A DNA stretch of 64,000 nucleotides from an uncultured Campylobacter sp. (GTDB lineage: Bacteria; Campylobacterota; Campylobacteria; Campylobacterales; Campylobacteraceae): NCBI GenBank assembly GCA_934718785.1, contig CAKVAF010000002.1:51521-115520 (forward strand). Direction: 5' to 3'. Every line of letters starts with the position of its first letter. The first letter of the stretch is position 1. This document shows, one piece after another, positions 1-64,000 of the stretch. Below the pieces are notes generated by a model. The model was given only the letters and a program-made list of their open reading frames with translations, searched no databases and had not been told where the DNA came from. The position numbers and the translations under genes are program-made.

Positions 1-713
1 GAAAAGCTTTGTTTAAATTTTTCCACACCTAAAAAAATGCCTTCTTGCAAGCCTTTTATCACACCTTTGCAAAGTGCTTTTGCGTAGTTTTTATTACTCG
101 TGTTTGCAAGTTCAAAGGCTTTGTTTAGGATGATTTGTGAGCTTTTTAAAATGCGCTCTTTTTCGAAATTTCCTTCACAAATCACACTATACATTAAATT
201 TTTAGAAATCTCAGCGCTCGTAAGCTCTATATCTTCGCCTTTTTCAAGCGTTGTGATAAAAGCACTTTCACAAATTTGTTCTAAAATACCTAAAGTTTCT
301 GTTTCAAAAAGCAAGGCATCATTTAAGCCTTTTTCAAGCAAGTCCTTAAAATCCGAGTTTTGCGCGCTGGCTTTAAGCTCAAAAAAGCTTTGGCTTGTTT
401 TATTTTTTATATTCATTCTTTGATTTTCGATCTTACTTTTTAGTAAATCAAGCGCGTCTAATTCTTCAAAGAGCTTCTTTTCTTCACTTGCTACATTTGC
501 TTTTATCAAGGCTTTAAGCACTAAAAGTGCGTTTTTATCATTTAAAAGCTCAAGACGTTTTAAAATGTTTAAAAGCTCATTTAAAAGCTCGCTCAGGCTG
601 ATTTTGTCTAAAACTTGGCAAGCCAAATTATAGCTTAAATCATTTAAAAGCTCGCTAGCCCTTTCTCTATGGGCTTTGAGTGTATTTTCAAAAATAATGA
701 GTGTATTTTGCAT
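1..713 (-). CDS. Hypothetical helical protein, 3' end outside window
   Basis: 237 codons are visible, from an ATG at 713 preceded by an AAGGAT ribosome site; the reading frame stays open to the window edge, so the C-terminus is missing. The product is soluble, rich in Leu, Lys, Glu and Asn, and looks almost wholly alpha-helical, with no signal peptide, membrane span or cysteine motif. I do not recognise a domain. It lies 20 bp downstream of the DUF493 gene and on the same strand as moaC, so it is probably the third gene of a small operon. From memory C. jejuni has the same order (Cj0252-Cj0253-Cj0254). Function unknown. Confidence 0.7.
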   Translation of the reverse strand, partial: MQNTLIIFENTLKAHRERASELLNDLSYNLACQVLDKISLSELLNELLNILKRLELLNDKNALLVLKALIKANVASEEKKLFEELDALDLLKSKIENQRMNIKNKTSQSFFELKASAQNSDFKDLLEKGLNDALLFETETLGILEQICESAFITTLEKGEDIELTSAEISKNLMYSVICEGNFEKERILKSSQIILNKAFELANTSNKNYAKALCKGVIKGLQEGIFLGVEKFKQSF

Positions 714-733
714 ATTTATCCTTTAAAAGATCT

Positions 734-997
734 TTAAAGCACGAATTTAGCACGTTCTTTAAAGGCATTAAAAAGATGAAGTCTATCTGCTTCACTATCG
801 ACATAGACTTTTAGCAAGTAGCTTTCATACTTTGCGTGCGCGCTTTTGCGCCCAATTTCTAAGCTAAATTCTCTTTGATCTAAAATTTCTTTAACGATTT
901 CTTTTGCATTTTGCGTGCTTTCAAAGATGAGTTTATACTCCCAAAAGCAAGGATAATTAATCTTTGGCTTCTCATCACAAGCGTTTAAATTCACCAC
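734..997 (-). CDS. DUF493 family small protein
   Basis: About 87 residues with the DUF493 (YbeD-like, ACT-like fold) pattern: an INYP-x-FWEYKLI start, a central helix with KEIVKEIL and a final strand [19 protein letters not shown] start it at GTG 997 because a purine-rich GGGGG stretch lies a few bases upstream; a second GTG follows directly at 994. A longer frame reaches ATG 1054, but that would put some 20 extra residues inside the moaC 3' end. With the GTG start the gene still overlaps moaC by about 20 bp, which implies translational coupling. DUF493 proteins are thought to be regulatory; the molecular role here is unknown. Confidence 0.75.
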
Positions 998-1448
998 TTT
1001 TGCCCCCTTTTTTCTCCAAAAGCTTAATGTCAAAAATTTGCATACTTTTATCAATGGCTTTAATCATATCATAAATGGTCAAAAGCCCCACGCTAACGCC
1101 TGTTAAAGCTTCCATTTCCACGCCTGTTTGAGCTGAGCATTTGACACTGACAAAAAGCTGATAAATGAAATTTTTTTCATCGTCTTTAACTTCAACGCTC
1201 ACGTCACTTAAGTTTAAACTATGACACATCGGTATAAGCTCGCTTGTTTTTTTCGCGCCCATAATGGCAGCGATGATAGCTGTTTGCAACACCGCGCCCT
1301 TTTTACCTGTGTTGTTTTTAACAGCTAAAAAAGCTTCTTCGCTCATTTTAATACATCCGCAAGCTAGCGCACTTCTTTGTGTAATATTTTTTTCGCTGAC
1401 ATCGACCATTGTAGGATTGTTTTTCTCATCAATATGCGTAAGTTTCAT
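975..1448 (-). CDS. moaC: Cyclic pyranopterin monophosphate synthase MoaC
   Basis: 157 residues, the usual MoaC length. MoaC rearranges the GTP-derived intermediate made by MoaA into cyclic pyranopterin monophosphate, the first stable intermediate of molybdopterin cofactor synthesis in the cytoplasm. Conserved features are visible: the PMCHSL motif near residues 73-78, [18 protein letters not shown] near 110-130 with the active-site Glu/Asp, and Lys-rich C-terminal KKGGKSGE. The ATG at 1448 follows an AAGG-type site. It heads the operon with the DUF493 gene. The cofactor would serve formate, nitrate or sulfite enzymes encoded elsewhere. Confidence 0.95.
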
Positions 1449-1471
1449 CTTGAGCCTTTAAAATTTTAAAA

Positions 1472-1477
1472 ATTATA
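1472..1477 (-). promoter_or_regulatory. Probable -10 box of the moaC operon
   Basis: Read on the minus strand this is TATAAT, 24 bases upstream of the moaC ATG, in the gap between moaC and the divergent acidic-protein gene. Campylobacter sigma-70 promoters rely mainly on a TATAAT-like -10 with an AT-rich upstream region, which is what is seen. Confidence 0.5.
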
Positions 1478-1535
1478 GCAAATTGAGCCAAATTTAAGTT
1501 AAAATTATAAAAATATTTACAAAAAGGATGAAAAA

Positions 1536-1697
1536 ATGACTTACGATGATGATGAATTTGAAGATTTGGACGAGAATTTACTCGATAGCGAGTTTGAAGA
1601 TGAGCTAGAAAATGCTAGCAAAACAAGTTATAATTATGACGAGGATGATTATAGCTTTGATGATGAGGATGATGATAACAGCTACGAGCTTGAATAA
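1536..1697 (+). CDS. Highly acidic 53-residue protein
   Basis: ATG at 1536 follows AAAAAGGATGAAAA, a good ribosome site, and reads 53 codons to TAA. About half of the residues are Asp or Glu, mixed with Tyr, Ser, Leu and Asn; there is no lysine-rich part, signal peptide or membrane span. The composition predicts a disordered polyanion. From memory C. jejuni carries a comparable small acidic protein beside moaC (Cj0251c), which supports it being a real conserved gene and not chance. It is divergent from moaC. Possible roles, such as a nucleic-acid mimic or a partner of a basic protein, are speculation. Confidence 0.75.
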   Translation: MTYDDDEFEDLDENLLDSEFEDELENASKTSYNYDEDDYSFDDEDDDNSYELE

Positions 1698-1752
1698 ATT
1701 TATATTTTTATGCGTTTATAAATTTCAAAAGCCTTAAAAGCTCTTAAATTAA

Positions 1753-2682
1753 TCAAATTTCTAAAGACTTCACGCTTTGAATTTCAAAGTCAAATTTAGA
1801 GTTTTCAAGGCTTTTTTGAAGCGCTTCTTTAATACTTTTAGCTTCATCACAAACAAAGATAAAATCATCATTTACATAAAAAAGTCTTGCGTTTAGTTGA
1901 AGTTTTAATAAAGCGCGTGCAATTTGCGCGGCTGAGATTTGAGCTAAGCTTTTCTCACTCATTATTTTTTGTGCCGCAGTTTCATTGGCCGCTGTTTTCT
2001 CATCGATAAAATTTTGCGCTTTTATTTTTAACACAACAAATTCTTTTTTCTGTCCTTTTAAAAATCTTTTCAAAGCCCTGTGATTAGGTAAGTTTGTTTG
2101 CTTATCATAAAAAAATTGCTTAAAATACTCGTAATTTAAAAATACAATCAAAAACACGCTCGCAAGTTCAAAATAAGAAAAGCTCAAAGCCTTTTGAAAC
2201 AAAAATTGCACAAAAGCAAGCACAAAAGCTATAAATATAAAAAGCTTGTTTTTAAGCCATGAAAGCACAAGCAAAAGCAAGGCTTCAAAGACAAAAAAAT
2301 AAAAGCTTATATCATTAATAGGGCTTAAAAATAGCCACTTTGTGCCACTTTCGCTGAGCGAAGCGTTGAAATTTGTGCTTTTACTTAAAATCAACCCTAA
2401 GATTAAAAACACAAATAAAAGCGCGATTTTGCTTAAATTTCTTTTATCAAAAACGATTTTTTCACTTGGTATTAAAGTAAAAAGCATAAAAACAAAAGGT
2501 AAAAATAAAGAAGTGAAAAAATGCGCCTGCAAAAGTGGCGCAAAAAGATAAAACACGCGGAAAAAAAGCAAGGCTAGAGCAATAAAAAAAATTTTATTTT
2601 CTTTAAAATAAAAGCTCATTATAAGCAGCAAAAGCTCACAAAATATGCTAAAGCCTACCAAAAAAATGCCCAAACTCTGCAA
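1753..2682 (-). CDS. Membrane protein with degenerate GGDEF-like domain
   Basis: About 309 residues. Residues 1-200 form roughly six to seven hydrophobic spans with no recognised sensor motif. The C-terminal part begins with DKQTNLPNHRALKRF, which matches the start of GGDEF domains (D-x-LT-x-L-x-N-R). At the place of the GGDEF loop it has YVNDDF, so diguanylate cyclase activity is unlikely. An insertion-like stretch with KTAAN and ETAAQ lies inside this domain. I prefer the TTG start at 2682, since GGAG lies 6 bases upstream; an upstream TTG at 2694 lacks a ribosome site. The role may be a c-di-GMP-independent or vestigial membrane sensor. Confidence 0.65.
   Translation of the reverse strand: MQSLGIFLVGFSIFCELLLLIMSFYFKENKIFFIALALLFFRVFYLFAPLLQAHFFTSLFLPFVFMLFTLIPSEKIVFDKRNLSKIALLFVFLILGLILSKSTNFNASLSESGTKWLFLSPINDISFYFFVFEALLLLVLSWLKNKLFIFIAFVLAFVQFLFQKALSFSYFELASVFLIVFLNYEYFKQFFYDKQTNLPNHRALKRFLKGQKKEFVVLKIKAQNFIDEKTAANETAAQKIMSEKSLAQISAAQIARALLKLQLNARLFYVNDDFIFVCDEAKSIKEALQKSLENSKFDFEIQSVKSLEI
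1969..1998 (-). repeat. In-frame copies of the GC-rich interspersed word
   Basis: On the minus strand two close copies are read: AAAACAGCGGC and AAACTGCGGCACAA, encoding KTAAN and ETAAQ in the GGDEF-like protein. The second is identical over 14 bases to the word at 44809-44822 and close to intergenic copies near 42.3, 47.3 and 50.2 kb. Confidence 0.55.
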
Positions 2683-2833
2683 ATTCTTCTCCAAATTTTT
2701 TATTTAATTATACTATAAATTCTGCTTTTGCTTTAGGAATTAGCCTAAATTTCAAAGATAAAATACATTTATTATTCATTTAAAACTTTTGGCTAAAATT
2801 TTATCTCAAACACCAAATTTCAAGGAGAAAAAA

Positions 2834-3430
2834 ATGAAAAAATCAGTCGTGATTATCGGCGGGTCTATCGCTGGACTTACAAGTGCTTTGATTTTAGCGA
2901 GTGCAAAAAATGACGAGATTGACTTTGATATCACTGTCATTGATGATGATAAGGCAGATTTAAAGGCTGTGGCGATTTATAATGTGCCTTTTTTTCCAAA
3001 GGCTGTTGAGGGTGTAGCCATCATCGAGCATACAAAAAAGCAAATTGACAGCTTGCTAAAGGTTAATTATGTAAGCGGCACTGCCGAAGAAGTAAGCGGC
3101 AGTAAAGGCGCTTTTAGCGTGAAAAGCTCAGCAGGCGAGTTTAAAGCTGATTATGTGATTTTAGCTACTGGGGCTTCAAGATTTGATGTCAAGGGCTTTG
3201 GTGACATCGTTAAGCCACATGAATTGATGAACAAACCGGGTAAAATCCGCCTTGCTTACAGCGGTCGTCAGGTCGTAAAAGATGGTGTTTTCGTCGCTGG
3301 ACTTGCATCAGGCGTTACTACAATGGTAACTTGCGCGATGGGAAGCGGCGCTGAAGCAGCTTGCGCATTACTTAGTGATATCAAAGGCGCTGTAACTATC
3401 GTGCATGACACACCCACTTCAAGAAAATAG
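2834..3430 (+). CDS. Short FAD-binding oxidoreductase-like protein
   Basis: 198 residues from the ATG at 2834, which follows AAGGAGAAAAAA; an in-frame ATG further up has no ribosome site. The N-terminus is a Rossmann dinucleotide fold (VIIGGSIAGLTSAL, residues 6-19), followed by ILATGAS near 110 and a C-terminal VFVAGLASGVTTMVTCAMGSG, resembling the FAD half of thioredoxin-reductase-like flavoproteins. The NAD(P)H-binding domain and the redox CxxC of full reductases are absent, and the Asp usually found in the GD motif is replaced (AGLASG). It therefore probably binds FAD but needs a partner for electrons, or acts in another way. It is a single-gene unit ending at a hairpin terminator. Confidence 0.7.
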   Translation: MKKSVVIIGGSIAGLTSALILASAKNDEIDFDITVIDDDKADLKAVAIYNVPFFPKAVEGVAIIEHTKKQIDSLLKVNYVSGTAEEVSGSKGAFSVKSSAGEFKADYVILATGASRFDVKGFGDIVKPHELMNKPGKIRLAYSGRQVVKDGVFVAGLASGVTTMVTCAMGSGAEAACALLSDIKGAVTIVHDTPTSRK

Positions 3431-3478
3431 CTTTTAAAGTGCTATAAAATTTAAAGCACAAAATGCTTAAAATTCTTA

Positions 3479-3502
3479 AAAGTAGGCTTTTTGCCTACTT
3501 TA
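3479..3502 (+). terminator. Rho-independent terminator
   Basis: AAAGTAGGC and GCCTACTTT form a 9-bp stem around a TTTTT loop, 50 bases after the FAD-protein stop codon. It is the clearest hairpin in this gap. The rest of 3431-3702 is AT-rich and shows no gene. Confidence 0.75.
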
Positions 3503-3702
3503 ATTCATTTTAAAAACTTAAAATCTATTTTTAAAAATCGATAAGATCAAATTTGTTTTAAATTTTTAATTTAATTTTTTACTTTCAAAAAGATTTTAAA
3601 ATTTAAAAATAAATTTTAAAACTGCAGCAAATAATGTGAAATTTATCTTTAAAAATTTTAAAGTGCTGCTTAAAAGTCAAAGCCTATTTATTATTGAAAT
3701 AT

Positions 3703-4287
3703 CTATTTTACCAGCCTTGCAGGTGCGCCCACATAAGTGCCTTTTTCACGCGCGTCTTTAATCAAAACACTGCCCCCGCCTAAAATGCATTCATCAGCGA
3801 TTTTTAAATTTGGCAAAACAGCCGCGTTTATCCCAAGTAAGCAAAGCTTACCCACGCTCACATTGCCCGCAAGTTTCGCGCCTACGCTGATATGGCTAAA
3901 CTCATCCACCACGCATTCATGCTCGATCACACAAGATGTGTTTAAAATCACGCCTTTTTCAACGCGCACGCAAGCATTGATAGTCACATTTGGCATCACC
4001 AAAACGCCCTCGTTTGAGATCTTAGCACTGGGGCTGATAATGGCGCTTTGATGAATGAGGCTTACAAGCTTAAAGCCCGCATTTTGCACCTTTAATGCTA
4101 AATGAGCGCGCACTTTGTTATTTCCTATAGCGATGAAAATATCGTGTTTTTCAAGCTCTGGGCTAAATTTCAAAGCCCTTTCATCAAAATCATCTAAAAA
4201 TATCACCTCATCATAGCCCACACTGCGCGCTACATCCGCACTCACAAGCCCATGCCCGCTGCTTCCATAAATATAAATTTTTTTCAT
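3703..4287 (-). CDS. pglD: UDP-4-amino-sugar N-acetyltransferase PglD
   Basis: 194 residues, matching PglD. It acetylates the C4 amine of UDP-4-amino-4,6-dideoxy-GlcNAc with acetyl-CoA to give UDP-diNAcBac, the first sugar of the Campylobacter N-glycan. The N-terminal sugar-nucleotide domain starts [12 protein letters not shown]; the C-terminal half is a left-handed beta-helix of hexapeptide repeats with the likely catalytic His in [10 protein letters not shown] (about residue 123) and an acetyl-CoA-binding GGGSVLI turn. It follows pglC by 62 bp on the same strand. The other pgl genes are not in this window. Confidence 0.93.
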
Positions 4288-4349
4288 TTTCGCCCTTGAT
4301 TAACCCCTCTTGTGCGTGAAATTTAAATACTTTTTAACGCAATGCAAAT

Positions 4350-4952
4350 TTAATTACTCCCATTAAATTTACTTGTCGTTGCTTCTCCAGCCTTGTTGAT
4401 ATCGCTTCTTTTAAGCACCTTTAAAATCGTTAAATAAATGATTTTAAGATCGAGCAAAAAGGAGCAATTTTTCACATAATACACATCGTATTTAAATTTT
4501 TGCGTCCATGAAATCGCGTTTCTACCATTGACCTGAGCCCAGCCGCTAATGCCCGGACGCACGCTGTGGCGTAGTTTTTGCTCGCTATTATAAAGGGGCA
4601 AATACTCCACAAGCAAGGGGCGCGGCCCGATGAAACTCATATCGCCTTTAAGCACATTAAAAAGCTGGGGCAACTCATCAAGGCTCAGGCTTCTAAGCAC
4701 TTTGCCAAAGGGCTTTAAGCGCAGCTCATCGCTGAGTAAATTTCCCGCATTATCCCTTTCATCGCTCATAGTTTTAAACTTATAAATTTTAAAAATCTTT
4801 TCATTGAGCCCCGGTCTTTCTTGCACGAAAAAAACGCTGCCTTGTTTGATTTTCAAAATTATGGCTATAATGAAAATTACGGGACTAAAAATAAGGAGCA
4901 AAACCGTCGCAGCGAAAAAATCCAAAACACGCTTGAAAAAATGTTTATACAT
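4350..4952 (-). CDS. pglC: Undecaprenyl-phosphate phospho-diNAcBac transferase PglC
   Basis: 200 residues, the same length as C. jejuni PglC. This monotopic phosphoglycosyl transferase moves phospho-diNAcBac from UDP onto undecaprenyl phosphate, starting the N-glycan on the inner membrane. Visible features are the re-entrant hydrophobic helix (residues 11-35) with the Ser23-Pro24 break, the basic FKTMSDER segment, the catalytic Asp-Glu pair (about 92-93) in [16 protein letters not shown], then IGPRPLL and [10 protein letters not shown]. It is encoded directly upstream of pglD. Confidence 0.95.
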
Positions 4953-5021
4953 AAATGATCGACCTTATAAATTAATCTTAAAAATTTTATTTTGTAATAA
5001 ATATTACAAAATTTTATTTTC

Positions 5022-5591
5022 TTACTTGTCTAGTAAATGTCCCATTTGCTCTTGCTTGACCTTTAAATAGTCCTTGTTGTGCGCGTTTGCCTTGATGATG
5101 ATAGGCAAGCGCTCAAGTACCTCGGTGTCGCTTAGCACACTTAGTTTAATAGGATTGTTCGTTAAAAGGCGGATTTTTTTAAGCGCGTAATACCTTAAAA
5201 TCGCTTCTACAACGCTATAATCACGCTCATCAGCCTTAAATCCCAGCTTTAAATTCGCTTCAATGGTGTTTAACCCCTCATCTTGCAGCGCGTAAGCATT
5301 GACTTTGTTGAAAAGCCCGATATTGCGCCCCTCTTGCCTTAAGTAAATGACCATTCCGCCATGTTTGTTGATATATTTGAGCGCATATTGAAGCTGCGGT
5401 CCACAGTCGCATTTTAAACTTCCCAAAACATCGCCTGTCAAGCATTCGCTATGAATGCGCACCGCTAAGCCGTCCTTAATCTCGCCTTTAAAGATACACA
5501 AATGCTCCTTAGGCCATTCTTGAAAGGCTTGGATCTTAAAATCCCCCCAAATGCTTGGTAAATTCGCAATATTTGAAATTTTTAACTCCAT
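5022..5591 (-). CDS. ribA: GTP cyclohydrolase II
   Basis: 189 residues. RibA opens GTP to the pyrimidine precursor of riboflavin, releasing formate and pyrophosphate. The zinc-site cysteines are seen in [17 protein letters not shown] (roughly residues 50-66), the catalytic region in [11 protein letters not shown], and the C-terminal NNPIKL segment. It is a stand-alone RibA and not a RibBA fusion. It is divergent from hemB (62 bp between starts), as in the C. jejuni hemB/ribA neighbourhood from memory, and sits upstream of pglC on the same strand. Confidence 0.93.
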
Positions 5592-5652
5592 AAAAACTCT
5601 TTCTAATAAAAATTATGTTAAAATCGCAATTTTAGCCAAAAAGGATAAATTG

Positions 5653-6636
5653 ATGTTTAAAAGATTGAGAAAGACACGAAAAAGTGCGAATTTTAGGGCT
5701 TTGTTGCGCGAGACGAGCCTAAGCGTGGATGATTTTATTTACCCGCTTTTCGTGGTCGATGGTGTGAGCGTGAGAAATGAAATCGCTTCAATGCCCGGCG
5801 TGTTTCAAATGAGCGTGGATGAGATTTTAAAAGAATGTGATGAGCTTGTAAGCCTTGGCATTAAGGTGGTGCTGCTTTTTGGCGTGATTGACGAGAGCAA
5901 AAAGGACAGCATAGGAAGCGAGTGCTTGGATGATGAAAGCTTGATCGCGCGCACTATAAAAGCCATAAAGGCGCACGCACCAAGTCTGCTTGTCATCACG
6001 GATCTTTGCTTTTGCGAATACACAGAGCATGGGCATTGTGGCATTTTAAAGCAAAATGGCGAGCTGGATAATGACGCCACGCTTGAAATTTCAGCCAAGC
6101 AAGCTCTCGTGCATGCTAGAGCGGGGGCTGATATGATAGCGCCCAGCGGTATGATGGATGGCATTATCGCAACGCTTCGCAGTGCGCTTGATGAAAATGG
6201 CTTTGAAAATTTGGCGATAATGGCGTATTCGACGAAATTTGCTTCAGCTTATTATGGTCCATTTCGCGATGTGGCAAACTCTGCGCCCAGCTTTGGCGAT
6301 AGAAAGTCCTATCAAATGGACTTTGCAAACGCTAAAGAAGCGCTAAGAGAAAGCTTGGAAGATGAAGCTCAAGGCGCTGATATATTGATGATAAAGCCAG
6401 CGCTTGCGTATTTAGATATAGTCAAAGAGCTCGCGCAAAACACGCTTTTGCCCATTTGTGTGTATAATGTCAGCGGCGAATATGCCTTGCTTAAAGCGGG
6501 CGCAAAGCTTGGTGTGATCGATTATGAAAAGGTTTTAATGGAGACAATGTTTGCGTTTAAAAGAGCGGGCGCAAAGCTCATCATCAGCTATCATGCAAAG
6601 GAAGTGGCAAGGATTTTAAAGGCTAAAAATGCTTAA
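5653..6636 (+). CDS. hemB: Delta-aminolevulinic acid dehydratase (porphobilinogen synthase)
   Basis: 327 residues from ATG 5653, which follows AAAAAGGATAAA; a longer open frame upstream overlaps the ribA start and has no ribosome site. HemB condenses two 5-aminolevulinate molecules to porphobilinogen in haem synthesis. The zinc cysteines are in [14 protein letters not shown], the two active-site lysines in [16 protein letters not shown] and [11 protein letters not shown], and the C-terminal part has VYNVSGEYA. The gene ends 8 bases inside the next one, so the hexapeptide acyltransferase is probably cotranscribed. Confidence 0.95.
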
Positions 6637-7933
6637 AACAACAGATGAAAAAGGCAACATAATTTATCATTTTAAACCTTTAAATGAAATTTTTAAAGAA
6701 GCAAGCGTTAAATTTGATGGTCATAACAATATACTTTTTTTAGCAAATGAAGCCTTACTTTATAAATCAAATTTACATTTTAGATCTGATGAAGCCTTGA
6801 TTTTTATCGCAAATTCTAGCGTTACGGCTGAGATCGCGCTAGATTATAAATGCTCTTGCTATATTGGAAATGCTATATTTTTTAATTATTGGCTGATGAG
6901 TAGATACATACAAATTAGCGAAAAATCAAATTTTGTAATGGGCGATAATTCCTTGCTTTCAGGTTCCATAGTCTTTGAAAGTTTTGATTGGCATTTGGTT
7001 TATGATAGCAAAGATAATAAGCGCATAAACAAAAGCAAAAGCATTTTTATGGGTGATCATTGCTGGCTTGGCAGGGGGCTTAGTGTATTAAAAGGTGCGA
7101 GCATTTTTTCAGGTGCTATTATCGGGGCTGATAGCGTGGTTACAGCAAAGCCATTTTTTTCAAACTCAATCAACGCAGGAAATCCTTGCAAAGAGCGCAA
7201 AAAAGAAATTTTTTGGAGTGGAGAATGCCTTTTAACGCACGATGATGACGGGCTTCAAAAATATGACATCATGCAAAAAGACGACTTTAAATTCAGCTTT
7301 GAAAAGGATAAATTTTTAAATCCCACGCTTTTAGATGAGCGTTTAAACGCCCTTGATACAGCGGCTGAAAAGCTTGAGTTTGTGTATGATTATATTTACA
7401 ACAACACTTATAAAAATCGTTTCGCACTCTTTGAAAACAGCGACACAAGCACTTGCACGCTTTATAAGGATAAGAGCAAAGCAAGCTTTAAAAGCCTTGA
7501 GTTTAAAAATGTGTCTTCAAAAACTCTATCTGCTTTAAATTTACCTGTGGGAGCGGTAGAAAAGATTAAAAATCAGCTTTCTTACAAGCTGGGTCAAGCG
7601 ATGATTTTAAACTCAAAATCTTTAGCCCAAATTTTGCAAATGCCTTTCATTTTGTATAAAATTTACAAAGAGCATTGTTTTGAAGAAAAAATCAAACAAA
7701 TCAATATCAAGCAAAATTTAATTCCAAAGCCCTTAAAACTGGAAGATTACGCAGATTTTAACGAAGCTTTAAAGATAAAAAATCACTTAAGCTATAAATT
7801 AGGACAAAGTTTCATCAAAAGCCTAAATAATAAGTATCTGTTTTTTTTGGGGGGGGGGGGGGTTCTCAAATTTATATTTTACGATCTTTCAAAATTGCTT
7901 AGAGAATTTAAGAAAAAACGCGGCTTAAAATGA
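6629..7933 (+). CDS. Phase-variable hexapeptide-repeat acyltransferase with C-terminal YKLG modules
   Basis: 434 residues as read with the present G tract. Residues 25-200 resemble left-handed beta-helix acetyltransferases ([54 protein letters not shown]), so it probably O- or N-acylates a sugar. The C-terminal half holds two copies of a helical module with SYKLGQ (near 315 and 385), also found in the nearby GT8 pseudogene. The second copy contains 14 consecutive G at 7849-7862. In this length the frame ends KKKRGLK; one base less or more would change only the last 20-25 residues. It overlaps hemB by 8 bp. The target glycan is unknown. Confidence 0.75.
7849..7862 (+). repeat. Poly-G tract of 14, phase-variation site
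   Basis: Fourteen uninterrupted G follow eight T, close to the 3' end of the hexapeptide acyltransferase gene. Long G tracts in Campylobacter surface genes change length by slipped-strand mispairing. Here the 13-, 14- and 15-base states give three different short tails and do not abolish the enzyme domain. Confidence 0.9.
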
Positions 7934-7963
7934 AAATAAATTTAAAAATTTAAAGGAGTAAAA

Positions 7964-8863
7964 ATGAGGCATTTTTTGACACTCAAAGATTACAGCAAGG
8001 ATGAAATTTTAGAGCTTTTAGAGCTGGCAAGCGCGCTTAAAAAAGAGCCTAAAAAGCTTTTAGCGGATAAAAGTTTGGCGATGATTTTTGAAAAAAGCTC
8101 TACGCGCACGCGCCTAGCCTTTGAGCTTGCGATCACGCAGCTTGGCGGAAATGCCTTGTTTTTAAGCGCAAATGACTTGCAGCTGAGTCGTGGCGAGCCT
8201 GTGAAAGATACGGCGCGCGTGATAGGCGCGATGGTTGATTTTATCATGCTTCGTGTCAATTCTCACGATACCTTGCTCGAATTTGCCAAATACTCCAAAG
8301 CCCCTATTATCAATGGTCTTAGCGATTTATATCATCCTACGCAAGTTCTGGGGGACTTGCTGACGATAAAAGAATTTAAAAAGAGCGGTAAAATCGCTTT
8401 CATCGGCGATACGAACAATATGGCAAACTCGTGGCTCATCGCTGCTTCGATTTTAGGCTATGAGATCGCACTAGCCTATCCAAAGGGCTATGAGATCGCA
8501 CCTAGCGTGCTTGAGTTTGCTAAAAACATGGCTTTAAAAAGCGGGGCTAAAATCACGCTCACGCACGATAAATTCGAGGCTTTAGCGGGCAAGGATGTGG
8601 TGATCACTGATACTTGGATTTCTATGGGGCAAGAAGCCGAGAAAGCTCAAAGGCTCAAAGATTTTGATGGCTTTATCATCGATGAAAGGGCGATGAGCGC
8701 GGCAAATAAGGGCGCGATTTTCTTGCACTGCTTGCCTGCGTATAGGGGCTTTGAGGTGAGCGATGAAGTCTTTGAAGCACACAGCGATGAGATTTTCACA
8801 GAAGCTGTGAATAGGCTTTATGTGGTCAAAGCCATTTTGTGCTTTTTAAACGCAAATAAATAG
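7964..8863 (+). CDS. argF: Ornithine carbamoyltransferase
   Basis: 299 residues. ArgF forms citrulline from carbamoyl phosphate and ornithine in arginine synthesis. The carbamoyl-phosphate loop SSTRTR is near residues 46-51, HPTQ near 127-130, the ornithine-binding FIGDTNNMANSW near 145-157 and the catalytic HCLP near 250, all intact. ATG at 7964 follows AAAGGAG. It lies 30 bp after the acyltransferase and, from memory, next to hemB in C. jejuni, so the acyltransferase looks inserted between two old neighbours. Confidence 0.95.
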   Translation: MRHFLTLKDYSKDEILELLELASALKKEPKKLLADKSLAMIFEKSSTRTRLAFELAITQLGGNALFLSANDLQLSRGEPVKDTARVIGAMVDFIMLRVNSHDTLLEFAKYSKAPIINGLSDLYHPTQVLGDLLTIKEFKKSGKIAFIGDTNNMANSWLIAASILGYEIALAYPKGYEIAPSVLEFAKNMALKSGAKITLTHDKFEALAGKDVVITDTWISMGQEAEKAQRLKDFDGFIIDERAMSAANKGAIFLHCLPAYRGFEVSDEVFEAHSDEIFTEAVNRLYVVKAILCFLNANK

Positions 8864-8918
8864 GACTATTTTATTTGTAATTTTGACGAACAAAACGGGT
8901 TTAGAACTTTATTTTTTA

Positions 8919-9254
8919 TCAATCGCCGTGTGTTGGGGCGTATTCAGGGTCGATGTCCATATTGTTAAGATAATCAATTTTTGCTTTTTCGCAGCGCTCA
9001 TCGCGCAGTTTGCGATAAGCATTTCTTTGCTTAAGCTCTTTATCGCTCAATGGGCGGTCTTCAAGCCAAGCGATATGAAAATAAGTATCATCAGGCTTTG
9101 AGTAAGCCTCGTAAAATTCGATATAGTCAAAATAATCTTTTTCGCTTTTATAGTCTATGGTCTCTTCGATGTAAATCGTCGGTCCAAAGCCCTTGTGATT
9201 TTGCGTATTGTGCCCAAATCCTGCAGTATAGCGAACTTTATAAGTGTGCATCAT
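8919..9254 (-). CDS. Hypothetical protein, tandem paralogue B
   Basis: 111 residues, or 110 if the second of two adjacent ATGs is used. It opens HTYKVRYTAGFG and has PTIYIEETIDYKSEKDYFDY, KPDDTYFHIAWLEDRPL and RNAYRKLRDERCEKAK. It is clearly paralogous to the neighbour at 9326-9670: the segments KPDDTYFHIAWLE and YRKLRD are shared. The protein is soluble, rich in Tyr, Asp and Lys, with no membrane span. It is the last gene of a unit headed by the ABC-F ATPase. Function unknown; I do not recognise a domain. Confidence 0.75.
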   Translation of the reverse strand: MMHTYKVRYTAGFGHNTQNHKGFGPTIYIEETIDYKSEKDYFDYIEFYEAYSKPDDTYFHIAWLEDRPLSDKELKQRNAYRKLRDERCEKAKIDYLNNMDIDPEYAPTHGD

Positions 9255-9325
9255 TTTTCCTTTTAAATATCAAATCTAAATTCCCCAAACAAAAGCCTTT
9301 ACAAGCGCTCTCATTTGGGGCATTT

Positions 9326-9670
9326 TCAGGCGTGCGTGTTGAGCACATCATCGATTTTATCTTCATCATGCACGCGCTCTTGGTGCGTTTTGATGAATTC
9401 TTGCTTTGCCTTTTCACAATGTGCGTCGCGCAGTTTGCGATACTCGTTGCGACTTTGAATTTCTTTTTCATTCAAAGCTCTATTTTCAAGCCAAGCGATA
9501 TGAAAGTAAGTATCATCAGGCTTTACATGGGATTTGAAAAAATCCACATAGTCAAAATAAGGCTTATCGCTACGATAATCCACATTTTCTTCGATATAAA
9601 TACTCGAGCTAAAGCCTCTAGCACTTTGCTCCCCACAGCCTGCGACATAGCGAATTTTATAAGTGTGCAT
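9326..9670 (-). CDS. Hypothetical protein, tandem paralogue A
   Basis: 114 residues from ATG 9670, which follows AAAAGGAGTGAAA; the upstream part of the open frame lies inside the ABC-F gene and is not expected to be translated. It opens HTYKIRYVAGCG and carries SSSIYIEENVDYRSDKPYFDY, KPDDTYFHIAWLENRAL and RNEYRKLRDAHCEKAK. It has diverged more than copy B at the C-terminus (KTHQERVHDED). It overlaps the ABC-F 3' end by 14 bp, suggesting coupled translation. From memory a protein of this sort follows the same ABC-F gene in C. jejuni (Cj0427 region). Function unknown. Confidence 0.75.
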   Translation of the reverse strand: MHTYKIRYVAGCGEQSARGFSSSIYIEENVDYRSDKPYFDYVDFFKSHVKPDDTYFHIAWLENRALNEKEIQSRNEYRKLRDAHCEKAKQEFIKTHQERVHDEDKIDDVLNTHA

Positions 9671-11243
9671 TTTCACTCCTTTTCTCAAACTCATCAAAAC
9701 TTCCGCGAAAATCAAGCAACTTGCCATCTTCTAAATGCCAAATGCGATTTGCAAAAGCGCTGATAAGCTCTCTATCATGGCTTATCATCAAAGCCACACC
9801 TTTAAAATTATATAAAGCCTCGCCCAAAGCGATAATCGCTTCAAGGTCTAGGTGATTATCAGGCTCATCTAAAAGCAAGAAATTCGGCTTTTCAAGCATA
9901 AGCTTAGCAAGCATTAAACGGTGCTTCTCGCCCCCGCTCAAAGAGCTTACTGCCTTTTCCTGCGCCGCACCACTAAAAAGCATACGCCCAAGGCACTTGC
10001 GAATTTCATCAATATCCTTGTGCTTTTCGCTCATCAGCCATTCATAAAGCTTCATTTCGCCGCTTATCTTACTCATCGTATCTTGCGCAAAATACCCAAA
10101 CTCAATGGTCGCACCCAAATGAATCTCACCCAAATCAGGCTTTATAAGCCCAGCGATGATCTTTGCCAAAGTCGTCTTACCCACGCCAGAAGCTCCAATC
10201 AATGCAATTTTATCATTTTTTTCAAACTTTAGCTCTAAATTTTCAAAAAGATTTTTATCATAAGCCTTTGAAACGCCTTTGATTTCGCAAATTTCATTGC
10301 CAATTTCTCTATTTGTGCGAAAGACTATGCTAGGATCGCGGCGCGAGCTTACTTTTATCTCTTCAAACTCGATTTTATCAAGGGCTTTTTGGCGGCTTGT
10401 GGCTTGCTTTGCCTTGCTAGCGTTTGCTGAGAAGCGTCGTATAAAGCTTTCTAGCTCGGCTCTGTCTTTCAAAGCCTTATCGCGCTTTAGCTCTGCTTGC
10501 TTTGCTAAAAGCGTAGAAGCCATATACCAGTCATCATAATTACCCGAAAAGTCTCTAATACTTTGAAAATCAACATCCAGAATGCGCGTGCAAATTCTAT
10601 TTAAAAAATGCCTATCGTGGCTGATGACTACGAGCGTGCCATCGTGGCGCAAAAGCTCATTTTCAAGCCAAGCTATGCTTTCTAAGTCAAGGTTATTCGT
10701 AGGTTCATCTAAAAAAAGCACCGAAGCATTCACAAACAAAAGCCTTGCTAAAAGCACCTTAAACTTATCCGCACTTTGCAAAGAGCTCATCGGCGCGTTA
10801 AAATCTTTGATTTTCAATGCTCCTAAAAGCTTCTCACAGCGCGTTTGTGCGTCATAGTTTGGATCTTCTTCGGCTGTGATGAGCTCAAGCTCGCTCAAGC
10901 GCTCGTTAATTTCATCTGTAAATTCAGGGCTTAAATAAAGCTTTTCCTTTTCTTTCATCGCTTCAAAAAGCCTTAAATTCGCGCTCATTACTGCATCCAT
11001 TATGCTTAGATTTTCAAAGGCAAATTGATCTTGCTCTAAGCTTGCAAACTCAACACCCGCGTCAAATTCCATACTGCCACTGCTTGGCTCAATTTCATTG
11101 CTTAAAATCTTTAAAAAAGTGCTTTTACCCGCCCCATTTGCGCCAATTAGCCCGTAACGCTCGCCTTTTTTCAGGCTTAAATTCACATTTTCAAACAAAG
11201 CCTGCTTTGCAAAACGCATGGATAAATTTTTAATTTCGACCAT
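9657..11243 (-). CDS. ABC-F family ATPase (YbiT-like)
   Basis: 528 residues with two ABC domains and no membrane part, the ABC-F design of ribosome-associated translation factors. Domain 1 has Walker A GANGAGKST (about 33-41) and FLDEPTNNLD; domain 2 has GASGVGKTT, LSGGEKHRLMLAKL and LLLDEPDNHLD. The signature of domain 1 is degenerate (SSLQSADKFKVLLA where LSGG-x-K-x-R is usual), as in YbiT-type members. The charged helical linker between the domains (about 240-315) is present. Likely role: acting at the ribosomal E site under stress. Antibiotic protection is possible but not shown by the sequence. Confidence 0.85.
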   Translation of the reverse strand: MVEIKNLSMRFAKQALFENVNLSLKKGERYGLIGANGAGKSTFLKILSNEIEPSSGSMEFDAGVEFASLEQDQFAFENLSIMDAVMSANLRLFEAMKEKEKLYLSPEFTDEINERLSELELITAEEDPNYDAQTRCEKLLGALKIKDFNAPMSSLQSADKFKVLLARLLFVNASVLFLDEPTNNLDLESIAWLENELLRHDGTLVVISHDRHFLNRICTRILDVDFQSIRDFSGNYDDWYMASTLLAKQAELKRDKALKDRAELESFIRRFSANASKAKQATSRQKALDKIEFEEIKVSSRRDPSIVFRTNREIGNEICEIKGVSKAYDKNLFENLELKFEKNDKIALIGASGVGKTTLAKIIAGLIKPDLGEIHLGATIEFGYFAQDTMSKISGEMKLYEWLMSEKHKDIDEIRKCLGRMLFSGAAQEKAVSSLSGGEKHRLMLAKLMLEKPNFLLLDEPDNHLDLEAIIALGEALYNFKGVALMISHDRELISAFANRIWHLEDGKLLDFRGSFDEFEKRSENAHL

Positions 11244-11284
11244 AAAATTTTCCTAGATTTTTGAAATTTCATCAAAGTTTGAAT

Positions 11285-12472
11285 TTATTTTCTAAACACT
11301 TCGTTTTTAAATTCTTTACATTCAAAGCCTTTTTTTGAAAGGCTCACAACGCGCAAAAAGCCGCCTGTATCGACTTTTCCTTCAAGTAAAAAAGCGCGCT
11401 TTGCAATTTGTATGGGCAGCTTTTGCCTGTTTCTATGCCCAAAAAGCTCGAAAGTATCAAGCGGAGAATTTTGCGTAAAAAGCTCGCCCACAGCTTTGCT
11501 GTCTTCATAGCCACCCACACCCATGATAAATTCTTCACTTGGCACAAAAGCAAGCTCTTTAGGCATATAGCTAAGTCCAGCGTGAGAGCAAAGCACCTTT
11601 TTATCGTCAAATTCGTAATAAAAGCATTCTTTAAAATGCGGATATAAAGTCCTTGCATGCGCCTTTGTGATTTTATCTTTTTTAAAGTCTTTAAGCGTGT
11701 TTTCGTTGAATTCTTTTGAGCTGGAACGTTTATTTTGCGCCCAAGAAATCAAATGTCTTTCGTGATTGCCCTCAAGTAAAATCACATTTTGTAAATCTTT
11801 AAGCTTATGAAGTAGTACTATAACCTTGCCATTTTCAATACCCCTATCAATATAATCGCCTAAAAAAATATAAAACTCATCCTTTTTAATCTTACCTAAA
11901 GCCTTTTTAAGCACGCTAAAGCAGCCTTGAATGTCGCCGATGTGATGAATTTTTTTATATTTGTTTAAATTATGGATTTGATAAAGGCATTTATGCCATT
12001 CATCAGGGCTTAAAAGCGTGTATTTTTTAGGCACTTTTTCCTTAGATAAAGAGAGCGCCACAGCTTCTAGGATGTGCTCTGGGATAAAAATTCCTGAGCT
12101 TTTGGCGTGATTTAAATTTCTTTGTTTGCAAAGCTCGAGCTCGCTTTTAAAATCTATAATGAAAAGCTTGTAGCGATAAGTATCGCACAAGTTTTGATAC
12201 TCTTTAAGCAGCGAAGAATTGGCATTGGGCGCATTGATGATACAAAAATCGCCCCGCTTCATCCTAAGCTCTAAAAGCTCAAAAAGCATTTTTGAAATTT
12301 CGCTCAAATGCGTGTAATTAAGCGTTTGAAAGCCATTTAAAAGCATTTTTAGCCCGCCTGCTAACATTCGCAAATCATTTAAATCAAGTGTATAATTTTC
12401 AAGCTTATTTTGCTTTATCCACTCGCTTTGACCGCTAAAATAATTGCCACGCAAAAGCAGTAAAATTCGCAA
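11285..12472 (-). CDS. Polynucleotide kinase-like / calcineurin-type phosphatase fusion
   Basis: 395 residues. The N-terminal 160 residues look like the kinase half of bacterial RNA-repair Pnkp proteins: ILLLRGNYFSGQSEWIKQN sits where the P-loop is expected and LDLNDLRML matches the substrate Asp region. The P-loop Lys is replaced by Gln (GNYFSGQS), so ATP phosphotransfer is doubtful. Residues 190-395 are a metallophosphoesterase with GDIQGC, FLGDYIDRG, LEGNHERH and SHAGL, all metal ligands intact. The ligase domain of full Pnkp is absent. It ends 2 bases before the PhnA-like gene on its upstream side, so both are probably one unit. Likely a 2',3'-phosphoesterase or phosphatase acting on nucleic acid ends. 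Confidence 0.75.
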   Translation of the reverse strand: MRILLLLRGNYFSGQSEWIKQNKLENYTLDLNDLRMLAGGLKMLLNGFQTLNYTHLSEISKMLFELLELRMKRGDFCIINAPNANSSLLKEYQNLCDTYRYKLFIIDFKSELELCKQRNLNHAKSSGIFIPEHILEAVALSLSKEKVPKKYTLLSPDEWHKCLYQIHNLNKYKKIHHIGDIQGCFSVLKKALGKIKKDEFYIFLGDYIDRGIENGKVIVLLHKLKDLQNVILLEGNHERHLISWAQNKRSSSKEFNENTLKDFKKDKITKAHARTLYPHFKECFYYEFDDKKVLCSHAGLSYMPKELAFVPSEEFIMGVGGYEDSKAVGELFTQNSPLDTFELFGHRNRQKLPIQIAKRAFLLEGKVDTGGFLRVVSLSKKGFECKEFKNEVFRK

Positions 12473-12473
12473 T

Positions 12474-12683
12474 TTAAGCTTTCTTTAAAAACTCGGTTTT
12501 AAGCACGATAACGCCTAATTTATCGATTTTTGCTTCGATTTCGCTTTCTTTGTTTGTGAGTTTAATGTTTTTAATGAGTGTGCCACGTTTTAAAGTGCTG
12601 CTTGCACCATTAATTTTTAAATCCTTAATCACGCTCACACTATCGCCATTATTCAGCTCGTTGCCATTGCTGTCTTTTGTCAT
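12474..12683 (-). CDS. PhnA/YjdM-like C-terminal domain protein
   Basis: 69 residues. It matches the C-terminal SH3-like domain of the PhnA/YjdM family: TKDSNGNELNNGDSVSVIKDLKING, then KRGTLIKNIKL and GVIVLKTEFLKK. The N-terminal zinc ribbon of the E. coli protein is missing. The old name, alkylphosphonate utilisation protein, does not define a function; the family role is unproven. The stop codon is 1 base before the start of the kinase-phosphatase gene, consistent with an operon. Confidence 0.8.
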   Translation of the reverse strand: MTKDSNGNELNNGDSVSVIKDLKINGASSTLKRGTLIKNIKLTNKESEIEAKIDKLGVIVLKTEFLKKA

Positions 12684-12752
12684 TGTTTTTCTTTCTTTTT
12701 TCTTTATTTTTTTAACTTATGCTTAATTTTAGCATACCTTAATAAATTTGCA

Positions 12753-12772
12753 TTGCGCTTTTAAAAGCGCAA
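12753..12772 (-). terminator. Hairpin between metQ copy 1 and the PhnA-like gene
   Basis: TTGCGCTTTT and AAAAGCGCAA make a perfect 10-bp inverted repeat just past the first metQ stop. The T tract after it is weak, so termination may be partial. Confidence 0.5.
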
Positions 12773-12776
12773 AAGC

Positions 12777-13550
12777 TTAATTTACAGGGATCACAGCACC
12801 ATTAAAGTTCTTTTTCACAAACTCGGCCACTTCCTTGCCTTGTAAAATTTCTTTAAGCACTTTAGATTTTGCGCTGTTTTCTTCGCCTTTTCGCACCGCT
12901 AAAACAATCGCGTAATTGCTCGTTTTATCTTCTAAAAATAATCCATCTTTTAAAGGATTAAGCCCAGCCCCTAGCGCATAATTTGTCATAATCACGGCTA
13001 TATCAGCATCGCTTAGTGCGCGTGGGAGTTGCGCTGCTTTTAGCTCGTCAAATTTAAGATTTTTAGTATTTTTTGTGATATCACTTGGCGTGGCTTCAGC
13101 ACTTTGCTTAAACTCGATGAGTCCAGCTTTTTGCAAAAGCTCTAGGCTTCTTGCTTCATTGCTTGGATCATTTGGAATTGCTACGCGAGCGCCATTTTTA
13201 AGCTCTTTTAAATCCTTGATTTTGCTAGAATAAATCGCCATAGGCACAAGCACGACAGCGCCTAGTGAGACTAAATTGGCTTTGTTGTTTTTATTAAAAG
13301 CGTCTAAAAAAGGCTTGTGCTGATATAAATTTGCGTCCAAATCCCCACTAAATAGAGCCAAATCAGGCGTTACATAGTCGTTAAACTCTTTATGCTCGAT
13401 TTTAAAGCCCTTTTTTTCAAACAAAGGCTTAGCAAATTCGATAATCTCGCCATAAGGAGTTGGCGTAGAACCTATGATAATCGTCTTTTCATCGGCTTTT
13501 ACAAAGCCAAGAACTAGCAAAAATGTAAAAAATAGTTTTAAAAATTTCAT
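12777..13550 (-). CDS. metQ: MetQ/NlpA-family methionine-binding protein, copy 1
   Basis: 257 residues. The first 19 form a Sec signal peptide (KFLKLFFTFLLVLGFVKA) cut before DEKTIIIG. There is no lipobox cysteine, so it should be a soluble periplasmic protein, unlike classical NlpA lipoproteins. Family landmarks: GSTPTPYGEI, DLDANLYQHKPFLDAFN, AIPNDPSNEARSLELL and ADIAVIMTNYALGAG. These proteins deliver D- or L-methionine or related compounds to MetI/MetN. It is the last of three tandem paralogues; no permease or ATPase gene adjoins them here. Confidence 0.88.
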   Translation of the reverse strand: MKFLKLFFTFLLVLGFVKADEKTIIIGSTPTPYGEIIEFAKPLFEKKGFKIEHKEFNDYVTPDLALFSGDLDANLYQHKPFLDAFNKNNKANLVSLGAVVLVPMAIYSSKIKDLKELKNGARVAIPNDPSNEARSLELLQKAGLIEFKQSAEATPSDITKNTKNLKFDELKAAQLPRALSDADIAVIMTNYALGAGLNPLKDGLFLEDKTSNYAIVLAVRKGEENSAKSKVLKEILQGKEVAEFVKKNFNGAVIPVN

Positions 13551-13567
13551 TGTTTTTCCTTAATAAC

Positions 13568-14341
13568 TTAAAATGTCAAAATAATGCTATCGCCATATCT
13601 ATCAAGCATAAATTTCTTTAAAGGCTCGCTTTTTAGCACTTCTTCAATTACTTTTGTTTTTTTAGAATTCGCATCTTCTTTGCGCACCACGACAAAATTT
13701 GCATAAGGGCTTTCTTTAGCTTCTAAGAAAATGGCGTCTTTTACAGGCTTAAGCCCATAATCAAGCGCGTAATTTGTATTGATCACTGCAATTTCTACAT
13801 CACTTAAAGCGCGCGGCACTTGTGCGGCTTTGAGCTCTTTGAATTTGAGCTTTTTAGGATTTTCTTTAATATCTAGAGGAGTTTTAAGCGCGTTTTTGTT
13901 ATCTAGCTTGATAAGACCTGCACTTTGTAAAATCTCTAAAGCGCGGCTTTCATTTGTAGGATCATTTGGAATTGCCACGCTCGCGCCATCTTTAAGCTCT
14001 TTTAAATCCTTGTTTTTTTTTGAATAAACGCCCATAGGCAAAATCATAAGGCTAGCCACGGCTTGTAAATCCGTGCTCTGAGCTTTATTAAACTCATCCA
14101 AAAAAGGTTTGTGCTGGAATAAATTCGCATCCAAAGCCTTTTCATTTAAGGCTTTGTTAGGGATAGAATAATCGCTAAACTCGACCACTTCTAAATCATA
14201 GCCCTTTTGTTTAAAATAAGACTTAGAAAATTCCAAAATCTCGCCATAAGGCACAGGAGTTGCCCCGATGACAAGCTTATCATTTGCCTTTAAAAAGCTA
14301 AGAACTAACAAAAATGCTAAAAATAGTTTTAAAAATTTCAT
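13568..14341 (-). CDS. metQ: MetQ/NlpA-family methionine-binding protein, copy 2
   Basis: 257 residues from ATG 14341, which follows AAGGAAAAAACA; an upstream alternative start adds eight residues that are not signal-like. The signal peptide (KFLKLFLAFLLVLSFLKA) is nearly the same as in copy 1 and again lacks a lipobox Cys. Landmarks: GATPVPYGEILEF, NLFQHKPFLDEFN, AIPNDPTNESRALEIL and VEIAVINTNYALDYG. It is 17 bp upstream of copy 1. The near-identical signal peptides suggest copies 1 and 2 arose by a more recent duplication than copy 3. Confidence 0.88.
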   Translation of the reverse strand: MKFLKLFLAFLLVLSFLKANDKLVIGATPVPYGEILEFSKSYFKQKGYDLEVVEFSDYSIPNKALNEKALDANLFQHKPFLDEFNKAQSTDLQAVASLMILPMGVYSKKNKDLKELKDGASVAIPNDPTNESRALEILQSAGLIKLDNKNALKTPLDIKENPKKLKFKELKAAQVPRALSDVEIAVINTNYALDYGLKPVKDAIFLEAKESPYANFVVVRKEDANSKKTKVIEEVLKSEPLKKFMLDRYGDSIILTF

Positions 14342-14511
14342 TGTTTTTTCCTTATTGTTACGCACTTTGTTGCTTTAAAAATAAATTTAAAACTCGCGCT
14401 AGGGTTTTTGAATTGATTTAAATTTTGCTTTCGTCAAATTTAGATCGTTTCTTGTGATGACAAAAGCTAAAATTCAATTTCAAAACTTATACTCAAAAAC
14501 CAAGTCTTTCA

Positions 14512-15285
14512 TTAAAACGCTGGGACGACTGCGCCTTTATATTTATCCAGTATAAATTTTTTCACCGCTTCACTCTGCAAAGCCTTCTTTAAAGCCTTTA
14601 TTTTAGCGCTGTTTTCATTACCTTCTTTAACGACAAGCACATTCACATAAGGGCTTGAGCTGTCTTCAATCACTAAAGAGTCTTTCACAGGGTTTAAATT
14701 CGCCGCCATTGCATAATTTGAATTGATCACCGCATAATCAACTTCGCTCAAAGCACGTGGCAACTGCGCAGGCTTTAGCTCGATGAACTGAAGTTTTTTA
14801 TCGTTTTTGCTGATATCAAGTGGAGTTTTTAAAGCGTTTGTTTGCTTGAAAGAAATCACGCCTGTTTTAGCGATGATATCAAGCGCGCGGCTTTCGTTTG
14901 TCGGGTCATTTGGGATAGCGATTTTAGCCTTTTGTGCTGGCTCAAATTTTTTGTGCTTGCTTGAATAAACGCCCATAGGCTCAAGATGAATGCCTGCAAC
15001 GCTGACTAAATGCGTTTTGTTGTTTTTGTTAAACTCGTTTAAATAAGGCGTGTGCTGGAAGAAATTCGCATCCAAATCGCCACTTTCAGTAGCCAAATTA
15101 GGCTGAACATAATCGTTAAATTCTTTAACTTCAAGCTCAAAGCCCTCTTTTTTAAGCTCTGGCTTGATAAATTCCAAAATTTCAGCATGAGGTACTGGCG
15201 TAGCACCGACGATGATTTTTTCAGCTGCTTGTGCGCTCAAACTCAAAACTAGCCCTACAAATGCGGCTACGATAGATTTTTTCAT
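14512..15285 (-). CDS. metQ: MetQ/NlpA-family methionine-binding protein, copy 3
   Basis: 257 residues from ATG 15285, preceded by AAAGGAGTTTTT. The signal peptide (KKSIVAAFVGLVLSLSAQA) ends AQA before AEKIIVGATPVPHAEILEF and lacks a lipobox Cys. Landmarks: DLDANFFQHTPYLNEFN, AIPNDPTNESRALDII and VDYAVINSNYAMAAN. It is the first gene of the three, with 170 bp of AT-rich DNA before copy 2. From memory C. jejuni also has three such genes together (Cj0770c-Cj0772c) but next to metI and metN, which are not found here. Confidence 0.88.
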   Translation of the reverse strand: MKKSIVAAFVGLVLSLSAQAAEKIIVGATPVPHAEILEFIKPELKKEGFELEVKEFNDYVQPNLATESGDLDANFFQHTPYLNEFNKNNKTHLVSVAGIHLEPMGVYSSKHKKFEPAQKAKIAIPNDPTNESRALDIIAKTGVISFKQTNALKTPLDISKNDKKLQFIELKPAQLPRALSEVDYAVINSNYAMAANLNPVKDSLVIEDSSSPYVNVLVVKEGNENSAKIKALKKALQSEAVKKFILDKYKGAVVPAF

Positions 15286-15479
15286 AAAAACTCCTTTGAA
15301 AGCTTTGAAAAGCTTAAAATTTAGGCGCAATTTTAGCTTAGTTTTGTTTAAAAGCTACTGAAAATGTAAATTTCTTTATATTTTATTCTAAAAAGCTAAA
15401 TTTAAGGCTTTGAATGAGATTTAAATTTAAAAATAAATTTCAAATTTTGGCTTGATTAAAGATAAGATTGAAGCTTATT

Positions 15480-16698
15480 TTAAGCTTTTTTAGCCTTCTT
15501 TTTAATCTTTGAAATTTCTTTAAAAAGCTTGAAAAATCCGCCTTTATACCAAGTTTTGTAAGCCTTGATTAAAGCAGAGCCCAGCTCATAGGGCGCGCTT
15601 TGCTTTTCTTTAATGCCAATTTTAAAGTCTTCATAGCTTTTTAGGGGCGGCATTTTAAGCTCGGGGCACGTTTTTATAAGCTTAAAATAAGCTTTATTTT
15701 GCAAAATGTGGCGCGCAAAAGTAAGGGGCAAAAGATAAAGCAGTTTAAGCACTTCAAAACCCTGTGAATGCGTCATCATCGCATAGCCTAGCTTATAGGC
15801 AAGGTGATTTCTTATGCGCTGAATACTGTAAGTTGTTTGCGCGCAAATGCCTTTTGTATAGGTACTGCCGCCGAGTTTAAGCCATTTTTGATAATACTCT
15901 TGCCAGCTTTACCAAGTGTGCTTACAAAGAGCGTTGTTCCAAAAGCGCTGCGTGCTGCCATAAGCGTGGATAATGCTTGAGTTTAGGCTGGTTTTTAAGC
16001 ACACTTGCCCGACATATTTATTTTTATCTAAATTTTTAATCTTAATTTTATTTTCAAGCACATATAAAGAAAAAAGCGCTTGATCGTCTATAAATTCGGC
16101 CCTACGCGCTAAATTTTTATAAATGAATTTATAAAATACTAATGGGTTTTTTAAGTTGTCATTTAACAAAAGCACAGGCAACATCCAAACGGTAGCATTT
16201 TGGAGCTTATTTTGATAAAAAATGTGATTTAAAGGAGTTTTGCCTTTGTAGGCTGCTAGCGCAAAGTGCTTATTTTTAAGCTTGAAAAGCTCTTTTACAC
16301 TTTTTAAAAGCAAAACATCAAAGTCCAAATAAAGGATATTCTCGCACTCTTCTAAAAATTTCAAGGCTTCAAAGCGCGCAAAAGCAAGGTGAGTCCAGCG
16401 GTTTAAAAAAGAATTACGCTCTAACCCACCCCCCCCCCCTGCGCTTTAGCTAAATTTCCAAGCTTTTTTAAAAACACTTCTTTGCTAAAGTCTATAAATT
16501 CACACTTTGCTTCTTTGTTAAATTGAGCGATTTTAAGCATTAAATTTTTATCATTTTGATTAAAACTATCGTGAGTGATATAGAATTTATCGATATCTAA
16601 AGGCATTTTATCTTTGAGATTGAGCATTAAAGTGCCTATGCTAAAGGCACTATCTTTAGTCGCTGCAAGTAAAATGGTGTTTTATAGGGCTTTGACAT
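15480..16698 (-). pseudogene. Family 8 glycosyltransferase, broken and phase-variable
   Basis: The parts of one GT8 protein are read in three frames. The ATG at 16698 gives MSKPYKTP, then a one-base shift near 16676 leads to ILLAATKDSAFSIGTLMLNL, the GT8 first strand. A run of 11 C at 16429-16439 (G on the coding strand) shifts the frame again. After it comes RNSFLNRWTHLAFARFEAL and the DxD motif LYLDFDVLLL. An in-frame TAA at 15909-15911 then cuts off a C-terminal part with HLAYKLGYAM and PYELGSALIKA, the YKLG module also seen at 6629-7933. The ATG overlaps the stop of the upstream flavin-fold gene. At least three lesions, one of them reversible. Confidence 0.8.
16429..16439 (-). repeat. Poly-G (C on + strand) tract of 11, phase-variation site
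   Basis: Eleven C on the plus strand inside the GT8 gene. With 11, the N-terminal frame ends at TAG 16421-16423 after AQGGGVG. Twelve (or nine) would join it to the frame carrying the DxD motif, so the present length is an OFF state. Confidence 0.85.
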
Positions 16699-17108
16699 TA
16701 CTGAGCTTTGTAAATTTCAAAAGTGCCATCTAGGCGCTGAAGTTTTGCTGAAACTTTATCCAAATAAAACACTTCAAATGTAGGATTTTCAGGGCTTTGA
16801 TAAATGTGTTTGAGATCTGGATATTTTTTAAACATCGCTTCTTTGACCTTTTTATTATCTTCAAACACCGCATTTGCGCGAAGCCTTAAAAATGTGCCAT
16901 CCTTAGCACAAGAGCAAAACTCGATGCCACTGTGGGCTTTAATGTGCTTGTAAAGATTTTTCGTATTTGCCGTGCAAAAATAAATTTTATTCTCATACAA
17001 AAGTGGGCTTTGCACGGGGCGCACGCGAGGATTGCCACAAGTTCCAAGAGTGGCGAGAAAGGCTGGAGCGTTTGTATCTAAAAAATTTTTAATATCTTGT
17101 AGGGTCAT
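16698..17108 (-). CDS. Pyridoxamine 5'-phosphate oxidase-fold flavoprotein
   Basis: 136 residues with the split-barrel FMN-binding fold: FLATLGTCGNPRVRPVQSPLLYENKIYF, NLYKHIKAHSGIEFCSC and RLRANAVFEDNKKVKEAMFKKYP. These small members bind FMN or related cofactors and reduce or sense ligands; they are not true PdxH, whose substrate residues are lacking. ATG 17108 follows AAGGATACAAA. The stop codon overlaps the ATG of the GT8 pseudogene, so the two were probably cotranscribed. Confidence 0.8.
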   Translation of the reverse strand: MTLQDIKNFLDTNAPAFLATLGTCGNPRVRPVQSPLLYENKIYFCTANTKNLYKHIKAHSGIEFCSCAKDGTFLRLRANAVFEDNKKVKEAMFKKYPDLKHIYQSPENPTFEVFYLDKVSAKLQRLDGTFEIYKAQ

Positions 17109-17329
17109 TTGTATCCTTTGATTTAAAAAGATGAGTTTATAATAAAATAAATTTGATTTTACTTAAATTTAATTTAGAAGCTTTAGAAAGCTTTTTTTGT
17201 GGTGCGGATGAAAGGACTTGAAAATGCCTTTAAGATTAAGATAATGATAAATTTGAAGTTTTTAAAATAAAAGGACAAGATAAAATTATCCTTTGTTTTA
17301 TTGAATTAAACCCAAAGAGCCTGAAAAGC

Positions 17330-17572
17330 TTAAAAAAGCTTGCTATGTTTTCCTACGCGCAAGGCGTTTAAAGTGAGTTCATTTTCTATTTTTTCATAAA
17401 TTAAGAGCAAGTCAGGCAAAATGTGACATTCTCTAAAGCCCTTTAAATTCCCACTTAATGCGTGGTCTTTATACTTAGCTTCTAAAATTTCTTTTAAAAG
17501 TGATTTTTCATCTTTATTTAATTTTTTAAAATCTTTTTTAAACTCTTTTGAATGCGTGATAATATATTTCAT
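17330..17572 (-). CDS. YafQ-type mRNA interferase toxin
   Basis: 80 residues, RelE superfamily, YafQ branch. Key parts: SKEFKKDFKKLNKD, HALSGNLKGFRECHILPDLLLIYEK and LRVGKHSKLF, which carry the catalytic His/Asp and the C-terminal His and Phe of YafQ. Such toxins cut mRNA on the ribosome at lysine codons. The ATG overlaps the antitoxin stop (ATGA), the usual antitoxin-first order. The toxin is intact, but the antitoxin reading frame is broken near its start. Confidence 0.88.
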   Translation of the reverse strand: MKYIITHSKEFKKDFKKLNKDEKSLLKEILEAKYKDHALSGNLKGFRECHILPDLLLIYEKIENELTLNALRVGKHSKLF

Positions 17573-17783
17573 TTTTCAAGCTCGTTAAATAGCTCATCAA
17601 CGCTTCTAAAGCTTTTTAATGTGCCTTTTTTCTTTGCTTGCTCTATTTCTTTTTTAGCCTTTAAAACGCTTTTTTCAAAGGCGCTTAATTTTTGCTCGAC
17701 TTTCATTTTTACATTTAAAGCCTGTGCTAGTGCCTTAAAAGGCTTTAAAGTGTCCTTGTCAATTCTTGTAAAACTACATTCAT
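17569..17783 (-). pseudogene. Cognate antitoxin of YafQ, frameshifted near the 5' end
   Basis: ATG 17783 follows AAAGGATTTAAAAA and reads MNVVLQELTRTL before a stop. One additional T in the coding-strand run TTTT (17770-17773 on the plus strand) would give MNVVFTRIDKDTLKPF and join the open frame KALAQALNVKMKVEQKLSAF ... SFRSVDELFNELEK, a RelB/DinJ-like antitoxin whose C-terminus should wrap the toxin. Without that base the only in-frame ATG left is the internal MKVEQKLSAFEK, giving about 46 residues that lack the DNA-binding part. It may be a true lesion or a homopolymer error. Confidence 0.7.
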
Positions 17784-17884
17784 TTTTTAAATCCTTTTCT
17801 ATAATTTCTCAAGCTTATAATCAAAACAAACCTCAACCAAAAAAGCCCAAAACCAAAAATAACGCCTTTTTGTCATTCTAGCCT

Positions 17885-18362
17885 TTAAATTATTATACTT
17901 ATTTATTTTTTATTGCTACGCAATAATTTACAATAATTCTAAATAATACTTATAACTTTATCATAAAAAAATAAATTAAATCTTAAATCAAGTTTTAAAA
18001 AATAATGACTTTTTATATTTTTTATAAGAAGTTACAAAAAAGGGTAAAATAATTATCAAATCCCTATAAAATAGATTTTTTGTAGCATTTTTACAAAAAA
18101 GTAAAATAAATCATAAAAATTAATAAAAATTTCCCCTATTTTATTAAGATTTATTTAAGAAAAGTGCTTAATTTTATAATTTTTATTAAAAAAATATAAA
18201 AAGTAAAATAAGTGCAAAAAATCCATTTTATAGGCTCTCGCAATTTTTATACATTTTTTATAAAAAGTAAAATAATTAACTTAGTCTTAAATAAAACTTA
18301 ATTATAATTTTGCCCCCTTGCCTTTAAAAATAAGCTCAATTTTTGCATAAAATAATTTTATT
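17885..18362. repeat. AT-rich gene-free stretch with four copies of an (A/T)AAAAAGTAAAATAA word
   Basis: No gene is visible in this extremely AT-rich stretch. A related word occurs four times in the same orientation: 18034-18052 (with GGG in place of G), 18093-18109, 18196-18211 and 18260-18275, each preceded by T-rich DNA. The spacing is 59, 103 and 64 bases. It lies immediately downstream of the broken integrase gene and could be arm-type integrase sites or decayed element DNA. Confidence 0.5.
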
Positions 18363-19471
18363 TTATTCTCTCAATTCTTTTAAAATCTCATCGACTTTTT
18401 TACTCGCCTTTAAGTTATCGTTTGTTAAATAAGTGTTGATTGTGTTTAAATCCTTGTGTCCTAGATTACCGCTTAAAGTTGTTCCACTTAAGCCCCTTTC
18501 GCCGCCAAAGCTTGTTATAATGTGTCTTGTTAAGTGTAGCGTCCATTCTTTTATACCGCTTTCATCTCTTATTTTTTGCTCTTGTCTTGCTAGATTTACC
18601 AGCTTTTCGCCTGTTCGCAAAGATTTAAAAACTAAGCCTGAAAGCTCGTAACCTTGCCAAAAATCCTTTAAGTCTAAAAAGCTATTAAAGTTCATCGTAA
18701 AGATAATACGCATAATCTAGTCCGTTTTTGCTTTCTTTAACAATATAAGCCCTGTTTTTTAAATCCACTTGTTGTTCCCATTTTAAGCTTAAGACTTCGT
18801 TGCGCCTTCGTCCGTGTAAAATAATTAAAAAAAAGCGTTCTATAAAAAGGCTCTTTTGCGTAAAGCTTCATCACTGCCTTAAATAGCTTCTTGTATTTTT
18901 CCCCTGCGTTTAAAATGATTTTTTTATTATTGACTTTATCAAGCTTAAGACTATCACAAGGATTAAAAGTTATCGCCCTGTTTTGAATAGCAAACTTAAA
19001 AAGGGGGCTTAATATCTCTTTAATGGAGCGGTTATAAGTTTTTGGCTTAAGCCCACTTTGTCTAATTTCATTATAAAAAGTTTGTAAATGTAGAGGCTTT
19101 ATATTTTCAAGCTTTAAATGCCCTAACTTGCTTTTAATATGCATATCATAATAAGATTTTAGTTGTCTTGTGCTTCTTGTGTCTTTAAATGTGCTTGAAA
19201 AAAGTTCCCAGACTTTATTAATGCTTAAAGATGAGTGAATGCTCGCGCCCTTAAGCTGTTCGGTCCAAAGCTCTTTTAATTTAATGCTTTCTTTTATAGC
19301 TTCGTCCCTATACATTGTAAAATCCCAATTTTGCCTTAGCTCTACATTAATAACCTTTTGTCTTTCAACGCCCCTTAAAGTTATTCTAAAAAGAAATTTA
19401 TTTTTAAGCTCTTTATGTGCCTTAAGATTAGCACTTATTTTCCTTGCGAAGTCTTTTCTATTGATTGCCAT
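18363..19471 (-). pseudogene. Phage-type tyrosine recombinase (integrase), two frameshifts
   Basis: Starts at ATG 19471 (MAINRKDFARKI). An N-terminal arm-binding and SAM-like core-binding region runs to about residue 210. Then an extra base in an 8-base T run on the coding strand (18827-18834) throws the frame off. The correct frame continues LIILHGRRRNEVLSLKW, with the first catalytic Arg, and YYLYDEL. A second extra base at 18687-18689 precedes NSFLDLKDFWQG, the HLTRH box, LGH and the Tyr in NTYLTN. All catalytic boxes survive, so the lesions are few and perhaps recent. The gene marks the border of an integrated element. Confidence 0.85.
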
Positions 19472-19543
19472 TTTATAGCCTTTACTTGAAATTAACAAGG
19501 TAGCTTTATTTTAAAATCAAGCCTGTAAAAAAAAGGGGCTATT

Positions 19544-19749
19544 TTGATAAAAAAAGTTACCATTAAAGTTAGGAATGCTTTAGCATTTTTTAATGCCTTG
19601 CTTGCATTTTTGTTTTGTTTAGGGATTATGTATGTTCTTGTGCCTTATTTTTATAGTAATGATGAAATGCTCTTCATCTTAAGTTTTATATGATTTTTGC
19701 TTTAATGCTTGCTTATGTTGTTTATTTGGTGTTTAAGAGTAAAAGATGA
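19544..19749 (+). pseudogene. Small two-span membrane protein, probably frameshifted
   Basis: A TTG at 19544 follows AAAAGGGGCTATT, a strong ribosome site, and reads about 49 codons (IKKVTIKVRNALAFF then a hydrophobic span) to TGA 19691-19693. A second frame from ATG 19690 adds the hydrophobic MIFALMLAYVVYLVFKSKR and ends at TGA 19747-19749, overlapping the ATG of the methyltransferase. Joined, they make a two-span protein of about 68 residues. Not recognised; it may be one broken gene or two tiny ones. Confidence 0.4.
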
Positions 19750-20227
19750 AGCCGATTTTAGATGTGTTGTGGGGGAAAAATGTTTTATACAAATAAAAAC
19801 GATGAAAGGGTGCTTTTTTGCGATGAAAGAAAATTTCAAAAGCGTTATTTAAATACAAATCTTTTCAGCGTAGAACCTGATTTAATCATTGATTTTAAAG
19901 CTTTGCCTTTTGATGATGAGAGTTTTTATTTAGTGATATTTGACCCACCGCATATTATTTGGGGAAGCCAAAAAAAGCTTTTTAGTGCAAAAATATGGCA
20001 AGCTGAATAAAAATTACAAGCAAGAGCTTAAAAAAGGCTTTGATGAGTGTTTTAGGGTGTTAAAAACAAATGGCACATTGATTTTTAAATGGAGCGAAGC
20101 TCAAATTAAACTCAGCCATATTTTAAAGGTTTTTGAAAAAGAGCCATTAATCAGTCAAAAAACAAGCAAAACGAGCCATTTTTGTGTGTATTTTAAGGAT
20201 AAACAAACAAATCTTAGGTTGTTTTAA
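19746..20227 (+). pseudogene. SAM-dependent methyltransferase (phage type), two frameshifts
   Basis: From ATG 19746 the frame reads MKPILD, then shifts near 19758 to CCGGKMFYTNKNDERVLFCD and on through PDLIIDFKALPFDDESFYL to VIFDPPHII. A second shift near 19957-19964 leads to GEAKKSFLVQKYGKLNKNY and FDECFRVLKTNGTLIFKWSE. Joined, it is about 160 residues of a class I methyltransferase with a DPPH catalytic motif, of the sort found on phages and integrated elements. Substrate unknown. Both lesions look like one-base gains. Confidence 0.75.
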
Positions 20228-20308
20228 CTCATAGAACACCTAAAAAAGCAACCTAAGGGCTAATTTATAAAAATTTGTTATAATTTTTAAAATTTCAAAG
20301 GAGCTAAA

Positions 20309-20629
20309 ATGCAAGAAATAAAAGAATATCGCACTGCTAAAATACTAAGATATTTCACTAAATACATATGGTGGCAAAAAGCTGATGAAATAATGCTTGA
20401 AAATCCCTTGCGAGTAGTGGCTAGTGCTATGAGATATGCAAATAATGTAAATGATTTTTTAAAACTTTGCGAAATTAAAGAAGAAATTTTAAAAGAAGCA
20501 TTAAAACAAGCACAAGCTGGGTGGTTTGATGCGAAAAGCTGGCATTTTTGGCATTATAGGCTTTATGGAGCTGATATTACTGTGCCACCTTTACCAAAAA
20601 GGAAATTTTTAGATGAAGTTACAATTTGA
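20309..20629 (+). CDS. Small protein upstream of AbiEii-type nucleotidyltransferase
   Basis: 106 residues; ATG 20309 follows AAAGGAGCTAAA, an excellent ribosome site. Helical, Trp- and Lys-rich, with KYIWWQKADEIMLENP, VVASAMRYANNVND and WFDAKSWHFWHYRLYG. No named domain is recognised. It overlaps the next gene by 17 bp, so the two are translationally coupled. Small proteins placed before AbiEii-like nucleotidyltransferases often act as antitoxin partners, which is the likely role. It is one of the few intact genes in the accessory region. Confidence 0.7.
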   Translation: MQEIKEYRTAKILRYFTKYIWWQKADEIMLENPLRVVASAMRYANNVNDFLKLCEIKEEILKEALKQAQAGWFDAKSWHFWHYRLYGADITVPPLPKRKFLDEVTI

Positions 20630-21386
20630 AATTCTACCCAAAGAACAACTTGAGCTTTATCCACATTTAAAAATTTTTAAACAAATGGGATTTACTCTTT
20701 TTGGAGGAACAGCCATAGCTTTGCAACTAGGACATAGAAAATCTATTGACTTTGATTTTTTTACCGACAAAGATATATCAAATTTTAAGGATAAACTTTT
20801 AAATATCAATCATATTAAAGTAAGTGAAATTTTACAAGAGGATAAAAATACCTTAGTTTATGAGACAAGTAGTGGAGTTAAGCTATCTTTTTTTGGCACA
20901 CTTGATTTTGTAAAATTAAGTGGAAAAATAGAGCCAGAGGATAATGTTTTAAGCATTGCTGATTTAAGTTCTTTGCTAACCACAAAGCTTAAGGCAGTTT
21001 GTGATAGGGCTGAGTATAAGGATTATGTTGATATTGCTTGCATTTTAAAAACAAGGCAGGTATCACTGGAACAAAGCCTAAATAAAGTGAATGAATTTTT
21101 TGGCAAGGATTATCCTTTAGTGTATATTTTAAAAGGCTTGACTTATTTTGAGGATGGGGACTTGTATAAATTAAGCAAAGAGGATAAGAAAATTCTATGT
21201 GAAGAAGCAAGTAAAATAGAACTATCTCTTTCAAATCAAAATTCTAAAAATTCACAAATTGATAAGCCTTTAAGTGAAGCAGATAAAAAAGCAAAACAAA
21301 AAGAAGCTGCGATGAGAGCTAAACAAAAACAAGAGTTAAAGAGTAAAACACAAGAAATTAAGAAAGATAAGGAATTTGATAGATGA
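20613..21386 (+). CDS. AbiEii/AbiGii-type nucleotidyltransferase toxin
   Basis: 257 residues. LFGGTAIALQLGHRKSIDFDFF (about 30-51) carries the GG and D-x-D core of the DNA-polymerase-beta-like nucleotidyltransferase fold of the AbiEii/MenT family; SSLLTTKLKAVCDRAEYKDYVDI supplies the later Lys and Asp positions. AbiEii toxins modify tRNA or other targets and can abort phage growth. The last 50 residues are a Lys/Glu/Gln-rich charged tail (KKAKQKEAAMRAKQKQELKSK), longer than the core needs. The gene is intact and ends on the start of the serine recombinase (ATGA overlap). Confidence 0.82.
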   Translation: MKLQFEILPKEQLELYPHLKIFKQMGFTLFGGTAIALQLGHRKSIDFDFFTDKDISNFKDKLLNINHIKVSEILQEDKNTLVYETSSGVKLSFFGTLDFVKLSGKIEPEDNVLSIADLSSLLTTKLKAVCDRAEYKDYVDIACILKTRQVSLEQSLNKVNEFFGKDYPLVYILKGLTYFEDGDLYKLSKEDKKILCEEASKIELSLSNQNSKNSQIDKPLSEADKKAKQKEAAMRAKQKQELKSKTQEIKKDKEFDR

Positions 21387-21963
21387 CAATAGCTTATATT
21401 AGAATCAGCACAAATAAACAAGATTTTGAAGTGCAAAAGCTTCAAATTTTTGAATATTGTCATAATAATAAAATCAGTGTTGATAAAATCATTACCGTAG
21501 AACAAAGCTCGAGAAAGAGCCAAGAAAAACGCCAAATAGATGAGCTTAAGAAAGACTTAGGCAAAGATGATTTGCTCATCACTACCGAACTTTCAAGGCT
21601 AGGCAGAAGTATGTTTGAAATATTTAATTTAGTCGTAGAGCTTGCAGAAAAGGGTGTTTCTTTCATATTCTTAAGACAACCCGAACTCAGCAGCTTTAAA
21701 AATGCTTATGCAAAACTACTTTTAAGCATTTATGCCTATGTGGCAGAAACTGAAAGAGAGCTTATAAGCCAGCGCACGAAAGCAGGGATTGAAAAGGCTA
21801 GAAGCTCAGGCAAAACTCTAGGCGCCCTTTTAACAGCTTTAGCTCTGCTTATGATAAGCAAATCGAAGAAATTAAAGAGTTAATCACAAAGGAAATTCCG
21901 CTTGCTTCGATATTTAAGCTTATAGGAAAACGAGGCACTTATCAAAATTTTTATAAATTATAG
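21383..21963 (+). pseudogene. Serine recombinase/resolvase, frameshifted near the C-terminus
   Basis: The catalytic domain is complete: IAYIRISTNKQDFEVQKLQI with the nucleophile Ser9, ELSRLGRSMFE with the active-site arginines, and ETERELISQRTKAGIEKARSSGKTLG. A missing base near 21822 then gives ALLTALALLMISKSKKLKS and a stop. Restored, the frame reads GRPFNSFSSAYDKQIEEIKELIT ... KRGTYQNFYKL to TAG 21961-21963, the DNA-binding helix-turn-helix of invertases. As read it has a catalytic but no DNA-binding domain. It shares a start/stop overlap with the AbiEii gene. Confidence 0.82.
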
Positions 21964-22036
21964 TAATATAATTTCAATTGTGCTTAGTGATTGCCCTTGT
22001 TTTTCTTCTAAAGGGCAGTTTCTTTTATCTTGCATT

Positions 22037-22267
22037 CTATCCCCTTTGTTCTAGTTTAAATTGATTATTTCTAAGCCATTGCTCGATTTGATTTAAATCA
22101 TAAAAGATTTTTTGCCCCACTTTAATAAAAGGCAAAGGATTAGCCTTGGCTTGCGCTTTTTTCATTCTTAATTTTGACTGATGAGACAAACTAAAGCCAA
22201 ACATTATTTCAAGTTGTTTTGGCGTTAAAAAGCCATTGTTTAAATTTTGAGATTTATTTTCTTGCAT
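22037..22267 (-). CDS. Excisionase-like helix-turn-helix protein
   Basis: 76 residues of the AlpA/excisionase type: GFLTPKQLEIMFGFSLSHQSKLRMKK (helix-turn-helix) and PLPFIKVGQKIFYDLNQIEQWLRNNQ (wing). Such proteins steer integrase towards excision or regulate early phage genes. The ATG at 22267 lies inside the opposite regulator gene, and no GGA-type ribosome site precedes it, so its own 5' region appears to have been lost. Confidence 0.7.
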   Translation of the reverse strand: MQENKSQNLNNGFLTPKQLEIMFGFSLSHQSKLRMKKAQAKANPLPFIKVGQKIFYDLNQIEQWLRNNQFKLEQRG

Positions 22268-22843
22268 AGCAATGTTTATGGTTTAAGTCAAAATGAATTT
22301 GGCGAAAAAATAGGCATCACAAGGGGCAGTATCAATTCTTATGAAAATAATGTCAATCCTTTAACGCAGGGAGCTAAATGGAAAATTTTACAAGCTACAG
22401 GTATAGGGTATGAATATTTTGATACAAATATGAGTCTTGCTGAAGCCCTTGTTAAATATAAAATCGACATCAGCAAAGGGCTTAAAATTCAGCCCGTACA
22501 AGAAAGTATTTGCGCTATTTATGAGCATATCAACGATTTTTTAACAGGAAAATGTGTCGAATATCCCTTTAATATCAAAACTTGGATTTTAAATCAGCTT
22601 TTTAGTGAGATTAAAAATTATGATATTTGTTTTGTGAAAGTCAAACAAAACGAACTTGAGCCCTATGCTAAAAAAGGTGAAATTCTTATCGTTGTCCGCG
22701 ATGAGAACTGCCAAAATGGCGATGAAATCATCATAGAATTTAAGGGTAATATCCTTGTAGTGAAGTATTTTAGCGAGTTTGATACGATAAGACTTGAGCT
22801 GATGAGTGGCAAGGAGCAACATTTTAGCTTAAATGAGTTTTAA
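22247..22843 (+). CDS. XRE/S24-type phage repressor, N-terminus probably truncated
   Basis: 198 codons if the TTG at 22247 is used, but only from about residue 13 does it look like the family: GLSQNEFGEKIGITRGSINSYENN is helices 2 to 4 of an XRE domain, and helix 1 is missing. The C-terminal half (NYDICFVKVKQNELEPYAKKGEILIV ... GDEIIIEFKGNILVVKYF) is an S24/LexA-like domain. The start overlaps the opposing HTH gene by 21 bp with no ribosome site. A deletion at about 22268 that removed the 5' ends of both divergent genes explains this. Confidence 0.65.
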   Translation: MRFIFLHSNVYGLSQNEFGEKIGITRGSINSYENNVNPLTQGAKWKILQATGIGYEYFDTNMSLAEALVKYKIDISKGLKIQPVQESICAIYEHINDFLTGKCVEYPFNIKTWILNQLFSEIKNYDICFVKVKQNELEPYAKKGEILIVVRDENCQNGDEIIIEFKGNILVVKYFSEFDTIRLELMSGKEQHFSLNEF

Positions 22844-23454
22844 AAGAGTGTGAAAGTGCTAGCGATTATTAAGGCTAAGTATGCTATGAGCTTTTAAAAA
22901 TTCTTTATACAATATTTTTCTAAATTTTTTACTCAATGATTTTAAATCTTTTTTCTAGCAATTTAAAATTTTAAAAGCAAAACGCTAAAAGAAATCTTTT
23001 TATTTTGTTTAACCAAATAAACAGGGCTTTAAAATTTTTAGTTTATTTTTTGGAGTTCTTGCGCAAGCACGTAGCACACACGCATATTTTAAAAAGTCGG
23101 CTTTTTTTATGATTTCAAAAGCTTATTACATAGGCTCTCTTACACTTTTTAATAGAGATTAAAAAGTCATTAAAAAGTGTGTTTTTTCCATAGTTTATTT
23201 TATGAAACTATGATTATTTAGGGTTTTTAAAGGCTTTGAAAAATAAATTTTTATTTGTGAAATTAATTTTTTAAATTTTGCAAAGAATAAATTTGATAGA
23301 ATTATGCAATACCTTATACCCAATATCAAGTAATTAAATTTATTAACAAAAAATAAATAGGTTACTATTTGAGTTATTATTAGAAAACTTAAATTTTTAA
23401 ATTCCTATTTTATAGTAATTTATTTTATGTATTCAAGTCCAATCGGAACTTAAA
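22844..23454. other. Gene-free AT-rich stretch next to tRNA-Phe
   Basis: No reading frame with a ribosome site is visible. It contains the GC-richer segment TTCTTGCGCAAGCACGTAGC near 23052-23075, a short AAAAAG-TCGG-CTTTTT hairpin at 23091-23106 and the stronger terminator at 23142-23187. It is probably the right end of the accessory element. I could not find a second copy of the tRNA 3' end that would mark an attachment site. Confidence 0.5.
23142..23187 (+). terminator. Rho-independent terminator at the element end
   Basis: ACACTTTTTAAT and ATTAAAAAGTGT are perfect complements of 12 bases separated by 15, followed by GTTTTTT. It is about 300 bases past the repressor stop codon, the only + strand gene that could use it. 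Confidence 0.65.
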
Positions 23455-23530
23455 TGGTGGTTAGAGGCAGAATTGAACTGCCGACACGCAGATTTTCAGT
23501 CTGCTGCTCTACCGACTGAGCTATCCAACC
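23455..23530 (-). tRNA. tRNA-Phe (GAA)
   Basis: Read on the minus strand the 76 bases start GGTTGGATAGCTCAG, have the anticodon loop CTGAAAA with anticodon GAA, the T arm GTTCAATTC and end TCTAACCACCA with CCA encoded. The acceptor stem GGTTGGA/TCTAACC pairs with one G-T. Its 3' end faces the accessory region, the usual side for element integration. Confidence 0.95.
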
Positions 23531-23612
23531 ACATTTTATCTCTCAAAATCTCAAACTCAAATCCAAAATGAAATTTGGCTCAACTTTGAAATTTCTATAA
23601 AATAAAACTGAT

Positions 23613-23618
23613 ATTATA
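23613..23618 (-). promoter_or_regulatory. Probable -10 box for tRNA-Phe
   Basis: TATAAT on the minus strand in the context GCTATAATATC, about 83 bases upstream of the mature tRNA 5' end. It is the best -10 match between the tRNA and ktrB. Confidence 0.5.
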
Positions 23619-23736
23619 GCGTTTTATCTTTAAAGTTTGTTTAAATCATCGCTTGACATATTCATTTTTTTTAACTAAAATACTCTTTTTTTCGAACAAA
23701 AATATTCATCAAAAGCTTATTCTAAGGGAGTAGAGC

Positions 23737-25080
23737 TTGAAAAAAATACACATTGATAGAAAAACAGCCAGAAATCTTTTTATGGGTTATATCCTGCTTG
23801 CTTTTTTTGGCGCGTTTTTGCTACAAATTGAGGGCGTAGCTAAAAAGGATATTTCTTTCATCGATGCCCTATTTACAAGTGCTTCAGCCATTTCAATGAC
23901 GGGGCTTATCGTCAAAAACACAGCCACGGATTTTAATTTTTTAGGTCAATGCATTATTTTATTTTGGATACAAATTGGCGGGCTTGGTTATATGGGCTTT
24001 GGGATGTTTATTTATGCATTAATTCGCTCTAAAATAGGCTTTAGCGAAAAAAATCTTCTCAAAGACTCCCTAGCTGCTTCAAGTAGCGAGCAAATCATCC
24101 CTAATCTTAAAAAAATTGTTTATTTCGTTTTCATCGCCGAACTCATCGGCGCAGTATTACTCATCGCAGTCTTTGCACTTGAAATGCCTTTTAAAGAGGC
24201 TCTGTGGCATGGCTTTTTCCACTCTATCTCAGCTTTTAATAATGCCGGTTTTAGCACTTTTGAAGCAGGATTTATGAATTACCGCTCAAATTTTTGGATC
24301 AATACCATCGTTACTTCTTTAATCATCATCGGCGGGGTGGGCTATTTTGTCGTGCTTGAGCTTGTGATGTATCAAAGAAAACGTATTTTACATTTAAGCT
24401 TGCATTCTAAAATCGTGCTTTTAGCAAGTGCTATTTTAGTTATCGGTGGCACAATTGTGGTGTTTTTATTTGAGTATTCAAATGCTAAGAGCCTTGGCGA
24501 GCTTTCGCTTTTTGATAAAATTCTCGCTTCTTATTTTGCTTCGGTCAATTACAGAACTTCAGGCTTTAACACGCTTGATTTTAGCGCTTTTAAAGACGCT
24601 AGCCTTTTCTTTGGCTCATTGATGATGATGATAGGTGGGGGCTCAGGCGGTACTGCTGGGGGTATTAAGGTCATTACGGTTGCTGTGCTTGCTATTTATA
24701 CTTATTCTTTGATTAAAAACGCGCCTGCTAGAGCTTTTAGGCAAGAAATTCCACAAAGCGTTATCAATAAAGCCCTTGTGATCTTTTTAGCTTCTGGAAT
24801 TTATATTATCATTTGCACGTTGATTTTATCGCTTTTAGAGCAAGATACGCGCTTTTTGTGGGTGTTTTTTGAAGTCTCTTCAGCCTTTGCAACTGTGGGG
24901 CTTTCGGTGGGAAATGGCGGCACGGTCTCTTTAAGCGCTTTATTTAGCGATGCGTCAAAAGCCTTAATTATCATTATGATGATTAGCGGTCGTATAGGCA
25001 TTTTCGCGTTTTTACTGGCAATATTTTTAAATGAAAAAAATAAATACATCAAATACCCGGAAGGAAAAATTTATCTATGA
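23737..25080 (+). CDS. ktrB: Potassium uptake channel subunit KtrB (TrkH/KtrB family)
   Basis: 447 residues starting at TTG 23737, six bases after AAGGGAG. This integral membrane protein has four membrane-pore-membrane repeats; the selectivity-filter glycines are in SMTGL, NNAGF, RTSGF and ATVGL. The Gly-rich loop GGGSGGTAGGIK of the third repeat gates the pore. It imports K+ with Na+ or proton dependence, under control of the cytoplasmic KtrA ring. It overlaps ktrA by 4 bp (ATGA). It is the first core gene after the accessory region and is fully intact. Confidence 0.93.
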   Translation: MKKIHIDRKTARNLFMGYILLAFFGAFLLQIEGVAKKDISFIDALFTSASAISMTGLIVKNTATDFNFLGQCIILFWIQIGGLGYMGFGMFIYALIRSKIGFSEKNLLKDSLAASSSEQIIPNLKKIVYFVFIAELIGAVLLIAVFALEMPFKEALWHGFFHSISAFNNAGFSTFEAGFMNYRSNFWINTIVTSLIIIGGVGYFVVLELVMYQRKRILHLSLHSKIVLLASAILVIGGTIVVFLFEYSNAKSLGELSLFDKILASYFASVNYRTSGFNTLDFSAFKDASLFFGSLMMMIGGGSGGTAGGIKVITVAVLAIYTYSLIKNAPARAFRQEIPQSVINKALVIFLASGIYIIICTLILSLLEQDTRFLWVFFEVSSAFATVGLSVGNGGTVSLSALFSDASKALIIIMMISGRIGIFAFLLAIFLNEKNKYIKYPEGKIYL

Positions 25081-25727
25081 AAAATACAAGTTTTGGCATT
25101 ATCGGTCTTGGAAAATTTGGCTCTGTTGTTGCAAATGATTTGATTTTACAGGGCAAAACAGTAATTATTGCTGATAAAGATGAACAAGCTCTTAAAGAGC
25201 TGCAAGATAAGGTCTCGTGTGCTTTTGTGCTGGATTCTACAAATATCGCTGCGCTTAAAGAAGCAGGCTTTGCTGATATTGATCTAGTTGTTGTCAGCAT
25301 AGGCGAAAATGTCGAAAAAAGCATACTCACAGCGATGGCTTTAAAAGAAATTGGCGTGCCAAATATCATCGCAAAAGCCACTTCAAACATCCACGGACAA
25401 ATTTTATCAAAGCTAGGTGCTACAAAGGTCATCTACCCTGAAAAAGAAAGCGCTAAACGCCTTGTAAAAGAGCTTGTAAGCGATATTGACTTTGAAGTGA
25501 TTGATCTATCAGCAAACACAGTGTGTGCGGTCAAAATCATCGTAAGCGATAAGCTCATTGGGCATTCTTTAGGGCAAATTGCGGGCGATATGAAGACGGT
25601 TGCTTATAAGAAAAAAGGCTCAAACGAATGGCAAATGTTTCCTGAGCTTGAAACAACGCTTGTAGATAGTGGCGATGGTATCATACTTGTGGGCACGAAA
25701 AAAGACTTAGAAAATTTACAACATTAA
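25077..25727 (+). CDS. ktrA: Potassium uptake regulatory subunit KtrA
   Basis: 216 residues. An RCK N domain (residues 1-130) begins SFGIIGLGKFGSVVANDL, a Rossmann nucleotide site, with the acidic end of the second strand in IADKDEQAL; the RCK C part (140-216) has KLIGHSLGQIAG and GIILVGTKKDL. It forms the ATP/ADP-sensing ring bound to KtrB. It is translationally coupled to ktrB. Confidence 0.93.
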   Translation: MKNTSFGIIGLGKFGSVVANDLILQGKTVIIADKDEQALKELQDKVSCAFVLDSTNIAALKEAGFADIDLVVVSIGENVEKSILTAMALKEIGVPNIIAKATSNIHGQILSKLGATKVIYPEKESAKRLVKELVSDIDFEVIDLSANTVCAVKIIVSDKLIGHSLGQIAGDMKTVAYKKKGSNEWQMFPELETTLVDSGDGIILVGTKKDLENLQH

Positions 25728-25736
25728 GGAGTGATT

Positions 25737-26900
25737 ATGGATATTCAAAACAAGGATGATTTTTTAAGCCTCATCAAGCAAATTGAGCAAAGCAAGGACT
25801 ACAAAAAGCCCAAAGCTTACGGCGTGGCGATTTTAGATCGCGGACAGCTTGATAAAAATAAGGTTTTGCAAGCGAGCTTTGCTTATGTGAATTTCGAGCA
25901 AAATTATGGCTCTTTTGCGATTTTAATCAAAGCCTTGATGAATAGGGGCTTAAGCCTTAATTTTGATGAAAGCGAACTTGTGGCTGAGCTTGAAGAAAAG
26001 GATATTGATTTTGCCTTAGCTTGCTTTAAGCCCTTTGAAAATGAAGCAGGACATATTAATATTGATGTTTTAAAAGCGGCTAAAAAGCATTTTAAAGCGC
26101 GCAAATTCGCCCTTGTGGCTCTTTTTGAAGATGAGGCGCCAAAAAGCCTTGAAATCGTTTATTTGAAGCTTTATTTGCTCTCTTTGAAAAAAGTGCCTTT
26201 AAGAAGCCTTAATTTAAACGGCGCATTTTCTTTGCTGCCAAATGTCGCGTGGAGCGATGATAAGCCTATCGAGCTTGAATATTTGCGTCAAAATGAGATT
26301 GAGCTTAAGATGAGTGGAACTTTTCCAAAAATCGATTTTGTCGATAAATTCCCACGCTTCTTAGCCCACATTATCCCTGAGGATAACACACGCATTTTAG
26401 AAAGCTCTAAAGTGCGAATGGGCGCGGCTTTGGCAGCTGGCACGACCATAATGCCGGGCGCTGCTTATGTGAATTTTAACGCAGGCACGACAGGTGCGGT
26501 GATGGTAGAAGGACGGGTGAGCTCTAGCGTAGTCGTTGGCGAGGGTAGCGATATAGGCGGCGGGGCGAGCATTTTAGGCGTTTTAAGCGGCACAAGCGGC
26601 AATGCTATCAGCATAGGCAAGGCTTGCTTACTTGGGGCAAACTCAGTAACTGGCGTGCCATTAGGCGATAACTGCATCGTGGATGCGGGAATAGCGGTGC
26701 TTGAGGGCACTAAGGTGCTTTTAAAGGATAAAGAAGAATTAGCCAAAATCAATCCAAATTTTAAATTCGATAAAGAACTTTACAAAGCAAGCGAGCTGGC
26801 AAATCTTAATGCGCTTCATTTTAGAATGAACTCACAAAGCGGACAAATCACAGTTTCGCTGAATAAAAAAGCAGTCAAACTCAACGAAGCTTTGCACTAA
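25737..26900 (+). CDS. dapD: Tetrahydrodipicolinate N-succinyltransferase
   Basis: 387 residues from ATG 25737, five bases after AAGGAG; a GTG at 25731 lies within that ribosome site. It is the long DapD form used by Campylobacterota. DapD transfers succinyl from succinyl-CoA to tetrahydrodipicolinate in lysine and meso-diaminopimelate synthesis. An N-terminal alpha/beta region of about 200 residues precedes a left-handed beta-helix (MGAALAAGTTIMPGAAYVNFNAGTTG, GEGSDIGGGASILG, CLLGANSVTGVPLGDNC). The start is 9 bases from the ktrA stop, so the three genes may be one operon. Confidence 0.92.
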   Translation: MDIQNKDDFLSLIKQIEQSKDYKKPKAYGVAILDRGQLDKNKVLQASFAYVNFEQNYGSFAILIKALMNRGLSLNFDESELVAELEEKDIDFALACFKPFENEAGHINIDVLKAAKKHFKARKFALVALFEDEAPKSLEIVYLKLYLLSLKKVPLRSLNLNGAFSLLPNVAWSDDKPIELEYLRQNEIELKMSGTFPKIDFVDKFPRFLAHIIPEDNTRILESSKVRMGAALAAGTTIMPGAAYVNFNAGTTGAVMVEGRVSSSVVVGEGSDIGGGASILGVLSGTSGNAISIGKACLLGANSVTGVPLGDNCIVDAGIAVLEGTKVLLKDKEELAKINPNFKFDKELYKASELANLNALHFRMNSQSGQITVSLNKKAVKLNEALH

Positions 26901-26912
26901 ATTTATAACAAA

Positions 26913-26943
26913 GTAGCGGCTTAAATAAGCTTTAAACCGCTAC
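26913..26943 (+). terminator. Hairpin after dapD
   Basis: GTAGCGG and CCGCTAC flank an AT-rich loop that itself can pair (CTTAAA/TTTAAA). T-rich DNA follows a few bases later. The stem contains the GCGG core of the interspersed GC-rich word. Confidence 0.6.
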
Positions 26944-27129
26944 CGATGATTTTTATTTCTCTTTTTTTCAATTCACATTAAATTCACACAAACATTTTAT
27001 AATTTTGCTTAAAATTAGCGCAATAATTTTTAAGTTAATTTTGATATAAGATTTTTGAATAAGTATAAATTTTATATCCAATAAAAATTTTAAACTCAAA
27101 TGAGAATTTAAAACAAAAAAGGAAAAATA

Positions 27130-28305
27130 ATGAAAAAATATCTCATTTTAGCACTTGTGGCACTTGTTTTAATTTTCGTGCTTTTTTTTATCTTTTCAGG
27201 GTCTAAAAAGCAAGAGTTTATCACGCAAAAAGTCACGCGCGTGGATATTGAGCAAAGCATTGAAGCCATCGGCGAAGTGTATGCGAAAACGCAAGTGGAT
27301 GTGGGCGCACAGGTAAGTGGGCAAATCACAAAGCTTTATGTGAAAATCGGCGATAGGGTCAAAGCAGGCGATTTAATCGCTCAAATTGATAAGGACAAGC
27401 AACAAAATGATTTAGACATCACCAAAGCCCAGCTAGCAAGCGCTAAAGCCAAGCTTGAGAGCAACAAAGTCTCGCTAGATATCGCGCTGCGTCAGTATCA
27501 AAGAGAGCAAAAGCTCTACGCCGCCAAAGGCACTTCACTGGAGCTTTTAGAGACCGCAAAGAGCAATTTTTACACGCTTAAGGCAAATGTCGCGGATTTG
27601 GAAGCTCAAGTCGTGCAGCTTGAAATCACGCTTAAAAATGCCGAGAAAGATTTAGGCTACACCACTATCACAGCCCCAATGGATGGCATTATCATCAATG
27701 TAGCCGTGGATGAGGGGCAAACGGTCAATGCCAATCAAAGCACGCCAACCATTGTAAAAATCGCAAATTTAGACGAAATGGAAGTGAAAATGCAAATTGC
27801 AGAAGCGGATGTTTCTAAGCTTAAAGTGGGCGAAGTGGTGCGCTTTAGCATACTGAGTGATTCGCGCAAGCAATATGAAGCCAAGATTTCAAGCATAGAT
27901 CCCGCAAATACTGAAATTTCAGATGCTACAAGCTCTTCTACAAGCTCAAAATCAAGTTCTTCAAGCAGTTCTTCAAGCAGCTCAAACACGGCGATTTATT
28001 ATTATGCAAATTTCTTTGTTAAAAATGAAAATAATCTATTAAGAATTGGCATGAGCACAGAAAATCAAATCATCGCCGCAAGCGCAAAATCAGCCATCGC
28101 TGTGCCCACTTACGCGATTAAAAATGATGATAAGGGCTATTTTGTCGATGTTTTAGAAGCGGGCAAAAAAGTGAGCAAATATGTCAAACTAGGACTCAAA
28201 GATAGCTTAAACACGCAAATTTTAGAAGGGCTGAATGAAAATGAAGATTTAATCGTAAGCAGCGATACAAGCAATGTCAGCAAGCCTAAATTACCGCCAA
28301 GATAA
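27130..28305 (+). CDS. macA: MacA-type periplasmic adaptor protein
   Basis: 391 residues. A single N-terminal membrane anchor (YLILALVALVLIFVLFFIFSG) is followed by the split lipoyl domain (VGAQVSGQITKLYVKIGDRVKAGDLIAQID and YTTITAPMDGIIINV), a coiled-coil hairpin (about 95-180) and beta-barrel parts, the standard adaptor plan of MacA. It links MacB to a TolC-type outer-membrane channel to export peptides, macrolides or lipids. Residues 265-287 are an unusual run of Ser and Thr encoded by imperfect 12-base repeats. It is followed by macB after 32 bp. Confidence 0.9.
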   Translation: MKKYLILALVALVLIFVLFFIFSGSKKQEFITQKVTRVDIEQSIEAIGEVYAKTQVDVGAQVSGQITKLYVKIGDRVKAGDLIAQIDKDKQQNDLDITKAQLASAKAKLESNKVSLDIALRQYQREQKLYAAKGTSLELLETAKSNFYTLKANVADLEAQVVQLEITLKNAEKDLGYTTITAPMDGIIINVAVDEGQTVNANQSTPTIVKIANLDEMEVKMQIAEADVSKLKVGEVVRFSILSDSRKQYEAKISSIDPANTEISDATSSSTSSKSSSSSSSSSSSNTAIYYYANFFVKNENNLLRIGMSTENQIIAASAKSAIAVPTYAIKNDDKGYFVDVLEAGKKVSKYVKLGLKDSLNTQILEGLNENEDLIVSSDTSNVSKPKLPPR

Positions 28306-28337
28306 AATTTAAGAAGTAAAATTTAAAAGATATAAAA

Positions 28338-30347
28338 ATGATAAGATTAAAAAATATACGCAAAAATATCGGCGAAGCGATGATTTTAAAGGGTGTGAGC
28401 TTGCATATTGAAAAGGGCGAATTTGTCACTATTATCGGGCAAAGCGGTAGCGGTAAAACCAGCCTTTTAAATATCATCGGCACGCTTGATGAGATAAGTT
28501 CTGGTAGTTTTATCTTTGAAAATTACGAAGTGACAAAGCTTAATAAGGATGAAAAAGCACGCCTTAGACGCGAGAAAATTGGCTTTATTTTCCAGCGCTA
28601 CAATCTTTTAAGCCTTTTTAGTGCGGAAGAAAATGTCGCCCTGCCCGCTGTTTATGCGGGCAAAACGCACAATGAGCGCATTAAAAGAGCGGATGAGCTT
28701 TTAAGCGAACTAGATCTTGCTAGCAAGCTTAAAATGCGTCCTAATCAGCTTTCAGGCGGCCAGCAACAGCGCGTGAGTATCGCGCGTGCGCTGATGAATG
28801 GCGGCGAACTGATACTAGCTGATGAGCCCACCGGCGCGCTTGATAGCAAAAGCGGGGTGATGGTGCTTGAGATTTTAAAAAATCTTCACGCCAAAGGACA
28901 CACTATCATTTTGGTTACGCACGATCCAAGCATTGCAGCACAGGCACAGCGCGTTATAGAAATAAAAGATGGGCAAATCATCAAAGATAGTAAAGAGAAT
29001 TTAAATTCAGAGCAAAATTTAAGCTCGAATTTAGATAATGGATTACCACGACAAAACGAAGTTTTGTCTCGCAATGACAATAAAAACTCAGCCCCTAAGC
29101 AAATTTTAGACAAAATGCCCGCGGAAGTTAAAAATTTCGCGCTTTTAAAAAATCAGCTCAATGAATGCTTTAAAATCGCCTTTGCGTCGATTATGGCAAA
29201 CAAACTGCGCTCGCTTTTAACCATGCTAGGTATCATCATCGGTATCGCTTCAGTGGTCTGTGTGGTCGCACTTGGGCTTGGCTCGCAAGAGCGCGTGCTC
29301 GCTTCTGTGGCAAGACTTGGCACAAATACCATAGAAATTCAAGGCGGGCGCGGGATGGGCGATTTGCGCTCGGGCCGGGTGTATTTAAATTTAAGCGATT
29401 TAAGGGCTTTACAAAGCTTGCCTTATTTAGAAGCGGTCGAAGCGCAGGTTAGAGGCTCTGGCGTCATCACTTATCAAGAAACTTCACTTTCTGCCACAGG
29501 CTATGGCACGGGCACGCAAGAATTTAAGATCCGCGGTAGAGAATTTGCAGCAGGCAGGGGCTTTGGCAATGATGATATCGCGCAAAATGCTAATGTAATG
29601 GTACTTGACTATCCCACACATCAAAAGCTTTTTCCAAATACAAGCGCGCAAGAAGTGCTGAATAAAACGCTCATTTTCAAAGGCCAGCCCTTTCGCGTCA
29701 TCGGCGTTTTAAGCAAAAATACAAACAGAATGTTTGAAGACACTTCAGTGCGCGTTTATATGCCCTTTACAACGATGATGAATAAAGTCACAGGCGATAA
29801 AAACTTGCGTTCTATCGTCGCAAAGGTCAAAGATAGCGCCGATCCAACGCTCAGTGAAGCCGGTATTATCAGGCTTTTAGAGATTAAGCGTGGCAAAAAG
29901 GATTTTTTTACTATAAATTCAGACAGCATTAAGCAGGCTATGGAAGAAAATACGCGCACGATGACGATTTTAATCTCATCCATTGCTGTGATTGCTTTAA
30001 TCGTGGGTGGTATTGGCGTGATGAATATCATGCTTGTTTCAGTGAGCGAACGCACGCGCGAAATTGGCATAAGAATGGCTATAGGAGCGCGAAGAGAAGA
30101 CATTTTAATGCAGTTTTTAATCGAAGCCGTGATGATATGCACGATGGGAAGCGTTTTGGGCGTGGCTTTAAGCTTTGGCGTGGTAGGCATTTTTAACGCC
30201 ATAAGCAGCGATTTTACAATGATCATGTCGGCTAGTTCAGTGGTGCTTGGGCTTTTAAGCTCGGTTTTAATCGGGCTTGTTTTTGGCTTTTTCCCGGCTA
30301 AAAACGCAGCAAATTTAAATCCTATCGCGGCTTTAAACAAGGAGTGA
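28338..30347 (+). CDS. macB: MacB-type ABC exporter, ATPase-permease fusion
   Basis: 669 residues, somewhat longer than typical MacB. The N-terminal ATPase has GQSGSGKTS (Walker A, about 35-43), LSGGQQQR and [12 protein letters not shown]. The C-terminal part has one span (about 290-312), a large periplasmic domain and three more spans, with the MacB motif [18 protein letters not shown]. The extra length sits in the linker at about residues 215-275, where a palindromic repeat is read in frame as [13 protein letters not shown]. It powers export with MacA and the outer-membrane protein encoded next, whose start overlaps its end. Confidence 0.92.
29041..29078 (+). repeat. Palindromic interspersed repeat inserted in frame in macB
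   Basis: GATTACCAC then GACAAAAC-GAA-GTTTTGTC then TCGCAATGAC. On the other strand it reads GTCATTGCGAG ... GTGGTAATC, the same ends as the intergenic element at 47318-47354, with a different hairpin core. Confidence 0.7.
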
Positions 30348-30349
30348 GC

Positions 30350-31756
30350 ATGCAAGAAGTGAAATTTAAAGAAGCAAAAATGAAGATTTTTTTAAAACAA
30401 AGCGTGTATTTACTGGCTTTTGTGGTGATTTTATTGCTTATGAATGCTTGTTCTTATGGGGTGAAAGAGCTTAATTTAAAGCCTGATATCGCCACGCAGG
30501 AGCAAATTAAGGATTTAAATTTAAGCCGCGCGTGGTGGCAAAGCTATGAAAATGAAAAATTGAATGAATTTATCGCTTATATTGAAGCAAACAACGCTGA
30601 TATCAATGTCGCGCGTATGAATTTGCTTAAAGCCGTGGCAAATTATAAACTCATTAATTTTGATTTTTATCCAAGTTTAAGCGGAAATTTAGGCGCGAAT
30701 GTGGCTAAGGATTTAAATTTAGGCTCAAGCTCGCATAGCTTTTCAAACGCGCTTAATCTCAGCTACGAGCTTGACATTTATGGCAAAATTTCAAATCAAA
30801 TCGCTTCTAAAGAATTTGCCGCCAAAGCCAGCGCGTATGATTTAGAAAACTTGCGTCTAAGCGTGATAAACACAAGTCTTGACAATCTTTTTGATTTGGC
30901 TTATTTTAACGATGTTCAAAAGCTTTTAAAGCAGTACATTGCAAATTTAGAACAAAGCGAAGCCATTTTTAAGCTCAAATACGAGCTTGGCAAAATCGAA
31001 GAACTCGAGCTTTTAAATGTGCAAAATAGCCTTTATAACGCGCGTCAAAGTCTCATTAGTAACACGCAAAATAAAGAACTGGTGCTTAAAAATTTAAAGG
31101 ATTTGTTAGGCAGTGCGCAAAGTTTTGAAAGATTAAAGGACTTTGAGGGCTTGAGTTTGAGCGAATTTAAGGATTTAAACATAATCTTTGATTTGCCTTT
31201 AAGCGTCTTTGCATACCGCGCGGATGTGCGCTCTAAAGCAAACACTCTTTTAGCAGCCTTTGAAGATGTAAAATCAGCGCAAAAGACGATTTTACCAAGT
31301 GTGAGCTTGGGCGGAAGCTTAAGCGGCAGTGGCGATAATATCAATGCTAACTTTAAATCGCTAAATTTAGGCGGCGTTTTGCAAATTTCTTTGCCTTTTT
31401 TGGACTTTGGCAGGGTGCGTCAAAATGTGAAAATTTCACAATTTAGCTATGAAGCTTTAAGGCTTGATTATGAACAAGCCTTGCAAGTGGCTTTGAATGA
31501 GTTTTATCTGTGCTTTAAAGACTATGAATATAATCAAAAGCTTTTAGATAATATCAAGCTTATTAACGCCAAGCAAGAGCTGATTACTGAGGCTTACAAG
31601 CAAAAATATGAGCTTGGCAAAAGCGAGCTTAAGGATTATTTAGACGCGCAAAACAGCTTCATTTCTTCATCACAAGAAATTCTAAGCTCGCGCTTAAAGG
31701 TACTTAAAACGACGAATTTATATTATAAAATCACGACAATCAAGCCTGAAATTTAG
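30350..31756 (+). CDS. TolC-like outer-membrane efflux lipoprotein
   Basis: About 468 residues from ATG 30350, five bases after AAGGAG; another ATG at 30380 starts directly at the signal peptide. The hydrophobic leader ends LLLMNACSYG, a plausible lipobox, so the mature protein starts at Cys. Two outer-membrane efflux repeats follow: SRAWWQSYENEKLNEFI, ALNLSYELDIYGKI, GKIEELELLNVQNSLYNARQ and the second half with LPFLDFGRVRQNVKISQFSYEA and KSELKDYLDAQNSF. It provides the exit duct of the MacAB pump, translated by start/stop overlap with macB. It is the CmeC/NodT type of TolC homologue. Confidence 0.88.
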   Translation: MQEVKFKEAKMKIFLKQSVYLLAFVVILLLMNACSYGVKELNLKPDIATQEQIKDLNLSRAWWQSYENEKLNEFIAYIEANNADINVARMNLLKAVANYKLINFDFYPSLSGNLGANVAKDLNLGSSSHSFSNALNLSYELDIYGKISNQIASKEFAAKASAYDLENLRLSVINTSLDNLFDLAYFNDVQKLLKQYIANLEQSEAIFKLKYELGKIEELELLNVQNSLYNARQSLISNTQNKELVLKNLKDLLGSAQSFERLKDFEGLSLSEFKDLNIIFDLPLSVFAYRADVRSKANTLLAAFEDVKSAQKTILPSVSLGGSLSGSGDNINANFKSLNLGGVLQISLPFLDFGRVRQNVKISQFSYEALRLDYEQALQVALNEFYLCFKDYEYNQKLLDNIKLINAKQELITEAYKQKYELGKSELKDYLDAQNSFISSSQEILSSRLKVLKTTNLYYKITTIKPEI

Positions 31757-31844
31757 ACCTTTACGCACGCAAAAATAGAGTGAAATATAAAATTGAATTA
31801 AAATTTTAAACAGTGCCGGGGTTTTGAAAATTATTTAAGATTGA

Positions 31845-31877
31845 TTAGCCTTGCAAAATTAGAAATTGCAAGGCTAA
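31845..31877. terminator. Bidirectional hairpin terminator
   Basis: TTAGCCTTGCAA and TTGCAAGGCTAA are a perfect 12-bp inverted repeat with a 9-base AT loop, between two convergent genes. It can end transcription from both sides. Confidence 0.7.
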
Positions 31878-31892
31878 GGAGCTTGGTTTATT

Positions 31893-32603
31893 TTAAGCTA
31901 AAAGCTCATTTAAAGCACTTTTTGGCTTTGAATTTTCATTGATTAAGGCTTTTTGTGTGTAGCTTAAAGCGTTTGAATCTGAGCTTTCATCTGCTAAAAT
32001 ATCTTCTTTTAAGAAATCTTCAACACTTTTTTTGAAAATCGAAGCTTCTTCACTTTTTGCTTCAAAAAACCACGATTCAAGCTCTAAATAGCTTGCTTTA
32101 AAACTTGCATTTTGAGCGCCATTTAAGTTTTTACCCAAAGCAAAATCGCCAAAATTAATCTCCGCATAAGATGAAAACTCGACCCGAGTAAAGCTGATTT
32201 TTGTGATAGACAAGTTAAATTTTTGCTCGTTTGAAAGCGTGCTAAAATCAGAGCTTGAATTGAATTTTTTCAAAAGATCAAGCGAAAATTGAACAAAATC
32301 AAGCAAATCCTCTTGCTCGCTTTTTTTAAGCTTATCAAATTCTAGTTTCTCGTCACTTTGTCCATCCACAAGCAAGCTTTGTAAAAGTTCTAAAGCCTGA
32401 GTTTTAGTATCTTGGCTTGAAATCTCACTTTCTTCTTTTTGCAAAAGCTCACTCGTGCTTACTTTATCATCATTTTCTTTTGAAATTTCTTCACTTTTAA
32501 ACTCGTCTAAAAGTCCTTTAAATTTGCTTTCTTCGCTTTGTTTTAAAGCGTTTGTGTTATTTAAAAACGCAGATTGAGTGTCTTTTTGATTTGAAACTTG
32601 CAT
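31893..32603 (-). CDS. Hypothetical acidic, Ser-rich protein
   Basis: 236 residues, rich in Ser, Glu, Lys and Leu, with no signal peptide, no Cys and no membrane span. The first 95 residues (QSEESKFKGLLDEFKSEE, KVSTSELLQKEESE) look disordered; the middle (LSNEQKFNLSITKISFTRVEFSSYAEINFGDF) looks folded. ATG 32603 follows AAGGAGAGCTT. No family recognised. The layout, a disordered front with a small folded part, recalls flagellar hook-length or chaperone-like proteins, but nothing specific supports that. Confidence 0.65.
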   Translation of the reverse strand: MQVSNQKDTQSAFLNNTNALKQSEESKFKGLLDEFKSEEISKENDDKVSTSELLQKEESEISSQDTKTQALELLQSLLVDGQSDEKLEFDKLKKSEQEDLLDFVQFSLDLLKKFNSSSDFSTLSNEQKFNLSITKISFTRVEFSSYAEINFGDFALGKNLNGAQNASFKASYLELESWFFEAKSEEASIFKKSVEDFLKEDILADESSDSNALSYTQKALINENSKPKSALNELLA

Positions 32604-32672
32604 AAGCTCTCCTTAAAAATTTTAAGAAAAGCAAGCAAAAATCATTCCAAATTTATAAATTTTAAAGAAAAT

Positions 32673-34463
32673 TTAAATTTTTTGCGTTTTTTCTTTAAGC
32701 CATTTTAAAGCTTTTGCGCTTAAATGCTTATTTAAAGCCTTGAAAACCTTGTCGTGATAGGCATTTAGCCACGCTTTTTCCTCTTCATTTAAAAGCTTTA
32801 AATCCAGGCATGAAATTTCAAAAGGACACAAGCTTAAAGTTTCAAGCCTTAAAAACTCGCCAAATTCACTTGTCTGCGCGCTTTCAAACACCACTAAATT
32901 TTCAAGCCTAATGCCGTATTGTCCTTTTTTATAAAGAGCAGGCTCAACCGAGCTTACAAAGCCTATTTGAGCCTTGTTTTGCTCACTAAAAGGCGCTTTA
33001 TAAGCAATGCGCGGTGGGCTTTCATGCACATTTAAAAAATAGCCCACTCCATGTCCTGTGCCGTGCTCAAAATCAAGCTTTTGACTCCATAAAGGTGCGC
33101 GCGCCAAAGCATCCAGCACACTTAAGTTTAAATTTACTGGAAAAACCGCCTTGCTTAAAGCAATCAATGCCTTCAAAACAAGCGTATAATCTTTTTTTTG
33201 CGCTGTATTTACTTTGCCCAAAGGCACAACGCGCGTGATATCCGTCGTGCCATTTTCATACTGAGCGCCGCTATCTACAAGCAAAAGCCCAGTACCCTTA
33301 AGCGCACTAAAACTTTTTTGCGTGGCTCTGTAATGAGGCAAAGCCGAGTTTTCATTAAAAGCAATGATATTTGCAAACGAATCACTGATATAATAAGCAT
33401 TTTTAGCCCTAAACTTGCTTAAAGTTTTATCAAGGCTAAGCTCGCTTAATTTTTTGTTTTCGCCAAAGGCATTTTGAACAAAGGCAAAAAACTCACAAAG
33501 TGCCACGCCATCAGCTATCATCGCTTCTTTGATGTGAGAAATTTGCTTTTTGTTTTTAAGCGCTTTTAATAGCGAGCTAGGATTTGTTTGCTTGATGAGC
33601 TTTACATTTTTGCAAGATTTTTTGAAAAGATTTTTTATAAAAACACTTGTTTTTAGCTCATCTATTAAAACTTTAGCACCTTTAAACTGCTTTAAAATGG
33701 ATGTTAACTCCTGCTTTAAGCAAAAATAATCTTTAATAAAAATCTCATCTTTTTCAAGCTTTTTAGCTAAATTTAAAGGCAATTTTTTTCTATCTACAAA
33801 CAAAAAAGCCTTATCTTTACTGATGAGTAAAAAAGAAAAAAACACAGGATTATACTCTATATCCTTGCCCCTTAAATTTGTAAGATAAGCGATATCATCA
33901 AGGCTTGAAATGAAGTGCAAATCAGCTCCTATCTCACTCATTTTCTTACACACTTTTTGAAATTTTACTTTTCTTTTTTCGCCGATGAACTCACCCTTTT
34001 GCTCGTAAATTTCTTGAGTGATGAGATTTTTTTTTCTTAAATGAAGCATTAAATCTTCATAAAAAAGGTCTATTTTAAAGCTTTTTAAGCGTTTTTTAAG
34101 CTCTTTATTTAAACTCAGGCTCAAGTTTTTATCATTGAGCGCTAAAATGGAGTTTGCACTCAGGTTTAATTCAAGCCATTCTAAAAAATTTAGCTTTGTT
34201 TCAAGTTCTATATTTGTATTTTTAAGCTCTTTTTCAGCTTGTAAAAAATATCTTGCATCAGTAAAAAAAACTGCATTTTTTTGAGTGATGATTAAATTTC
34301 CAAAAGAGCCACTAAAGCCGCTTATAAAGGCTCTATCGTTAAAACAATCACTCAAATATTCGTTAAAATGAATGTCTGCACCCAAAAGTAAAAAGGCATC
34401 GAAATTTTTCTTTTTAAGTAGATTTTGCAAATCTTGCATGCGGTTTTTATAGATATTTTGCAT
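32673..34463 (-). CDS. pepP: Xaa-Pro aminopeptidase (M24B)
   Basis: 596 residues, the three-domain form. Two creatinase-like N-terminal domains (GADIHFNEYLSDCFNDRAFISGFSGS, TDARYFLQAEKEL) precede the pita-bread catalytic domain. Metal ligands are seen: LLVDSGAQYENGTTDITR (two Asp), FEHGTGHGVGYFLNVHE (His), VSSVEPALY and GIRLENLV (two Glu). It removes the N-terminal residue before proline in cytoplasmic peptides. Preceded by AAAGGATAAAA and a free-standing gene. Confidence 0.9.
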   Translation of the reverse strand: MQNIYKNRMQDLQNLLKKKNFDAFLLLGADIHFNEYLSDCFNDRAFISGFSGSFGNLIITQKNAVFFTDARYFLQAEKELKNTNIELETKLNFLEWLELNLSANSILALNDKNLSLSLNKELKKRLKSFKIDLFYEDLMLHLRKKNLITQEIYEQKGEFIGEKRKVKFQKVCKKMSEIGADLHFISSLDDIAYLTNLRGKDIEYNPVFFSFLLISKDKAFLFVDRKKLPLNLAKKLEKDEIFIKDYFCLKQELTSILKQFKGAKVLIDELKTSVFIKNLFKKSCKNVKLIKQTNPSSLLKALKNKKQISHIKEAMIADGVALCEFFAFVQNAFGENKKLSELSLDKTLSKFRAKNAYYISDSFANIIAFNENSALPHYRATQKSFSALKGTGLLLVDSGAQYENGTTDITRVVPLGKVNTAQKKDYTLVLKALIALSKAVFPVNLNLSVLDALARAPLWSQKLDFEHGTGHGVGYFLNVHESPPRIAYKAPFSEQNKAQIGFVSSVEPALYKKGQYGIRLENLVVFESAQTSEFGEFLRLETLSLCPFEISCLDLKLLNEEEKAWLNAYHDKVFKALNKHLSAKALKWLKEKTQKI

Positions 34464-34555
34464 TTTTATCCTTTATTTGAAAGCTTGGCATTTTCCTAGG
34501 CTTGTAATAGCAAATTGATTTTTTATCAATTGAAATTTTAAAACTCTGATTTATT

Positions 34556-34582
34556 AAAACGCGCGCCGCTGTTTTATAAATT
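34556..34582 (-). repeat. Copy of the GC-rich interspersed word
   Basis: On the minus strand: ATTTATAAAACAGCGGCGCGCG then TTTT, between ppk and pepP. It resembles the copies at 47265, 47375 and 50193. Confidence 0.6.
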
Positions 34583-34590
34583 ATTTTAAA

Positions 34591-34622
34591 ATTGATTTAA
34601 ATTTATAAAAATTTAAATCAAT
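34591..34622 (-). terminator. AT-rich perfect hairpin across the ppk stop codon
   Basis: ATTGATTTAAATTT and AAATTTAAATCAAT are a perfect 14-bp inverted repeat with an ATAA loop. The right arm contains the ppk stop TGA. It can act as a terminator or 3' stabiliser, although the stem is nearly all A-T. Confidence 0.45.
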
Positions 34623-36705
34623 TATCCTTAAAAAGCCTTAAAGCAAGCCTTGTAGCGCGGCTTTCATCTCTATCTTTTTTAAGGGTTTTAAAAATCCTTG
34701 TAACATATTCTTCAAGCTTTTCTTGGCTGTTTATGCCCTTTTCGCCCTTTTTAAGAAGCCTTTCATAGCTGCCATCTTTTTGCAAAATATAAGAAAGCTC
34801 GGTATCACTTAGCTGCAAATGCAAAATTTGAGCTAACTTTGCCTTTAAATTCTCATCAAAAATAGGCGTCATCAGCTCTAAACGCCGCTCTAAATTCCTA
34901 GGCATCCAATCAGCACTTGAGATGAAATAATGAGGCGCGCTGTGCTTGAAATAAAAAATGCGCGCATGCTCTAAATACTTGCCTATGATTGATTTTACCT
35001 GTATATTTTGACTATAAGGCTCACCAACTCTTAAGCAGCAAATGCCGCGGATGATGAGCTGCACGCTCACACCTGCTTTGCTCGCTTCATAAAGTGCGTT
35101 GATAACATCACTATCAACAAGCGAGTTCATCTTTGCAATAATCGCGCCCTCACTGCCCTTACTCGTCTCCACAGCTATCATTTCCAAAACGCGCTCTTTG
35201 ATTTGATTAGGCGACATTGAAAGCGTTTTTAAACGGCGATTTTTATTAAAGCCACTTAAAATGTGAAAAAAGCTCGTCGTATCCTCAGCAAAATCGCTAC
35301 GGCTTGTAAAATAGCTCACATCCGTGTAAATTCTAGCCGTATTTGCATTGTAATTACCTGTGCCAAGGTGCATATAAAACTTAAGCTCATCGCCTTTCTT
35401 TCTTATAACTTGGCAAAGCTTGGCATGCACCTTAAAGCCTGAAATGCCATAAATCACATGCGCACCTGCTTCTTCAAGTGCCTTTGCCCAGTGCAAGTTA
35501 TTTTCTTCATCAAAGCGCGCCTTAAGCTCGACCATTACCGTTACTTGCTTGCCATCATTTGCCGCGTCAATTAAGGCTTGGACTATATTTGAGTTTTTCT
35601 CCACCCTATAAAGCGTCATTCGAATGCTGATAACTTGAGGATCTGAGCTTGCTTCTTTAATGAATTTATACACAGGATCAAAGCTTTCATAAGGATGAAA
35701 AAGCAAAATATCCTCTTTTTCAATGCATTCAAAAACGCTTAAATTTTCATTAAACGGCGGCAAAGTCTTAGGCGTGTAAGCAGGGCTTAAAAGATTTGCA
35801 AAGGCTTTATTTCCCACTATTTCCCAAAGGCGTGGCAAATTTAAAAGCGTGTCATATTCATACACATCTTTGTGAAAAATTTTCATATGTGTGTTTAAAA
35901 AATCCACGATTTGAGAGTCCGCGCCCTTTTGAATTTGAAGACGGACAAAAGCACCTTTTCTACGCAGTTTCAAGCCTTGCTCTAAAATGAGCATGAAATC
36001 ATCGGCTTCTTCTTCTTCTATATTGATATCTGCATTTCTAGTAACTCTAAATGCCGCGCTTGTAAGAAGCTTATAGCCCGGGAAAATCTCTTCAACATGA
36101 CGGTGCACGATGCTTTCAATCGGCACATAGACATTATTTTCCACTTCATAAAAGCGGGGCAAAACGCGCGGAATTCTTATCATTGCAAATTTAACCAAAT
36201 CTTCGTGATTTAAATCACAAAGCTTTACTGCAAGTGAAAAAGAAAGATTGTTTAAATGCGGAAAAGGATGCGTAGAATCAACAGCTATAGGCACGATTAC
36301 AGGAAAAATATGCGAGAAAAAATAATCATCGCATTTTTTTTGCAAAGCCTTATCGAGCTTTTCATAAGGCGTGATGAAAAGATTATTTTTAGCAAGCCCG
36401 CTGATAACCTCATCAAAATAACGCTCCAAATCAGCCTTTTCTCTGTGCAAATACTTGCGAATTTCTTTAAGTTGCATGAGTGGCGTCATCTCATCTGCGC
36501 CGCTGATACTCACGCCTGCATTAAAAAGCTGCTTGAGCCCTGCTACTCTAATCATATAAAACTCATCTAAGTTCGTGCAGTAAATAGCGATAAATTTAAG
36601 CTTTTCAAGCAAAGGAAGATCTTTTTCGCATTGATTTAAGACACGGCTATTAAAAGCAAGCCAGCTAAGCTCTCTATTTAGATACATTTTGGGACTTTTT
36701 TGCAT
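34618..36705 (-). CDS. ppk: Polyphosphate kinase 1
   Basis: 695 residues, full-length PPK1. It polymerises the gamma-phosphate of ATP to polyphosphate. Domains in order: N-terminal ([16 protein letters not shown]), head, and two phospholipase-D-like C domains. The autophosphorylated His is in [21 protein letters not shown] and RIYFKHS-type segments follow, and [15 protein letters not shown] motif is seen as [15 protein letters not shown]. In Campylobacter polyphosphate supports stress survival and colonisation. It is a single-gene unit with an interspersed repeat on each side. Confidence 0.94.
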
Positions 36706-36749
36706 TGAAAATCCTTTTTTTGAACTTGGAATTTAATTTAGGGCAATTA

Positions 36750-36785
36750 TAAAACAGTACCGCGTTTTTTGCGCCGCTGCTTCGT
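36750..36785. repeat. Double copy of the GC-rich word in opposite orientations
   Basis: AAAACAGTACCGCG is followed by GCGCCGCTGCTTCG in the gap between rnhB and ppk, giving two half-copies facing each other. Confidence 0.4.
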
Positions 36786-36871
36786 AATTTTATCAACAAA
36801 TTCAAACCAGTTAAATTTCTTTTGATATTTTACACCAAAATCACAAATTTTCACAATCTTTTGTTAAATTT

Positions 36872-37459
36872 TTAACTTTCATCAAAAAGGCTTTTTTCTT
36901 GCTCTAAAGCCTTGATTTTAAAGCTTTTGCGGTGAATTTTGCAAAGATTAAATTTCAAAATAGCGTCTAAATGCTCTTTGCTAAGATAGCCTTTGTGCTT
37001 TTCAAAGCCGTATTGAGCATACTTTGTGGCAAAATAAAGCATTTCTTCATCCTTGCTTGCCTTAGCTAAAATGCTTGCCGCACTCACTTGAGCGATTTTA
37101 GAGTCAGCTTTAATGAGTGTTTTAATGTTTTTTTGAGCGTAATTTGTATTGCCATCAAAGATAAACGCGCTTTGTTTAAAATGAAGCTCTATGATTTGCA
37201 AAGCTTTTTTAAAGCAAAAGCTCAGCCCCATTTCATCAATCATCTCATTTGAAAAAGCAAGGATTAAAAACGCGCTTTGTTTTTTAAGCTCAAATGCCAG
37301 CTCAAAACGCCTTTTTTCACTCAGTTTTTTAGAATCCTTAAGCTTTTTTATCAGCTCATCACTTGTCGTTTCATTAAATTTACACGCTGCGACAAACAAG
37401 CTTCCAGCAAGTGTGCCACGCCCTGCCTCATCAATGCCAACGAGATTTAAATCTTGCAT
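36872..37459 (-). CDS. rnhB: Ribonuclease HII
   Basis: 195 residues. RNase HII cuts the 5' side of ribonucleotides in DNA and RNA-DNA hybrids. The catalytic Asp-Glu is in LVGIDEAGRGTLAGSL at the N-terminus, a further Asp lies in LIKADSKIAQVSAASILAKASKDE, and YAQYGFEKHKGYLSKEHL is the usual C-terminal segment. It is divergent from the following gene. Confidence 0.94.
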   Translation of the reverse strand: MQDLNLVGIDEAGRGTLAGSLFVAACKFNETTSDELIKKLKDSKKLSEKRRFELAFELKKQSAFLILAFSNEMIDEMGLSFCFKKALQIIELHFKQSAFIFDGNTNYAQKNIKTLIKADSKIAQVSAASILAKASKDEEMLYFATKYAQYGFEKHKGYLSKEHLDAILKFNLCKIHRKSFKIKALEQEKSLFDES

Positions 37460-37565
37460 ATTTGCCTTTGTTTTTGAAATTTACAAAAGACTTAAATTCT
37501 AGCACAAACAGAGCAAATTTCAAGGCAAAAACTTAAAATTAAGCTCTAAATTTACAAAAAAAGAC

Positions 37566-37571
37566 TATAAT
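37566..37571 (+). promoter_or_regulatory. Probable -10 box for the 37593 gene and rsmD
   Basis: TATAAT in the context GACTATAATTTAG, 22 bases upstream of the ATG, with AT-rich DNA before it. Confidence 0.55.
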
Positions 37572-37592
37572 TTAGTTTTTTAAGGACAAAAT

Positions 37593-37982
37593 ATGAAAAT
37601 AGCCCTAGAATGCAAGGATATTATCTTAGAGCAGGCTTTAAGGCTTTTTTTGCGCGAGCATTTGGTGCTGAAAAAAGACTGCGATTTTTTAGTATGCGAT
37701 GATAAATCAAGCCTTTTAAAGCCCCAATTTATCATCAACAAAAACTCCGCTCAGCTGAGTGTGCCTTTTTCAAAAGATGAATTGATGAGTGCTTTAAGCG
37801 AATTTGACGCCACTCTTAAAGCCTTTGCGCAAAAGCTTGTAGATGATGAAAAAAAGCGTATGGAGCAAGAAGTATCAGGCATTGTAAGCGAGTTTGTGCG
37901 CATTTATCAAAGCAATATTCAAAAAATAGCCCTTGAGCTTGAAAGGACTTTAAAAAAGGCTATTGATGAAACAAGAAGCTAA
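37593..37982 (+). CDS. Hypothetical coiled-coil protein upstream of rsmD
   Basis: 129 residues. The first half is an alpha/beta segment (ALECKDIILEQALRLFLREHLVLKKDCDFLVCDD) and the second half a long charged helix (KAFAQKLVDDEKKRMEQEVSGIVSEF, KIALELERTLKKAID) likely to be a coiled coil. ATG follows TTTTTAAGGACAAAAT. It overlaps rsmD by 17 bp. No known domain; the coupling suggests a conserved pair. Confidence 0.7.
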   Translation: MKIALECKDIILEQALRLFLREHLVLKKDCDFLVCDDKSSLLKPQFIINKNSAQLSVPFSKDELMSALSEFDATLKAFAQKLVDDEKKRMEQEVSGIVSEFVRIYQSNIQKIALELERTLKKAIDETRS

Positions 37983-38550
37983 AAAAGAGCTTTATACTCA
38001 AATAGCAAGTGGTAAGTTTAAAGGCAAAAAGCTGCTTTTACCAAGTCTAGCAAGCACTAGAGCCACAAAAAGCATAGTCAAAGAATGTGTTTTTAATGTC
38101 TTAAGACAGCGTCTTGAAATGTGCGTTTTTATAGAAGCCTTTGCAGGCAGTGCTTTGATGGCACTTGAAGCTTTGAGTAATGGCGCTTACAAGGCTTTTG
38201 GCATTGAAAAAAATCCCCAAGCCTTTGAAGTGGCTTTAAAAAATGCCAAAGACTTTAAAAATATCGAGCTTTTAAAGGGCGATATTTTCGAGCTTTTGCC
38301 TAGGCTTGTTTTAAAATTAACGCAGTCTATATGGCTTTATTTTGACCCACCCTTTGAAATAAGACAAGGCTTTGAAGATATTTATGAAAGGCTTTTAAAG
38401 CTGATAAAAAGCTTGAAGCAAAATCTTATCCAAGGCTTTATTATAGAGCATCAAAGCCAGTTTCAAAGCCCTGAGAAAATAGGTGATTTTCAAAGATTTA
38501 AGCTTAAAAAATTTGGTCAAACGAGTCTTAGTTTTTATGAAAGGGCTTAA
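37966..38550 (+). CDS. rsmD: 16S rRNA (guanine966-N2)-methyltransferase RsmD
   Basis: 194 residues from ATG 37966. It matches RsmD: GKFKGKKLLLPSLASTRATKSIVKECVFNVL near the N-terminus, the SAM site FIEAFAGSALMALEALSNGA, GIEKNPQA and the catalytic DPPF in LYFDPPFEIRQG. It methylates G966 of 16S rRNA in the 30S particle. It lies within a two-gene operon. Confidence 0.88.
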   Translation: MKQEAKKELYTQIASGKFKGKKLLLPSLASTRATKSIVKECVFNVLRQRLEMCVFIEAFAGSALMALEALSNGAYKAFGIEKNPQAFEVALKNAKDFKNIELLKGDIFELLPRLVLKLTQSIWLYFDPPFEIRQGFEDIYERLLKLIKSLKQNLIQGFIIEHQSQFQSPEKIGDFQRFKLKKFGQTSLSFYERA

Positions 38551-38631
38551 AAAACTTCAAATTTCTTTTAAATTTAGCTTTAAAATTCTAAAATAACGCT
38601 TTTAATTAAAATTCACACAAAGGACACGCAA

Positions 38632-39615
38632 ATGAAAGCATTAGCACTTTTTAGCGGTGGGCTTGATAGTATGCTAGCAATGAAGCTTATTACGAGCCAG
38701 GGCATTGAAGTGAAGGCTTTAAATATCAATATAGGCTTTGGCAGCAGAAGTGATAAAAGTGCTGAGATGAAGCGGCGCGCAAGCCTTGTGGGAGCTAGCT
38801 TTGAGATGATCGATGTGCGTAATGAATACTTGCAAAAGGTACTTTTTAACCCGCAATTTGGCTATGGCAAGCACTTTAACCCCTGTATTGATTGTCATGC
38901 TTTTATGTTTAAGACCGCACTTTCCATGCTTGAAAGCGAAAAAGCAGATTTCATCATCACAGGCGAAGTGCTGGGGCAACGTCCTATGAGTCAAAGAAGT
39001 GATGCGATGGCTAAGGTCAAGCGCTTGGCAGATGATGAAGAGGACTTAATCTTGCGCCCGATGTGTGCGAAAAACTTACCCCAAACAAAGCCTGAGCGCA
39101 TTGGCTGGGTCGATAGAAGCTTGCTTGAGGGCATAAGCGGCAGGAGCCGAAAAAGGCAATTTGAGCTGGCGGCTCAATTTGGCTTAGAAGACTTTGAAAG
39201 CCCGGGTGGTGGGTGCTTGCTGACCTTGCAAAGCTTTGCAAGTAAAATCAAGGATTTTAAAGAATTTGATAACAATATGCAAGTTAATGACGCACAACTT
39301 CTAAAATATGGGCGCCATTTAAGGCTGCCTATGGGCGCAAAGATGATTATAGGGCGCAATGAGCTTGAAAATCAGCTTTTAATGGGACTTAAAACGGATA
39401 AATATGAAGTTATCGAGCTTGGGGACTTAATCGGGGCGTATTCGCTGGTGGATAAAAATATCAGCGAAAAGGACTTAAATCTTGCCTGTAAAATCGCTCT
39501 AACTTATGCAAAAACCGAGCCTAAAAAAGACTATGAACTTAAATTTAAAGATAAAACTTATAGCGCAAGGGCTTTTGAAAATAAAGAAGATTTGAGCGCA
39601 TTTTTAATTAATTGA
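38632..39615 (+). CDS. PP-loop ATPase, probable tRNA-thiolation-like protein
   Basis: 327 residues. ALFSGGLDSMLAMKL (about 5-19) is the PP-loop that adenylates tRNA or related substrates, HFNPCIDCHAFMF holds a CxxC and IITGEVLGQRPMSQR follows, as in MnmA/ThiI-like proteins. The C-terminal third (LKYGRHLRLPMGAKMIIGRNELENQLL) resembles the NFACT-R/DUF814 RNA-binding segment. The exact modification is not established for this family. It is a single-gene unit with ATG after AAAGGACACGCAA. Confidence 0.75.
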   Translation: MKALALFSGGLDSMLAMKLITSQGIEVKALNINIGFGSRSDKSAEMKRRASLVGASFEMIDVRNEYLQKVLFNPQFGYGKHFNPCIDCHAFMFKTALSMLESEKADFIITGEVLGQRPMSQRSDAMAKVKRLADDEEDLILRPMCAKNLPQTKPERIGWVDRSLLEGISGRSRKRQFELAAQFGLEDFESPGGGCLLTLQSFASKIKDFKEFDNNMQVNDAQLLKYGRHLRLPMGAKMIIGRNELENQLLMGLKTDKYEVIELGDLIGAYSLVDKNISEKDLNLACKIALTYAKTEPKKDYELKFKDKTYSARAFENKEDLSAFLIN

Positions 39616-39684
39616 GTTTTGTAATGAATTCAAATTTATCATTTTGCGTTAAAATTCAATCAATTTAAACAAAGGCTTTAAATC

Positions 39685-40464
39685 ATGGAGCAAATCATCT
39701 ATATTTTAATGGGCGTTATCGCAGGCATTACTTCAGGGCTTTTTGGTATCGGTGGAGGTATGGTCATCGTTCCACTTGCCCTTACTTTAGGGCTTAGCTC
39801 GCACCATGCCATATCACTTTCTGTGGTGCAAATGATTTTTTCATCGATTTTTGGCTCTTTTATCAATTTTAAAAAAGGACTTTTAAATTTAAAAGACGGG
39901 CTTTTTGTAGGGCTTGGCGGGCTTATTGGGGCGAGTTTTAGCGGGCTTGTTTTAAAGCTTTTAAGCGATGTTGCTTTGACCGCACTTTTTCTTTGCTTAA
40001 GCATTATCTTTTTCTTAAAATACGCCTTTAATGTTAAAAATACCGTGCAGCAAAGCCATAGAAGCGAGCTTTCAAAGCGCCTTATCTTAGTGGCTGCGGG
40101 TATGCTTACAGGCGTATTTGCGATTTCTCTTGGCATTGGCGGGGGACTTTTAATTGCGCCGATTTTAGGCTATTTTTTAGGCTATGATAGTAAAAAGGTC
40201 GTGCCTTTGTCGCTTTTTTTCGTCGTTTTTGCAAGCATTTCAGGCGTGAGTTCATTCATTTTGCAAGGAGTGATTGATAATGAAGTGGTGATGAATGGTG
40301 TTTATGTCGGGCTTGACTCGATGTTTGGCGTTTTTATAGGCATTAAGATTATCGAAAATATGAAAGTGAGCTTTCACCGCAAAATCTTACTTAGTGTTTA
40401 TGCGCTTTCTATTTTAATGACGGCTTTTGGGCTTTTAAGAAAACTTGGTGTAATCAATCTTTAA
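39685..40464 (+). CDS. TauE/SafE family sulfite/organosulfur exporter
   Basis: 259 residues with about eight hydrophobic spans. The repeated family motif appears twice: GVIAGITSGLFGIGGGMVIVPLAL near the N-terminus and GMLTGVFAISLGIGGGLLIAPIL in the middle. Family members move sulfite, sulfonates or other anions across the inner membrane; the substrate cannot be told from sequence. It stands alone between the PP-loop gene and the ABC importer. Confidence 0.85.
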   Translation: MEQIIYILMGVIAGITSGLFGIGGGMVIVPLALTLGLSSHHAISLSVVQMIFSSIFGSFINFKKGLLNLKDGLFVGLGGLIGASFSGLVLKLLSDVALTALFLCLSIIFFLKYAFNVKNTVQQSHRSELSKRLILVAAGMLTGVFAISLGIGGGLLIAPILGYFLGYDSKKVVPLSLFFVVFASISGVSSFILQGVIDNEVVMNGVYVGLDSMFGVFIGIKIIENMKVSFHRKILLSVYALSILMTAFGLLRKLGVINL

Positions 40465-40659
40465 ATTTCAATACAATTTAAAAAATTTCAAAACCGCTGC
40501 CGTTCATTTTTATTTAATTTTAAAGCATTAAAACTGATTTAAATTTCAAATGCAAACGATTTTAAGCCCCCATGGGGCTTACATAAAAATTTTTTTCTCG
40601 TTATAATTTAAACTAAAATTCACTCAAAGACCTAAAAAGCTTTGTTTTAAGGAGAAAAA

Positions 40660-42198
40660 ATGTTTATGAATTTCATCAAATTTTTAGTTTGCTTGGCTTT
40701 AAGTATGAGCTTTTTGCACGCTGCTACGCCCAAAGATACGCTCATTGTCGCGGTTGAAAATGAGCCTGAGCGCATTAATCCTATATTTAGCGAAGATCAC
40801 GACGCAGCCATAGGACAAGTTTTCTCAGGACTCACGCGCTTTGATGAAAATATGCGCTTAGCGCCTGATTTAGCGACTTCTTGGCAAGTCAGCAAAGACG
40901 CTCTTACTTATACTTTCAAGCTTAGAAATGACGCATTTTGGCACGATGAAACTAAATTTAGCGCAAAAGATGTTAAATTCACACTTGATTTGCTAAAAAG
41001 TCCTAGTTTAAATGCGCCCACAAAGGTCAATTTTGAAGCTATAAAAAGCGTTGAAATTTTAAATGACAATGAGCTTAAAATCACGCTTTCAAAGCCTTAT
41101 CCTCCGCTTTTAGACGCACTTTCTTTAGGTATTTTACCCGCGCATTTGCTTGAAAATAAAGATATTAATACAGATGAGTTTAATCAAAATCCTATAGGAA
41201 CAGGTCCTTATAAGTTTAAAGCTTGGAAAAAAGGACAATACATGAGTTTTGAAGCAAATGAGCGCTTTTATCTTGGCAAAGTGCAAACCAAAAAGCTCAT
41301 TTTAAGGCATATTGCAGATGCAAATATCGCAAGCATTGAGCTTAAGGCAGGAAATATTGACGCTACACTTGTAAGCTTTGAGCTTGCAGATAGCTTTAAA
41401 AAGGATGCGCGTTTTACATTGCTTGTTGAAAAATCGGCTGATTATCGTGCTTTAATGTATAATTTGCAAAATCCCGTGCTTAAAGAGCGCGCCGTGCGCG
41501 AGGCACTAAATTACGCTGTGGATAGACAAAGCATTGTTAAAACTTTGCTTCACGGATTTGGAGAAGTGGCAAATGAGCCTTTGCAGCGAAACTGGGCGAG
41601 CTTTAAAGGCGCAAAAAAATTTGAATACAATCCACAAAAAGCCGCGCAAATCCTTAAAGACGCGGGCTGGGTCAAAAACAAAAACGGCATTTTAGAAAAA
41701 GATAAGCGCGAGCTTTCTTTTGAAATGTATGCGATGAGTAATGATGGCTTGCGCGTGGCGCTTGTGAATTTACTTAAAAGTGATTTTGCAAGGCTTGGCA
41801 TTAAAACAACTGCCATAGCAAAGCCAAGTGGAAGCTTTGATTATACAAAAATCGATAGTTTTTTAGTGGGCTGGGGAAGTCCGTATGATCCTGATTTTCA
41901 CACTTACCGCGTTTTTCACAGCACGCAAGATAATGAATGGGGCTGGAATTTTGGGCATTACAGCGATAAAACAGCCGATGAAGCCTTAGAAAAAGCACGC
42001 AACAGTCTTGATGAAAATATAAGAAAGGCTGAGTATGCGCGCTTTGCGCAGGCTTTAGAGAATAATCCAGCGTTTTTATTTTTGGTGTATTTAGACTATC
42101 CTTTGGTGTATGATAAAAATATCAAAGGCGTGAAGCCGCATATTTTAGGACATCACGGGGTAGGATTTACTTGGAATTTGTTTGAGTGGCAAAAGTAA
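40660..42198 (+). CDS. nikZ: Nickel/peptide ABC importer, periplasmic binding protein
   Basis: 512 residues with a signal peptide (FIKFLVCLALSMSFLHAA). Family 5 solute-binding protein: TLIVAVENEPERINPIFSED, LAPDLATSWQVSKDALTYTFKLR and PIGTGPYKFKAWKKGQY. ATG follows AAGGAGAAAAA. With the two permeases and the fused ATPase downstream it makes a complete importer. The layout matches C. jejuni NikZYXWV (Cj1584c-Cj1580c, from memory), linked to nickel uptake for hydrogenase; a peptide substrate cannot be excluded. Confidence 0.75.
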   Translation: MFMNFIKFLVCLALSMSFLHAATPKDTLIVAVENEPERINPIFSEDHDAAIGQVFSGLTRFDENMRLAPDLATSWQVSKDALTYTFKLRNDAFWHDETKFSAKDVKFTLDLLKSPSLNAPTKVNFEAIKSVEILNDNELKITLSKPYPPLLDALSLGILPAHLLENKDINTDEFNQNPIGTGPYKFKAWKKGQYMSFEANERFYLGKVQTKKLILRHIADANIASIELKAGNIDATLVSFELADSFKKDARFTLLVEKSADYRALMYNLQNPVLKERAVREALNYAVDRQSIVKTLLHGFGEVANEPLQRNWASFKGAKKFEYNPQKAAQILKDAGWVKNKNGILEKDKRELSFEMYAMSNDGLRVALVNLLKSDFARLGIKTTAIAKPSGSFDYTKIDSFLVGWGSPYDPDFHTYRVFHSTQDNEWGWNFGHYSDKTADEALEKARNSLDENIRKAEYARFAQALENNPAFLFLVYLDYPLVYDKNIKGVKPHILGHHGVGFTWNLFEWQK

Positions 42199-42276
42199 AA
42201 GGCTAAAAAGGTGTGCGCTTTTGGCAATAAATAAATGGGAATTTAAAATTTGAATTAAAATTTTAAGCAAAATTTC

Positions 42277-42302
42277 AAAACTGCGGCGCAAATTTTGAAA
42301 TT
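42277..42302 (+). repeat. Copy of the GC-rich interspersed word
   Basis: AAAACTGCGGCGCAAATTTTGAAATT in the 140-base gap between the binding-protein and first permease genes. It differs by one base in its core from the copies read in frame at 44809 and 1969. Confidence 0.6.
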
Positions 42303-42338
42303 AAAGCACTCAAAAACAGGGGCTTAAAAAGAGATAAA

Positions 42339-43289
42339 ATGATAAAATTAATTATGACTCGGCTTCTTTGGGCTTTTATTTTAATAGCCATTTTCAGCTT
42401 TTTAGCCTTTGTTATGATTCATCACAGCAAAGGCAGCGTGGTCTTTGCCGCTGCGCCACAAAATGTAAGCCAAGCCGTAAAAAAAGAAATTGAAAGCAAT
42501 TTAAATTTAGACAAACCCTTGCTCGAGCAGTATTTTGCTTGGGTAAAAAAAGCTTTAAAGGGCGATTTTTCGCGCTCACTCATCAGTGGCGAAAGTGTTA
42601 ATGCGCTTTTAAAAGAGCATTTGCCAAACACTTTGTGGCTCACGCTTAGTGCTTTTATCTTGCTTTTTGTGCTTGCTCTTTTGCTGGGCGTTTTGAGTGC
42701 TATGTTTGCAAATAGTCTATTTGATAGGCTTTGCAATGCCATTTGTATGAGCTTTTTTGCCCTGCCAAGCTTTGCGACTTCTTTGGCGTTGATTTTATTT
42801 TTTAGCGTTTATTTGGGCATTTTGCCAAGCTCTGGCGCCTTTGACATAGGCTTTGAAGATGATTTTTTAAATAAATTTGCGCATTTAATTTTGCCTGTAT
42901 CGGCTTTGATACTTTCTCATTTGGCGGTATTTTTACGCTTTGTGCGCACAAGCTTAATGCAAAGTGCAAGTCAAATTTATATAGAAGCAGCTTTTGCAAG
43001 GGGTTTTAGTAAAAGGCGCATTTATTTTCATTTCGTGCTAAAAGACGCTCTAGCTCCTATTATCACATACTTTAGCGCAAGCTGTGTGGCTTTTATTATG
43101 AATGCTTATGTGATAGAAAGCGTTTTTGGCTATGCTGGCATTGGTAATTTAGTCATTCAAAGTGTGATTTTTAAGGACTATCCGCTCGTTTTAGCTGTGT
43201 TTGTTTTAAGCATTTTAGCTGCAGTTTTGATTAATCTCTTTGCTGAAGTGCTTTGTCAAATGCTCAATTCAAGGACAAGTTATGCTTAA
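42339..43289 (+). CDS. nikY: Nickel/peptide ABC importer, permease 1 (DppB type)
   Basis: 316 residues, six spans. Typical DppB/NikB features: a first span followed by a periplasmic part (LNLDKPLLEQYFAWVKKALKGDFSRSL), and the coupling-helix EAA region YIEAAFARGFSKRRIYFHFVLKDALAPI. It ends 8 bases past the start of the second permease. Confidence 0.85.
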   Translation: MIKLIMTRLLWAFILIAIFSFLAFVMIHHSKGSVVFAAAPQNVSQAVKKEIESNLNLDKPLLEQYFAWVKKALKGDFSRSLISGESVNALLKEHLPNTLWLTLSAFILLFVLALLLGVLSAMFANSLFDRLCNAICMSFFALPSFATSLALILFFSVYLGILPSSGAFDIGFEDDFLNKFAHLILPVSALILSHLAVFLRFVRTSLMQSASQIYIEAAFARGFSKRRIYFHFVLKDALAPIITYFSASCVAFIMNAYVIESVFGYAGIGNLVIQSVIFKDYPLVLAVFVLSILAAVLINLFAEVLCQMLNSRTSYA

Positions 43290-44070
43290 AAATTTGCTGA
43301 TTTTAAGTCCTTTTTTACTTTGTGCGCTCTTTACGATTTTTGTGCCTTTGATAAATAGCGAAAATGCCGATTTAACAGCACTCCATAGTGCTAGACTTGC
43401 TCCTAGTTTGCAGCATTTTTTTGGCACAGATTTTTTAGGTAGGGATTTATTTTTAAGACTTGCAAATGCACTTCGCACAAGTTTTTTAACGGGCTTTTTG
43501 GCTTCATTTTTAAGCCTAGTTTTAGCCATTTTTTATGTATTTTTAGCAAGGCTTACTTTTTATAATGCCTTTATAAGAGCACTTGATGCACTTTTAGCTC
43601 TGCCTGCTTTACTTGTGGTGATGTTTTGCCAGAGCTTTTTAGGGGGAAGTTTAAGCGTAATGATTGCTGTGATTGCACTCACTCACTGGTGTGTCATTGC
43701 TAAAAGCCTTGATAGCGAAGTTACACGTTTTAGCAAAAGTGATTTTTATCTTTGTGCTTTAGGGCTTGGAGCGAGCAAATTTAAGCTTTTGTGGCGCGAA
43801 GTGTTACCTGCAAGTGCGAATTTATTGCTTGTGCTTTTTATTTTAAATGTCGCACACGCTATCAGCAATGAAGCGACCTTAAGCTTTTTTAATTTAGGCG
43901 TGGGTGTGGGCGAAGCAAGCTTGGGCGTGCTTTTAAATGAAGCTTCACGCGCTCTTTTTATGGGGGATTGGTGGCTAATTCTTTTTCCTTTGCTTGCGCT
44001 TTTGATGATGATTTTACCGCTGCTTGCACTTGCAAATCTTTTACAAGATAGACTAGGGGTAAAACTTTGA
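43282..44070 (+). CDS. nikX: Nickel/peptide ABC importer, permease 2 (DppC type)
   Basis: 262 residues from ATG 43282; the longer upstream frame lies within the previous gene. DppC-type motifs: HFFGTDFLGRDLFLRLANALRTSF near the N-terminus and the coupling loop FYLCALGLGASKFKLLWREVLPASANLL. Six spans. It overlaps both neighbours by 4-8 bp. Confidence 0.85.
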   Translation: MLKNLLILSPFLLCALFTIFVPLINSENADLTALHSARLAPSLQHFFGTDFLGRDLFLRLANALRTSFLTGFLASFLSLVLAIFYVFLARLTFYNAFIRALDALLALPALLVVMFCQSFLGGSLSVMIAVIALTHWCVIAKSLDSEVTRFSKSDFYLCALGLGASKFKLLWREVLPASANLLLVLFILNVAHAISNEATLSFFNLGVGVGEASLGVLLNEASRALFMGDWWLILFPLLALLMMILPLLALANLLQDRLGVKL

Positions 44071-45506
44071 TAGAGATTAAAAACTTAAATGTGAGTTTTA
44101 AAGGGCGTGAAATTTTAAAAAATATCAGCTTTAAAAGCGATACAAATTTAGGCATTATCGGCAAAAGCGGCAGTGGTAAAAGCACGTTAGCTAAAGCTTT
44201 GGTGGGGCTTTTATCTAAAAATTTAAGCCTGAATGCAAATTGTTTAAATGTGCTTGAGTATAATCTTTTACAACTTGATAAAATGAGCTTTTTAAATTTA
44301 CAAACACTTAGAAAGCGTGTGGCGTTTGTGTTTCAGGATGCTTTGGCAAGTTTTTATCCCTTGCTTGATGTGGGTGCTATTTTTGAAATTGCTCTAAAAA
44401 CGCACACAAATTTAGATAAAAAAGCGCGCAAAGAGCTTACATTTTCTTATTTTGATAGTTTGAGCTTGGAAAATAAAGACTTGATTTGGCACTCTTATAT
44501 TTATCAGCTTAGTGGTGGAATGGTTATGCGCGTGCAGCTAGCGCTTGCTTTGGCGTGTGGGGCTGAAATTTTAATCCTTGATGAGCCTACAAGCTCGCTT
44601 GATAGCAAAAATGCGCGTCTTATCACACAGCTTTTAGAAAGCTTAAATAAAAGGCTCATCATCATTTCACACGATCTTGATTTTATCAATGAGCTGTGTG
44701 ATGAAATTTTACTGCTTGAAAAAGGTGAAATGATAAAATTTGCTTTGAAAGATGAGTTTTTTAAAACACCTCAAAAAACTTTTCAAAATATCACTACAAA
44801 TTCCTTAAAAACTGCGGCACAAGATAGTAAAAATGAGCTTTTAAGAGTGCGAAATTTAAGCAAATTTTATGAGATAAAAAAACATTTTTACCTAAAAAAA
44901 GAAAAACATTTTATCTTTGAAAATCTCAATTTTAATCTCAATTTAGGACAAAATTTACTCATCAGCGGGCAAAGTGGCAGCGGTAAAAGCACGCTTGCTA
45001 GGTGTTTGGCTAATTTAGAATCTAGCAGTAATGGAAGAATTTATTTTAACAAAAAAGAAATTTCAAAGCTTAAATTTAGTGCACAAAGGGCTTTAAGAAA
45101 GGACATTCAATACATTTTTCAGGAGCAAAAATTAGCGCTTAATCCTTACAAAAAAGTTAAAAATTTGCTTTTTGAAGTGTATGATAATTTTAATATAAAG
45201 CCAAATTTAGCGCACTTAGAAGAACTTTTCACGCTTTTTGAGTTTAAAAAAAACTTGCTTGATTTAAAGCCTATTCAGCTTAGCGGCGGCGAAGCAGCTA
45301 GACTTGGGCTTTTGCGCGCTTTAATCTTAGAGCCCAAGCTTTTAATCTTAGATGAAATGACGGCAAATTTAGACCTTCAAACAAGCATAAAAATTTTAAA
45401 TTATCTTCAAATTTTACAAAGCAAAAGCACTATAAGCTACATTTTCATCAGCCACAAACCAGAGCTTTTAAAAGCCTTTGAACCTAAAATTTTAAGCCTA
45501 GATTAA
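44067..45506 (+). CDS. Fused double ATPase of the nickel/peptide importer
   Basis: 479 residues holding two complete ABC domains. Domain 1 (1-235): GKSGSGKST, FQDALASFYPLLDVG, QLSGGMVMRVQLALAL, LILDEPTSSLDS. Domain 2 (about 265-479): GQSGSGKST, FQEQKLALNPYKKV, QLSGGEAARLGLLRAL, LILDEMTANLDL. In related importers these are two proteins (DppD/DppF or NikW/NikV). The linker reads NSLKTAAQDSKNELL and includes a copy of the GC-rich interspersed word, so the fusion point and the repeat coincide. In domain 2 the base after the catalytic Glu is M instead of P (DEMT). Confidence 0.85.
   Translation: MIEIKNLNVSFKGREILKNISFKSDTNLGIIGKSGSGKSTLAKALVGLLSKNLSLNANCLNVLEYNLLQLDKMSFLNLQTLRKRVAFVFQDALASFYPLLDVGAIFEIALKTHTNLDKKARKELTFSYFDSLSLENKDLIWHSYIYQLSGGMVMRVQLALALACGAEILILDEPTSSLDSKNARLITQLLESLNKRLIIISHDLDFINELCDEILLLEKGEMIKFALKDEFFKTPQKTFQNITTNSLKTAAQDSKNELLRVRNLSKFYEIKKHFYLKKEKHFIFENLNFNLNLGQNLLISGQSGSGKSTLARCLANLESSSNGRIYFNKKEISKLKFSAQRALRKDIQYIFQEQKLALNPYKKVKNLLFEVYDNFNIKPNLAHLEELFTLFEFKKNLLDLKPIQLSGGEAARLGLLRALILEPKLLILDEMTANLDLQTSIKILNYLQILQSKSTISYIFISHKPELLKAFEPKILSLD
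44807..44822 (+). repeat. In-frame copy of the GC-rich word at the ATPase fusion junction
   Basis: AAAAACTGCGGCACAA encodes KTAAQ between the two ABC domains. Positions 44809-44822 are identical to the minus-strand word at 1969-1982. Confidence 0.55.
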
Positions 45507-45659
45507 TACTTAGCGACTTTAAAAATGAAAATTTTTTCTTTAAATAAGAAATTACAACAATTTGATATTCATTTAAAATTGAATAAAATCTAAAATTTAC
45601 ACAATCTTTAAAAAATATTTATAAAGTTTTATTTCTATGAAATTTTTTAAGCCCTTTTA

Positions 45660-45668
45660 TGCTACAAT
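45660..45668 (+). promoter_or_regulatory. Probable extended -10 box for the DcuC-type carrier
   Basis: TGCTACAAT, an extended -10 (TGn-TACAAT), about 72 bases upstream of the ATG at 45740, after a T-rich stretch. The remaining DNA between 45507 and 45739 shows nothing else. Confidence 0.45.
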
Positions 45669-45739
45669 TTCGATTCATTTATAGAATTTGCAAAGATAAA
45701 ATCTTGCCAAATCAAATCCATTTATCAGAAAGGATTTTT

Positions 45740-47185
45740 ATGTTAAGTTTTTTTCTCATACTGTTAAGCCTTGTCGCTGTTATCATCGTGGCTTATTATA
45801 TTTTAAAAGCTTACAATCCTGTTTTTGTTTTCTTTCTCTCAGGTCTTATCTTACTCATCGGGGCTTTTTATCTCACAGGTGCTGTGATACCCGGATCTAA
45901 ACTCAATGCCAACTCAAGCTTTGGTGCGACGCTTTTAGCCAGCTTTGTTTTCATCACAGATACTTTTAAAAAGCAGCTTGCTGGCGTGGGGCTTATCATT
46001 ATGGCAGTGGCTGGCTTTGCAGGCTATATGAAGTATATCAACGCTTCGGCTAAGCTTGCGTATCTAGCAAATAAGCCTTTGGGGCACATTAAAAACAAAT
46101 ATCTTATTTTAAGCGGCGTTTTTGTCGTGGGTATGGCTCTTAAAATCGTGATTTCTTCTTATGCTGGGCTTATGCTTTTGCTTTTAGCATGCATTTATCC
46201 TGTTTTAATTTCTCTTAAAATTCGCCCTATCACAGCGGTGGCGGTGCTTTCCTTAATCGGCATTGATTATGGTCCAAAAGATGGCAACACAGTCCAGCTT
46301 GCCGGCATAGTAGGACAGCAAGATAATGTCGTCGGTGTGTTTTTAAACTATCAAATTTATCCAGTGATTGTTTATGTCGTGCTTTTAGCCATTTTAATCC
46401 CTTTTTATTTCAAATATATCGACGCTAGAGATGCTAAGAAAAATATCAAATTCGAAGAAGTAGAAATCCCTGAAATTGCCGATGTGAAATGCCCTACTTT
46501 TTATATTTTCTTTCCTTGGCTTCCTGTGGTGTTTTTGTTTGCGGCGTATTTTTTAAATTTCAAGCTCGATGTGGTAACCGTGATTTTCATCTCAATCGCT
46601 CTTGTTTTTGTAATCGAGTTCATACGCCACAAAAGCGCAAAGCCTTTGTGCGAGGGCATGGTCGTCATCTTAAAGTCTATGGCTGAAATTTTTATCTCAG
46701 TTGTTAGCATTATCGTGGCTGCTGGCGTTTTTGCAGAGGGCATCAAAGCCCTTGGTGGCATAGGCATTTTAGCAAGCGCACTTTCAAATTTAGGCGCTTC
46801 TGCGGTGATTTTAAGTATAGCGACTTTAAGCTTTATTGTGTATTTTGCCACAGTGATTATGGGCTCAGGTATTGCTGCTTTTCAAGCCTTTGGCAAAATC
46901 GCAAATGACATAGCACCAAAATTAGGCATTCCGCCTATCACGCTCGTTTTACCGCTTGAAATCGCTTCTTGCTTGGGCCGTTCTGCCTCGCCTATTGCAG
47001 GCGGTATCATTGCTTTGGCTGGCTTTGCAAAGGTGCCTCCCATGGAGATTATAAAGCGCACCATGCCATTTTTAATCATCGCGATGATAGCAAATATACT
47101 CACAGCTTGGTATTTAAGCGCCAAAGAAGTTCCTGAATATATGAAGCAAGCAGCTGTGCAAAACAGCACACAAGTTGTGAGATGA
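45740..47185 (+). CDS. dcuC: C4-dicarboxylate carrier, DcuC family
   Basis: 481 residues from ATG 45740 (after AGAAAGGATTTTT); a longer frame from 45659 reads through the promoter. About 12 spans. The middle has SLIGIDYGPKDGNTVQLAGIV and the C-terminal half MGSGIAAFQAFGKIA and ASCLGRSASPIAGGIIALAGFAKV, both typical of DcuC. It likely exports succinate or exchanges it for fumarate during low-oxygen respiration. From memory the C. jejuni NCTC 11168 counterpart is disrupted; this copy is intact. Confidence 0.85.
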   Translation: MLSFFLILLSLVAVIIVAYYILKAYNPVFVFFLSGLILLIGAFYLTGAVIPGSKLNANSSFGATLLASFVFITDTFKKQLAGVGLIIMAVAGFAGYMKYINASAKLAYLANKPLGHIKNKYLILSGVFVVGMALKIVISSYAGLMLLLLACIYPVLISLKIRPITAVAVLSLIGIDYGPKDGNTVQLAGIVGQQDNVVGVFLNYQIYPVIVYVVLLAILIPFYFKYIDARDAKKNIKFEEVEIPEIADVKCPTFYIFFPWLPVVFLFAAYFLNFKLDVVTVIFISIALVFVIEFIRHKSAKPLCEGMVVILKSMAEIFISVVSIIVAAGVFAEGIKALGGIGILASALSNLGASAVILSIATLSFIVYFATVIMGSGIAAFQAFGKIANDIAPKLGIPPITLVLPLEIASCLGRSASPIAGGIIALAGFAKVPPMEIIKRTMPFLIIAMIANILTAWYLSAKEVPEYMKQAAVQNSTQVVR

Positions 47186-47264
47186 TTAGCTTATTAAAAT
47201 TTCATCATTGTATAAAATTTAAAATAAAAAAGAAATTTTAGAATTTAAATTTTTACTAAAAAAC

Positions 47265-47297
47265 AATTTTAAAAACAGCGGCGCGAGTTTTGAAATT
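47265..47297 (+). repeat. Copy of the GC-rich interspersed word
   Basis: TTTTAAAAACAGCGGCGCGA then GTTTTGAAATTT, in the gap between the dcuC and lspA genes. It is the best-preserved long form together with the copy at 50193-50222. Confidence 0.65.
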
Positions 47298-47317
47298 TAA
47301 AAGAATTGAAAAATTGT

Positions 47318-47354
47318 GTCATTGCGAGAAAATCCGCCAGATTTCGTGGCAATC
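47318..47354 (+). repeat. Palindromic interspersed repeat
   Basis: GTCATTGCGAG, then AAAATC-CGCCA-GATTTC forming a small hairpin, then GTGGCAATC. Ends match the element inside macB; the core differs. Confidence 0.65.
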
Positions 47355-47374
47355 TATAAATTTAATAAAAAATC

Positions 47375-47400
47375 AAAACCCTTGCCGCTGTTTTATAAAT
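47375..47400 (-). repeat. Copy of the GC-rich interspersed word
   Basis: On the minus strand: ATTTATAAAACAGCGGCAAG then GGTTTT, 78 bases from the opposite-facing copy at 47265-47297 with a palindromic repeat between them. Confidence 0.55.
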
Positions 47401-47448
47401 TATTTAAATTTAAAAGAACTTATAATAAATCAATTGAGTTTTAAGTGT

Positions 47449-47973
47449 TTAGCTTTTGAGTTTTTTCTTTAAAAAAAGCTCATTGATTAAAATCATCGCA
47501 ACGCTTAAGTTTATAATAACGTCTGCCACATTGAAAATCGCAAAATTAAACCACTTGTGCCAAAAAAACATATCCACAACCCCGTCCCAAACGAAGCGGT
47601 CAAATAAATTTGAAAAACCCGCCCCAAGCATAAGAGCAAAGCAGCTTAAATGCGTTTTTAAAAAGCTTTTTTGATAAAAAAGATAGATTAAAAGCAAGAT
47701 TAAAAGTGCTAAATGTAGGTATTTAAGGAAATGCTCTAAAAAGCTAAACATAGAAAAGGCAACGCCTTTGTTTAAAACAAGGCGCAAATCAATAAATTCA
47801 CTTTGAAAAAGCCCCGCGTAAGCATAGCCAGCTTGTAAATGCGTGATAATGCTTTCAAAGCTTTGATTTGAAATGCTTGTTTGAAGCTCAAGGCAAAGTA
47901 GCTTAAAACCTTGATCAAGCACTAAAGCAAGAGCAAAAAACAAGGCAAATTTTAAAAGCTCTTTTTTACTCAT
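47449..47973 (-). CDS. lspA: Prolipoprotein signal peptidase
   Basis: 174 residues, four spans. LspA removes signal peptides from diacylglyceryl-modified prolipoproteins in the inner membrane. The catalytic Asp pair is in NLFDRFVWDGVVDMF and FAIFNVADVIINLSV, and LVLNKGVAFSMF is the conserved NxG-type segment. It lies 162 bp downstream of glmM on the same strand, the arrangement of C. jejuni. Confidence 0.93.
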   Translation of the reverse strand: MSKKELLKFALFFALALVLDQGFKLLCLELQTSISNQSFESIITHLQAGYAYAGLFQSEFIDLRLVLNKGVAFSMFSFLEHFLKYLHLALLILLLIYLFYQKSFLKTHLSCFALMLGAGFSNLFDRFVWDGVVDMFFWHKWFNFAIFNVADVIINLSVAMILINELFLKKKLKS

Positions 47974-48134
47974 AAAAGTTCTTTAAATTTAATGTTTTTA
48001 AGCCTTTTAAATGTTTTAAATTTAAGCTTTTTAAGACATTTAATTTTGAAATTTTAAAGCCTAAAATGAAGTTTTTTAAACGGCTTAAATTTAATTTTTT
48101 AAAAGCAAGAAGCCTTAAATTAAGGCTTATTTTT

Positions 48135-49475
48135 TTAAGCATTTAAGGCTTTCTTAAAAAACTCGACCACAGCTCTCATTTCTTTTTCAAGCATTTTTTC
48201 ATTTTTAGCCTCAAGTAAAAGACGTATTAAATTCTCAGTGCCTGAGTAGCGAAAAAGACTTGCTATGCCTTTACTTTGAAGCTCTTTTTCAAGCTCTTTA
48301 AGCCCCTTTAACTTACTTAAATCTTTCTTTTCGCTGATTTTAAGATTGACAAGTTTTTGCGGATAAGGCTTTATAGCGCTTAAAATTTCGCTTGCTTTTT
48401 TCTTTTTTGTAAGCAAAAGTGCTGAAAATTGAAGCGCAGCGATAAGCCCATCGCCCGTTTTAGCATAATCGCTAAAGATGATATGCCCGCTTTGTTCGCC
48501 TCCAAAATTACCACCCAAAGCCTTGAGCTTTTCAAGCACGAATTTATCGCCCACAGCGCAAGTTTCAAGCCCTATACCTTGCTTATTTAAAAACTCCTTT
48601 AAAGCCCCATTACTCATAATGGTCGCCACCACGCTCGAGTTTAGCTTGCCTTGTTCTTTTAAAAACAAAGCTAAAACGCCAATCAAGCTATCTCCATTTG
48701 CCACTTCGCCCTTTTCATCGACAACCACAAGCCTATCAGCATCGCCATCAAATGCAAAGCCCACATCCGCACGCAGTTTTTTAACCTCAATGGCTAAATT
48801 TGAGGGATGAAGCGCGCCGCAGTTTTCGTTGATATTTAGCCCGTTTGGCTTGTCATTAAGCACGATAACTTCAGCGCCAAGCTCTTTAAATATGGTAGGA
48901 GCTACTCTATAACTTGCCCCATTAGCAACATCTAGCACAACGCGTAAATTTTTTAAAGTAAGATCCTTTGGAAAAGAATTTTTAATGCTTACAATGTAGC
49001 GTCCTATCACATCATCAATGCGCTTGCTTTGTCCTATGCTATCATCCGTGCTTTTTGCACTTTCTATAAGCTTATCATCAAAATAAATTTCTTCAATTTT
49101 ACGCTCGCAATCCTCGCTTAATTTATTGCCATGAGCGTCAAAAAACTTAATGCCATTATCATAGTAAGGATTATGCGAAGCTGATATCATAATGCCCGCA
49201 TCACAGCGCATATCTTCGGTTAAAAAAGCAATAGCCGGCGTTGGCAGCGGTCCTATTTGAATGACATTATAACCTATGGATGTAAGCCCGCTGACTATGG
49301 CATTTTCTATCATATAGCCGCTTCGGCGCGTGTCTTTGCCAACTAAGATATTGTTTGTAATGGATTTTTCTTTAAAAAAAATGCCCGCAGCCATTGCTAA
49401 ACGCATCGCTAAAAAGCTATCTAAAAACTCGCCCGCCTTGCCTCGCACTCCGTCTGTGCCAAAGAGTTTTTTCAT
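48135..49475 (-). CDS. glmM: Phosphoglucosamine mutase
   Basis: 446 residues, using the second of two adjacent ATGs, which is better placed after AAAGGATA. GlmM turns glucosamine-6-phosphate into glucosamine-1-phosphate for UDP-GlcNAc, peptidoglycan, lipooligosaccharide and the N-glycan. Landmarks: [12 protein letters not shown], the phosphoserine loop [17 protein letters not shown], the metal loop AFDGDADR and the phosphate-binding [12 protein letters not shown] perfect AGCCTTAA/TTAAGGCT palindrome lies just past its stop (48111-48127). Confidence 0.95.
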
Positions 49476-49732
49476 CATTATCCTTTATTTTACGTGAAAT
49501 TTAATATAAATTTAAAATAAAATTATATGAAATTTAAACTAATCAAAGATGAATTTGTGCTTTAATCTCTTTAAATTTAACTGAATTTATTTTTAAAATG
49601 CTATGTTTTTTCTTGAAAATTAATGGATAAAATGGATGTAAATTCTTGGGTATGAATTTTATAAAAAGCAAAATTATTTTTAAAAATTGAAATTTAAGTT
49701 AAAATTTACTTAAATTTCAAAAGATTTTTAGC

Positions 49733-50089
49733 CTAGTAAGCCTTTTTATAGCATTTTACTTCTACTTTTGTAGCAGAGATTATCGTGGCATTATTTGCTT
49801 GTGGGGCGTAGTTTTCAACCTCTAAATACCTACCCACTTTTATGTCTTTAAAAGTGCCCTCATCAAAAAAATCTGTGCCAAAAATACCACAATTATCAAG
49901 CTTTACGCGCGTATGTGGCAGGATTTTAACGCGCACTTGCCCTTGATATAAAGATTCAATAAGCACGGTTTTATCCGCCTCACTTACTTCTATGATATTT
50001 CCTTGCAAAGCACTATCTGCAAGCAAAGCCGTGCTTAAAAAACTGGCTAAAATGCCTATTTTTAGGCTTAGTTTTTTAAAGTTTTTCAT
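49733..50089 (-). CDS. Hypothetical periplasmic protein
   Basis: 118 residues. A Sec signal peptide (LKIGILASFLSTALLA) is followed by a small all-beta domain: LQGNIIEVSEADKTVLIESLYQGQVRVKILPHTRVKL and VGRYLEVENYAPQANNATIISATKVEVK. This resembles the OB-like DUF5666 fold. Two cysteines (DNCG, VKCYK) could form a disulfide. ATG follows AAGGAGTTCTT. Function unknown. Confidence 0.7.
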   Translation of the reverse strand: MKNFKKLSLKIGILASFLSTALLADSALQGNIIEVSEADKTVLIESLYQGQVRVKILPHTRVKLDNCGIFGTDFFDEGTFKDIKVGRYLEVENYAPQANNATIISATKVEVKCYKKAY

Positions 50090-50220
50090 AAGAACTCCTT
50101 GAAATTTTTTAAAAATTATAAAAAACTTCTGTGAAGCGAGCGTGAAATTTCAAGTCATCACCAGCAGTTTTAAAATTTAATCAAATTCAATAAATTTAAA
50201 ACAGCGGCGCGGATTTTGAA

Positions 50221-50257
50221 ATTGCCACAAAAAAGATAATCTTTGTGTGGTAATGAC
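50221..50257 (-). repeat. Palindromic interspersed repeat
   Basis: On the minus strand GTCATTACCACAC, then AAAGAT-T-ATCTTT, then TTTGTGGCAAT. It shares the outer GTCATT and GTGGCAAT parts with the copies at 29041 and 47318. Confidence 0.5.
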
Positions 50258-50414
50258 AAGATTTTAAAATTATTTAAATTTCTAAGCTTGCAGCAATGTT
50301 TTAAAAGTTGTTTCAAAATCTAAATTTTAAATTTAAATCTTAAGGCTTTATTTCAAAGTCTTAAGATTTTTCTTATCATTGCGAAATTTATATTGCTACT
50401 AGAAAGCCTTTTTC

Positions 50415-50450
50415 TCATCATTGCAAGCGCTTGAAAACGCGCAGCAATTT
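50415..50450 (+). repeat. Diverged palindromic interspersed repeat
   Basis: TCATCATTGCAAGCGC and GCGCAGCAATTT face each other around TTGAAAAC. The TCATTGC and GCAAT ends resemble the family, but the copy is diverged. Confidence 0.4.
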
Positions 50451-50540
50451 ATAATTTATTTATCATCAATAGTTTTTTAAAGTTTTAAATTTATTTAAAT
50501 TTCAATAACAAAATTCATTGAAATTTAAATTACAAACTCT

Positions 50541-52481
50541 TTAAAATAGCATTTCATCTTCGCTGATAGAATGAATGCTTTTTTGTGGGAAAGGCGATTT
50601 TGGGGTGTAGTATTCTTTCTTGCCCTTATAAATGCCGCTTCTCACACCTGCTGGCACATCAAATTTGCGCTTTGTTTCTGGAAATTTGGCTATATATTGG
50701 GTTAAAAACTCCCTAAATACAGGCGCAGCCGTTCTAGCACCACCCTCACTTCGTCTCATCGGCTTGTTATTGTCATTTCCATACCAAATGAGTGCTTCAA
50801 TTTCTGGCGTAAGTCCCGCAAACCAGGCATCAATACTATCATTACTTGTGCCTGTTTTACCTGCAATTTCTATACCAGCTACTCTTGCATTCATCCCTGT
50901 GCCGTGAGCGACAACATTTTCAAGCATATCAAGGGTGAGAAAGACCTGCTCGCTCTCGCTCACTCTGCGCGGCTCGTTTTTAAACTCCATAACAAGTTCG
51001 TTTGTATCGGCTCTTTTTACGCTCTTAATGATAATTGGCTCTTGCACAAGCCCTAAAGAGCCAAACATTGTATAAAATTTAGCAAAGTCAAGCACTGAAA
51101 TTCCAAAGCTTCCAAGCACTATGGATAAATCAGGCGGCACCCTTTCAAAGCCCATAGCCAAAAGCTTATTATGAAGCACGTCAAGTCCTATGTCAAGGGC
51201 TAAGTTTATCGTGGCTAAATTCCTTGAGCCGCGCAGGGCTTCTTTCATCGTAATGAGTCCGCTAAACTCGCCTTTTGTGTAGTTTTTAGGCTTCCAGTCC
51301 TCATTATTTCCCGCGCCCCCTTCAAAAACACGCGAAATATCAGCCACTTCGCTCATCGGCGAATATCCCATATCAATAGCCACTTGATAAACAAAGGGTT
51401 TAAACGCACTTCCTGGCTGTCTTAAGCTTTGTGTGGCGCGGTTAAAATTACTTTTTCCATAATCGACCCCGCCTACAAGCGCTAGCACATCGCCATTTTG
51501 ATGATCCATCACAACCATAGCCCCATTTAAAACGCTTAAATTCGCATCTTTATCGCGTTTTACGATCTCATCATAGCCAAAGCGCAGGGCATTTTGCGCC
51601 ATATTTTGCACATCTAAATCAATGGCTAAATCCACCCTATATCCACCCGTGCGTAAATCGGGCAAAAGTGGCTCTAAGCGCTTTATCACTTCATCGACAA
51701 CATAAGGCGAGACATTTTGAGTGAGCGTTTCATCGTAAATGATAGGCGTTTCATCCATTGCTTCGCGGTATTCTTCATCGCTAATCCAGCCTATATTGTG
51801 CATTCTTTGAATGACGGCATTTGCCCTTGAAAGCGATAAATTTAAATTACGCGTAGGATCATAGCTGCTTGGAGCCTTAGGAAGTCCTACTAAAATGGCG
51901 ATTTCTTTTAAAGTTAGCTCATTTAAATCCTTGTGAAAATAGCCACGTGCTGCTGTTTTAACCCCGTAATATCCGTGTCCAAAAAAGATATGATTTAAAT
52001 AACGTTCCAAAATTTCTTCTTTACTGAGCTTAAGCTCTAATTCATAGGCTAAAAGTGCTTCTTTAATCTTTCTTGTAAGAGTTTTTTCAGGAGTAAGCTC
52101 GGTGTTTTTAACAAGCTGCTGAGTAAGTGTGGAAGCTCCCTCAACTGCGCGTCCTGCTTGTATCATCTTAATAAAGGCTCTTAAAATTGCGTCAATATTT
52201 ACGCCATTGTGCTCAAAAAATGCAGTATCTTCAATGGCAACAAGTGCTTCGATGAGACGGGGAGGTATATCTTTATACTCCACATAAAAGCGGTGTTCTT
52301 TGCCAAAAATATTGGCAATGAGCCTGCCTTCTCTGTCATAAATTTGTGTGCTTCGCTCAGGTTTGAAGTCCTTAAATACATAATTATTCACCCCAGCACT
52401 GCTAAAAAGATAAAAAACATAAATCCCACCTGCAATAATACAGAGCAAAATTAAAGAAAAAAGAAATTTTAAAATTCTCAC
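50541..52481 (-). CDS. pbpA: Class A penicillin-binding protein 1A
   Basis: 646 residues. One N-terminal membrane anchor, then the GT51 glycosyltransferase (VAIEDTAFFEHNGVNIDAILRAF, GASTLTQQLVKN) and the transpeptidase: the SxxK Ser in RQPGSAFKPFVY, the SRN motif in RGSRNLATINLAL and KTG in EIAGKTGTSND. It builds and crosslinks peptidoglycan. It starts 4 bases inside maf, so alaS, maf and pbpA form one operon. Confidence 0.94.
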   Translation of the reverse strand: MRILKFLFSLILLCIIAGGIYVFYLFSSAGVNNYVFKDFKPERSTQIYDREGRLIANIFGKEHRFYVEYKDIPPRLIEALVAIEDTAFFEHNGVNIDAILRAFIKMIQAGRAVEGASTLTQQLVKNTELTPEKTLTRKIKEALLAYELELKLSKEEILERYLNHIFFGHGYYGVKTAARGYFHKDLNELTLKEIAILVGLPKAPSSYDPTRNLNLSLSRANAVIQRMHNIGWISDEEYREAMDETPIIYDETLTQNVSPYVVDEVIKRLEPLLPDLRTGGYRVDLAIDLDVQNMAQNALRFGYDEIVKRDKDANLSVLNGAMVVMDHQNGDVLALVGGVDYGKSNFNRATQSLRQPGSAFKPFVYQVAIDMGYSPMSEVADISRVFEGGAGNNEDWKPKNYTKGEFSGLITMKEALRGSRNLATINLALDIGLDVLHNKLLAMGFERVPPDLSIVLGSFGISVLDFAKFYTMFGSLGLVQEPIIIKSVKRADTNELVMEFKNEPRRVSESEQVFLTLDMLENVVAHGTGMNARVAGIEIAGKTGTSNDSIDAWFAGLTPEIEALIWYGNDNNKPMRRSEGGARTAAPVFREFLTQYIAKFPETKRKFDVPAGVRSGIYKGKKEYYTPKSPFPQKSIHSISEDEMLF

Positions 52482-53074
52482 AAATATGCCTTTAAAGTCG
52501 GTATATCAAGTCCTAAAGCAGCTTCAAAGCTGCCTATTTGTTTAGTTATAAACTCAGCGTGAAAACCCTCGCAAGCTATGCAGCCAGCTTTGTTTAAAAA
52601 GCTTTCACTCTCTATAAATTCAAGCATTTTTACTTCGCTAAACTCGCTAAATTCAAGTTTTGTCCTAGCTAGACTAGTGATCTTAAACTTAGGCGCATTC
52701 AAAAGAAAAGCTGAGTAAATAATGGCACTTTTTCCACTTTGAGCGCGCAAAATTTGCAAGGCTTCGTTTTTATCCGTGCTTTTTCCTAAAACCCTGCCCG
52801 CCTTAAAACCTGGCACACTCACCACGCTATCAGCAAATAAAACGCTGTCTTCATTTTCACAAAAGCCTTTAAAGCAAGGATTTTGCTTGTTTTTTCTAAG
52901 CTCATTATAAAACTGTGCTTCTTTTAAAAAAAGTACCCTTTGCACATAAATTTCTGGTGCTAAGTGCCTATCTATCATACTTTCATCATAGTTTAAAAAA
53001 ATTTGCGTGAATGAAATTTTAGCATTTTTAAGTAAATTCGCACGCATTTTAGAACTTGAGGCTAGATAAAGCAT
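52478..53074 (-). CDS. maf: Maf-like nucleoside-triphosphate pyrophosphatase
   Basis: 198 residues. [22 protein letters not shown] is the Maf N-terminus, VLFADSVVSV holds the catalytic Asp, GRVLGKSTDKNEALQIL and the final GSFEAALGLDI are family segments. Maf proteins hydrolyse dTTP/UTP or modified nucleotides and affect septation. Start and stop overlap alaS and pbpA. Confidence 0.9.
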   Translation of the reverse strand: MLYLASSSKMRANLLKNAKISFTQIFLNYDESMIDRHLAPEIYVQRVLFLKEAQFYNELRKNKQNPCFKGFCENEDSVLFADSVVSVPGFKAGRVLGKSTDKNEALQILRAQSGKSAIIYSAFLLNAPKFKITSLARTKLEFSEFSEVKMLEFIESESFLNKAGCIACEGFHAEFITKQIGSFEAALGLDIPTLKAYL

Positions 53075-55635
53075 TAAAGTGCTTTTAAAATAAGCTCTTT
53101 GGCTAAATTTAGCGCTTCATCAAGCTTATTTACATCCTTGCCCCCAGCCGTGGCAAAATCATCGCGCCCACCACCGCTTCCGCCTAAAAGCGTGGCGATT
53201 TCTTTGACGAGTATGCCCGCTTTTAAACTCACATTTTTAACACCAGCTGCGATTAATATTTTATCCTCTTTAAGCTCAAAAAGCACGCAAACGCCTTTTT
53301 CATAAGCATTTTTAAAATTATCAATCAAGGCTTTAATATCGCCCTTTGCCTTGCTAACGCACACACGCACGCCCTTGATCTCTTCAAATTTAAGCTCATT
53401 TGTACTCGCATTTTTAAGCTCGTTTTTAAGGCTTATTATCTCATTTTTAAGCCTTTTTATAGCACTTAGTGGCCCATTTGTTTTAAGCTCTTCTTTAAGA
53501 TTTGAAATTTCATTTCTAAATTTTTTCGCATATTCAAGTGCTGCCTTGCTTGCCACTGCTTCAATGCGCCTTACTCCAGTACTTACGCCGCTTTCCTTTA
53601 CTATATAAAAGCTTCCTATTTCAGCGCTATTTTTCACATGCGTGCCCCCGCAAAGTTCCTTGCTCGCACCTATGCTTAAAACACGCACTTCATCTTGATA
53701 TTTTTCATTAAAAAGTGCCATTGCCCCGCTTTGCTTTGCCTTTTCTAAGCTCATAATTTCTAATTTTGCAGGCTCAGCCTTGATGATGAGCTCATTAACA
53801 TATTCTTCAATTTGCGCTAATTCATCGCTACTTACAGGCTTTGCGTGCGTAAAATCAAAGCGCAGTTTATCAGCTTCTACTAAAGAGCCAGCCTGAGTAA
53901 CGCTTTTGCCTAAAATTTCTCTTAAAGCTAGGTGCAAAAGATGAGTGGCTGAGTGATGGCGCGCGATTTGCTGCCTTAAATCCTTGTCAATCAAGGCTTC
54001 TAGGCTATCTCCTACCTTTAAATCCTCTTTGATTTCAATACGCGATAGATTGAGATTAAAAAATTTGTGTGTATCGCTGATTTTATTTTTTCCAAATCGC
54101 CCTGTATCAGCCACTTGACCGCCACTTGTGGCATAAAAAGGCGTGTAATCAAGCATTACCCAGCCACTTTGCCCTGTTTTAAGCCCCTGAACTCTCTTAA
54201 AATCATCATCTAAAAGGGCTAAAACCTTGCTTTTTTTCTCAAGCTCTGTATAACCCACAAAAACATTTTGCTTAAATTCTTCTAAAAGCTCTTTAAAATC
54301 GCCACTTATAGCCTTATCGCCGCTTCCTTTCCAACTTGCTTTGGCGCGCTCTTTTTGCTCATTCATCAGTTTATCAAATTGAGCCTCATCGACTAAAAGG
54401 CCTTTTTCTCTAAGCATATCAGCCGTTAAATCAAGCGGAAAGCCGTAAGTATCATAAAGCTTAAAGGCAACTTCGCCACTAAACACGCTCTTTGTGCGCG
54501 CTAGCTCTTCATTAAATATCTCTATGCCCTTTTCTATGGTGCTTAAAAAGCGCTCTTCTTCAAGCTTGATTTGTTCTTTAATATTTTGTTTTTGCTCGTT
54601 TAAATAAGTATAATGAGTGCCCATAAGCTCACAAACCACATCCACTAATTTATACATAAAAGCTTCTTTAAATCCTAGCAAATAGCCATGCCTCAAAGCC
54701 CTGCGTAAAATGCGGCGCAAAACATAGCCCCGCCCCTCTTTATCAAAGCTCACACCTTGAGCGAGCAAAAACACGCTTGATCTTATATGATCAGCTATCA
54801 CACGAAAGCTAGCCCCACTTTCATACTCGTAAGTTTTGCCGCAAAGCTGGGCAATTTTTTCAATGATAGGCATAAATAAAGAGCTGTCAAAATTGCTAAA
54901 TTTACCCTCTTTTATCGCCATAACGCGCTCAAGCCCCATACCTGTATCAATGCTAGGCTTTGGCAAGGGCGAGAGCGTGCCATCTTTACTTCTTTCATAC
55001 TGCATAAAGACTAAATTCCAAATTTCAAGGAAGCGATCACCATCTCCGCCCATATAATCTTCTTCGCTCTTAAAATGCTCTTCTCCTTGGTCATAAAAAA
55101 TCTCACTACAAGGACCACAAGGACCTGTATCACCCATTTGCCAGAAATTATCCTTATCACCAAATTTATAAATGCGCTCTTTTTCAATGTGTGCTTGCCA
55201 AAGCTCATAAGCTTCATTGTCGCTTTCATGCACGGTTACATAAAGCCTATTTTTAGGCAGTTTCAAAATCTCAGTTACAAATTCCCAAGCATAAGCGATG
55301 GCTTCTTTTTTGAAATAATCGCCAAAGCTGAAATTTCCAAGCATTTCAAAAAAGGTGTGATGGCGCGCTGTGTAGCCGACATTATCTAAATCATTGTGCT
55401 TGCCACCAGCTCTTATGCAGGTTTGACAGCTGGTTTTACGAGGCGGTGTAGGGCGTGGTACTTCTCCTGTGAATATGCTTTTAAAAGGCACCATTCCAGC
55501 ATTGACAAAAAGCAAGCTCGCATCTTCAGGCACGAGTGGAGCCGATGGGGTGATTTCATGGGCTTTTTCTTTAAAGAAATTTAAATAAGCCGCTCTGACA
55601 TCAAAAATTTCATTTAAATTTTGATTATTTTTCAT
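53074..55635 (-). CDS. alaS: Alanyl-tRNA synthetase
   Basis: 853 residues. Class II core with [23 protein letters not shown] and [21 protein letters not shown]; editing-domain zinc motif HHSATHLLH and the later CGGTH; and a C-terminal glycine-rich DHHA1 segment ([17 protein letters not shown]). It charges tRNA-Ala and clears mischarged Ser and Gly. First gene of the alaS-maf-pbpA unit. Confidence 0.96.
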
Positions 55636-55706
55636 AAATTTTCCTTGAATTTTCTTTGTGTAATGATAGCAAATTTTATTAAAGCTTTTTAAGGCAGTGT
55701 TTAAAT

Positions 55707-56627
55707 TTATCTAAAAAAATTATCAATGTGTTTTTGCATAAGCTTTGCATCTTCTGTTTGATTGATTTCATTTCTAAAGCTAGCAGCTTCTTTAAAGCCC
55801 TTAGAATACTGGTGCAAATGCTTTCTAAATAGTCTTATAGCAGCGTTTTTATAGTGCCTTAACATCGCTTCAAAATGATAATTTATAATTTCTCTTTTTT
55901 TGTCTAAATTTGGCTCTTTATTTTCTTTAATATTATAAAAAATCCAAGGATTTCCAACGCTTGCACGCCCTATCATCAAGGCATTTGCCCCACTTAATTC
56001 TAAAGCTTTTTTAGCATTTGTGCTGTTTATATCTCCATTGATAATCACAGGGATTTTAAGCACCTTGCAAGCTTGCATAACGCTTGCCCAATCCGCACTA
56101 CCGCTATAAGCTTGCGCTCTGGTGCGTGCGTGAATGGCTACAAAGTCAGCTCCGCCGTCCTCGCAAGCCTTAGCAATGAGTGCGGGATATTTTTCATCAA
56201 AGCCTAGTCTAAATTTCACGCTTGTAAAAGGTTTTTTGCTGTGCTTTTTAATCGTTGAAACGATGATTTTAAGCCTTTCTAAATCTTTAAGCAAGGCTGA
56301 GCCGGCGTTTTGCTTCACCACCTTTGGCACAGGACAGCCACAGTTTAAATCAATGCCGTCAATAAAATCAAGCTCATTTATCATTAAAACTGCTTTTTTG
56401 ATAATTTCTTTATCGCTTCCTGCAATTTGGACTATAAAAGGGCTTTCAAGCTCGTCTTTTTCAAGCATTTGAAGGCTTTTTTTGCTCTCAAAAACAAGGG
56501 CATTTGCGCTAATCATCTCGCTTACTGTCACATCAGCGCCAAATTTTTTAACCACGCTTCTAAAGGGCAAATCGCTAAAGCCTGCCATAGGGGCTAAAAA
56601 AAGTGGGGTTTTGCTAAAATCTATCAT
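55707..56627 (-). CDS. dus: tRNA-dihydrouridine synthase
   Basis: 306 residues, DusB-like FMN enzyme. [14 protein letters not shown] at the N-terminus, the catalytic Cys in [36 protein letters not shown] and [14 protein letters not shown] with [15 protein letters not shown]. It reduces uridines in the tRNA D-loop with NADPH. It is the last gene of a run starting at bamA. Confidence 0.92.
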
Positions 56628-56667
56628 TTTTAATCTTTAAAATTTCAAAACTCAACTTGAAAATTAA

Positions 56668-57651
56668 TCACACAATAAGGCGGTTTAAATCGATTTTTAA
56701 ATGATTATTTCTAGCTAAAAGCACAAGCTTGAAATCTTCTAAATTTGGCTTATTTTTAAGCTCAAGCTCTAATTCATCATAATTTGAAAACTCTGCTAAA
56801 ATGTATAAATAAGCCTTAAAAGCTTCGCCATTATTATTTTTTAGCTTTTTAAAGAGCGCAATGAGCGCATCAGGGCTGAATTCTTTAGCCGAGATTTTAG
56901 CCGCGCTTACAAACTCACTTTCATTAAAATTTGCTTCTTTTAAAAAGTTTTCAAAGTCCGTGATATCCATTTTTAAACTTTTGTTTTCAAATCTTTTCAA
57001 AAGGCTTTGAATTTGATTTTTTTCAAGCTTGATTTTTAAGCTTTTAATTTGCTCTAGGCTTCCTTTTTCTAGCACTTCATTTAAAGAAATTTCATCTAAG
57101 CTATCATTCATCTGCGGCTTTGATTTTATCCTTAAAAATGCCTTGTTTTCATCACTTAAAAGCTCGTTTTTTTCATTTAAAAGATTGATTTTATTATCCA
57201 GCAAAAGATGAAATTTTTTCAAATTTAAAGCCTTGCCCGCCTTAAGATTTGAAAGTGTGTCAATGACTTCATTAAAAGTATTAAAATTTGGGATTTTTTC
57301 TTCATTTTTAAGCCCAACCATAAGCTTTGCAGCCTTGTTAAACTCACTTGTTTTAAAGCCTAATCTTGGCTCTTTTTCAAGCAGCAAATCGCTTGCAAAA
57401 CGCTCTAAAAGCTTAGCGTCACTGTAAAAATTCTTATACTTTAAATAATTTAAAAAAGCGTAAAAACTCATATGTAAAAGCGCAAAAATCAGCGCAAAAA
57501 GTGCAGGTAAAAGTAGCCAAATCGCCACAGGCAAGGTATAGCTAAAGCCCCACACATTTAGCGTGTATTCAGCACTATTTACATAAAAGAAAAACGCGCC
57601 CAAAATGACGAGGTATAAAACCGCGCAAAAGATGAATAGTCTTATTCTCAT
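56668..57651 (-). CDS. Hypothetical membrane-anchored helical protein
   Basis: 327 residues. Two hydrophobic spans at the N-terminus (IRLFIFCAVLYLVILGAFFFY and VAIWLLLPALFALIFALLHM) are followed by a 250-residue cytoplasmic part, almost all helical and rich in Lys, Leu, Asn and Glu. No known domain. It overlaps the DksA-like gene by 4 bp and, from memory, holds the same place in C. jejuni (Cj0124c). Confidence 0.75.
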   Translation of the reverse strand: MRIRLFIFCAVLYLVILGAFFFYVNSAEYTLNVWGFSYTLPVAIWLLLPALFALIFALLHMSFYAFLNYLKYKNFYSDAKLLERFASDLLLEKEPRLGFKTSEFNKAAKLMVGLKNEEKIPNFNTFNEVIDTLSNLKAGKALNLKKFHLLLDNKINLLNEKNELLSDENKAFLRIKSKPQMNDSLDEISLNEVLEKGSLEQIKSLKIKLEKNQIQSLLKRFENKSLKMDITDFENFLKEANFNESEFVSAAKISAKEFSPDALIALFKKLKNNNGEAFKAYLYILAEFSNYDELELELKNKPNLEDFKLVLLARNNHLKIDLNRLIV

Positions 57652-58007
57652 TGATTTTTCTGCCTTTCTTCAACAATTTGGCGGCACATTATGCAGTATC
57701 TTGCAAAAGGCTTGATTTTAAGCCTAGCTATGTCAATATCTTCACTGCAAAGCTCGCAAATTCCATAAGTTTTGTCTTTGATTTTTTCTAAGGAGTGCTT
57801 GATTTCTCCAAGCTCACTTTTTAAATTTTCGCTGATTTTAATATCAATTTGTGAGCTTGTATCAATGATAGAAAAATCAGCGCTATCATTAGGCTCGCTT
57901 TCATATAAAGCTGCGATTTCATTGGCATTTTGTCCAAGCTCGCTTAAAATGATTTTTCTTCTATCTTGCAACATTTTTTCAAAAAAAGCTAATTTTTGTT
58001 TATCCAT
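57648..58007 (-). CDS. dksA: DksA/TraR family zinc-finger regulator
   Basis: 119 residues. A coiled-coil N-terminus with DSADFSIIDTSSQ at the position of the DksA tip acidic residues, then a four-cysteine zinc finger GICELCSEDIDIARLKIKPFARYCIMC. It binds the RNA polymerase secondary channel and adjusts transcription in the stringent response. It lies 2 bp after rlmH. Confidence 0.88.
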   Translation of the reverse strand: MDKQKLAFFEKMLQDRRKIILSELGQNANEIAALYESEPNDSADFSIIDTSSQIDIKISENLKSELGEIKHSLEKIKDKTYGICELCSEDIDIARLKIKPFARYCIMCRQIVEERQKNQ

Positions 58008-58009
58008 TT

Positions 58010-58465
58010 TTATCCTTTATGATAGGGGTGATTTTTTTGTATGCAAAAGGCTCTATAAATTTGCTCTAAAAGCACTATTTTAGCAAGGCTGTGAGCTAGT
58101 GTCATAGAGCTTAGACTAAGAGCAAAATCAAAACTTTTGATAAATTCTTTATCAAGCCCGTAAGCTCCGCTAATAAAAAAAGAAAGTTTGCTTTTGTGCT
58201 CTAAAAGTTTGGCAAATTCGATACTTGAAAGGTTTTTCCCCTCTTCATCTAAAATCACACAATAGCCTTTTTGATAAGGCTTAAAGGCTTCTTCATAGGC
58301 TTTTAAAGCTTCATTTTTACCAAGTTTTGCGGCTTTTGAAATTTTATTATTGTTTAAGTTGATTTCTTTAATGCGGGCGAAATTTGAGATTAAAGCCATG
58401 TATTTTTGTGAAAGCTTTTTAAATTCTTCGTCTTTTTTTTCTATATAAATGAGACTAACTTGCAA
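58010..58465 (-). CDS. rlmH: 23S rRNA (pseudouridine1915-N3)-methyltransferase
   Basis: 151 residues. A knotted SPOUT methyltransferase: [40 protein letters not shown] and the terminal HPYHKG are the RlmH signature. It methylates pseudouridine 1915 of helix 69. It begins 2 bp after accD. Confidence 0.92.
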
Positions 58466-58467
58466 TT

Positions 58468-59310
58468 TTAAGCCTTAGAAAAAAGTTTTAAAAAATCACT
58501 TATAAATTGCTTTTGCTCGCTTCTTGGCACGATAGCATCGATGAGTCCATGCTCTAGCAAAAACTCAGATCTTTGAAAGCCCTCAGGCAAATCAGCCCCA
58601 ATAGTCTGCTTAATCACCCTAGCACCTGCAAAGCCTATAAGCGCGCCAGGCTCAGCTATAATGATATCGCCTAAAAAGGCAAAGCTCGCACTCACTCCAC
58701 CCATCGTAGGATCGGTTAAAAGGCTGATATAAGGTAACTTCTCAGCATCCAAAAGCTTTAAAGCCGCCGCAGTTTTACTCATTTGCATTAAAGAAAAGGT
58801 GCTTTCTTGCATTCTAGCCCCGCCAGAAGCACAAATGATTAAAAGTGCGCTTTTGCTAGAAATCACTCTTTGCACCGCGCGCACGATTTTTTCGCCCTCA
58901 ACTGAAGCTAAACTACCACCCATAAAAGCAAAGTCAAAGACAACAATTTGCGTTTTAATACCATTGATTTTGCATTCTCCGCTAATTGCCGCGCTCTTGC
59001 GCCCTGTTTTTTCTTCACTCTCGCTCAAACGTTTTTTATAAGACTTGCTATCGACGAAATTTAAAGGATCAATGGCTTCTAAATCCTTGTCAAATTCCAC
59101 AAAACTATTCTCATCGCATAAAATTTCAATACGTTTAAGCGGAGAAATTCTCATATGAAAGCCGCATTTTGGACACACGCTGAGACAATTTTCAATCTCT
59201 TTATAATACATCAAGCTATGGCAATGCTCGCATTTTACCCAGTGATTAGGTGCTTCGCTTGGACTTGCTTGCTTGCGTCTAATGCCTGAAAAAATATCTA
59301 AAAAATTCAT
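58468..59310 (-). CDS. accD: Acetyl-CoA carboxylase carboxyltransferase subunit beta
   Basis: 280 residues. A four-cysteine zinc ribbon (VKCEHC and VCPKCGF, about 26-52) precedes the crotonase-like domain with [22 protein letters not shown] and [22 protein letters not shown]. With AccA it transfers the carboxyl from biotin to acetyl-CoA, giving malonyl-CoA for lipid synthesis. Confidence 0.94.
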
Positions 59311-59339
59311 TCAATCCCCAATTTAAAGCTTTTCAAGGC

Positions 59340-61601
59340 TTAAAATCTCGTGCCTAAAGTGAATTCAAAGCTGTTTGTTTCATCGTAAGATTTTTTATTT
59401 AGCGGTTTTGCAAAAATGAGCTGCAAAGGACCTATTGGCGTAATCCATTCTAAAGTAACACCCGTAGAATAGCGCTGAATTTGAGTCAAATCATTTTGCT
59501 CGCCTATCATACCATAGTCAAAGAAAAGCGCCCCGCGCAGCTTAATCCTGTCGATGATAGGAAAAGAAAGCTCCACAGAGTTATTAAAGGCGATTTTACC
59601 GCCTGTTTCAAGCTCTTGAATCGGCACGCCATTACTATCTCTAAGTTTAGGGCTGATCGTGCGGCTTTCATAGCCACGAATTGAATTGATACCGCCTAGA
59701 TAAATTTTTTGATTGATAGGAAGTTCGCCGTTATTGTATTTACCCCAAACCTTGTAAAAATTGGCTTTATAACGATAAATTAAATCCATACCGATATAAT
59801 CTTTTAGCCCTTGATAAAAATTAAAACTCGAGTTTGATGAAGTGAATTTTTGATCCCCACCAGCTCCTGCTAGCTCAAGACTCGTTGAAGCGATAATGCC
59901 TTTTCTTGGCAGATAATAATCATCCGTGTTATTGAAAGAAATCGCCGGCGTAAACGAGCTTTTAACGCTTTTTCCCTTACGATAACCTTGCAAAATCAAG
60001 CTATCGCTAAGCTTATAGATATTATCATACTCGAGATTATAGGTTAAAGACGCACTGAAATAGCGCCAAAACTGCCTGCCTATAGTAATATCAAAGCCTT
60101 GAGACTTTTCGCTATAATTGTTCCAGTCATAATCATTGGCATAGACATTACCCCCCAGTGAATAAAGCGAGTCTCGCAAGCGCGGATTTACAAGCCCTAT
60201 ACGTCCAGAAAGATAATCATCGCTTTTATCGACACTTACAATGCTTTTCATCCCTGAGCCAAAGATATTATTATCGGCTAAACTCACATTAAGCAAAAGT
60301 CCATCTGTGGAGCCATAACCTATACCCCCAGTGATAGAGCCTGTTGAGGCTTCTTTGACCTCGACAATTAAGTCCATATGCGTGTCATCGACTTTTTCTT
60401 CTTTAATGTTCACATCATCAAAATAAGAAGTCCTTTTTAAAGCATTTGTAGAATCTTGCAAATCGCTTTTATGATACAAATTTCCCTCGGTTACAAAAAG
60501 CTCTCTACGCACGATTTTATCAGCGGTGCGCGTGTTTCCTGTGATGATGACATTTCTTATATAAACTTGTTGATTTGGAATGACTCTAAAATGAATGGCG
60601 ACCTTGCCCTCAAGCTCATTTTTTTGGATATCTGGGATGACCTGAGCGTAGGCATAGCCTAAATTTGCGGTATCTGTTTGTAGGGTATTTATATCAGCTC
60701 TTATTTTTTCGATATTTGCGATTTTACCCACTTTTGAGCTTAAATCTTTGATTTTCTTTTGATTTTCTTCATCGCTGAATAAGGGATTTTCAAGGCTAAT
60801 GCTTTCAATTTCATACCTTTTGCCCTCTTCTATAAAATAACTTAAATCCGCTTTATAAGTGTTTGTATAAGTCTTTAAAAACGCAGGGCTTACTTTCGCG
60901 TCTAAATAGCCTTCTTTCATATATTCATCACTGATTCTAGCGCTATCATTAGGAAGCTCGAAAATTTTAAGCGCACCATCATTGCGCCCCCACATCCAGC
61001 CCATAAATTCGCGTTCTTTATTGGCTATTACAGGTTCGACATCGCCATAATCTAAATTTTTACTGCCGCTTAAATGCACCTTTTCTATCGTAATACTCTC
61101 GCCACGATTGACGATAAAATTAAGCTGCAGGCCGCTTGCATTACTCAAATGCTCAGTATTTGTCTCTACAACGGTGTCAAAATAGCCTTTAGACTCATAA
61201 AAAAGCTTGATGCGCGTGGTAGCTTCTTTCACGCTAGCTTCATCGTATAAATAACCCCTTTTAATACCTAAAATGCTGTCAATTTGCTTTCTATCATTGC
61301 TTGCAACGCCTGTTATATTGATACGCGCAATGGTTTGCTTTTCTTTGAAGTCAAATACCAGTGTGCCGCCTTTTTGCGTCACGATGATATCGCTAAAATA
61401 ATTTTGTGCAAATAAATTCAAAATCGCTGCATTGATCGCTTCTGAGTTTAAGTTTTGTCCTATTTTAAGCCCTGAAATTTGCAAAGCACTTTCATTTGAA
61501 AGCTGATGAAGTCCTTTAAATTCGACATTTTCAAGTACCAAAGCGTGCGCTAAAGAACCAAAAACTAAAATCATCGAAAAAATCACATAAATTTTTCTCA
61601 T
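59340..61601 (-). CDS. bamA: Outer-membrane protein assembly factor BamA
   Basis: 753 residues. Signal peptide (KIYVIFSMILVFGSLAHA), then five POTRA repeats (VLENVEFKGLHQLSNESALQISGLKIGQ, IARINITGVA, ITIEKVHLSGSK, IESISLENPLF, VYIRNVIITGNTRT) and a 16-strand barrel with the VRGF-like loop 6 sequence SIRGYESRTISP. The last residue is Phe (LGTRF), as needed for Bam recognition. It inserts beta-barrel proteins. The accD gene follows after 29 bp. Confidence 0.95.
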   Translation of the reverse strand: MRKIYVIFSMILVFGSLAHALVLENVEFKGLHQLSNESALQISGLKIGQNLNSEAINAAILNLFAQNYFSDIIVTQKGGTLVFDFKEKQTIARINITGVASNDRKQIDSILGIKRGYLYDEASVKEATTRIKLFYESKGYFDTVVETNTEHLSNASGLQLNFIVNRGESITIEKVHLSGSKNLDYGDVEPVIANKEREFMGWMWGRNDGALKIFELPNDSARISDEYMKEGYLDAKVSPAFLKTYTNTYKADLSYFIEEGKRYEIESISLENPLFSDEENQKKIKDLSSKVGKIANIEKIRADINTLQTDTANLGYAYAQVIPDIQKNELEGKVAIHFRVIPNQQVYIRNVIITGNTRTADKIVRRELFVTEGNLYHKSDLQDSTNALKRTSYFDDVNIKEEKVDDTHMDLIVEVKEASTGSITGGIGYGSTDGLLLNVSLADNNIFGSGMKSIVSVDKSDDYLSGRIGLVNPRLRDSLYSLGGNVYANDYDWNNYSEKSQGFDITIGRQFWRYFSASLTYNLEYDNIYKLSDSLILQGYRKGKSVKSSFTPAISFNNTDDYYLPRKGIIASTSLELAGAGGDQKFTSSNSSFNFYQGLKDYIGMDLIYRYKANFYKVWGKYNNGELPINQKIYLGGINSIRGYESRTISPKLRDSNGVPIQELETGGKIAFNNSVELSFPIIDRIKLRGALFFDYGMIGEQNDLTQIQRYSTGVTLEWITPIGPLQLIFAKPLNKKSYDETNSFEFTLGTRF

Positions 61602-61670
61602 TCATTTGCCTAAATTTTAAAATATTAAAGCCATAATCTTAGCCAAAAAAGATAAATAAATCATAAATTC

Positions 61671-62045
61671 TCACTCAAGCCCTTGGATAAATTTTCTTAA
61701 AATCACGCCATCAGCACCCAACTCATAAGCTTTTTTTAAGTCTTTAAAGTCTTTTACGAGCCATAAAATTTTACTATCAAAAAGATAAAACTCAGCCATT
61801 TTACTCGCTGTTTTAATGAGCTTTTCATCATCAAAGATGATAAAACTTGCCCCAAAAGCATTACTTAAAAGCACCTCATCTTCATTTTTAGCAAAAATTG
61901 CAAATTTTAACTCATCTTCTTTAGCCTTTTTGATGAAATTTTCATCAAAAAAATAGCAATTTATCGCATCGTCTTTAAAATTTAGCACTGATTTTGGCTT
62001 AAAAAAAGCATAAGTTTGTAAAAGATCGTGTCCAAAAATCAGCAT
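61671..62045 (-). CDS. Hypothetical protein downstream of yqhA
   Basis: 124 residues from ATG 62045, overlapping the yqhA stop (ATGA). An alpha/beta protein: MLIFGHDLL at the start, FAIFAKNEDEVLLSNAFGASFIIFDDEKLIK in the middle and KKAYELGADGVILRKFI at the end, which looks like half of a TIM-barrel-like repeat. No known catalytic motif. Conserved position next to yqhA and asd in C. jejuni from memory. Confidence 0.7.
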   Translation of the reverse strand: MLIFGHDLLQTYAFFKPKSVLNFKDDAINCYFFDENFIKKAKEDELKFAIFAKNEDEVLLSNAFGASFIIFDDEKLIKTASKMAEFYLFDSKILWLVKDFKDLKKAYELGADGVILRKFIQGLE

Positions 62046-62551
62046 CAATGCCCGCCTTTATGTAAAAAATAAAGTCCCACGCAAAGCGCTAAAATCGAGC
62101 CTGCAAGATAAGTCATATCAAGTATTGAGCTTAGCTTCATTTGAAGCACTCTTTGGAAAAAATTGACCACCAAAACCATAATGATGACCTTAGCAAGCTT
62201 ATCTTTGAGCTGATCTAGGCTATGAACTTCAAGGACTTTGCTTTGCTTGCTCTGCTTAAAGCTTTCGATCTCGCTGATGAAAAGCTCATAAATTCCAAAA
62301 GAAAAGATAAAAAGCACCAGCGCCATTAAATACAAATCCACCGCCCCGATAATGAGCCCTACGATATCTTCGTGCAAATCAATCGTCGAGTTTGGCAGCA
62401 CAAAATAATCAAAAGTATAAACTAAAACCTTGATGACATCATAGCTTGCGATAAAAAAGAGCAAAAATGCCCCCACAAGCCCAAAAATCACGGGTAAAAG
62501 TGTTACAAAACGACTTTTAATGAGTAAGTTTTCAAAAAATTTCTCAAGCAT
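62045..62551 (-). CDS. yqhA: YqhA family (UPF0114) membrane protein
   Basis: 168 residues, three to four spans. TLLPVIFGLVGAFLLFFIASYDVIKVL, VGLIIGAVDLYLMALVLFIFSFGIYELFIS and the conserved VHSLDQLKDKLAKVIIMVLVV match UPF0114. Function not known in any organism to my knowledge. It lies between asd and the small hypothetical gene. Confidence 0.85.
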   Translation of the reverse strand: MLEKFFENLLIKSRFVTLLPVIFGLVGAFLLFFIASYDVIKVLVYTFDYFVLPNSTIDLHEDIVGLIIGAVDLYLMALVLFIFSFGIYELFISEIESFKQSKQSKVLEVHSLDQLKDKLAKVIIMVLVVNFFQRVLQMKLSSILDMTYLAGSILALCVGLYFLHKGGH

Positions 62552-62595
62552 AAAACGCCTTTCAGTCTTTTAAATTGTCTTCAATAAGCCTAAAT

Positions 62596-63780
62596 TTAAA
62601 GCTTTATCCACTCTAAAGCGATGCGAACGGCATTTGTAGCAGCACCCACTCTTATTTGATCGGCCACGCACCAAAGATGAAGCACCTTTTTATCGCTCAA
62701 ATCAGCCCTAATGCGCCCCACATAAGTTTCATTTGTATCGCTTGTGTGAAGGGGCATAGGATATTTTTTCTTGGCAGGCTCATCAATGATTTTAACCGAT
62801 TTTGCCTTTTTAAGCGCTTCTAAAGCCTTTTTAATATCCACTTCTTTTTTAAAATGAAGCGTGATTACCTCGCTGTGAGAGCGAAGCACAGGCACACGCA
62901 CGCAAGTGGCTGAAAGAGCAAATTTTTTATGTAAAATTTTTTGACTTTCATTCACCATTTTAAGCTCTTCTTTTGTATAGCCATTATCAACGAACTCATC
63001 AATTTGCGGGATTAAATTGAGCGCTAAAGTGTGCGCAAAAACCTTTGGCTTGAAGCTGTCTAGCTTAAATTCAAAAAAGCTTTGAAGTGCTTTTACAAGC
63101 TCTTGCATGCCCTCTTTACCCGCCCCGCTAGCTGCTTGATAGGTGCTTACATCCACTCTTTTAAGATTAAATAGCGCGTCAAGGGGCTTTAAAATATGCA
63201 CCATTTGAATGGTTGAGCAATTTGGATTAGCAATGATACCTGTTTTTTTATAAAGCTTGATATCTTCAGGATTGCACTCAGGCACGACTAAAGGCACATC
63301 TTTATTCATTCTAAAATGACTTGTGTTATCAATCACCACAGCCCCGGCCTGAGCGGCGTATTTTGCAAACTCAGCCGAAACGCTGCCGCCCGCACTAAAA
63401 AAAGCAATATCCACAGGATTGTCTTTAAAAACCTTAGCCGTGAGCTCTTCAACGACATATTCTTTGCCCTTAAACTCGACCTTTGAGCCAGCACTCTTAG
63501 CACTTGCAAGAAGCAAAATGCTATCAACTGGGAATTTAAGCTCAGTCAAAACATTCAAAAGCTCCTCGCCCACAGCTCCAGTAGCTCCTACAATGGCGAT
63601 TTTATAAGCTTTTTTCTTTGTTTTTGCACCGCTTTTTAACGCGCTTTTTTCGCTTTTTAAGCTCTTATTTTTTAAAGTTTGCGCCGCTGTTTTAGAAGTT
63701 TTGACACTAGAGTTTTGAGTTGAATTTAAATTTGAAGTCGCTTTTGTTTTTAAGCTACTTTTTTCTTTTTTTACCGCCAT
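62596..63780 (-). CDS. asd: Aspartate-semialdehyde dehydrogenase with an N-terminal extension
   Basis: 394 residues, about 50 more than usual. The enzyme proper starts near residue 58: YKIAIVGATGAVGEELLNVL; the catalytic Cys is in IANPNCSTIQMVHIL and the substrate region in TYQAASGAGKEGM. It reduces aspartyl phosphate for Lys, Met and Thr synthesis. The extra N-terminus is a run of Lys, Ser, Thr, Asn and Ala (KSSLKTKATSNLNSTQ, SKTAAQTLKNKSLKSEKS) and includes the GC-rich interspersed word. ATG 63780 follows AGGAGTGTAAA, so the extension has a good start. It begins 1 bp after flgR. Confidence 0.9.
   Translation of the reverse strand: MAVKKEKSSLKTKATSNLNSTQNSSVKTSKTAAQTLKNKSLKSEKSALKSGAKTKKKAYKIAIVGATGAVGEELLNVLTELKFPVDSILLLASAKSAGSKVEFKGKEYVVEELTAKVFKDNPVDIAFFSAGGSVSAEFAKYAAQAGAVVIDNTSHFRMNKDVPLVVPECNPEDIKLYKKTGIIANPNCSTIQMVHILKPLDALFNLKRVDVSTYQAASGAGKEGMQELVKALQSFFEFKLDSFKPKVFAHTLALNLIPQIDEFVDNGYTKEELKMVNESQKILHKKFALSATCVRVPVLRSHSEVITLHFKKEVDIKKALEALKKAKSVKIIDEPAKKKYPMPLHTSDTNETYVGRIRADLSDKKVLHLWCVADQIRVGAATNAVRIALEWIKL
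63677..63698 (-). repeat. In-frame copy of the GC-rich word in the Asd extension
   Basis: On the minus strand CTTCTAAAACAGCGGCGCAA then AC, encoding TSKTAAQT. It is a near match to the intergenic copies at 42277, 47265 and 50193. Confidence 0.55.
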
Positions 63781-63781
63781 T

Positions 63782-64000
63782 TTACACTCCTAAATTACTC
63801 ATTTTTTCTTTAAATTTAGCCTCGCTAAGCCCTAAAATTTCAGCCGCTTTGGCTGTGTCGCCTTTAGCTTCGTTTAAGGCTTCATTAAAAAGTTCTTTTT
63901 CTAAGTTTTTCACGCTTTTTTTCGCACTCCTTGCTTCGATAAATAAATCTTTGCTTGAAATCTCGCTGTTCTCGCTTAAAATCGCTGCTCTTTGCACGAT
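63782..64000 (-). CDS. flgR: C-terminus of NtrC-family regulator FlgR (partial)
   Basis: 73 codons are visible; the gene continues past the right edge. The first residues (VQRAAILSENSEISSKDL) are the end of a sigma-54 AAA+ domain, and EALNEAKGDTAKAAEILGLSEAKFKEKM is a Fis-like helix-turn-helix. From memory flgR precedes asd in C. jejuni and activates sigma-54 flagellar genes. The identification rests on this context plus the NtrC-type ending. Confidence 0.75.
   Translation of the reverse strand: MVQRAAILSENSEISSKDLFIEARSAKKSVKNLEKELFNEALNEAKGDTAKAAEILGLSEAKFKEKMSNLGV

Follow-up and report, generated by a model that had tools for sequence, protein, structure and literature searches.

The macB gene of an uncultured Campylobacter sp. 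raises the question of how a palindromic repeat comes to lie, in frame, inside a protein-coding sequence, and whether the linker in which it lies is prone to receive such repeats. In the 64,000-nucleotide stretch of DNA that we analysed (the window), macB is a plus-strand ORF of 669 amino acids (28338..30347) with matches to ABC_tran (residues 17-165), MacB_PCD (292-509) and FtsX (548-662). In the ORF list it is preceded on the same strand by an ORF at 27130..28305, which from its sequence we take to be macA-like, and followed by one at 30344..31756 that is presumably a TolC-like outer-membrane efflux gene. The macA-like ORF carries a poly-serine tract of its own (27931-27987), in which the 12-bp tandem unit AGTTCTTCAAGC is present in 2.2 copies (27955-27980). 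A plasmid search with macB gave distant matches only.

The initial annotation had proposed that a palindromic repeat is inserted in frame in the MacB linker and that its ends recur in an intergenic element with another hairpin core, and direct reading of 29041-29078 and 47318-47354 confirmed both sequences at these positions. On the minus strand, 29041-29078 is GTCATTGCGAGACAAAACTTCGTTTTGTCGTGGTAATC, that is, GTCATTGCGAG, a hairpin core and CGTGGTAATC. With its TGTC tag (29076-29079) and CCA tail (29039-29041), the element spans 41 nt (29039..29079, minus strand) and reads TGTCATTGCGAG-ACAAAACTTCGTTTTGT-CGTGGTAATCCA, where ACAAAACTTCGTTTTGT is the core. Read as codons of the 669-aa ORF, its plus-strand positions 29040..29078 correspond to the 13 MacB residues 235-247, so that the repeat is indeed in frame. 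The second copy (47317..47356, plus strand; ends and core at 47318-47354) has the same ends, a different core, a TGTC tag and a CTA tail. It lies between convergent ORFs ending at 47185 (plus) and 47449 (minus), a position described as common for REPs in the main text of PMC3733652.

It might be argued that the codons of an unconstrained, low-complexity linker merely resemble a repeat by chance. Against this, 21 end positions (one of them two-fold) recur in the right order and spacing twice in 64 kb: the two-ended pattern GTCATTGCGAGN{10,30}CGTGGYAATC has two matches in the window and none in 100 dinucleotide shuffles. The tag and tail match as well, and we give a chance resemblance next to no credence. 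Further copies with these ends also occur in other Campylobacterales genomes, as described below, and a plasmid search with the 42-nt element returned no match.

To characterize this type of element (type 1), we collected 70 two-ended matches from stretches of genomes G045 and G013, loci of G046 and G049, and the window, which gave 65 distinct elements with flanks and 55 distinct cores. While the constancy of the ends follows from the pattern itself, the similarity reaches beyond it, to a CGTC/TGTC tag on one side and a C(C/T)A tail on the other. Among the 65 elements, the first base of the tag is C in 41 and T in 22, followed by G in 63 and T in 64; after AATC comes C in 51 or T in 14, and then A in 64. 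The cores are variable in sequence; counting inwards from the outer edge, 36 of the 55 pair over at least three bases, and in the other 19 no more than two bases pair. The mean perfect core stem is 4.58 bp, compared with 1.17 when core halves are swapped between elements, and the highest mean in 200 swaps was 1.73. Hairpin-templated repair is our guess at the source of cores that are variable yet often paired.

At the RNA level, the macB element folds at -11.5 kcal/mol on the minus strand (z -3.1) and at -7.6 kcal/mol in the mRNA sense (z -2.4). In the folds of both window copies (minus strand for the one in macB, plus strand for the intergenic one, whose core pairs over three bases only), GUC is directly followed by an A-U pair and then a U-A pair. 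It could be envisaged that a hairpin in the macB mRNA slows translation, or stabilizes the part of the message between the ATPase and the permease, and that the peptide is a by-product. The mutual matching of core halves across elements fits this idea, as does the mRNA-sense fold, which was equalled in only four of 200 shuffles. However, pairing is also found in copies outside genes, and is thus a property of the element, not of macB. Moreover, other macB linkers carry different elements, orientations and cores, many macB genes carry none, and Rfam gave no match up to E 1 across 28800-29300. A function of the RNA hairpin in macB therefore appears very unlikely to us.

Among known repeats, the closest likeness is to the CGTC-tagged REPs, which have a CGTC or TGTC tag, a complementary AT first in the stem and a 3-bp tail that is mostly CCA, and which are mostly intergenic and have no clear dedicated transposase according to the main text of Di Nocera 2013 (PMC3733652). 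The elements found here resemble them in the tag, the AT start of the stem, the CCA-type tail, and a mainly intergenic location with some copies within ORFs. They also have the traits of REPs in general, being short, palindromic, repeated and mainly extragenic (70 of 83 sampled elements lie outside ORFs of at least 90 aa). The CGTC-1 to -4 classes, however, have stems of 8-9 bp and loops of 4-5 bases (main text of PMC3733652), whereas the palindrome here is about 40 nt long and nested, combining mismatches and an inner hairpin of variable sequence with an outer stem that is short and fixed. Since the tag, stem start and tail fit but the stem and loop lengths do not, we regard the element as CGTC-like and do not place it in CGTC-1 to -4.

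Rickettsia palindromic elements (RPEs), compared by description only, are likewise palindromes that lie in frame inside protein genes, and RPE-4 and RPE-6 have been assigned to CGTC families (PMC3733652, main text). They are described as spread over many genes, however, whereas here one linker is struck repeatedly. The initial annotation named Rickettsia for in-frame palindromic repeats, but they are not confined to that genus: according to Di Nocera 2013 (PMC3733652, main text), REPs of the CGTC and GTAG kinds lie within genes of numerous species, and neutral insertion of REPs into flexible linkers is proposed there. MITEs such as the Coxiella QMITEs are also non-autonomous and sometimes in frame in genes (PMC5896051); MITEs are given as 70-300 bp long and resembling degenerate ISs in the main text of PMC3733652, so the 41-nt macB element falls short of their size. 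By title, no paper on such repeats in Campylobacter was found in the open-licence literature, and the genus is not named in the main texts of PMC3733652 and of RepRanger (PMC12306157). In-frame REPs are thus known elsewhere, and what is new is their recurrence and polymorphism in one linker.

Within the genus, type-1 elements are present in only four of 49 genomes, with 63 copies in G045, two each in G013 and G046 and one in G049; the other 45 have none, and a reversed-pattern control gave no match in any of the 49. Across the order, they were found in 20 of 398 genomes, again with no match of the reversed pattern. The largest number, 118 copies in about 1.8 Mb, occurs in G336, a genome without a match to a Y1 transposase. 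Elements of a second type, type 2 (CATTCTGAG...GAATCC), are represented by 18 copies in G045 and one in G039, and one control match was seen in G033. G045, at 2.9 Mb in many contigs, is large for the genus (the others have 1.2-1.9 Mb), and any contamination of this assembly would affect its element counts to a greater degree than its macB.

An origin by a RAYT-type transposase was considered and finds no clear support in the distribution of Y1_Tnp profile matches, which occur in none of the four carriers in the genus, in five of the 45 non-carriers and, across the order, in seven of 20 carriers. Among the four genomes with the most elements, G336, G045 and G169 have no detectable Y1 (RAYT-type) transposase, and G351, the third richest, has a match. 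REP-poor and REP-rich relatives thus coexist in one order, the two richest of them without a Y1 match, which offers a setting in which to ask what moves these elements.

If the repeat was inserted into macB, relatives without it should be found. We aligned 31 MacB rows, comprising L001, L002 and the 30 best-matching Campylobacter loci less L047, with genome G002 represented twice. Within this set, 27 proteins are 640-644 aa long and have a short linker devoid of the insert residues; the initial annotation had remarked that the MacB of the window is longer than usual. In three further rows, each 653 aa long, the linker is slightly extended by residues that are not of REP type, and the sole row with REP-type residues is L042, from G045. 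Outside the cluster to which the protein of the window belongs, the relative with the highest score is P0007 (641 aa, 77% identical). Its linker has 44 aa, compared with 72 aa in the window, and lacks all 28 extra residues. Only 13 of these are the REP; another 14 (residues 221-234; 28998..29039, plus strand) form an N/L/S/Q-rich stretch that adjoins it, so that the difference from the repeat-free P0007 is not a clean 39-bp insertion. This stretch starts with AATTTAAATTC (28998-29008), which occurs four times in the window against 0.72 expected, a count reached in two of 100 shuffles; two of the four occurrences are a single overlapping site read on both strands, within the stretch itself.

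Repeat-free alleles are found in relatives, as the initial annotation had envisaged, but none was seen in the window's own species. Neither of the two outcomes that would have spoken against that annotation was observed, namely linker residues common to all relatives on unrelated DNA or a lack of other genomic copies with these ends. All six protein entries of the window's cluster among the matches listed contain the insert, two of them (P0001 and P0006, unsourced) apparently being proteins of the window itself and the other four coming from other sources. These six entries therefore include no repeat-free allele and no exact empty site, and the insert may be fixed there. As for the region in which it lies, the solved MacB 5lil has nine residues between the aligned ATPase and membrane segments, compared with 40 in the window. 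In an AF2 model, pLDDT is below 50 over residues 221-274, yet with 24 sequences and a mean pLDDT of 57.6 the model is poor throughout, and the low confidence in the linker thus argues only weakly for disorder.

Did this happen once? A second case, seen at the DNA level, comes from G045, whose macB linker contains, in frame, an exact type-2 REP and an inverted diverged stretch that, judging from its sequence, may be read as the partner of the REP. To look more widely, we assembled 318 MacB proteins from three protein searches (best 120 of each) and clustered them by the C-terminal part at 92% identity, which gave 22 clusters. Among the matches listed, REP-type peptides occur in eight of the 22; outside the window and G045 this is peptide evidence from a loose pattern, not DNA evidence. 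The type-1 peptides appear in three reading frames, as LPR..RND, DCH..LAMT and HCE..QS, which are the translations expected from the element in those frames. LPR..RND is found in the window's cluster and in P0008, and DCH..LAMT in 95 of the 214 proteins of the P0031 clade, again among the matches listed, as well as in P0050, P0104, P0230 and a single protein from each of the P0013 and P0052 clusters. HCE..QS and type-2 peptides occur in three clusters each among the matches listed. The linker peptide of P0008, GLPRLDEVKSRND, fits the ends and frame of the window insert with a different core, as far as a peptide can tell; if both go back to the same insertion event, this would be an exchange of the core at one site, and otherwise two insertions. 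In P0104, a MacB of 936 aa, the linker alone takes up 339 aa; it consists of REP-type peptides that recur along with N/S-rich blocks, and it seems to include tandem duplications.

The insertion is recurrent but not general. Among the matches listed, the remaining 14 clusters have no REP-type peptide and have linkers of 43-56 residues; they include the P0014 cluster of 70 proteins, which come from C. coli and C. jejuni where sources are named. Because P0107 and P0015 were chosen as queries in order to reach clades with inserts, eight of 22 is not a population estimate. Of 153 family genomes, 126 match P0107 at E 1e-100, and among the matches listed a long linker is found only in G045. The REP load of a genome was also tried as a predictor of the macB insert, and no relation was found. 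Of 16 element-carrying genomes searched for MacB, six (G049, G046, G013, G251, G169 and G093) have a full-length fused protein of ordinary length and no insert, and the other ten gave separate or partial matches only. The insertion is thus not a simple result of the number of REPs. With REP-type peptides in eight of the 22 clusters and the REP in G045 macB, the MacB linker looks like a recurrent landing site for REP pieces.

The linker also appears to vary among proteins that are otherwise nearly the same. When the linker is set aside, 613 alignment columns remain, over which P0069 (686 aa) and P0107 (719 aa) share 99.7% of residues, although only P0107 has the type-1 peptide; for P0013 and P0015, which differ by a type-2 pair, the value is 99.5%. 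Each of these two pairs shows further differences elsewhere in the linker. Furthermore, 14 groups of proteins identical in both flanking parts hold alleles with and without the type-1 peptide, the largest of which comprises 48 proteins, 21 with and 27 without it (among the matches listed). Since the database is non-redundant, the 48 distinct linkers of this group are inflated by construction, and only the coexistence of REP states counts. For pairs of linker modules, all four combinations occur in the group, which points to recombination or to chimeric assembly. When 214 proteins were placed on a tree by their C-terminal parts, at least 16 state changes were required; this figure was given no weight, as 138 of the rows are identical there and it lacks a shuffled control.

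Chimeric metagenome contigs might indeed be thought to have given rise to the insert, or to the mosaic structure of the linkers. Assemblers make errors at repeats such as REPs, many of the proteins compared here are listed without a source and probably derive from metagenomes assembled from short reads, and the occurrence of all four module combinations is what such errors could yield. Yet records of the window allele exist for 82 contigs, of which the longest measures 240 kb, the observed inserts keep the frame, and G045 shows the DNA in its context. Chimeric assembly may account for part of the mosaic in the P0031 clade; as a general explanation, we find it very improbable. It is possible, though we would hold it only tentatively, that the MacB linker of some Campylobacter is hypervariable and modular, consisting largely of REPs and of AT-rich segments, with gain, loss and recombination of these pieces going on inside species and no change in the domains on either side, and that the hairpin core may be swapped as a unit at a fixed site.

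We therefore suggest that a dispersed REP-like palindrome has very probably been captured in frame, at near-neutral cost, in the disordered linker of MacB, and that the same linker has been struck repeatedly. According to this scenario, 29039-29079 would be one copy of a dispersed, non-autonomous REP-like palindrome with fixed ends (TGTCATTGCGAG ... CGTGGYAATCCA) and a variable hairpin core. It would have landed in frame in macB, in an orientation without stop codons, in a presumably disordered segment that joins the ATPase domain to the first membrane helix. The 13 added residues (28 with the adjoining low-complexity stretch), if translated in the cell, would cost little in a linker, and a stop-free, in-frame landing at such a place may be what allowed the element to become fixed. 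In other Campylobacter lineages, the same linker would have been struck or expanded repeatedly by type 1 and by the second type (GTCATTCTGAGC ... GAAGAATCC), and linker pieces would still be segregating among near-identical proteins. On this passive account, copies that fall in frame in the disordered linker survive, and most others that fall in genes are probably lost.

It would be tempting to infer instead that REP pieces are retained for their effect on the length or charge of the linker, and through it on the coupling between ATPase and membrane domains, with selection maintaining the diversity. The 214-protein clade has linkers of 83-154 aa with 153 distinct sequences among the matches listed, both REP states coexist in the 48 proteins with identical flanks, and the same linker is struck in several lineages. 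However, purifying selection on the domains combined with drift in a disordered linker predicts the same picture, and many fused MacBs have no insert, as is evident from the 126 family genomes above. Such adaptive tuning seems to us rather unlikely, and near-neutral capture remains the reading that we prefer. The case bears on the question of whether REPs that lie in frame are junk that the cell tolerates or a source of new protein material: near-identical proteins that apparently differ by an in-frame REP, at one site of a well-studied type of transporter, should make its gain, loss and cost measurable.

The initial annotation had also asked whether elements fall inside further genes, and they do so in G045, a genome other than that of the window. 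In a sample of 83 elements from 40 stretches (81 elements from G045 and two from G013), with ORFs of at least 90 aa that start with ATG or are open-ended, 13 elements lie inside such ORFs. Nine of the 13 fall in five G045 ORFs with a Pfam match, which encode a Glyphos_transf/GT1 protein, a type I specificity subunit, a DUF559-containing protein, McrC and MacB. The glycosyltransferase (L111:3984-7529) has two large REP-rich in-frame inserts that are absent from the G034 and G017 orthologs, the former of which is continuous and the latter additionally without a further stretch. In McrC, the REP is near the N terminus, where a wrong start codon could explain its inclusion. ORFs with elements in L125, L132 and L133 are short and were not counted as real genes, the last two being also without a Pfam match. 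The elements themselves may contribute a little to such captures: 46 CCA-tailed type-1 elements have a mean of 3.98 of six frames open, compared with 2.98 for random DNA from G045; for 14 type-2 elements, the mean of 3.50 hardly exceeds, if at all, that of random (3.29) or shuffled (3.51) DNA. Translatability is thus a modest property of type-1 elements that helps capture a little. The DUF559-containing ORF (L116:3-3629) contains, besides type-1 REP peptides, another repeated peptide, SPPPLR..., which perhaps represents a further repeat family.
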